Below are positions 1-23,159 of a DNA stretch of 23,159 nt, piece by piece. The notes under the pieces were generated by a model that was not told where the DNA came from, ran no database searches, and saw only the letters and a program-made list of their open reading frames with translations. The stretch is from a virus: IMG/VR virus record IMGVR_UViG_3300048550_000999, positions 1 through 23,159 of that record; one strand, given 5' to 3'. The stretch's first letter is position 1. Every line of letters begins with the position of its first letter. A program made the position numbers and the translations under genes.

Positions 1-2371
1 CATTATCCTTTAAATCCACTTCAGGTAAATCGAATGCACTAGCTGTACTTATGCCGCTTTGTATTTTTTTAATACTTTTCTCTAAATCTCTTTCCAATAT
101 TTCTAGCTCTCTTGGGATATTTTTATTATTCTGTCTCTGGAAATTGCTCGCCCGAGCATTCATTGACTTAACCTGCCTATCAAAAACTTCTTTATAAACT
201 ATTTCGCCAGAACTAATTTCCTCCGTTTCGCCAGCTTGCTCATCATTTGTTTGAACAACTCTTCTTACCATGCTTTCGGCTGCTTCCATGGCTTTTATTG
301 CTTCATCTATTGTGCCTTGATCACCCACATTGTCTGCGCGTGCTTTATTAAGCATCATTTTCAATACTTGATATTGCTCAGAACCGATGTCATCAATTGA
401 CATATCCTTGGCTGATAAGATCGCCTTCATTCTTTCTTGAGCGACTTCGTCTTCACTGATGTCGGGCGGGAGTGATCCAGCTAATGCAGAAAGCCCAGTT
501 GCGCCAAATTTTTCTTTAGCAAATTTATCAAGACCCCTAATCATATTATGGACTCCATCTATTAAAGCTGCATCCTTCTCAAGGTTTCTAAATTCATCAC
601 TTATATCATCAAATGCACCAGCCAGATTATCTCCAACATTATTCAATCTTTCCGCTACTGTATCATCTGGTCCAAATTCATCTTCTCTCATTCCCCCAAA
701 GTCTTTCGGGTCACCACCTGCATTTAAGTAAGCTTGTAAATTTGATCTAAATTCAGTTAATTCATTTTGCACAAAATCATCACCGCCCTTGAATCTTGCT
801 TCGGTCAGATTTCCATATCTAGTTGTAAATGCTTGCTCTTTTGCTTGAGCAACCTTTTCTTCATTACCTCCAACTAATTCATCTTTAGCGACAGCCATCA
901 TTCCCTGCACTCCAGCCAATACTGGGGCAAACGCCAGCAACAAAGCTGGAGCAATTCTTTTAAAATTTATAATTAAGAAATCCACAAATACCTTACCTAA
1001 ATCCTTCAAGCCATTTAGGGTGGCAATTAGACTTACGGCAAGCGATTCACCCGCTACACTAAAATAAGCAGTAATATTTGCGGTTAGTTGCTGGAATTGT
1101 AATAATAGTTTAACTATTTGCTCTTTTGCATTAATATACAAATACTTCCAAATGCCACCATTTGCTACTAATTGCTTTATGACATTCCATGCATTTGCAA
1201 ATCTTTTCGCCAAATCTGCCCAATCGAACTCTCTGAGCTCTTCCATTTTGCCTTCGATATATGAAATAATATCGTCAGTCATCGGCTTCATTATTTCCCC
1301 CAATCTCTTTGGGATATTTGCAATTGTATTGATAATATTGCCAACCCTAGCAGCCTGAGTACCCATGACTTTTTCGGCAGCTTTATCGGTCATACCAGCA
1401 GAATCAAATTCAATCGCATCTATCATGCCTGTGAGCTTGAGAGATTTAGCTAAATTAACGGCAGCATTTCCAGCCTCAACAGAACCGAATACATTACGTA
1501 TACTCATCTTGTTAGCTTTTGCGTACTTACCTATAAGCTGTATAACATCAATTATCCTCCCGCCATCACGCATGAACTGCTCAAAGGGTCTGCCACCTGA
1601 AGCCATTTGAAAAGCATTGGCTGCTTTATCACCTTGCCTAGAAAGCTCAATAAACATTTGCCTGAGTTGAGTTGTTCCGACACGGGTTAATGTTCCCGTA
1701 GAGGCTAATGCAGATATACTTCCCAATAGATCATCAAGCCTTATCTTGGTACTAGCAGCAGTTGGCAATATTTGATACATATAATCCGCCAACTCTCTAA
1801 ATGTAGTTTTAGACATAGCAACAGCCGTAAACATTTGGTCTGATACATCTGACATATCATACACGCCATCCCCATAAGAATTAACAACATTTGTCAAGGC
1901 ATCTACGGCAGTCCTTACATCCGTGACACCTGCTTTTGCTGCTTTGGACGCGATTTCCATAAAACCTGCATCATCCATTAGCGTCGCTGGATCAATTCCA
2001 GCAGATATCGCTTGGTACATGCCTCGCGTAACATCTTCGGGCATTAAATTAAATGTTTCAGAGAACCTAAGGGCATCATCTGACATTTTCTTAAAGAAGG
2101 CTCGATTTGCATTTGGAAGCAAGGTATACACTTCGGTTAACTGCTTTTCGAACCTCATATAGGCTTTTTGCGAAGCTATAATTCCTGCAGGCAGAGCAAC
2201 GCCACCTAACCCCGCTGACAACTTAGTGACCAAGCTGAATGTTCCCTTCATTACTCGACCCAATGTGCTGGTCTGACTTTTAAGCTTGGTCATTGTTTTA
2301 CTGACCTCATCCATGCTTCTCTTGAACTGCTTTGTGTCAGCAGCGATTCTAACTTGTGCTGTAGCTGGCAT
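1..2371 (-). CDS. Tail tape measure protein, TP901 family (cut by window edge)
   Basis: 790 codons are visible from the ATG at 2371 to the left edge with no stop, so the C-terminus is missing. Residues about 90-300 match the TP901-type tape measure core: DVRTAVDALTNVVNSYGDGV, SDQMFTAVAMSKTTFRELAD, ASTKIRLDDLLGSISALAST and QLRQMFIELSRQGDKAANAF. The first 60 residues form a helical lead; a hydrophobic stretch at about 459-493 (FLIINFKRIAPALLLAFAPV) is typical of tape measures and may cross the host membrane at DNA entry. After residue 500 the protein is mostly helical and charged. It sets tail length; the visible part alone implies a long tail. The ATG follows the upstream stop by two bases. 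Confidence 0.93.
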   Translation of the reverse strand, partial: MPATAQVRIAADTKQFKRSMDEVSKTMTKLKSQTSTLGRVMKGTFSLVTKLSAGLGGVALPAGIIASQKAYMRFEKQLTEVYTLLPNANRAFFKKMSDDALRFSETFNLMPEDVTRGMYQAISAGIDPATLMDDAGFMEIASKAAKAGVTDVRTAVDALTNVVNSYGDGVYDMSDVSDQMFTAVAMSKTTFRELADYMYQILPTAASTKIRLDDLLGSISALASTGTLTRVGTTQLRQMFIELSRQGDKAANAFQMASGGRPFEQFMRDGGRIIDVIQLIGKYAKANKMSIRNVFGSVEAGNAAVNLAKSLKLTGMIDAIEFDSAGMTDKAAEKVMGTQAARVGNIINTIANIPKRLGEIMKPMTDDIISYIEGKMEELREFDWADLAKRFANAWNVIKQLVANGGIWKYLYINAKEQIVKLLLQFQQLTANITAYFSVAGESLAVSLIATLNGLKDLGKVFVDFLIINFKRIAPALLLAFAPVLAGVQGMMAVAKDELVGGNEEKVAQAKEQAFTTRYGNLTEARFKGGDDFVQNELTEFRSNLQAYLNAGGDPKDFGGMREDEFGPDDTVAERLNNVGDNLAGAFDDISDEFRNLEKDAALIDGVHNMIRGLDKFAKEKFGATGLSALAGSLPPDISEDEVAQERMKAILSAKDMSIDDIGSEQYQVLKMMLNKARADNVGDQGTIDEAIKAMEAAESMVRRVVQTNDEQAGETEEISSGEIVYKEVFDRQVKSMNARASNFQRQNNKNIPRELEILERDLEKSIKKIQSGISTASAFDLPEVDLKDN

Positions 2372-2373
2372 AT

Positions 2374-3036
2374 CTAATTACCCATTTTAATTTTTCCATG
2401 CTTACGATTAACATATTCCATCATATCTAATCTTGCATCCTTGAGAGCCCTTGAAACAGCTCTATTATAATGTTTATTCTTTTTCACTCCTGGAACATTC
2501 GATCTCCAGATCACAAAAGGTTTTGGTCTTGCAGTGCGTATCCTGACTTCAGTTTTTGGCTTACTCCCAGTATGCTTTTTATCTAATGTAGGATTAAATT
2601 TCTTTGTTTTAGGAACGCCACTTGGTCGCCAATTCTTATAAAGCATTGTCGCTTGCAACCATGCAGTACCCCTTTTTGACCTCCACGAAATAGCTTGTCT
2701 CTTGGTTCTTGCATACCCCATATTTGGGTATTTCGAATTTGACACCCTTTTCTTGCTTACCCACTTTTTTGGTGGTCTGAGTGTGCCCCTACCTGATGAC
2801 TCTCTAGCTCTAAATTCGCTCTTAATCTTGGTGGGAGTTGCCCTAGCTTCATAAAAAAATTGCCTTAATCCCTTAACTTTTTTTGCTGAAGCACTTCTTG
2901 GACTGAATCCTGTAACAACCTTTCTTGCGGTATGTTCTACTAATCCTGCATTTGCCCTGCGATTTGCCTTCAGGTATTCGGAAAGCGCTTTATCGAACTT
3001 TCTTTTTTCTAAAACAACTGAAATTAGGCTAGGCAT
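2374..3036 (-). CDS. Very basic minor tail protein candidate
   Basis: 220 residues, extremely rich in Lys and Arg throughout, with many aromatic residues. N-terminal MPSLISVVLEKRKFDKALSE then VEHTARKVVTGFSPR is reminiscent of minor tail proteins of the HK97 gp10 type; the C-terminus (HYNRAVSRALKDARLDMMEY) is a helix. The middle (about 75-165) is low in acidic residues and looks RNA- or DNA-binding in composition, but no nucleic-acid-binding fold is recognised. It sits between the chaperone fusion and the tape measure, with only two bases to the next ATG. Role in tail assembly is inferred from position. Confidence 0.6.
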   Translation of the reverse strand: MPSLISVVLEKRKFDKALSEYLKANRRANAGLVEHTARKVVTGFSPRSASAKKVKGLRQFFYEARATPTKIKSEFRARESSGRGTLRPPKKWVSKKRVSNSKYPNMGYARTKRQAISWRSKRGTAWLQATMLYKNWRPSGVPKTKKFNPTLDKKHTGSKPKTEVRIRTARPKPFVIWRSNVPGVKKNKHYNRAVSRALKDARLDMMEYVNRKHGKIKMGN

Positions 3037-3223
3037 CCATTATAGTCAAGATGTCCTCTTCTTCATCAATACGCTTAAGTTTGACATCATTATACCTATA
3101 ATAACACCAAAGCTGTACCCATAAATCACAGAGTGGCATTTCCCAGAATATTTGCTTTGCTAATACGGCATTTCCCTTTGCCAAGGCAAAGCAAGGCATT
3201 AAATAATTAGGCGGGCTTAACCC
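3029..3223 (-). CDS. gpT-like extension of the tail chaperone, made by -1 frameshift
   Basis: 64 codons, open from the slippery site to TAG at 3029-3031. The sequence is aromatic and Cys-bearing (QIFWEMPLCDLWVQLWCYYR) and ends in an acidic tail (IDEEEDILTIMDA). Its only ATG (3199) has no Shine-Dalgarno, so independent translation of the 56 residues is less likely than frameshift expression. The fused product would be 212 residues: chaperone residues 1-148 plus this part. In lambda, the T part recruits the tail tube protein while the G part binds the tape measure. The 3' end overlaps the next start by 8 bases. Confidence 0.72.
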   Translation of the reverse strand, partial: GLSPPNYLMPCFALAKGNAVLAKQIFWEMPLCDLWVQLWCYYRYNDVKLKRIDEEEDILTIMDA

Positions 3224-3666
3224 TTTTTTTTTGCAACTTTTTCAGTCTTGGAAACCAACTCCTCCACTTCTGAATCAGAAGGCTTACCATCATCTGTTGG
3301 GCTAACTTTCGGGTTTAATGCATCATTTAGCATTTCACCTATCTTATCACCCATTTTATTTACATCACCTAATTCCACGCTATCAGCCCAATCCATGACA
3401 TCCGCTACGAACTTTAAAGACCTTCCATCAGCATCAAACCCATCCTCGGCACTGAGTACGCTTTTACGCGCATCCTTTAATGCCTTAGAATGAATATAGA
3501 AAAAAGCAATAGCCTCAAACATCTGAAACTCAGTCTGTTGCCCCGTAACCATGCTTAATTTGGCAAAATCACACAAACTTAAAGTACCAGCAGTTGGTTT
3601 TCTTAATTTAATTCCAGCAAATTCTTCCTCTTCTGGTTTTAATATTTCTTTTATATCTTCACTCAT
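3217..3666 (-). CDS. Tail assembly chaperone (gpG-like, zero-frame product)
   Basis: 149 residues, acidic, mostly helical (GTLSLCDFAKLSMVTGQQTE, FEAIAFFYIHSKALKDARKS, FVADVMDWADSVE), with a disordered C-terminal tail ending in a Lys run. Size, helicity and place two genes before the tape measure match tail assembly chaperones that bind and keep the tape measure soluble. The final codons GCA AAA AAA AAG contain the canonical -1 slippery heptamer A AAA AAG in the right phase. A small fraction of ribosomes would shift and make a 212-residue fusion, as with lambda G/GT. Starts in an ATGA overlap. Confidence 0.78.
   Translation of the reverse strand: MSEDIKEILKPEEEEFAGIKLRKPTAGTLSLCDFAKLSMVTGQQTEFQMFEAIAFFYIHSKALKDARKSVLSAEDGFDADGRSLKFVADVMDWADSVELGDVNKMGDKIGEMLNDALNPKVSPTDDGKPSDSEVEELVSKTEKVAKKKG
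3223..3229 (-). promoter_or_regulatory. Programmed -1 frameshift slippery site
   Basis: Minus-strand heptamer A AAA AAG, with AAA AAG as zero-frame codons, inside a run of nine A ending the chaperone gene. After a -1 shift the frame reads GGG TTA AGC CCG CCT AAT TAT TTA and continues into the open 56-codon ORF. The same motif drives dnaX frameshifting in E. coli. I do not see a strong downstream hairpin; only a weak GGG/CCC pairing is nearby. Confidence 0.75.
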
Positions 3667-4067
3667 AATTGGTTTGTTAATTTTTTATACAAATCAGAAT
3701 TTTCATAAACCACCCATGTCTGGCTTTTTCTTTTTATTGCAACCTTCCTTGGCTCTTCTTTTATCTTTTCGACAAGATATTCTTTAGTCAAAATGCCTGA
3801 CATAACAAGCGCCCAAGGGTGATCTGGGTAATTTTTATCGAACCAATTATCATCATGCCACCAATTTATCAAATCGGATGTGCTATATTTCATGCACTTT
3901 GTGTTCTCACAAAACCTCCAGATTATAATTTCATTGCCCTTGATTAGCGTTTTTTCAAAAGGCTCAGAATGAAAAGGAACGCCCATTGCAGCCAACCCTG
4001 CAGCCAGCATGGTATTTCTGGTAGCATGATAATAAATTTTATCAAAGTTTTCCCTAGACTGCTTCAT
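3663..4067 (-). CDS. Unknown tail-module protein
   Basis: 134 residues from the ATG at 4067. The frame extends to a TTG at 4100, but that codon lies in the loop of the terminator hairpin, so I use the ATG. Features: HATRNTMLAAGLAAMGVPFH, an aromatic middle (LINWWHDDNWFDKNYPDHPW) and a basic C-terminal part (KVAIKRKSQTWVVYENSDLY). A Cys pair occurs in FCENTKCM, possibly metal-binding. No TM segment or known family. Stop and next start share ATGA with the tail chaperone gene, suggesting a minor tail or assembly role. No good Shine-Dalgarno is seen because the terminator's 3' arm occupies that site. Confidence 0.6.
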   Translation of the reverse strand: MKQSRENFDKIYYHATRNTMLAAGLAAMGVPFHSEPFEKTLIKGNEIIIWRFCENTKCMKYSTSDLINWWHDDNWFDKNYPDHPWALVMSGILTKEYLVEKIKEEPRKVAIKRKSQTWVVYENSDLYKKLTNQL

Positions 4068-4073
4068 TTCTAC

Positions 4074-4111
4074 AAAAAAAGGTAGTCCCCACAAGTGCAA
4101 GGACTACCTTT
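4074..4111 (-). terminator. Intrinsic terminator after the tail tube gene
   Basis: On the minus strand there is a perfect 11-bp stem (AAAGGTAGTCC / GGACTACCTTT; plus-strand arms 4101-4111 and 4078-4088) with a 12-base loop, followed by further T residues. It lies 24 bases after the stop of the tail tube candidate and just before the start of the next gene. Terminator strength would set the ratio of tube protein to chaperone and tape measure. Confidence 0.8.
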
Positions 4112-4135
4112 ATCTAGTACACTAATTAATAAAAA

Positions 4136-4588
4136 TCAACTAAATTCATTCGCGCCAGTGGTCAAATCCTCTGACTGATCATAATTAACATTATAGTAGT
4201 GTTCGGCAGTAACTTCAAACTTCATAAAATCCTCATTTGAATTATCCTGTTTTACGCCAACAATACAGAATTTTAAATTTTCTGCATTTGTTGGAGGCGA
4301 TTCATCTCCTACCGCAGTGACAAAACAAGCCAATTCAGTTACGGCTCCTAGTGCTTTTGGTGCAGTTTTGCCCATTCCATTCATGGTGAGATCGACCTTC
4401 GGGTCACCAATCACAGAACCAACGGTATTACCAACTTCATTCTTTACCTGCACATTAGTGCCAAAGTTAGAATTTGCTGAGATAGATTCGAGAATATCAA
4501 AATCATCATTCTCTGGGCAACCGAATTTTAAATCAGCGGCTGCTCCGTATTTCTTGGACGGCTTATCTACATCTACTCCTAATGCCAT
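4136..4588 (-). CDS. Major tail (tube) protein candidate
   Basis: 150 residues. Beta-rich with helices confined to ends: LESISANSNFGTNVQVKNEVG, DPKVDLTMNGMG (strand with a turn), AVTELACFVTAVG and MKFEVTAEHYYNVNYD. Small beta-sandwich proteins of this size located between tail terminator and tail chaperones are tail tube subunits. AAGG precedes the ATG at suitable distance. It is followed 24 bases later by a strong intrinsic terminator, which suits a protein needed in many copies relative to the genes beyond. Asp/Asn-rich and acidic. Fold family not proven. Confidence 0.68.
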   Translation of the reverse strand: MALGVDVDKPSKKYGAAADLKFGCPENDDFDILESISANSNFGTNVQVKNEVGNTVGSVIGDPKVDLTMNGMGKTAPKALGAVTELACFVTAVGDESPPTNAENLKFCIVGVKQDNSNEDFMKFEVTAEHYYNVNYDQSEDLTTGANEFS

Positions 4589-4630
4589 AATATACCTTTT
4601 GTTGAGTGTTCAATAAAGCGGCGTTGTCCC

Positions 4631-5032
4631 CTAGGCGCTTCTTTCAATAACCAATTCCAAGGAAAACTCATTAACAAAGAAATCGTTTTGTATATCTGAG
4701 TTTATTTGCGCAATATTGGCTTTAAATATGGAATACCCTGTGTCCTCTAATTCGCTCCTTAAATCATCCCGCTCGAACGCTGATAATAACCTTCCAAAGT
4801 TTTCTTTTACATCATTGCTTTTGGAATCGGCATAATGCGCCTCATACCTGCAATTTATGTTGAGATTGAATACATCTGTGAGCATGGGATGAAAAATATC
4901 TGCTGTGTCCATATGGACAAGAATGCAGGGCGCGGGCAATTCATCTGACCTTATTCCTTCTACCACGGGAACTCCCGTTGCAGCACTATCAAGTTTTTGC
5001 ACAATTTTTTGCAATAATAACTCGCTGAACAT
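4631..5032 (-). CDS. Tail terminator / tail completion protein candidate
   Basis: 133 residues. Pattern: N-terminal helix (SELLLQKIVQKLDS), then GVPVVEGIRSDELPAPCILVHMD, a beta strand with NLNINCRYEAHY, a helix (ENFGRLLSAFERDDLRSEL) and a final beta pair (FFVNEFSLELVIE). This alpha-beta layout, with the P-x-I-x-V strand, is typical of tail terminator/minor tail completion proteins that cap the tail tube. It lies directly before the tail tube candidate, the usual order in siphophages. Its ATG overlaps the holin candidate's stop (TAATG). No alignment was possible; call rests on pattern and order. Confidence 0.6.
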   Translation of the reverse strand: MFSELLLQKIVQKLDSAATGVPVVEGIRSDELPAPCILVHMDTADIFHPMLTDVFNLNINCRYEAHYADSKSNDVKENFGRLLSAFERDDLRSELEDTGYSIFKANIAQINSDIQNDFFVNEFSLELVIERSA

Positions 5033-5175
5033 TATTTATTTTCTTTTACAAATTTATATACAAACCAAGCAATAGTGCATAAACCTGCACATATCCCAAC
5101 AATATTATTCCATTGCCCTAGCGTGAAACTAGCTATTGTGCCAACAATGCCGATATGTAAATTAATATCACTCAC
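5032..5175 (-). CDS. 47-residue membrane protein, small holin candidate
   Basis: Starts with GTG at 5175 (GTGA overlap with the preceding small ORF; an in-frame stop lies just upstream, so no earlier start) and ends with a TAATG overlap with the tail gene. The sequence SDINLHIGIVGTIASFTLGQ, then WNNIVGICAGLCTIAWFVYK and a basic end FVKENK suggests two short hydrophobic helices linked by QWNN, with a charged C-terminus, the design of small holins that I know from other phages. Coding potential is supported by coupling on both sides. If real, it forms the membrane pore releasing an endolysin encoded elsewhere; no endolysin is seen here. Confidence 0.58.
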   Translation of the reverse strand: MSDINLHIGIVGTIASFTLGQWNNIVGICAGLCTIAWFVYKFVKENK

Positions 5176-5276
5176 AACATTTCAATAGCTATTGCTATAA
5201 ATAAGCTCAAGATAATGCACAAATAAATTTTATAAATATTTGGCAAATTTTGTATTTTTTTTATTATTTTATTCAC
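5172..5276 (-). CDS. 34-residue single-TM peptide
   Basis: A short ORF starting with GTG at 5276, four bases inside the upstream gene (GTGA), and ending in another GTGA overlap with the next small ORF. The peptide has a basic N-terminus (NKIIKKIQNLPNIYKIY) and one hydrophobic helix (YLCIILSLFIAIAIEML), so N-in, C-out topology is expected. Coupling on both sides and the filling of an otherwise empty gap argue that it is real. It could be a small holin, an antiholin or a spanin partner. No family recognised. Confidence 0.5.
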   Translation of the reverse strand: MNKIIKKIQNLPNIYKIYLCIILSLFIAIAIEML

Positions 5277-5731
5277 TCTTTCCTTCCCCCTGGTCTTGCG
5301 TATGCTTGAGAACCACCAGTATACATGGGTGGTCTTGTTAAGCTACGACTGACTTCTGATTTAGAACATTTTTTTGCGACAAACACAGGTATTACTAAAT
5401 AAATGCACAGCAATATGCCAGCAATCATAAGCACTCTTTTTATATAATTTGTGAAACTCTCAAAACCGCTTGCATGCTTTTCCATTCCCTGCGAAACCAA
5501 CGCTTCCACATCACCCCTACTGAGCGCAGATATAGTATTCCTAGCCTCTTCTATTTCTGCGTTGCCACGAGCAACTTCCCCCAATAATGCGCCACCCCCA
5601 GCGCCTAAACCACTCCCAAGGGGTCCTCCTAATGCACTTCCTGCTGCGCCCCCAATGATAGCACCAGTTGTAGGGTAGAACTGCTTAAAGCTGCATGAAG
5701 AAAGCAACAGAGTTAATACAAGAAACCTCAT
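5273..5731 (-). CDS. Lipobox plus TM protein with glycine zipper; unimolecular spanin candidate
   Basis: 152 residues. The N-terminus MRFLVLTLLLSSC is a short lipoprotein signal with lipobox LSSC and lipidation at Cys13. Residues 22-51 are a glycine zipper (TTGAIIGGAAGSALGGPLGS...). A helix-forming linker (about 55-95) leads to a TM helix at about 99-119 and a basic cytoplasmic tail of about 32 residues. An outer-membrane lipid anchor joined to an inner-membrane helix is the topology of unimolecular spanins such as T1 gp11 (131 residues), which fuse the two membranes at lysis. The glycine zipper is unusual for spanins and could instead mean a pore-type or outer-membrane protein. Strong Shine-Dalgarno AAGGAGG at good distance. 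Stop overlaps the next start as GTGA. Confidence 0.6.
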   Translation of the reverse strand: MRFLVLTLLLSSCSFKQFYPTTGAIIGGAAGSALGGPLGSGLGAGGGALLGEVARGNAEIEEARNTISALSRGDVEALVSQGMEKHASGFESFTNYIKRVLMIAGILLCIYLVIPVFVAKKCSKSEVSRSLTRPPMYTGGSQAYARPGGRKE

Positions 5732-5753
5732 CAGTATAGCCTCCTTGTAGCTA

Positions 5754-6053
5754 TTAAGTGATGCTATTTGCTTGCAGGATTTGCTCTATATTGTCGACTG
5801 CTTGTAAGGTATCTGCCCTTGCTTGAGCTAGAATATCTAGGGCTTTGCCTACAGTATTTACATCATTCGAACACCCACAGCCATTGAATGTCAGATAATT
5901 ACCTAAGCTAACAGGACTATAGGGAGTTGCATTACCCAAACTAACTATTGCGGTTTCCAGATCGCTTATTCGGGCGGACGCGATAGAAACCTTATAATTT
6001 AGTCCCTTACCTATTACGCCGACATCAATGCCGACAGACTCAAAGAAACTCAC
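5754..6053 (-). CDS. Unknown 99-residue protein
   Basis: Starts with GTG inside a GTGA overlap with the Fn3-domain gene, so the pair is probably made together. N-terminal half is small and beta-like with a CGC motif (FNGCGCSNDV); the C-terminal third is helical (VGKALDILAQARADTLQAVDNIEQIL). No signal peptide, TM segment or family recognised. The CGC could bind metal or form a disulfide, but this is speculation. Confidence 0.55.
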   Translation of the reverse strand: MSFFESVGIDVGVIGKGLNYKVSIASARISDLETAIVSLGNATPYSPVSLGNYLTFNGCGCSNDVNTVGKALDILAQARADTLQAVDNIEQILQANSIT

Positions 6054-6379
6054 TGCACTTCAACGCCCGTGGAGGAGGCTGCAATAGCTGAATCTCCGAC
6101 AGCATTAGATGCGCTCACGCCATAATAATAAGTTCCTATGGTATCATTATCAAAGGTGATAGTGAATATCTCACCAGTAGCGCTTGGGCTCTGATTGCTG
6201 GATGTTAAGGTAAGATTAGTTGCACTGCCAGCAGCAACCCAAGAGGACGAGCCTGCATTCCAGGTAACTTCCGCTATTAAATTATCTCCCGTATTAACAG
6301 TAGCATCGGTACTTTCGTAAACCTTGAAGCCTTCTTCATTGTCTGCATTATCTCTCCATGAAACTTGTATTTTAGCCAT
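6050..6379 (-). CDS. Free-standing fibronectin type III-like domain protein
   Basis: 109 residues forming one immunoglobulin-like beta sandwich: VSWRDNADNEEGFKVYEST is the B-C strand pattern of Fn3 domains (W, then E-x-G-F-x-V-Y), and YYYGVSASNAVGDSAIA is the F-G part ending in the N-x-x-G-x-S element. No signal peptide. Such domains usually occur fused to tail proteins, where they bind carbohydrates weakly or stiffen fibres; here the domain is alone. The start is well supported by GGAGGA ten bases upstream. Its stop overlaps the next GTG start as GTGA. A virion role is likely; the binding target is unknown. Confidence 0.7.
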   Translation of the reverse strand: MAKIQVSWRDNADNEEGFKVYESTDATVNTGDNLIAEVTWNAGSSSWVAAGSATNLTLTSSNQSPSATGEIFTITFDNDTIGTYYYGVSASNAVGDSAIAASSTGVEVQ

Positions 6380-6424
6380 AAGTATATTTCCTCCAATTAA
6401 GCTGTCTTGTCTCCATCTACAAAT

Positions 6425-6622
6425 TTAATCTATATCACTGGCTTTAAATGCCAAGACCCATTTGGCAGACTGATTAAATACATGTTTTTTATCATTTTCA
6501 TCTACAATAGTAGATTCTGCTCTTCTCAATGCAGCTTGTGCTGTATCTATAACTACTAGCAACTCTTCAATTTTTTTCATTTGATTGCTAATTGTTTTTT
6601 GTAATTCTTTTTCTAAACTCAT
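6425..6622 (-). CDS. Small coiled-coil protein
   Basis: 65 residues from the ATG at 6622 (MSLEKELQKTISNQMKKIEE). Residues 1-40 form one amphipathic helix or coiled coil; the C-terminus KHVFNQSAKWVLAFKASDID looks like a short folded tail. The frame is open to an ATG at 6658, but those 12 residues overlap the end of the SGNH gene and are its DNA read out of frame; neither start has a good ribosome site. No family recognised. It could be a fibre or tail accessory, judging only by its place. Confidence 0.5.
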   Translation of the reverse strand: MSLEKELQKTISNQMKKIEELLVVIDTAQAALRRAESTIVDENDKKHVFNQSAKWVLAFKASDID

Positions 6623-6633
6623 TTTTAATTTTA

Positions 6634-7296
6634 TTAGTTTTGTATGAAATCGTAGCATTTAAATTTATCGTTGAATGCAAATGAACTGCCTAAGTTTGTA
6701 ATTTTTTTTGCCTTCTTTGTAATGTTTAACTTTTGAATAACCAATTGTTGAACAGATTTATTCAAATGTATGTTATCTTCTTTTTCTCCTGCTATACTTT
6801 GAACTAAAAAAGAATTTAGATCGCTTAAAACTTCATCATATATATCGCAAAACAAAATGTCATGATCTTTACAAAAAATATCAATTTCTTTATTCCACAT
6901 TAAAGTAGTTTTATTCTGCTCACTACGCTTATGAGGGTTAGCGCTGTAAATAATTAAATTATGATATAATTTTCTAATATCTAATATTGAACGCTTGAAT
7001 CTTGAAACAGAATCTATAATTTTATTATTTGGGTTTTGTGCGGAATGAGAAGGATACCAATGATTATATGTATTCCATCTGCAATCAGGTTCACCTAGGA
7101 CTATCATGAAATAATCATCTTTGCTGAAATGAGACATGATACTTAAAAGTTTCCTGCGTGTAGATTGTGCAAAATGTTGATTAGTAAAATTATTGTATTT
7201 TCCTACACCTATAAAAATAGTAAGAAAATAATCGCTGAAAGCGAAAGATCGACTGTGACTATCGCCGATAACTATCGTTTGCCTTGCAGACTCCAT
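6634..7296 (-). CDS. SGNH/GDSL-type hydrolase, esterase candidate
   Basis: 220 residues. Block I is VIGDSHSRSF with Ser13 as nucleophile; GEPDCR at 68-73 occupies the place of the later conserved block; DNIHLN at 174-179 supplies the Asp174/His177 pair of block V. These are the hallmarks of SGNH hydrolases, which often remove O-acetyl groups from glycans. No signal peptide is seen, so it would act in the cytoplasm or as part of the virion. It follows the sulfotransferase by 20 bases and no clear Shine-Dalgarno is present. Very AT-rich (14 G/C in the 60 bases at 6721-6780). The last 40 residues are basic and aromatic and unassigned. A sugar O-acetylesterase is the best guess. Confidence 0.72.
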   Translation of the reverse strand: MESARQTIVIGDSHSRSFAFSDYFLTIFIGVGKYNNFTNQHFAQSTRRKLLSIMSHFSKDDYFMIVLGEPDCRWNTYNHWYPSHSAQNPNNKIIDSVSRFKRSILDIRKLYHNLIIYSANPHKRSEQNKTTLMWNKEIDIFCKDHDILFCDIYDEVLSDLNSFLVQSIAGEKEDNIHLNKSVQQLVIQKLNITKKAKKITNLGSSFAFNDKFKCYDFIQN

Positions 7297-7316
7297 TTGT
7301 TAAAATTACCATATTC

Positions 7317-7889
7317 CTATGCGGAATCATAAAACTCGAACCGCCATAAATCGAAATCTTCACTATAATACTCTTTGAGTATATCCATTGCTTCATCAGT
7401 CACCTCGATTTTACGTTGCTTTGATTTGTTTTGATGCGGTATTATTATATCAAACTTTTGAAAAAATTTTTTATGATTACCTAGCCTCACTATATTATCA
7501 ATCGCTATACAGCCATTTCTGTCTCGTAAATAATCAATCTGAGGTCTGGTCATCATGTAGCCCCAATCATCTTGCACAGGAAGGCTTTTGCAGAAGCTCA
7601 AAAAATCTAAATGTTTAGTATGAGCAAACCAATTATAATATGATATAACCCTAGAAATAGGTTCTCTTATTAGCGCGCATGTCTTGTATCCATCTTGCAC
7701 ATCATAATCAGAAAGCATCATATGAGTATACTTTCCTGTTTTATCCTTATCTCCCCCTATATGAAATAAATCGAAACTTTCTTTTGTGTCTCTTGTAATT
7801 TTTGCTTGATCTAAAAACGCCGACTCAACCGACCAACCCCCGCACTTTGGTATATGAATATAGATAAGCTTATGTTTATGTATTATCAT
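7317..7889 (-). CDS. Sulfotransferase, PAPS-dependent (carbohydrate type)
   Basis: 190 residues. IHIPKCGGWSVESAF at 11-25 is the 5'-phosphosulfate-binding loop of the sulfotransferase family that includes heparan/chondroitin O-sulfotransferases, with the catalytic-type Lys15. IREPISRVISYYNW at 74-87 is the 3'-phosphate-binding element with the expected Arg and Ser. The enzyme would move a sulfo group from PAPS to a hydroxyl of an acceptor, most likely a sugar given three glycosyltransferases immediately upstream. It is short compared with eukaryotic members but both cofactor motifs are intact. Its AT content is very high (12 G/C in the 60 bases at 7441-7500). PAPS must come from the host; no PAPS synthesis gene is in the window. 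Confidence 0.83.
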   Translation of the reverse strand: MIIHKHKLIYIHIPKCGGWSVESAFLDQAKITRDTKESFDLFHIGGDKDKTGKYTHMMLSDYDVQDGYKTCALIREPISRVISYYNWFAHTKHLDFLSFCKSLPVQDDWGYMMTRPQIDYLRDRNGCIAIDNIVRLGNHKKFFQKFDIIIPHQNKSKQRKIEVTDEAMDILKEYYSEDFDLWRFEFYDSA

Positions 7890-8651
7890 TTAAGGTCTTT
7901 TTTTGTAAATATCTATTAGTTCTCCTAGCAAATCTTTATCTTTCCATTCCACTTGATTATCGGAAGTAGATTGCACTAAGCCTATCCTGCCAGCCTTATG
8001 AAAAATTTTAGTTGCTTCCTCTATTACATCCCCGCCAGTATTCCAATAAGCATCAGTATCTGTCACTAAATTATCTTGATGATAATCATTTAAGTCGCCT
8101 CCCCACACCCAATACAAAGAATATTCAGTAGCTCCGTCTTTAATATAGCTACATATATTGTGTGCTTCATCTAATTCTTTACATATTTGTCGCTTTAAAA
8201 ACATCGGAGTGACCCCACACCTAATCTCGGGTTTAGGCTTTCCTAGAAATCCAGAGGCTTTATTCCACCACTCTTCTTGAGCCCCAGTTAATGGCTCCGA
8301 CCAACTTAATAAAGGTTTATTATTAGGCATTAATAATTTTATATGACCTTTGAATAAAAACAGGCAATCGGCATCCATAGTTAGAATCCATTTAGTATCT
8401 ACAAAGCGCCAAGACTTTAATTTTAACACCTGTTGCTTGCCCCACCCACTCATATCAGGTATGCTAAATTGCTTATCTGAAACCACTTTTACTGGCAAAT
8501 GTTCTGTCTGCAATGGGTTTATTTTTTCATCTGTTATAATTAATAACTTACAACCCCTTATGCCATTTAAAGAAGGACTAAGTATTTCATTAAAACGCCT
8601 TACATCTGCTTCACCTTTTATTGGTAAAACTATCGTCACATCATACATCAT
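7890..8651 (-). CDS. GT-A-like glycosyltransferase with DAD motif
   Basis: 253 residues. DVTIVLPIKGEADVRRFNEI at the N-terminus and KLLIITDEK form the first nucleotide-binding strands. GWGKQQVLKLKSWRFVDTKW precedes LTMDADCLFL with D93-A-D95, the metal-binding DxD. The order (KQQxLKLK before a DxD) is like the DUF6492/capsule-type glycosyltransferases. RCGVTPMFLKRQI and EYSLYWVW after the DxD would form the acceptor site. The Met-Met start overlaps the upstream stop as ATGA; its own stop directly abuts the next ATG (TAAATG). Likely a cytoplasmic transferase acting in the same glycan pathway. Sugar and acceptor unknown. Confidence 0.8.
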   Translation of the reverse strand: MMYDVTIVLPIKGEADVRRFNEILSPSLNGIRGCKLLIITDEKINPLQTEHLPVKVVSDKQFSIPDMSGWGKQQVLKLKSWRFVDTKWILTMDADCLFLFKGHIKLLMPNNKPLLSWSEPLTGAQEEWWNKASGFLGKPKPEIRCGVTPMFLKRQICKELDEAHNICSYIKDGATEYSLYWVWGGDLNDYHQDNLVTDTDAYWNTGGDVIEEATKIFHKAGRIGLVQSTSDNQVEWKDKDLLGELIDIYKKRP

Positions 8652-9649
8652 AACTGTTTATAAATTTTAGATTTTCTAATGTTTGAGATAAAGCTTTTCA
8701 GACTTAATTTTTCTGACTTTATAATCTTTTTCATGTGCGAAACAGCCAAATTTGCATAAGGAATTAAATATTGCACATCATCTAATTTATCAAAATACAG
8801 CGGATAGTCTGCACCTAGATACTCCACGATTGATGGATGCCGTGGCACTAATATAGGAACGGCTCGCTGAATACATTCTAATACAGTATTGTTGGCGCTT
8901 GTATCAAATACATCCATTAAAACTATACTTTGATTTAATAATTTATCATACTGCAAATTATCTAGCTGATGCCTCTCCTCTACGCCCTCCAGCCTTACAT
9001 TAAATTTTTCCGCCTCTACTTCTAATTTAGACCTAACCAATTTGTATGGCTCACTATCCTTTTTGTACGGATATAATTTCATTCTCCTATAGCCTTTTGG
9101 AAGGGCAACCTTATATATTGATGTTTGTTTTCTTAGCCACCAGCCTACTGACAACACGATATTACCACCTTGCCACTCGGTAAAATCCTCATCGCTATAT
9201 GGATGCAAAATGGACTCAAAAAGGTGAGAATATTTGGGAAAAAAACTTTTTAATCCCTGCGTATGATATTCACTCATCGCAAATATACCTTTGCAATAGT
9301 TTAAGCTAAACTTGAAATGCTCATCATCCTCAACCCTAACACTATTAGGATTATCATACCAGCTTGGCATATTATGGGGATTATGTATAAATCCCACCCA
9401 AGGTTCTGTGATAGGAATACTTTTATTCTTAATATTTATGTTTCTGAACCAATCAAATGGGCATTCTATAAATGTTTCACACCTAACTCCATTTTCATTA
9501 TGCAATGGCTTCATAGCAGCCAATACATTCTTCCACCCGCCCCTATGAGTTAATAAGGCTGGCTGGGTGGCTAAATTAAACTTTCCGCGCTTATAATTTT
9601 TATTAAAGACAATCTCATAATTGCCCCAATCATCTTTAGGTTTTGTCAT
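8648..9649 (-). CDS. GT-B fold glycosyltransferase (GT4-like)
   Basis: 333 residues. The N-terminal half has the acceptor-side features GGWKNVLAAMKPLHNENG, EPWVGFIHNPHNMP and CKGIFAMSEYHTQGL. The C-terminal half begins with NIVLSVGWWLRKQ and has the donor-binding segment NTVLECIQRAVPILVPRHPS with Glu258, where GT4-type enzymes carry the conserved E of the EX7E region; EYLG follows. The first Glu of a full EX7E motif is not obvious (SANNTVLE replaces it), so donor chemistry may differ. It probably extends the glycan begun by a neighbour. It starts 14 bases inside the upstream glycosyltransferase and ends in an ATGA overlap with the next, so the three are coupled. Confidence 0.8.
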   Translation of the reverse strand: MTKPKDDWGNYEIVFNKNYKRGKFNLATQPALLTHRGGWKNVLAAMKPLHNENGVRCETFIECPFDWFRNINIKNKSIPITEPWVGFIHNPHNMPSWYDNPNSVRVEDDEHFKFSLNYCKGIFAMSEYHTQGLKSFFPKYSHLFESILHPYSDEDFTEWQGGNIVLSVGWWLRKQTSIYKVALPKGYRRMKLYPYKKDSEPYKLVRSKLEVEAEKFNVRLEGVEERHQLDNLQYDKLLNQSIVLMDVFDTSANNTVLECIQRAVPILVPRHPSIVEYLGADYPLYFDKLDDVQYLIPYANLAVSHMKKIIKSEKLSLKSFISNIRKSKIYKQL

Positions 9650-10379
9650 GCATAATAGCTTTTATGTCGCCTGGTATAAAATGCATAAAAGCTTTTGCAA
9701 AATGATCATATATTGCAGTTAGATGCTCATCGGCGTCTGTATAAGCATCTTTTCTATGATGAAAATGGAGGCTTGTTATTTTTCTCTTATGAGGCATTCT
9801 TTTTCTCCAAAACCCTACATTATGATCCTCCGTGAATTTAGCATGAGTAAAACTATTTTTTAATTTCTCCAACGGAGACTGCTCATAAAATCCCTGACCC
9901 TGCAAATATAAATCAGCCCACAATTCTGGCACCTCTTGCTTTTGCGCAAAGATATAACCAGCATTATATTTGCCATACAACCTATCCTTTTCCTGATCCC
10001 TGTGAAAATGCTGAGATAACTGCAATTCTACATTCTCTACATTTATTTCACTTAATAATACTACATCAGCATCAACAAACATTGTATTTTGGTGGCGCTT
10101 GATTGCTTCTTTCATAACAAACATCTTACCATATATACTTACAGGGCAAAAGTGCTGCTTTTTTTTATGAGGTATATCAAAATTGCTAAATCCATAATTA
10201 TCAAAATCTAAGAACTGACAATCAGTATCCTTAAGGACATCCCTTGATACAGCATCCGCTAGACATAATATGGGCACATCACCATGATACTTTCTTATGG
10301 TATGCATGCACACGATAGCCTCGCGCGCGTGAGCATCACCTCTTGTTACGAGGCTAAACGATTTTATACCTACAGGCAA
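9636..10379 (-). CDS. GT-A fold glycosyltransferase
   Basis: 247 residues. The N-terminus IKSFSLVTRGDAHAREAIVC followed by DVPILCLAD is the first part of a Rossmann-like nucleotide-sugar binding fold; residues 100-109 contain MFVDADVVLL with the D103-A-D105 metal-binding motif of GT-A enzymes. YNAGYIFAQ, a GT8-like element after the DxD, and HNVGFW follow. It likely transfers a sugar from a nucleotide-sugar donor in the cytoplasm; the sugar is not predictable. The start is TTG: no in-frame ATG occurs before residue 25, and the first 20 residues are clearly part of the domain. AGG lies five bases upstream. It overlaps the giant fibre gene by 10 bases and the next glycosyltransferase by 14. Confidence 0.85.
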   Translation of the reverse strand: MPVGIKSFSLVTRGDAHAREAIVCMHTIRKYHGDVPILCLADAVSRDVLKDTDCQFLDFDNYGFSNFDIPHKKKQHFCPVSIYGKMFVMKEAIKRHQNTMFVDADVVLLSEINVENVELQLSQHFHRDQEKDRLYGKYNAGYIFAQKQEVPELWADLYLQGQGFYEQSPLEKLKNSFTHAKFTEDHNVGFWRKRMPHKRKITSLHFHHRKDAYTDADEHLTAIYDHFAKAFMHFIPGDIKAIMHDKT

Positions 10380-13300
10380 AGCGACCTAGAATTTCGCCTA
10401 GTATTACTCCACCATCTAGCTTGTGAACCAAATGGTCCTGGGTCACTCACTCCAAACTCAGGATTGCGCGGCGTGGTCTTATAATAACCATTACCAAACT
10501 CGAAATCACCACAAAAGGGGTCGAAGGGTTCACAAAATAATTCATCAGGAGGAAAGCATGCTATTTGGGTAGGATCATCCTCTAGGTAGGCAATTGGCTC
10601 CCATCTCGGATCAAGGGTGTCAGGATTAGCATTGAGATATTTCGCATTATAATCAGCCAATTCTGCTCTAGCCTGTGCAGCCTCAGCCCTAACTTCTTCC
10701 ATTGCAATGGCTACAAGCTTTTCATATTCACCCTGAACATAATAGCCGCCCTCATCTAATTTTACATCCTTGCCATTTACAGACCCAACGCTAACCATTT
10801 TGCCTGCCCCATTATTTGTGGCTACCGCTATATTATTTCTTACACCAAAAGGCGGATTAGAGACTCTATCTCCAGCGGAATTAAACACAGTAGTTCTGGT
10901 TTCATACCCAACAACTTTCTTCAAATACTTATCTCCTCCTATATGAATATTTTGCGTTTTAGGTATAACATCCACCTGCCCAAAATAACCTCCGCCTAAA
11001 TCTATCATATTACAATCAGGTGGTGGTTGAGGTGGGTCGCATGTAATAATGCAAGTATCGGGATCAAACCATTGACCTCCATACGGATGTATTTGGTAAA
11101 TTTCCTCCCCGATACTATTCCACTGCAATATTTGGTCACTTGAAATATTGCGATTCAATGAACTGAGGTTACTTAAACGAACCCTAGGAACTTGATTAAC
11201 CCCTGACCCCGAGCTAGAAGATATTCTTGATGCCAGTATGGCTTGAACTCCGCACATGGCGTGACGCTGCCCTGAAGCTTTCCCTGTTCTGTTGGATGTA
11301 CTCCAAGGATTTGCAGGATTAGCTAAATCATCCCAAACATTGGAGTTTTCTGTATCAAAGAGTGCTACCTCTGCTATGGTAAACTCGCCACTTTGGCGTA
11401 TTATATATTTTCTTGGATTTGCATCTTGTGTTTCGGCTATTATCGAATCATCGGCAATGCGTAATTCATTTGTTTTCTTCTTGTCCCCATGCAAACCTTC
11501 TTTAAGCACGGGCGGAGATAAGGTAAGTGAATCAGGAGGTATTACTACGCCATTCCAAGTTGAGCTACCATTTACCATTGGAGGCTTATAATTGTCATTT
11601 ATTTTCGCTACTCGCTTTCCATCTATATACAATTTAAGAAAACCAGTTTTCTCAACTAAGGGATCATCATAAGCCCAAAGCGCACCTATCTGTATAAAAG
11701 TATCTCGGGGTACGCCCTCGAAAGTACATTCATGATAGCCAAGAACTTCCTCCTGCTTTTGCCAACCATTATCGCCCCTATCAGCCCTATCGACATGAAC
11801 TTCCTGCGGGTTTCCATCTTCATCATCGTATTCAAATACAAACGGATCATTATATAGGTCAACTTCCTGAATACTAAAGCTGTGTAAATCTATACCCCCT
11901 TGCTTGAGCCAAATTCTTACCTGCTTCGGCGGATTATTATCGGTAGTTATTGTTGCAGAAGAATCATTAACATTAAAATATTCATAATATTGATCCGTAT
12001 CATATTCCTCCCAATGTATATTGCCATAATTAGCTTCATCAGTATCTTGCCATAAAAATCTAATACCAAAAGAATCTTTTACCTCAAATCCACTTAAATC
12101 AAAACTTATTCTATAAGTTTTATTAGGTTCTAGTGCGACATCGGTACTGATACTAATACCATGATGAGTTTGATTTGTATTATACTTGCCAAGGGAAAAT
12201 CTGCCATTAACTGCCTTCTGCTTATGTATTGGTGGCTGGGTAGCTCTGGATTTAAGTCTAGCATCAATCTTGCTGTAATTATAAACCTCATCAGTCCAAT
12301 CTACGGAGGTTCTATTTGAGTCAGTTATTGGGTCTGTATTGACCGCATACCACTCAAGTTCAGTGCGATGTGAAAGAAATTGACCAGCGTTGTTAAAAGT
12401 TGGTATTTCTGGCCACCCTTGACCATCGAAGCTTAACTGAATAAACCCAACACTCTTGGTTTTATAAAACAGGTTTTCTGCGCCATTTGAATCAGTTTTA
12501 AGTAATATATAATCAATATCAATGCGATGATCCTGCAAATATAAATTATCACCACCAACTCTCTTATATCCCCCAACCCTATTGCCTCCATCTGCTAATT
12601 GATAATTCCATTCATATACAGCTTCTTGTCCCTCGAAAGCGCCATCAGACCAATCCCCTGTGACCGCGGCACAGATACTTTTTTCAGGATGGGCAGCAGG
12701 AAAAGAATCAATTATTTCCTTTGCTCTCAGTCGAAATCTTTTTACGCCATTAGGAGGCTCTCTTGTGGCTGCTAAATTTTGACCCGTATAACTAAGATTA
12801 TTCTGATCTAATTTTGCTAATTGATCTACGCCCATTATGGACTCAGGTATATCTCCATTGAGAAATCCATACTGGGGCAAATTCCAATCATCGAAACCCC
12901 CATCCTGTGTTTTGTCAAAGTTACCTGGGTGACCATCATTGGCTATTCTAATAGAATGATGCTTCCAGCCATGATAATTTTCAAAAAATGGATTAGCTAT
13001 TAACTCATCACTTATACTTGTATATTTAACTCTTCCTACAGTGTTATCGGGTACTGAATAATTAATTCCATTGTAGAATATAATTCTGTCATTCACTCTT
13101 AATTCGGAATAATTACTACTATCGGCATAAGATTCTATACTGCTTGTGTACATTCTCGCACCTAAAGTAGTGCCACGGGAAAAAATATGAATATAGGCTT
13201 GGTGGTTCTTAAAAGTTAAAATAGGATTTTGAGTATTTAAGGCAGAGCCATTTGAGCTAAAAGAAGGAATTTTAATAACAGCTCCCATATAGCCTTCGCG

Positions 13301-15262
13301 CATGGTATCCATATTAACGCTATCATTTACTGCTCCGCTTATGCCCTGTGCATCATGGTCAAAATAAAGCAAATCGCTCCCAAACTCATTAAGAGCTAAG
13401 GGCGCAAAAGCAGCGTCAAGTGGAACGAGGCTAAGATCATCATTTCTGTACCTTACATCCCCTTTATACTCATATATATAATGTTTTCCTTGAGAAGCGG
13501 ATACACCTAGGTTACCTCTCCACTCCAATAGCATTCTCTCCCCTTCTCTCTTGCCCCAATCATTGTCTCCTTGCCTCCACTGCTTTCGCAACCTCCATCC
13601 CTGTGAGCTGACAGAACCTGGTACATCGGTAGTCCTAAAATAACAAAGAAAACCAGTTGTACACTCATAATGAAACGCAGGTTCTTGAATTTCATCTAAT
13701 CCTATCAACTGATTATAAGCTATCGCTGCATCTGGCGCTACTGGTATTAGACCCGTTTTCTCCTCAATTAAGGCTGGCGCTGCTGGCGGGAAATGACTTG
13801 CAACTACATTTGAAGGTTCACCGACTACTGTTCCTGATTTATCTTCTAAATATTCAGGAGCAAATGGTGAAAACTTGATACTTATATGGCTAGGTGATAA
13901 TACCCCACCACTACCTACAACTTCGGATGGTGGCGTTGGTGTGGTCATAACTATTGCTTCGATTATAACTGGCTCAGCAATACTATCAGACTTAGCAACA
14001 ACTTCTGACGGCGGATTGACTGGGTTTATAATTTCAGCAGTTACTTGGTTGACCTGTCCTGGTCTAGGTTTAGAGGTTATATAAATGGACTCACCTTCCT
14101 GCAAAATAGGCGATGATGTTATTATTTGCCTATTTACATAATCGACCTCAAGGATTGTAAAATTTTCTAGTTGGAAATTTGCTCCCTTAATTCCATATGC
14201 TGCATTTTCTTCACTAAAATCTGCATTCGATCCATTTCTCAAATGCGAAAAATATTTTAATACACTTTGTGTGTGCTTCTCATTATCTAGGCTACCAAGA
14301 TCATATTTTGCATTAATATTAACTTTATATACATAATTGCCTAAATAAAATGAATGCGAAGCTGGCAGAACATCCTCACTTCTATTGCCCGAATGTGCTA
14401 TATAATTCCATGCCTGCTGTGGTTCTGTCTGGTAATGATTATATTCTGGGCTTGATATAACTTCATTTCCAGTACCATCTATGTAGGAATCAACATTCCA
14501 TCTTTTTACTAAACTATAATTTACAGGTGTATCATAAGAGCCATTTTCATTATCATCTACACCTAATACTCTCTGTGAATAATCAACTGGCACAATCGAA
14601 CTAAACACGCCCTGCGCAATCGCCCTGTCCACAAACTCAAAATCATAAGTTTCAACAGAAGCAACCGTCAATTGATCTGGGGCATCGGGAATACAGGTAT
14701 GATAATCTCCCATAAATTGATCGACACAGCCTGGCATATAATAAGTGACGCCATTTAATTCTACTGTGGAAGCAGTAGGAGTAATACACTGAGATGCATT
14801 AAAGGCTTCAAGCTCAGTTATATACAGAGGATAATATCTATCAATTAATAAAGCTTTACCCCATTCGCGCGCAACTATTTGCTGTGGCGCTACTGGTGAT
14901 ATTCCGATAACAACCTGATCTGGAGCATCAGGCTTAAACACAATAGACACATAGTGAAATTTAGGTGCTTGGGGCAATCTTTGATCCCAAACTCCATCAC
15001 CATCTGCATCTAAGTCATGTAGATCAATTATTCCATCTTTGTCAGTATCTTCATATTCAATAAATGCTGACTTAAATAATGGTTCATACAAAAAAGAAAC
15101 GCGATCCCCTACCTGAAACACATGATTATTGCTTTTGATGGTGATCTTATCATCTGACGCACTCTCTACTTCAAATTTTTCTCTATCCGAAAACGCCCAA
15201 ACCTTGCCTCCGCTATCGAGGGTTCTTTGAATCAACTTATTGGTAATATCAGAAACAATCAT
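10370..15262 (-). CDS. Giant tail-fibre-like virion protein with calcium-binding motif
   Basis: 1,630 residues, the largest gene in the window. Residues 72-93 contain a thrombospondin type-3-like calcium motif with Asp at 72, 74, 76, 80, 83, 85, 87, 89 and 93 and glycines after two of the loops (DKDGIIDLHDLDADGDGVWD). Proline-rich linkers of the type PDAPDQV, PVAPQQI, PPSEVVA and PAAPALI occur at about 110-131, 190-200 and 413-516, separating large beta-rich, aromatic and Asn/Asp-rich regions. The C-terminus has a short Ala/Glu helix (EEVRAEAAQARAELADY) and a Cys cluster in the last 80 residues. No enzyme motif or chaperone-cleavage domain is recognised. Length, linkers and position point to a receptor-binding or adhesin-like fibre. 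It overlaps the downstream glycosyltransferase by 10 bases. Confidence 0.75.
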   Translation of the reverse strand: MIVSDITNKLIQRTLDSGGKVWAFSDREKFEVESASDDKITIKSNNHVFQVGDRVSFLYEPLFKSAFIEYEDTDKDGIIDLHDLDADGDGVWDQRLPQAPKFHYVSIVFKPDAPDQVVIGISPVAPQQIVAREWGKALLIDRYYPLYITELEAFNASQCITPTASTVELNGVTYYMPGCVDQFMGDYHTCIPDAPDQLTVASVETYDFEFVDRAIAQGVFSSIVPVDYSQRVLGVDDNENGSYDTPVNYSLVKRWNVDSYIDGTGNEVISSPEYNHYQTEPQQAWNYIAHSGNRSEDVLPASHSFYLGNYVYKVNINAKYDLGSLDNEKHTQSVLKYFSHLRNGSNADFSEENAAYGIKGANFQLENFTILEVDYVNRQIITSSPILQEGESIYITSKPRPGQVNQVTAEIINPVNPPSEVVAKSDSIAEPVIIEAIVMTTPTPPSEVVGSGGVLSPSHISIKFSPFAPEYLEDKSGTVVGEPSNVVASHFPPAAPALIEEKTGLIPVAPDAAIAYNQLIGLDEIQEPAFHYECTTGFLCYFRTTDVPGSVSSQGWRLRKQWRQGDNDWGKREGERMLLEWRGNLGVSASQGKHYIYEYKGDVRYRNDDLSLVPLDAAFAPLALNEFGSDLLYFDHDAQGISGAVNDSVNMDTMREGYMGAVIKIPSFSSNGSALNTQNPILTFKNHQAYIHIFSRGTTLGARMYTSSIESYADSSNYSELRVNDRIIFYNGINYSVPDNTVGRVKYTSISDELIANPFFENYHGWKHHSIRIANDGHPGNFDKTQDGGFDDWNLPQYGFLNGDIPESIMGVDQLAKLDQNNLSYTGQNLAATREPPNGVKRFRLRAKEIIDSFPAAHPEKSICAAVTGDWSDGAFEGQEAVYEWNYQLADGGNRVGGYKRVGGDNLYLQDHRIDIDYILLKTDSNGAENLFYKTKSVGFIQLSFDGQGWPEIPTFNNAGQFLSHRTELEWYAVNTDPITDSNRTSVDWTDEVYNYSKIDARLKSRATQPPIHKQKAVNGRFSLGKYNTNQTHHGISISTDVALEPNKTYRISFDLSGFEVKDSFGIRFLWQDTDEANYGNIHWEEYDTDQYYEYFNVNDSSATITTDNNPPKQVRIWLKQGGIDLHSFSIQEVDLYNDPFVFEYDDEDGNPQEVHVDRADRGDNGWQKQEEVLGYHECTFEGVPRDTFIQIGALWAYDDPLVEKTGFLKLYIDGKRVAKINDNYKPPMVNGSSTWNGVVIPPDSLTLSPPVLKEGLHGDKKKTNELRIADDSIIAETQDANPRKYIIRQSGEFTIAEVALFDTENSNVWDDLANPANPWSTSNRTGKASGQRHAMCGVQAILASRISSSSGSGVNQVPRVRLSNLSSLNRNISSDQILQWNSIGEEIYQIHPYGGQWFDPDTCIITCDPPQPPPDCNMIDLGGGYFGQVDVIPKTQNIHIGGDKYLKKVVGYETRTTVFNSAGDRVSNPPFGVRNNIAVATNNGAGKMVSVGSVNGKDVKLDEGGYYVQGEYEKLVAIAMEEVRAEAAQARAELADYNAKYLNANPDTLDPRWEPIAYLEDDPTQIACFPPDELFCEPFDPFCGDFEFGNGYYKTTPRNPEFGVSDPGPFGSQARWWSNTRRNSRSLCL

Positions 15263-16062
15263 GTCGCTAATCTTGCATCCACTGCTCTCGGTCTTGATGG
15301 AGGTGCGCTGACAGAAAAAGTAGACTTATTAACAGCAATTTGACCAAGACTTACCACAGTCAATCCTGCATCCGCTAATTCCTTGCCTCTTAAATAATCA
15401 TCGAATGTCCCAACTTGTGTATGCAGGCTAAAGACTCGCTGAGCAGCATCCGCAAGCTCATAAAGCGTATCAAATTCAGCTGGAGCGCCATCTTTTAGGT
15501 CAAATATTCTTTGATCTATGATACCCGTTGCCAGACTTACAACCGTACTATAACTACCAATATTAACACTTGGACTAACGAGAGTTTCCAGCGCAGTAGT
15601 CGGCAATATACTTCTGTTAATCTGAAGTGTTCCTTGGCTTGTTGACTGCTTACCAAAAAGCTCATCAATTATAACCATTTCTATTGTACAATCTATTGTA
15701 CTATTGCCCTGACTGAACGCATCTAATACCTCTTGAGTATTTAGGCTCAAAACACCCTCATAACAAATATTTCGACCATCATCCAATATTTCTTCAAAGC
15801 TATCAAGTAAAGCTATAACCTTTGGGGCAGCGTTACTTAAATCATTGGTAAGCGCGATAACAAGGACAAGCTTTTCTTTATCCCTTAATTGCCTAGATAC
15901 AATTTGTCCATCTTGTAGGACATGGGTATATATCCTTACTATTTGGGAATCGCCCTCAAAGAAAACAATATCATTAGCTGTTGTATCATCTTCTGCACTA
16001 TTAATTAGTGAATCGAATCTGCGATCAACTAAAAATCTTAATTCTTTGGGTTCACCTATCAT
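15259..16062 (-). CDS. Fibre-associated virion protein candidate
   Basis: 267 residues. The N-terminal half is beta-rich (DIVFFEGDSQIVRIYTHVL, EKLVLVIALTND) and includes ICYEGVLSLNTQEVLDAF and STIDCTIEMVIIDELFG. This resembles N-terminal virion-binding domains of baseplate/tail-tip proteins. Near residues 198-209 it has DGAPAEFDTLYELADA, matching the GAPxxLDTLxELA linker motif widespread in phage tail fibres. The final 20 residues are Pro/Arg/Ser rich. It is coupled by ATGA on both sides, to the connector candidate upstream and to the 1,630-residue protein downstream, suggesting it anchors or assembles with the latter. Seen: motifs and coupling. Inferred: role as fibre base or adaptor. Confidence 0.55.
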   Translation of the reverse strand: MIGEPKELRFLVDRRFDSLINSAEDDTTANDIVFFEGDSQIVRIYTHVLQDGQIVSRQLRDKEKLVLVIALTNDLSNAAPKVIALLDSFEEILDDGRNICYEGVLSLNTQEVLDAFSQGNSTIDCTIEMVIIDELFGKQSTSQGTLQINRSILPTTALETLVSPSVNIGSYSTVVSLATGIIDQRIFDLKDGAPAEFDTLYELADAAQRVFSLHTQVGTFDDYLRGKELADAGLTVVSLGQIAVNKSTFSVSAPPSRPRAVDARLAT

Positions 16063-16373
16063 CTTTCAGTAAAACCAGAATATTCAATTTGAACCAACGG
16101 ATTGCCCGCAGAGGTAATAATTGATCTTATCCTTGATGCCACACCATCTATTATGATCTTTGAACCAACCTTCGGCAATATACCAAACTGACTCTTTTTA
16201 AGAATGACACCGCCATCGCTTTGGTCTGTAACACCACCTATATCTAAATCTGGTGCTAACTCAGCTTCAGCGGGCAAAGCAATGTACTGCTTGCCGTCGA
16301 CTTCTATAGAAACAGTGAGATACTTTAAATGATCTTCAAACGCTTCACTTACGAACGAGGTTAGACTGCTCAC
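16059..16373 (-). CDS. Head-tail connector candidate (gpFII-like)
   Basis: 104 residues starting with GTG; no in-frame ATG is available near the 5' end. The pattern GVILKKSQFGILPKVGSKII, then IDGVASRIRSI and VQIEYSG is a small all-beta protein reminiscent of head-tail attachment proteins (lambda gpFII type), which cap the portal/head completion ring. It lies 19 bases after the modular repeat protein, at the end of the head gene block, and its stop overlaps the next ATG as ATGA. The size (gpFII is 117) and position fit. The similarity is a pattern impression without alignment, so the call is moderate. Confidence 0.5.
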   Translation of the reverse strand: MSSLTSFVSEAFEDHLKYLTVSIEVDGKQYIALPAEAELAPDLDIGGVTDQSDGGVILKKSQFGILPKVGSKIIIDGVASRIRSIITSAGNPLVQIEYSGFTER

Positions 16374-16392
16374 TTCTCATTCTTATAAGCTT

Positions 16393-17799
16393 TTATAAGG
16401 ATGTTTCATCCTCAAGATCAAAATCACCAGTTGCATAAAACGACTGCACAGAATAGGCTTGCCTGATTCGTGTACCCGCCGCATCAATTACTAAGGCTGG
16501 TTGACCTCGCGTTACAATAAGATTTTCTGGCTGAGATTCGACAGATAATCCTGTAGCAACTTGAGTGTAACTTTCTAGAACTCCCCAGAATAACTTTCTT
16601 CCATCATCAATCTCTTCCGCTTTAAGGCTGTGAATATCATCTACCTTAATGCACACAAATTGTGAACTTGGTTCAAGGTCGGCTGTGATTGCTTCCAGTC
16701 CTCCCTCTAGATTGGTTTTAACAACTAAAGAAGGAAGACCGCCGCCATTGGCAGTTTCGAGTGATGCAACCACTAATGCACTTGCATCAGGATCACCATT
16801 TATGAGATTAATAATATCATTAATAGTATTACTTTGATTTGCTGGGTCAGCTCCTCCAGCAAAATCGAAAGTACCAGTGATTGCAGTAGTTCCAGCAGCA
16901 GCGCCATTTGAGACAGTAACAGTTACCAATGCATTTAAATCGGCAAACCAAGCAGCACCTGAATCATTTAATAAATTCTTAATATCACTATTTGTGTAAT
17001 TTAATATATCATTAACAAGGCAAACATTGATATCACTATCTGAGGCAGCAATTTTAACCTGATCTTTGTCAGCAACATCATCCACACCAGCAACTGCATC
17101 CGACGCAGAAGACAATAGGGCTTTTGCTGACACACTAGCGGGAGTAGCATCCCCACCAGACGCAGAAACAAGGGCAGAAGCATCAGCATTACCATTAATT
17201 GCATCCTCAATTTCTTGTGTTGTATCACCATTCGTGCCAATATCCGCACGAGTTACTACAATATCATTGCCAGTCACTACAACACTATCAGCACCACCAC
17301 CTCCGCCTAAATCAATTATTTCTAAAGAAATATTACCTCCCGCTACTCCATTACTTACGGCAGTCAATGAAACACCACCAAGAGTGCCTGATGCAGCTGA
17401 TCCAGTAACGGCAAATCCATTATCCACATCATCAATAATATTTAACTGAATATTGCTGTCGCCTGATTTTTTAGCAACCAAAGATAAATACCCATTATAA
17501 ACTAACGAATCAGGTAGACCAGCGTCGGGTGAAGTTAACGGCTTGGTCAATTCAATCGTAATATCTTTTTCATCTGTTTTAACAACATCTGCGCCAAATC
17601 CCGAATTATCAGTAATGGTTAATGAAATGTCATTACCCGCAATACCACCTTCTAGTGCTTCAACTAAGATATCGCCTGAAAAGAAATTCTTTTTGGCTTT
17701 TGCTGGGGGCGCACTTGCGACTTCCTGCAAATCACCCGTGTGATCAGTTGATAAAAGCTTTACGCTAGGAAATATGTCAGTTGTTGGTATTGTAGGCAT
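16393..17799 (-). CDS. Modular repeat virion protein with decoration-like C-terminus
   Basis: 468 residues from the chosen start. Two homologous beta-rich modules are visible: residues 46-85 (VEALEGGIAGNDISLTITDN...) and 144-183 (SLTAVSNGVAGGNISLEIID...). A second repeated element is present at 193-214 and 323-346 (both DAINGNADASALV-like: EIEDAINGNADASALVSAS and DIINLINGDPDASALVVAS). Residues about 400-468 (RKLFWGVLESYTQVATGLSV to YSVQSFYATGDFDLED) look like a separate small domain of a type I associate with capsid-neighbour virion proteins. The frame is open to 17844, but the ATG at 17799 has AAGGA eight bases upstream and gives less overlap. Place right after capsid suggests a head decoration or fibre. 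Composition is very Ala/Gly/Asp/Ser rich. Function inferred. Confidence 0.7.
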   Translation of the reverse strand: MPTIPTTDIFPSVKLLSTDHTGDLQEVASAPPAKAKKNFFSGDILVEALEGGIAGNDISLTITDNSGFGADVVKTDEKDITIELTKPLTSPDAGLPDSLVYNGYLSLVAKKSGDSNIQLNIIDDVDNGFAVTGSAASGTLGGVSLTAVSNGVAGGNISLEIIDLGGGGGADSVVVTGNDIVVTRADIGTNGDTTQEIEDAINGNADASALVSASGGDATPASVSAKALLSSASDAVAGVDDVADKDQVKIAASDSDINVCLVNDILNYTNSDIKNLLNDSGAAWFADLNALVTVTVSNGAAAGTTAITGTFDFAGGADPANQSNTINDIINLINGDPDASALVVASLETANGGGLPSLVVKTNLEGGLEAITADLEPSSQFVCIKVDDIHSLKAEEIDDGRKLFWGVLESYTQVATGLSVESQPENLIVTRGQPALVIDAAGTRIRQAYSVQSFYATGDFDLEDETSL

Positions 17800-18016
17800 C
17801 TTTTGTATCCTTCTTTGGTTTTGTTGATGTAGTTTTGACTGCAAATCTTTTAGTTCGGATTATTCTATTCTTACCGAACCATTGGTAAATGCCACCCTTC
17901 TTGTTAGCACTTACCGACTCTTTATAAACCTTTTGAGCCTCTCCGCTGTCAAATCCGCTATATAAAATTTCGACACCACTCGGGGTGGCATTCCAAACGA
18001 TCTGAGATTTATTCAT
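17777..18016 (-). CDS. Small basic protein next to capsid gene
   Basis: 79 residues, unrecognised. It starts on the capsid stop codon (TAATG) and its 3' end overlaps the next gene by 23 bases. Residues 1-60 look folded (IVWNATPSGVEILYSGFDSG, GGIYQWFGKNRIIRTKRF); the last 20 residues are polar and basic (TTSTKPKKDTKDAYNTNN) and probably disordered. No TM segment. Tight coupling to the capsid gene suggests a minor head or completion protein, but this is only context. Confidence 0.6.
   Translation of the reverse strand: MNKSQIVWNATPSGVEILYSGFDSGEAQKVYKESVSANKKGGIYQWFGKNRIIRTKRFAVKTTSTKPKKDTKDAYNTNN
17800..17815 (-). promoter_or_regulatory. Ribosome binding site of the modular repeat protein
   Basis: On the minus strand AAGGA (17808-17812) sits eight bases before the ATG at 17799, inside the end of the 79-residue gene. 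It supports 17799 rather than 17844 as the start. Confidence 0.55.
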
Positions 18017-18948
18017 TAAGAGTGAGTTTGATGAACTATTCTTTTCTCTTCGCCCTTAACAGCTGTATGACCATACAAGCAGGTTAAGGCATGTTGCTCG
18101 GAGGCATCCATAACATCATATTTCCTTCTCAACTGAAGTGATAAACCACTTGTTGGATCACTAGCATTCAAGACTTCGCCAACATGCATTCCAGCTTCTG
18201 GCGCTCTAGGCAATCTCATTACGGATACAAGGCTATCCCTTGAGCCCGCAACTGCACAAGTATTAAGAATGCCAGTTTCGAGATAATTATAGGTATAAAT
18301 ATTCATTCCCATAACATCCAATCCTACATCTGCTTTCCTGATGCCTTCATTAATATTAAATGAGGCATTGGTGACAGTTGTCATATCGGTAAGAAGACCA
18401 TAATATGCTTTTGTGCTAAGAAGTAACCATCTACCATCCTTGGGTGCATCAACTAAATCGAGTTGTTCAGCCATGTTCATGGCATCATCCATACTAAAAC
18501 TACTCTCAGCAACAGCAGCACCAGCGGATTGAGAATTTGCAGCGACAATTTCTGCAAGCAAATCATCAATAACCTTCCTTGCCAAACCATGTGCAGCTTG
18601 AGCCCCTGCTTGCTCTAACAATGTGACATCAGATTTTTCCCGCTCCGTATCACCAAGTGCATAAGCGATATACTCATGGTTATCCAAAGTTACGGAAATT
18701 GGCTCTTGGTCAATATCTTCCACTGTATTATAATTACCAGCGAAAGTTGTAGATGAAGTTAATTTATGAAAAATACGAGTTTGAATTGAAGCATCCTTTG
18801 ATAATGCGTCGCCACCAAGGTCGCTATGAATAGCGCTTAAAAACCCAAGGTCTTCATTAAAAGTCTGCAAAGCGGATTGCAGAATAATATCTGCTCTAAT
18901 ATTACCGAAATTAGTTCCGCCTGGTATTAATGATGTGAAATTAGCCAT
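18016..18948 (-). CDS. Major capsid protein (HK97-fold likely)
   Basis: 310 residues, the expected size for a capsid shell subunit, lying after protease and scaffold candidates. The middle has the usual capsid pattern: a beta-rich EPISVTLDNHEYIAYALGD, then a long helix (LLEQAGAQAAHGLARKVIDDLLAEI) corresponding to the spine helix of the P domain. LLLSTKAYYGLLTD and GMNIYTYNYL resemble the A-domain strands of HK97-fold coat proteins. The start overlaps the scaffold stop by one base, and its own stop overlaps the next ATG in the same way, so a high translation rate is probably shared. I see no sign of an N-terminal scaffold delta domain, in agreement with the separate scaffold gene. Confidence comes from position plus fold pattern. 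Confidence 0.88.
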   Translation of the reverse strand: MANFTSLIPGGTNFGNIRADIILQSALQTFNEDLGFLSAIHSDLGGDALSKDASIQTRIFHKLTSSTTFAGNYNTVEDIDQEPISVTLDNHEYIAYALGDTEREKSDVTLLEQAGAQAAHGLARKVIDDLLAEIVAANSQSAGAAVAESSFSMDDAMNMAEQLDLVDAPKDGRWLLLSTKAYYGLLTDMTTVTNASFNINEGIRKADVGLDVMGMNIYTYNYLETGILNTCAVAGSRDSLVSVMRLPRAPEAGMHVGEVLNASDPTSGLSLQLRRKYDVMDASEQHALTCLYGHTAVKGEEKRIVHQTHS

Positions 18949-19379
18949 TATTTAAGTCCTCCTAGGATTTGTTCTTTGTGTTTTCTATAAAATGCGACCT
19001 TCTCTGCTGGGTCTGTAATTTCTTTATACTTACTATAAGCATCGACTTCTTCGGCTTCAATCTTTCCCTGCTCAACAGGCTCTACCGCAACACTCTCTAA
19101 AATTGTAATAGCTTTCTCAGTTCCAGAAATTTCCTCTTGAGTAAGTTTTTCAACCTGATCCTCAAGCTCTTCATTTGAGGCATTGAGGCTCTCAAGTGAA
19201 GATTCTAAATCAACCTTAATTTTCTCTAGCTCTTCAACGCGCTCTTGAAATGCTGAATTTTCTGCACTAAGATTATCAATTTGTGATTTGAAATCTTGAT
19301 TCTCGGATTCTAGTGCATCAACTCTGCCTTGCAATAGCTCATGCTCCTCCACAATATTTTTAGCTTCAATATCTTTCAT
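18948..19379 (-). CDS. Coiled-coil scaffold protein candidate
   Basis: 143 residues, strongly acidic. Residues about 10-85 are a long heptad-patterned coiled coil (ELLQGRVDALESENQDFKSQ, then VEELEKIKVDLESSLESLNA). The C-terminus is a short basic helix (VAFYRKHKEQILGGLK). A coiled coil with a basic C-terminal helix is the general design of scaffold proteins, which bind the capsid protein electrostatically through that helix. It lies between the protease and the capsid gene, exactly where a scaffold is expected, and its stop overlaps the capsid ATG by one base (TAATG). No signal peptide or TM segment. Family identity is not recognised; the role is inferred from position and design. Confidence 0.72.
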   Translation of the reverse strand: MKDIEAKNIVEEHELLQGRVDALESENQDFKSQIDNLSAENSAFQERVEELEKIKVDLESSLESLNASNEELEDQVEKLTQEEISGTEKAITILESVAVEPVEQGKIEAEEVDAYSKYKEITDPAEKVAFYRKHKEQILGGLK

Positions 19380-19459
19380 TGTAATAGTCTTTTTGTCTCC
19401 ATGCTTTTTTGTTTTTTTGATAGTCTACTGACTATCCAATATAAATATAAATATAAATA
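19380..19459 (-). promoter_or_regulatory. 80-base AT-rich gap with hairpin before the scaffold/capsid genes
   Basis: The largest gap in the head module. It holds a near-perfect ATAAAT tandem run at 19439-19460 and a 7-bp perfect hairpin with a 4-base loop at 19419-19436 (arms GATAGTC and GACTATC). On the minus strand the hairpin is followed by A-rich, not T-rich, sequence, so it is not an intrinsic terminator in the transcribed direction. Its place just ahead of the scaffold and capsid genes suggests a promoter, an mRNA processing or a stability element, but I see no convincing -35/-10 pair. Function is inference. Confidence 0.35.
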
Positions 19460-20275
19460 TTAAGATAATTGCATCTTTAATATAGTTATTGCTTCTTCCG
19501 CCGAGCCGTTGATGTCGATGAGCGCTTTCTCTTTTGCTTTTTTTCCAAGATACACTTGCCCCCGCATAGTTTCCGACCCAATATTTGGTCTGCTTGACAA
19601 AACACCTTCTTTAAAATCAGCAAATATTTGCTGTACCATTTCTTGCATATATTCTTTTTGGTCATCTGATAATTTGGTTCCCTCAAACCCTGCTCCTTTA
19701 TAGGTAGCTTCTTTATTTTTAATTAATTCTACTTTTACACCCTTATTCTCATAAGCAGCACTGCTGTCAACGACTGGCAAATAAACCCCGATTGAGCCAA
19801 CCTTTGCACTTTTGGTCGCAAACACCATATTAGCTTGTGAGCCGATCCAATACGCAGCGGAAGCCATCATCCCTTCTGTAACTGAATAAACTGGCTTTGT
19901 TTCAGCAAGCTTTGCTACTTCTTCCGCAGCCTCCATTATGCCAGTAGCCGAACCGCCCGCTGAATCTATATCCAAAACCACACCTTTAACGCTTTCATCC
20001 TGCCGTAATTTTATTACTTCGGACTTTATTCTATCCGTATTTACTAGACCGAAATATTTCTCAACTGCTGGTGAGACACCCTTCATGAATGTGCCATACA
20101 TAGGCAAAACAGCTATTTCACCTACTAATGGATCAGCAACACTTTCAGTCGATTCAATTTTTGCACCCCTGACAAATTCCTGCTCTACCAATGTTCTTAA
20201 TGAGTTATAAGCTTCCATGGTAACTAGCCACGGATTGCATAATACTTCTTCTCTTATTTTAGCTATCTGTATCAT
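19460..20275 (-). CDS. Prohead protease, S49 (SppA/lambda C-like) family
   Basis: Capsid maturation serine protease. From the chosen start (MIQIAKIREEVL) it has 271 residues. The S49 core is clear: LDIDSAGGSATGIMEAA, then MMASAAYWIGSQ with the nucleophile Ser139, then AKVGSIGVY, then the general-base Lys193 in TYKGAGF; the 54-residue spacing suits the SppA-type Ser/Lys dyad. The frame is open to 20320, but the extra 15 residues (MPSRKNRNRK...) are only the portal's C-terminal DNA repeat read in another frame. The internal ATG has a Shine-Dalgarno AGGAA seven bases upstream, so I prefer it. Overlap with the portal is then 17 bases. Unlike lambda C, it lacks a fused scaffold; a separate coiled-coil gene follows. 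Confidence 0.92.
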   Translation of the reverse strand: MIQIAKIREEVLCNPWLVTMEAYNSLRTLVEQEFVRGAKIESTESVADPLVGEIAVLPMYGTFMKGVSPAVEKYFGLVNTDRIKSEVIKLRQDESVKGVVLDIDSAGGSATGIMEAAEEVAKLAETKPVYSVTEGMMASAAYWIGSQANMVFATKSAKVGSIGVYLPVVDSSAAYENKGVKVELIKNKEATYKGAGFEGTKLSDDQKEYMQEMVQQIFADFKEGVLSSRPNIGSETMRGQVYLGKKAKEKALIDINGSAEEAITILKMQLS

Positions 20276-21743
20276 CTTCCTGTTCCTGTTCTTCCTGTTC
20301 CTGTTCTTCCTGCTCGGCACCTATGGATGTATTTAACAGATAATTCATAATCTGTTTTTCATCCATCCCTGTTTCTTTTGCCAAAACGGCACTTTTTTCA
20401 ATTAAATATTTAAGCTCCTTGCCCCGTTGCTGGCATTCAGACTGCCAATCCAATCCCCTCCGTCCGTAATGCTCACGAAGAGTCATGAGTCCGCTAGCAA
20501 CATCCTCACGCTCCTCTCTGGCTTCTCTACCCGCATCTATTGTTAATTGTGCAGGACATTGAATCCTGCATCTACTCCAGCCTTCTATGTCGGATAATTT
20601 GCCCTCCCTAATACCTTGAGCGATCACAAGAGCCCAAACTTTTTGCACAAATGGGTAAAATAATCTTTGTCTCTCCGCAAATCTTCTTTGAGCTTTTCCC
20701 ATAATAAATCTTTGTGCTGGTCCAGTAATTCCTGCTGGATGCCATAAAAATTCATAGGGTAAGCCTATGCCTACAGCAAATTCTCTTATTAAAAATTCTA
20801 AGAATCCCTCAAAGGTGGAGGAGGGGCGACTATAATCGAAAGGCGTTAATTTTTCGCCTTTTTTCAGAACAGGAATGCTTCCACTCTGAACTTCATTTAC
20901 TGTTAAACGGGTCGCTTCCTCCACTATGTCACTTGTATTCCAAGCGTCTGGGTCAGCTTCGCCTGTTTCAGACTCTAATACTGCTGCAATTGTCGATAGA
21001 TTCTTTACGCCCACTTTCTCGTAATCTAATATTTCCTTAATATCGCGGATATGATTTGCGGCGTGTTTTATGGCTGGCATTCCACGAAATTGCTGTGATC
21101 TTTCTGGCTCAAGAAGGAGCATCATATTTTTAGATGAGATTACTCTGCTTTTTACATGCGGAGTATAAAATGTGCCAGCAGACGAATATTCTTCGGCAAC
21201 CACATATGAAACTGGCTTACCATGTTTATCTACTTTTACTCCATCTACATGCTTATCATCATGCTCTATATAATCACCAATTCTATGGGATTCTATGTAT
21301 TGAAGTTTTAATCCATTATCTTGCGCAAAAAGAACACCGCTATCACCATCCCTATCAATCCCGACACTTAATAACTTTTGAAATTCGCTAAAACCAAAAC
21401 GACCACTAGCGTCGCAATAATTAGCCCAATCCTCAAAATACTCCTCTGCATCATGATTCCAATATGCATCATCAGTCTTTGCTTGTGGTAACAATGGAAA
21501 GCTATATCTAGCCATATCATTAATAGCACCACGCACGACACCATCATTATCATATAAATACCTTGATAAAGAAGCCATTTCCCGCCTACCATGAGTATTT
21601 CCATATCTTGCAGACTTGAGCATATAGGGAATATCATTTCTTTCCCTGCTTCGCTTAATACCATCCCAATAAGTAGGATGATACGCACCTTCGGAGGTTT
21701 GGCGCTTTTGAGGCTTGGATTTAAATAAATCAAAAAATTTCAT
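20259..21743 (-). CDS. Portal protein, lambda family
   Basis: Forms the dodecameric ring at the head vertex through which DNA is packaged and to which the tail attaches. At 494 residues it is close to lambda gpB (533). Recognisable family features: an N-terminal RYLYDNDGVVRGAINDMARY stretch, the acidic/Trp segment EYFEDWANYCDASGRFGF, a DRDGDSG turn, IESHRIGD, and the C-terminal GKAQRRFAERQRLFYPFVQKVW segment typical of lambda portals. The last 20 residues are a low-complexity Glu/Gln run made by a short DNA repeat; that same DNA carries the ribosome binding site of the next gene. Its start overlaps the upstream stop as ATGA. Assignment is confident from family pattern and gene order. Confidence 0.93.
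   Translation of the reverse strand: MKFFDLFKSKPQKRQTSEGAYHPTYWDGIKRSRERNDIPYMLKSARYGNTHGRREMASLSRYLYDNDGVVRGAINDMARYSFPLLPQAKTDDAYWNHDAEEYFEDWANYCDASGRFGFSEFQKLLSVGIDRDGDSGVLFAQDNGLKLQYIESHRIGDYIEHDDKHVDGVKVDKHGKPVSYVVAEEYSSAGTFYTPHVKSRVISSKNMMLLLEPERSQQFRGMPAIKHAANHIRDIKEILDYEKVGVKNLSTIAAVLESETGEADPDAWNTSDIVEEATRLTVNEVQSGSIPVLKKGEKLTPFDYSRPSSTFEGFLEFLIREFAVGIGLPYEFLWHPAGITGPAQRFIMGKAQRRFAERQRLFYPFVQKVWALVIAQGIREGKLSDIEGWSRCRIQCPAQLTIDAGREAREEREDVASGLMTLREHYGRRGLDWQSECQQRGKELKYLIEKSAVLAKETGMDEKQIMNYLLNTSIGAEQEEQEQEEQEQEDDTDS
20276..20290 (-). promoter_or_regulatory. Ribosome binding site of the prohead protease
   Basis: On the minus strand the bases before the ATG at 20275 read AACAGGAACAGGAAG. 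AGGAA lies seven bases from the ATG and is part of the GAACAG/GAAGAA repeat that encodes the Glu/Gln tail of the portal. It decides the start of the protease at 20275 rather than 20320. Confidence 0.6.
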
Positions 21744-22291
21744 AAGGTAACTTCTATTTTATCCCACGGCAGGCTTGTACTTAATGGTGATTCTGATAAA
21801 TTTGTCTGAAAATCATACATATAGCCAGCTATTCCAAATAACTGCCAAACACCATTTCCATTTTTGGCAATATAGCCCTGCTCATCCCAATGCTTGTAAT
21901 AACCTCTGGTAAAAGTAATTAATGATGTTTCATCGACATATTCAAACTTGCCATCCTTTATTAAATCCCCAGTCACCCTGCCTATGCCCCTGACTACAAC
22001 AAATGGTACATGCACTCTGCCATAATGGTTTTTATTAAAATTAGGTATTAATTTTTTTACGGGACTGCCATATACATCAGGTTCTGCTTTTTTCAGAGCA
22101 AACAATACTTCTTTCAATTCATGTACAATTTCCTGATAAGACAAAAGTGATTTTTTGCCACTCTTACCCCCCATATCGACTTCCGCGAACCGACTACCTT
22201 TTCTAGCTTCGGATAACGAAAGAAGTAATTCTTTTCTGATTTCCAATAATTCTACAACTGGCAATCCTACATAATGTCCTCTAATAATCAT
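21740..22291 (-). CDS. gpW-like head-tail joining protein with an extra C-terminal domain
   Basis: 183 residues, located between the terminase and the portal, the slot of gpW in lambda-like phages. Residues about 10-85 look like a gpW-type small fold: an N-terminal helix (LEIRKELLLSLSEARKG), a short basic/glycine hairpin, then a second helix (SYQEIVHELKEVLFALKKA). gpW itself is about 68 residues, so the remaining 95 residues are extra. They contain aromatic, glycine-rich segments (GIGRVTGDL, WQLFGIAGYMYDF) and no motif I recognise. The stop overlaps the portal ATG as ATGA, so the two are probably translationally coupled. Position and N-terminal pattern are seen; the joining role is inferred. 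The C-terminal part could be a separate virion domain. Confidence 0.6.
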   Translation of the reverse strand: MIIRGHYVGLPVVELLEIRKELLLSLSEARKGSRFAEVDMGGKSGKKSLLSYQEIVHELKEVLFALKKAEPDVYGSPVKKLIPNFNKNHYGRVHVPFVVVRGIGRVTGDLIKDGKFEYVDETSLITFTRGYYKHWDEQGYIAKNGNGVWQLFGIAGYMYDFQTNLSESPLSTSLPWDKIEVTL

Positions 22292-22304
22292 TTCAAATTA
22301 GCCC

Positions 22305-23159
22305 TTAAGTCTCCAATTCAACTTGAGTTAATATTTTATTTGCTAAAGAAGCGACAATAATCATCAACTCGCAATCCAATAAATGATTATCTTTTCTGAC
22401 AGGTATCCACTCGTACTTGGATCGTCCTTTAATATCAGTGGTTTGTATTCTTTTTTCTGCGGTTATTTGTCTAATATATTCCTTCTCTACGCTCCTTGGG
22501 ATTGTCCAATCACCCACAAATCCTTGTATTAATTCTGCAAACATATCCTTTAATCCATCATTTGACCACAGGAATAATCTAATAGCTTTGTGCAAACCAT
22601 GCTCTCTTGTTCCGATACCCACCTCAGCTTTTGTCCATGTCCATAATTGCGTGGATAGCCTCCCTGTTTTTTTATTTCTATGCTTGAATCCTTGATTACC
22701 TGAACCCTTCATCGGCTTCCATCCATACTTTTGGCAAAACTTATAAACAGATGTGGTATCAAAGCCCGAATCAACCATGCAATTATCTGGATGCACATTA
22801 TTGGCTTCCGCTACCTCTAATAATTCTTTGTCACCACCGACTCTTCCAAAATCTATGAGTCTTGATCTTGCCCCTTCTTTAGCAAAAGCCCTAACGACAT
22901 ACCAATAATGTATACCACCCTTTGCCTGTTTATCCGCAGAAAGAAACCTTATCTCCTCTTCGTCCCACTCCTCATTAAGTTTGTAATCGACCATTCTATC
23001 TTGCAGGATTGCATAATCCTCGAAATCCCCTAACCTATCCTCCCACGGCTCGCCTAATGATTCATTTATAAAATCCTTTAGTGGCGACATATCGCCATTA
23101 TATGTCGATTGCTTAGCAATAAGAAACTCCTCGACAAGGTCTCTCCATTTTACCCAAGG
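22305..23159 (-). CDS. Terminase large subunit, GpA family, C-terminal part (cut by window edge)
   Basis: DNA-packaging motor subunit; this part is the nuclease that cuts concatemeric phage DNA. Only the last 284 residues are in the window: the reading frame is open through the right edge, so the Met at 23090 is internal. Just before and after it lie PWVKWRDLVEEFLIAKQ and LGEPWED, typical of the lambda gpA/GpA family where the ATPase part joins the nuclease. VDSGFDTTSVYKFC matches the conserved metal-binding Asp region of the family nuclease, and DCELMI near the C-terminus matches the last conserved acidic element. The ATPase Walker motifs must lie upstream, outside the window. The downstream gene starts 13 bases after the stop. 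Seen: motifs and open frame. Known: the family's role. Confident. Confidence 0.95.
   Translation of the reverse strand, partial: PWVKWRDLVEEFLIAKQSTYNGDMSPLKDFINESLGEPWEDRLGDFEDYAILQDRMVDYKLNEEWDEEEIRFLSADKQAKGGIHYWYVVRAFAKEGARSRLIDFGRVGGDKELLEVAEANNVHPDNCMVDSGFDTTSVYKFCQKYGWKPMKGSGNQGFKHRNKKTGRLSTQLWTWTKAEVGIGTREHGLHKAIRLFLWSNDGLKDMFAELIQGFVGDWTIPRSVEKEYIRQITAEKRIQTTDIKGRSKYEWIPVRKDNHLLDCELMIIVASLANKILTQVELET

Follow-up and report, generated by a model that had tools for sequence, protein, structure and literature searches.

Three coupled genes for small membrane proteins, termed here ORF1, ORF2 and ORF3, probably constitute a compact late lysis module of several unrelated phage lineages, which themselves are likely to infect marine Verrucomicrobia. 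The three genes exist, are coupled to one another, move as a unit and evolve under purifying selection. ORF1 resembles a unimolecular spanin (u-spanin) in its architecture, ORF3 is holin-like, and ORF2 lies between them.

Results

Organization of the locus

The window, a complete virus record of 23,159 bases, belongs to a siphovirus-like phage with a structural operon on the minus strand. This operon comprises portal-, S49 protease- and capsid-like genes, a 1630-aa fibre with a carbohydrate-binding domain, glycosyl/sulfotransferase-like genes, ORF1 to ORF3, and tail terminator-like and tube-like genes; names given without a cited domain match were assigned from gene order and a reading of the sequence. 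A tblastn search of deposited phage records gave no direct relatives of the tail-tube protein. Next to the fibre lie a sulfotransferase-like protein (IHIPKCGGWSVE) and three that are glycosyltransferase-like (7317-7889 and 7890-10379, minus strand), and some of these sulfo- and glycosyltransferase-like families are common to otherwise unrelated cassette-bearing genome types.

ORF1 (5273..5731, minus strand) starts with ATG and encodes a 152-aa lipoprotein, characterized from its sequence and an 11-member alignment. Its Shine-Dalgarno sequence, aaggagg, precedes the ATG as part of caaggagg (5740..5747, minus strand). The preliminary description had proposed that the apparently empty stretch 5033-5272 is filled by two small GTG-started ORFs, and their coordinates proved exact on the minus strand: ORF2 (5172..5276, minus strand) encodes a cationic peptide of 34 aa and ORF3 (5032..5175, minus strand) a protein of 47 aa. 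Topology prediction bore out the hydrophobic helices claimed for both, with one transmembrane (TM) helix in ORF2 and a weak first segment followed by a strong one in ORF3. A Shine-Dalgarno-like purine stretch (gggggaaggaaaga; 5277..5290, minus strand) precedes ORF2 within ORF1. All of the overlaps that had been described were found, namely GTGA between ORF1 and ORF2, GTGA between ORF2 and ORF3, and TAATG between ORF3 and the coupled downstream gene. The latter (4631..5032, minus strand) lies outside the cassette and is tail terminator-like, with a PF20765 match (E 6e-4) just short of the Pfam cut-off. Upstream of ORF1, and likewise part of its context, is a 99-aa gene (5754..6053, minus strand) that resembles the N-terminus alone of 737-aa fibres in the sister phages G011 and G012; its product has the appearance of a fibre trimmed to its attachment end.

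Conservation of the three genes

A profile search with ORF1 recovered 39 loci in viral contigs, plus a single locus in a bacterial genome collection. By tblastn against 50,697 deposited phage records, ORF1 had no relatives. Across three unrelated genome types, the order ORF1>ORF2>ORF3 recurred in approximately 25 distinct viral loci, and nearly all distinct loci encode a lipoprotein, then a peptide of 31-40 aa, and then a protein of 47-54 aa. In these relatives, the first overlap (ORF1/ORF2) is mostly 4 or 14 nt and the second (ORF2/ORF3) 1 or 4 nt. Median dN/dS was 0.13 for ORF2 (29 pairs; 28 distinct alleles) and 0.12 for ORF3 (27 pairs; 26 distinct alleles). Stop codons or frame breaks in related genomes, which had been named beforehand as the observation that would count against the small ORFs, were absent from both ORF2 and ORF3. 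Among 20,000 order-1 Markov sequences matched in composition, a pair of TM ORFs, each 30 aa or longer, chained by an overlap of at most 5 nt, arose by chance at a frequency of about 5e-5. The conservation across relatives is stronger evidence than this figure that the genes are real. ORF2 and ORF3 are real genes under purifying selection.

Relatives of ORF2 mostly start with MKN(x)KLL. Since the ORF2 of the window is the most divergent allele, with 12-24% identity to the rest, its own status as a gene rests mainly on its position, length, TM helix and coupling.

Departures from the common arrangement were confined to a few loci. The frame of ORF1 was broken in one contig (L013/L081), probably through sequencing error, since many further genes of that contig are also split. 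ORF1 deviates at its C-terminal end in L072, a TM coiled-coil protein occupies the place of ORF3 in L002, and the L009 and L010 lineages carry ORF1-ORF2 with no adjoining ORF3.

In several relatives, moron-like ORFs with zinc-ribbon motifs, several of them with TM segments, are inserted on the opposite strand between cassette genes (L001 2501-3040; L003 1421-1864; L004 1100-1474 and 1580-2122; L013 6508-6870); the window has none. ORF2 and ORF3 remain intact despite such insertions in L001, L003, L004 and others.

Distribution among genome types and probable host

All-against-all comparison placed the cassette in three unrelated genome types: siphovirus-like genomes (G000, G005, G015, G016), podovirus-like genomes (G001, G002, G004, G010, G017-G020), and podovirus-like genomes that encode proteins thousands of residues long (G003, G006, G007). 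Among the clustered genomes, the cassette family was the sole family common to all three; its cluster also takes in phage P8625 through gp27, a relative of ORF3. The gene downstream of the cassette varies, being tail terminator-like in the siphovirus-like contigs and encoding a protein of 544-872 aa with the motif MxRYRxYGKLDD in the podovirus-like contigs. Judged by these sequence comparisons, the cassette is a conserved mobile module. A 77-aa protein of the window (VVIDTAQAALRRAE..HVFNQSAKWVL; 6425-6658, minus strand) has a close relative right after the cassette in the unrelated podovirus-like locus L003 (about 2162-2347) and is possibly an additional member of the mobile region.

One copy of the cassette was found in the Verrucomicrobia single-cell genome AG-908-P09, on a 40-kb contig with phage genes (L084; CACFTI010000022.1); this contig ties the podovirus-like group to a host. 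P8625 is reported to be the first lytic phage of Verrucomicrobia brought into culture, and its paper names no lysis gene. From this one single-cell genome and this one cultured phage with an ORF3 relative, it is probable that the cassette-bearing phages infect marine Verrucomicrobia.

In the sister siphophages G011-G013, which lack ORF1, the slot of the cassette is occupied by other small membrane proteins (L042 in G013, 18909-19728 and on to G013 20010; L038 in G011, 6961-7774). These are a TM coiled-coil protein of 116-118 aa and a multi-TM protein of 153 aa, neither of which had a match in deposited phages, and in G013 also a TM coiled-coil protein of 73 aa. It is possible that they form an alternative lysis set.

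ORF1 has the architecture of a u-spanin

The lipobox and C-terminal TM helix that had been noted in the upstream gene were both present. ORF1 contains the lipobox LSSC (Cys13, with Ser at +2), a glycine zipper (about residues 21-56), a helix (57-95), a TM helix (100-118) with a hydropathy of 2.93, compared with 2.97 for T1 gp11, and a conserved cytoplasmic tail (AKKCSKSE..LTRPP). The alignment of 11 members has 41 invariant columns. Among the relatives the lipobox Cys is invariant, is preceded by G, S or A and is followed by Ser in every member, while the signal peptide diverges. The aligned members retain the C-terminal TM helix, and none has a periplasmic Cys in the stretch from the lipobox to that helix. 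Known u-spanins likewise have an outer-membrane lipoprotein signal and a C-terminal TM helix, and a periplasmic cysteine was absent in 58 of 58 (Kongari et al. 2018, PMC6139136). At the level of primary structure and predicted topology, ORF1 thus has u-spanin architecture.

The likeness to T1 gp11 drawn in the preliminary description did not hold as kinship. There was no BLAST hit between the two proteins, hhalign gave a probability of 1.3%, and the periplasmic part of ORF1 is glycine-zipper/helical instead of beta, with an all-helical AF2 model of low confidence (pLDDT 57). Kinship to gp11 was rejected on these grounds, and ORF1 is best described as a separate, new u-spanin-like family. Matches of ORF1 to glycine-zipper families all fell short of the cut-offs (PF13488, E 0.0016-0.014; PF05433, E 0.51), and its glycine-zipper part weakly matched segments of tape-measure proteins.

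ORF3 is holin-like

ORF3 consists of a weakly hydrophobic segment with the motif GxxGTxAS, a strong TM helix (residues 25-43) with VGIxAG, and a cationic C-terminus (KFVKENK), and its AF2 model is one helical run (pLDDT 77). The commonest PHROG matches of 21 ORF3 members were all holin families (phrog_920 in 7, phrog_20 in 5 and phrog_1350 in 4). Matches of single proteins were weak, the best of any member reaching E 5.9e-4 (phrog_920). The commonest Pfam match of the family was the HP1 holin (PF16080), with Pfam holins below the cut-off. The ORF2 family, scanned as a matched short-TM control, gave zero holin matches; by this comparison such matches are specific to ORF3. Against phage 21 S and T1 gp13, hhalign of the ORF3 profile did no better than shuffled controls, and homology of ORF3 to these two proteins was rejected.

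Two deposited proteins, both annotated as "hypothetical protein," are relatives of ORF3. P8625 gp27 (AKA60278) matched a cassette ORF3 with E 2.6e-7, and BAQ94285 of the Ayaqvirus S45C18 (Autographiviridae) shares 49% identity with ORF3 (E 3e-4). No ORF1 or ORF2 homologue was recognized beside either of them. The Ayaqvirus gene immediately follows the fibre gene, with TerL and an amidase downstream of it; in T7, the holin gene 17.5 occupies this position. In view of the frequent weak holin matches and the Ayaqvirus position on the one hand, and the lack of homology by hhalign on the other, ORF3 is termed holin-like rather than a proven holin.

Search for an endolysin

No endolysin was found in the cassette-bearing phages with ten Pfam wall-enzyme families (PF00959, PF01510, PF01520, PF01464, PF00182, PF08291, PF13539, PF07486, PF00877 and PF05838), each searched against 14-17 related records that are possibly fragments; the PF00959 and PF01510 searches left out G015-G020, and those with PF00182 and PF05838 had no control match above the cut-off. 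Among phages, the Ayaqvirus amidase was the only match above threshold; an SLT match was obtained in the host single-cell genome, on a different contig, and a sub-threshold M15 match lay inside a 3765-aa protein of G007. A PHROG scan of 67 proteins from two records yielded no lysis family among 25 families listed of 90. The enzyme may belong to an unrecognized family or be encoded outside the fragments or, as is unlikely, none may be used.

Discussion

The cassette that had been proposed, a lysis cassette with a u-spanin candidate, remains the best reading of the locus, and its coupled membrane-protein genes were confirmed; its function in lysis was reached by interpretation, and no endolysin accompanies it in the related cassette-bearing records. 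The lysis reading draws on the order of the cassette upstream of different structural genes, the u-spanin features of ORF1, the holin matches of ORF3, the position of the Ayaqvirus relative and the other small membrane proteins that fill the cassette slot in sister siphophages without ORF1; it also draws on the cassette being the one family common to all three genome types. Against it stand the missing endolysin, the weakness of the holin matches, the hhalign result for phage 21 S and T1 gp13, the cytoplasmic tail of ORF1 and the absence of ORF3 in L009 and L010.

By analogy with known lysis systems, we infer membrane permeabilization, outer-membrane disruption and a role for ORF2 as follows. 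ORF3, as a minimal holin of class II or pinholin-like type, would permeabilize the inner membrane at a set time late in infection, after which an enzyme would cut the wall. ORF1 would be tethered to the outer membrane through its N-terminal lipid and to the inner one through its C-terminal TM helix. With the wall cut, ORF1 would be free of its mesh and would join or breach the two membranes, its glycine-zipper/helical periplasmic part serving to fuse or breach the outer one. ORF2 may be an accessory that tunes ORF1 or ORF3, most likely as an antiholin or timing partner. In a variant of this scheme, to which we give very little credence, host lysis would need no classical endolysin to cut the wall, and ORF1 to ORF3 would make up the entire lysis apparatus, in a form suited to the verrucomicrobial envelope; ORF2 would then be an inhibitor of wall synthesis of the single-gene-lysis type, working with the holin-like ORF3 and the envelope-spanning glycine-zipper protein ORF1.

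Phage lipoproteins that serve in superinfection exclusion exist, T5 Llp among them, and the cassette could be an envelope moron of this kind, with a lipoprotein that obstructs receptors or the entry of DNA, aided in the inner membrane by the small TM proteins. The missing endolysin would fit such a function, as would the exchange of the cassette, in the manner of host-interaction genes, from one phage type to another next to genes for glycosyl- and sulfotransferases, and the insertion of other membrane morons into it in several relatives. We nonetheless consider this explanation unlikely, as the cassette lies within the late structural operon and is translationally coupled to tail genes, ORF3 has holin matches, and the blocking of receptors needs no second membrane anchor, yet ORF1 has one.

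The occurrence of ORF1-ORF2 without ORF3 in the L009 and L010 lineages, together with the weak holin similarity of ORF3, would also suit a true u-spanin-like lysis protein beside two unrelated small membrane proteins, with the holin encoded elsewhere. The retention of the three-gene order in nearly all distinct loci, and holin matches that fall to ORF3 and never to ORF2, make this quite improbable. The location of the cassette between tail genes also raises the proposal that ORF1 to ORF3 are virion or assembly factors, forming a DNA-ejection conduit through the envelope or helping tail assembly. The weak tape-measure matches of the glycine-zipper part and the tight coupling to the tail terminator-like gene point in this direction; a lipobox is unexpected in a virion protein, however, and the cassette occurs in genome types with different sets of virion genes, so that a virion role appears very improbable.

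Read as a lysis module, the cassette offers three specific genes, with many homologues, as candidates for lysis, a proposed kind of u-spanin with a glycine zipper and predicted helices, set apart from the beta-rich kind of T1 gp11, and a holin-like protein of just 47 aa. Having moved between three genome types, the cassette is also of use in marking phages of this host group.

Comparison with known systems

The small class II holins and pinholins (phage 21 S, T1 gp13, the HP1 holin PF16080 and the families phrog_920, phrog_20 and phrog_1350) are, like ORF3, very small, with a cationic C-terminus, a weakly hydrophobic first segment rich in Gly, Ala, Ser and Thr, and a strong second TM helix, and ORF3 has weak profile matches to holins. 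The ORF3 family (47-54 aa) is shorter, and its profile aligns significantly with neither phage 21 S nor T1 gp13. The P8625 and Ayaqvirus proteins are ORF3 relatives that differ in their surroundings, where neither of the other cassette genes was recognized. Of the holin and endolysin with which u-spanins are encoded, a holin-like gene is present in the neighbourhood of ORF1, but an endolysin was not found with the ten families in records that may be incomplete. The u-spanin gp11 of T1 shares with ORF1 the outer-membrane lipoprotein signal, the C-terminal TM helix and the lack of a periplasmic cysteine (PMC6139136), and is of similar length (133 aa versus 152 aa). However, gp11 is mostly beta, whereas ORF1 combines a glycine zipper with predicted helices and has no sequence similarity to it; ORF1 also has a conserved cytoplasmic tail, and none is described for gp11. 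The glycine-zipper outer-membrane lipoproteins (PF13488, PF05433) likewise have a lipobox followed by a glycine zipper, to which ORF1 adds a C-terminal inner-membrane anchor.

What the first reader, a model, noticed from the sequence alone, without database searches (positions are those of the whole stretch)
6634..10379. Glycosyltransferase-sulfotransferase-SGNH cassette locked inside the virion operon
Three different glycosyltransferases (two with DxD, one GT-B), a PAPS-type sulfotransferase and an SGNH hydrolase follow the giant fibre-like gene with overlaps of 10, 14 and 4 bases, a direct abutment, and a 20-base gap. Head genes lie upstream and tail genes downstream on the same strand, so the cassette is expressed late with the virion proteins. 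Together they could build a glycan, sulfate it and trim acetyl groups. Inference: the target is the fibre/Fn3/repeat virion proteins (virion glycosylation) or the infected cell surface (superinfection exclusion). A sulfated virion glycan would, to my knowledge, be unusual.
Basis: partly seen in the sequence, partly recalled or inferred. Interest (0 to 1): 0.85.

Follow-up and report, generated by a model that had tools for sequence, protein, structure and literature searches.

The report
Phage cassette for sulfated glycan decoration
This uncultured phage carries, translationally coupled to its giant tail-fibre gene, a set of sugar-adding enzymes followed by a sulfate-adding enzyme; the same enzyme core recurs in five other environmental phages with swapped trailing genes, which suggests that some phages dress their own particles in a variable sulfated sugar coat.

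Summary
Five genes with exactly the stated overlaps lie between the giant fibre gene and the tail genes. A GT-A enzyme (invariant DxD), a GT-B enzyme (predicted fold confirmed), a DUF6492 protein (DxD) and a PAPS-type sulfotransferase are supported; the SGNH call rests on motifs only.

The GT-A/GT-B pair plus a Sulfotransfer_2 gene recurs in five other IMG/VR phage contigs, siphovirus-like and podovirus-like. This core is constant; the trailing genes (other sulfotransferases, GTs, FkbM methyltransferase, nucleotidyltransferase) are swapped, even between two contigs that are otherwise close. More distant relatives lack the cassette at the same spot. No GT-B homologue was found in cultured phages (tblastn) or 84,980 prokaryote species genomes (pattern scan).

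All enzymes look cytosolic and no lipid-carrier or flippase gene was found, which favours glycosylation and sulfation of virion protein (probably the fibre) over host-envelope modification, at about 0.6 against 0.25. One relative couples the cassette to a 2OG-Fe(II) oxygenase and a collagen-like protein. Acceptor and sulfated product are inferred, not shown. Virion glycosylation is known from mycobacteriophages; I found no description of a recurrent, sulfating, modular version.

The parts
10370..15262 (-). giant fibre-like protein, 1630 aa; probable acceptor or neighbour of the cassette; N-terminal ~400 residues shared by the family, rest divergent
   Evidence: CBM_4_9 match (PF02018, 3.5e-6); N-terminal part 56% to L006 and 41-45% to L010/L011; the rest about 27% to L006
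9636..10379 (-). GT-A type glycosyltransferase, 247 aa, DxD (FVDADVVLL); first enzyme, overlaps giant gene by 10 bases
   Evidence: DxD D103/D105 invariant in 5 homologues; L006 homologue weakly PF03407, L030 homologue weakly PF11051
8648..9649 (-). GT-B type glycosyltransferase, 333 aa
   Evidence: AlphaFold2 pTM 0.71; Foldseek PDB E 4e-7 prob 1.00; VIA Z 12.6, 264 aligned, rmsd 4.0, to chlorella-virus NY2A GT 3oy2
7890..8651 (-). DUF6492 protein, 253 aa, DxD (MDADCLFLF), probable glycosyltransferase
   Evidence: PF20102 E 5.6e-17; 66% identical to L028
7317..7889 (-). PAPS-dependent sulfotransferase, 190 aa (5'-PSB HIPKCGGWSV; 3'-PB REPISRVISYY)
   Evidence: PF03567 E 2.2e-10; phrog_3347 E 2e-7; motif residues invariant over 6 sulfotransferases; 72% identical to L028
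6634..7296 (-). SGNH-like protein, 220 aa (GDSH, GEPDCR, DNIH); accessory, probably a recent gain
   Evidence: motifs only; GC 0.294 against 0.344-0.366 for the other cassette genes; no match in the other cassette contigs
6425..6658 (-). small protein of unknown function (77 aa) overlapping the SGNH gene by 25 bases; probably arrived with it
   Evidence: GC 0.282; no family
6050..6379 (-). Fn3/Ig-like protein that closes the cassette slot; its homologue follows fibre or other Fn3-like genes in cassette-less relatives
   Evidence: 71% to L006, 44-51% to L008-L011

Best explanation
A late-expressed virion-glycan cassette. The cytosolic GT-A and GT-B enzymes, made by coupled translation right after the giant fibre, start and extend an oligosaccharide directly on a virion protein (most likely the fibre) using host sugar nucleotides. 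The following swappable enzymes (here DUF6492, sulfotransferase and SGNH-like) elongate and cap it, and the sulfotransferase uses host PAPS to add sulfate. Because the tail of the cassette is exchanged between phages, the particle's outer sugar would be diversified. Shown: gene identities, order, overlap, recurrence, tail swapping, lack of membrane segments. Inferred: activity, acceptor, glycan structure, and benefit (particle shielding, avoidance of unproductive binding, or stability).
For: GT-B, GT-A and a Sulfotransfer_2-type gene co-occur in six of six GT-B contigs. The cassette sits next to giant fibre or other virion genes in siphovirus-like (window, L006, L030) and podovirus-like (L036, L029) contigs. 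The 10-base giant/GT-A overlap is conserved in L006. No enzyme has a membrane segment (max KD19 1.09) and no flippase, polymerase or lipid-carrier GT was seen in the cassettes, so a soluble protein is the simplest acceptor. L030 has a 20-triplet Gly-X-Y run with 8 Y-position prolines, a 2OG-Fe(II) oxygenase (PF13640, 1e-14) overlapping the GT-A::GT-B fusion, and a GT25 gene. SdgB, a protein glycosyltransferase, is among the GT-B structure matches. Phage-encoded GTs glycosylating capsid and tail tube are established in mycobacteriophages (PMC12363180, PMC12619734).
Against: No direct evidence of any glycan or of the acceptor. The nearest published reading of GTs in a phage host-recognition region is host-surface modification (PMC7029224). 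The fibre's C-terminal part differs widely between window and L006, so no common acceptor motif was found. Many GT-B structure matches act on small molecules or lipids (SenB, BshA, PimA). The host is unknown, so PAPS and sugar-nucleotide supply is assumed.
Confidence: 0.6

Rival explanations
1. Host-surface modification: the enzymes remodel host LPS, capsule or exopolysaccharide precursors in the cytosol during infection, masking the receptor, blocking superinfection or easing release of progeny.
For: Location beside fibre genes and swapping of trailing genes fit receptor co-evolution; FkbM, GT25, GT32/Caps_synth and nucleotidyltransferase genes also occur in polysaccharide loci (general knowledge); this is how GTs of the pelagimyophage host-recognition region were interpreted (PMC7029224).
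Against: No membrane protein, flippase or polyprenyl-phosphate GT recognised in any cassette (hydropathy computed for the window only); embedding among virion structural genes; 2OG oxygenase and collagen-like protein in L030.
Confidence: 0.25
2. Nucleic-acid modification: the GTs glycosylate hypermodified bases of phage DNA against restriction.
For: Phage GTs often act on DNA (noted in PMC12619734). Relatives have a separate GT2-like gene next to a ParB-like gene and TerL.
Against: No base-hypermodifying enzyme recognised in the window or beside the other cassettes; the gene set lies among structural genes; sulfotransferases and FkbM enzymes are not known to me for DNA.
Confidence: 0.06
3. A mobile cargo island without a fixed role: carbohydrate genes caught in a recombination-prone slot after the fibre gene.
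For: Lower GC than flanks, absence in relatives L008, L010, L011, variable tail.
Against: GT-B conserved at 53-91% identity across lineages, fused to GT-A as one gene in some, always with a sulfotransferase with intact PAPS motifs; no GT-B homologue found in 84,980 species genomes by the pattern scan.
Confidence: 0.09

Closest known systems
Mycobacteriophage virion glycosylation (Che8, Corndog, Myrna; Freeman et al. 2023, as described in PMC12363180 and PMC12619734)
   Same: phage-encoded glycosyltransferases; direct glycosylation of virion proteins (proposed here, shown there)
   Different: no sulfotransferase is mentioned in the papers read; there the capsid and tail tube are the acceptors; here a multi-enzyme cassette sits beside a giant fibre with swappable trailing genes; homology of the GTs not tested
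Glycosyltransferases of the pelagimyophage host-recognition cluster (PMC7029224)
   Same: several GTs in a variable region with tail-fibre genes of marine phages
   Different: no sulfotransferase in the passages read; read there as host O-chain modification; no conserved GT-A/GT-B/sulfotransferase core described
Phage sulfotransferases of unknown role (OM43 phages PMC10580990; Stenotrophomonas phage DLP_6)
   Same: PAPS-type sulfotransferase in a phage
   Different: OM43 genes are the Sulfotransfer_3 family and of unclear function; the DLP_6 gene lies among replication genes, not with GTs or virion genes
Giant-virus (Nucleocytoviricota) particle glycosylation, including mimivirus L230 collagen lysyl hydroxylase/glucosyltransferase (PMC9614988)
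   Same: virus-encoded GTs decorate the particle; hydroxylase plus GT plus collagen-like protein as in L030; best BFVD matches of the GT-B are such viruses (Pyramimonas orientalis virus, 30% identity over 263 columns)
   Different: eukaryotic viruses; the words sulfotransferase and sulfated do not occur in that review
gtrABC serotype-conversion cassettes of temperate phages
   Same: phage-encoded glycosyltransferase cassette
   Different: those use a membrane flippase and a lipid-carrier GT (general knowledge); none here

Membership tests
Sulfotransfer_2 (PF03567) sulfotransferase | profile match over curated cut-off | tested here: met
   41.5 bits against cut-off 22; L006, L028, L029, L030 sulfotransferases also over cut-off
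Sulfotransfer_2 (PF03567) sulfotransferase | PAPS-binding motifs (5'-PSB lysine loop; 3'-PB Arg...Ser) | tested here: met
   K15, G17, G18, S20 and R75, P77, R80, S83 invariant in 6 sequences
Sulfotransfer_2 (PF03567) sulfotransferase | sulfate transfer activity | not testable with these tools
   needs an assay
GT-B fold glycosyltransferase | two Rossmann-like domains as in GT4-type enzymes | tested here: met
   Foldseek prob 1.00, E 4e-7; VIA Z 12.6, 264 aligned, rmsd 4.0 to 3oy2; model pTM 0.71, parts at low confidence
GT-A glycosyltransferase (9636-10379) | DxD motif and a GT family profile match | tested here: inconclusive
   DxD invariant in 5, but profile hits exist only in relatives and below cut-off; not modelled
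DUF6492 (PF20102) | profile match over cut-off | tested here: met
   62.2 bits against 22.9
SGNH hydrolase | SGNH blocks and fold | tested here: inconclusive
   GDSH and DxxH present; Pfam E 0.18; model pLDDT 40
phage virion glycosylation system | virion proteins carry glycan made by phage GTs | not testable with these tools
   uncultured phage
phage virion glycosylation system | soluble phage GTs encoded with virion genes | tested here: met
gtrABC-type serotype conversion | membrane flippase (GtrA) and polytopic GT | tested here: not met
   no hydrophobic segment in any cassette enzyme of the window

The most novel reading that the evidence does not exclude
A phage-specific, modular biosynthetic cassette that sulfates glycans on virion fibres, with a fixed priming GT pair and exchangeable capping enzymes giving phage particles variable sulfated coats; its GT-B is distantly shared with giant viruses.
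Probability: 0.45. Interest if true: 0.85.

Novelty: new variant of a known kind. Interest (0 to 1): 0.7.

Why it matters
Virion glycosylation of phages is barely explored outside mycobacteriophages, and the role of phage sulfotransferases has been called unclear (PMC10580990). A recurrent core of GT pair plus sulfotransferase tied to fibre genes makes a concrete, testable proposal: phages make sulfated glycoprotein particles and vary the cap by swapping genes. It would be a bacterial-virus parallel to giant-virus particle glycans.

Tried and rejected
Sequence search for cassette enzymes in 50,697 cultured phage records: none for the window's GT-A, GT-B, DUF6492, sulfotransferase or SGNH-like protein. 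Plasmids: none for sulfotransferase or SGNH-like. Host identification through prophages: the MCP scan of genome contigs found none, the GT-B scan found none, and the closest cultured portal is only 26% identical (Verrucomicrobia phage P8625), so the host stays unknown. SGNH fold: the single-sequence model failed (pLDDT 40) and its Foldseek rows are meaningless. Profile-profile comparison of DUF6492, GT-A and GT8-like proteins gave no support for common descent beyond the DxD stretch. PDB sequence search: no hit for the GT-B or DUF6492 profiles; the sulfotransferase profile only weakly hits sulfotransferases (best 3rnl, E 0.018). The idea that all five genes form one conserved unit was rejected: only GT-A, GT-B and a sulfotransferase are constant.

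Full report
WHAT IS THERE. The window is a 23,159-base IMG/VR record, a fragment of a tailed phage; its main genes run on the minus strand from terminase (TerL) through portal, protease-like protein and major head protein to tail genes and the tape measure.

ENZYMES. GT-A (9636-10379): invariant DxD in five homologues; homologues in L006 and L030 weakly match GT families. GT-B (8648-9649): no Pfam family, but a five-sequence AlphaFold model (pTM 0.71, mean pLDDT 66) matches GT-B enzymes (SenB, Asp1, SdgB, BshA; Foldseek E 4e-7, prob 1.00) and, by VIA, a chlorella-virus GT at Z 12.6, 264 residues, rmsd 4.0. DUF6492 (7890-8651): PF20102 E 6e-17, with DxD. Sulfotransferase (7317-7889): PF03567 E 2e-10, PAPS-binding residues invariant over six sequences, the other five 21-72% identical to it. 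SGNH-like (6634-7296): GDSH, GEPDCR and DNIH motifs only. None has a membrane segment.

RECURRENCE. Scans with GT-B found five further contigs: L006, L028, L029, L030, L036. All have a Sulfotransfer_2-type gene one or two genes after GT-B; in L006, L036, L029 and L030 it follows directly, in the window and L028 after DUF6492. The L036 sulfotransferase was identified by 52% identity to that of L006. GT-A precedes GT-B in all; the two are fused in L029 and L030, and in L028, where GT-A is cut by the contig end. Of nine related records without GT-B none has Sulfotransfer_2, but only four (the contigs of L008, L009, L010, L011) are long enough to be informative. In L010 and L011, whose flanking genes are syntenic, fibre genes run straight into the Fn3 gene with no enzyme between.

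MODULARITY. Two alternative tails occur. One is DUF6492 plus sulfotransferase type a (window, L028; 66% and 72% identical). The other is sulfotransferase type b (51-62% identical) followed by a GT8-like gene (L006, L036, L030) or by GT25 and GT32-like genes and a further sulfotransferase (L029). FkbM methyltransferase (L006, L030, 53%), more sulfotransferases (L030) and nucleotidyltransferase-like genes (L028; L036 by reading) are added. L028 and L029 have 91% identical GT-B proteins and a similarly close downstream flank, yet everything between is different: the swap point lies right after GT-B. The SGNH-like gene and g6425 have the lowest GC (0.29, 0.28) and look like the latest addition.

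LINK TO VIRION GENES. In the window and L006 the GT-A start codon lies inside the giant gene with the same 10-base overlap. In L030 the order is tape measure, tail proteins, a 1716-aa protein with 20 consecutive Gly-X-Y triplets (8 with proline at Y), a small protein, a metallophosphatase-like protein, 2OG-Fe(II) oxygenase, GT-A::GT-B, sulfotransferase. In L036 structural genes follow the cassette. In L029 the contig ends overlap imperfectly, and across that join a cysteine-rich protein and a homologue of the lipoprotein found near the window's cassette precede it. Tail genes around the cassette are closer between window and L006 (g15259 55%, giant N-terminus 56%, Fn3 71%) than either is to cassette-less L010/L011, while the L006 head protein is closer to L010/L011 (59-61%) than to the window (44%). 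This fits joint inheritance of fibre region and cassette, though a replaced head gene in the window lineage would give the same pattern.

MECHANISM. Soluble enzymes, no flippase or lipid-carrier gene, translation coupled to fibre synthesis, and in one relative a hydroxylase-like oxygenase plus collagen-like protein (compare mimivirus L230, PMC9614988) together favour direct glycosylation of virion protein followed by capping with sulfate. Gene facts are shown; activity, acceptor and product are inferred. Host-surface modification remains the main rival, because it was the interpretation given for GTs in pelagimyophage fibre regions (PMC7029224).

KNOWN OR NEW. Mycobacteriophages glycosylate capsid and tail tube with their own GTs (PMC12363180, PMC12619734). 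Phage sulfotransferases have been listed with unclear function (PMC10580990). The literature searches showed no paper joining a phage sulfotransferase to virion glycosylation; the held library is incomplete, and the original mycobacteriophage paper is not in it. Hence: new variant of a known kind. The GT-B's best viral structure matches are giant viruses, an unexpected link that was not followed by sequence.

LIMITS. Six contigs, all uncultured; GT-A, DUF6492 and the SGNH-like protein are not proven enzymes; the pattern scans are incomplete by design.

Noticed in passing
window 8648-9649 (GT-B): Nearest BFVD structure matches of the GT-B are Nucleocytoviricota proteins (Pyramimonas orientalis virus GT 30% identity over 263 columns, Harvfovirus, Terrestrivirus, Pithovirus, CroV).
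   Followed up: partly
L030:1429-6579 and L030:8517-9131: Collagen-like giant protein with Y-position prolines and a 2OG-Fe(II) oxygenase overlapping the GT fusion in a phage: possible hydroxyproline- or hydroxylysine-linked glycan.
   Followed up: partly
L016:2332-3752 and L004:1706-2458: Cassette-less or truncated relatives carry a separate GT2-like gene between a ParB-like gene and a metallophosphatase-like gene just before TerL; L016 also has an FkbM methyltransferase there.
   Followed up: no
L009:1105-3573: Homologue of window gene 5754-6053 is extended by a region that reads like a SASA-type carbohydrate esterase (IDIYLVAGQSNAHGH); no profile search was run.
   Followed up: no
window 5273-5731: Glycine-zipper lipoprotein-like protein with one hydrophobic segment, shared by siphovirus-like and podovirus-like contigs near the cassette (63% L006, 58% L036, 40% in L029's contig, 33% in L008); perhaps a lysis or membrane factor.
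   Followed up: partly
L031:2796-14981: A 4061-aa giant protein in the podovirus-like contig that carries the L029 cassette.
   Followed up: no
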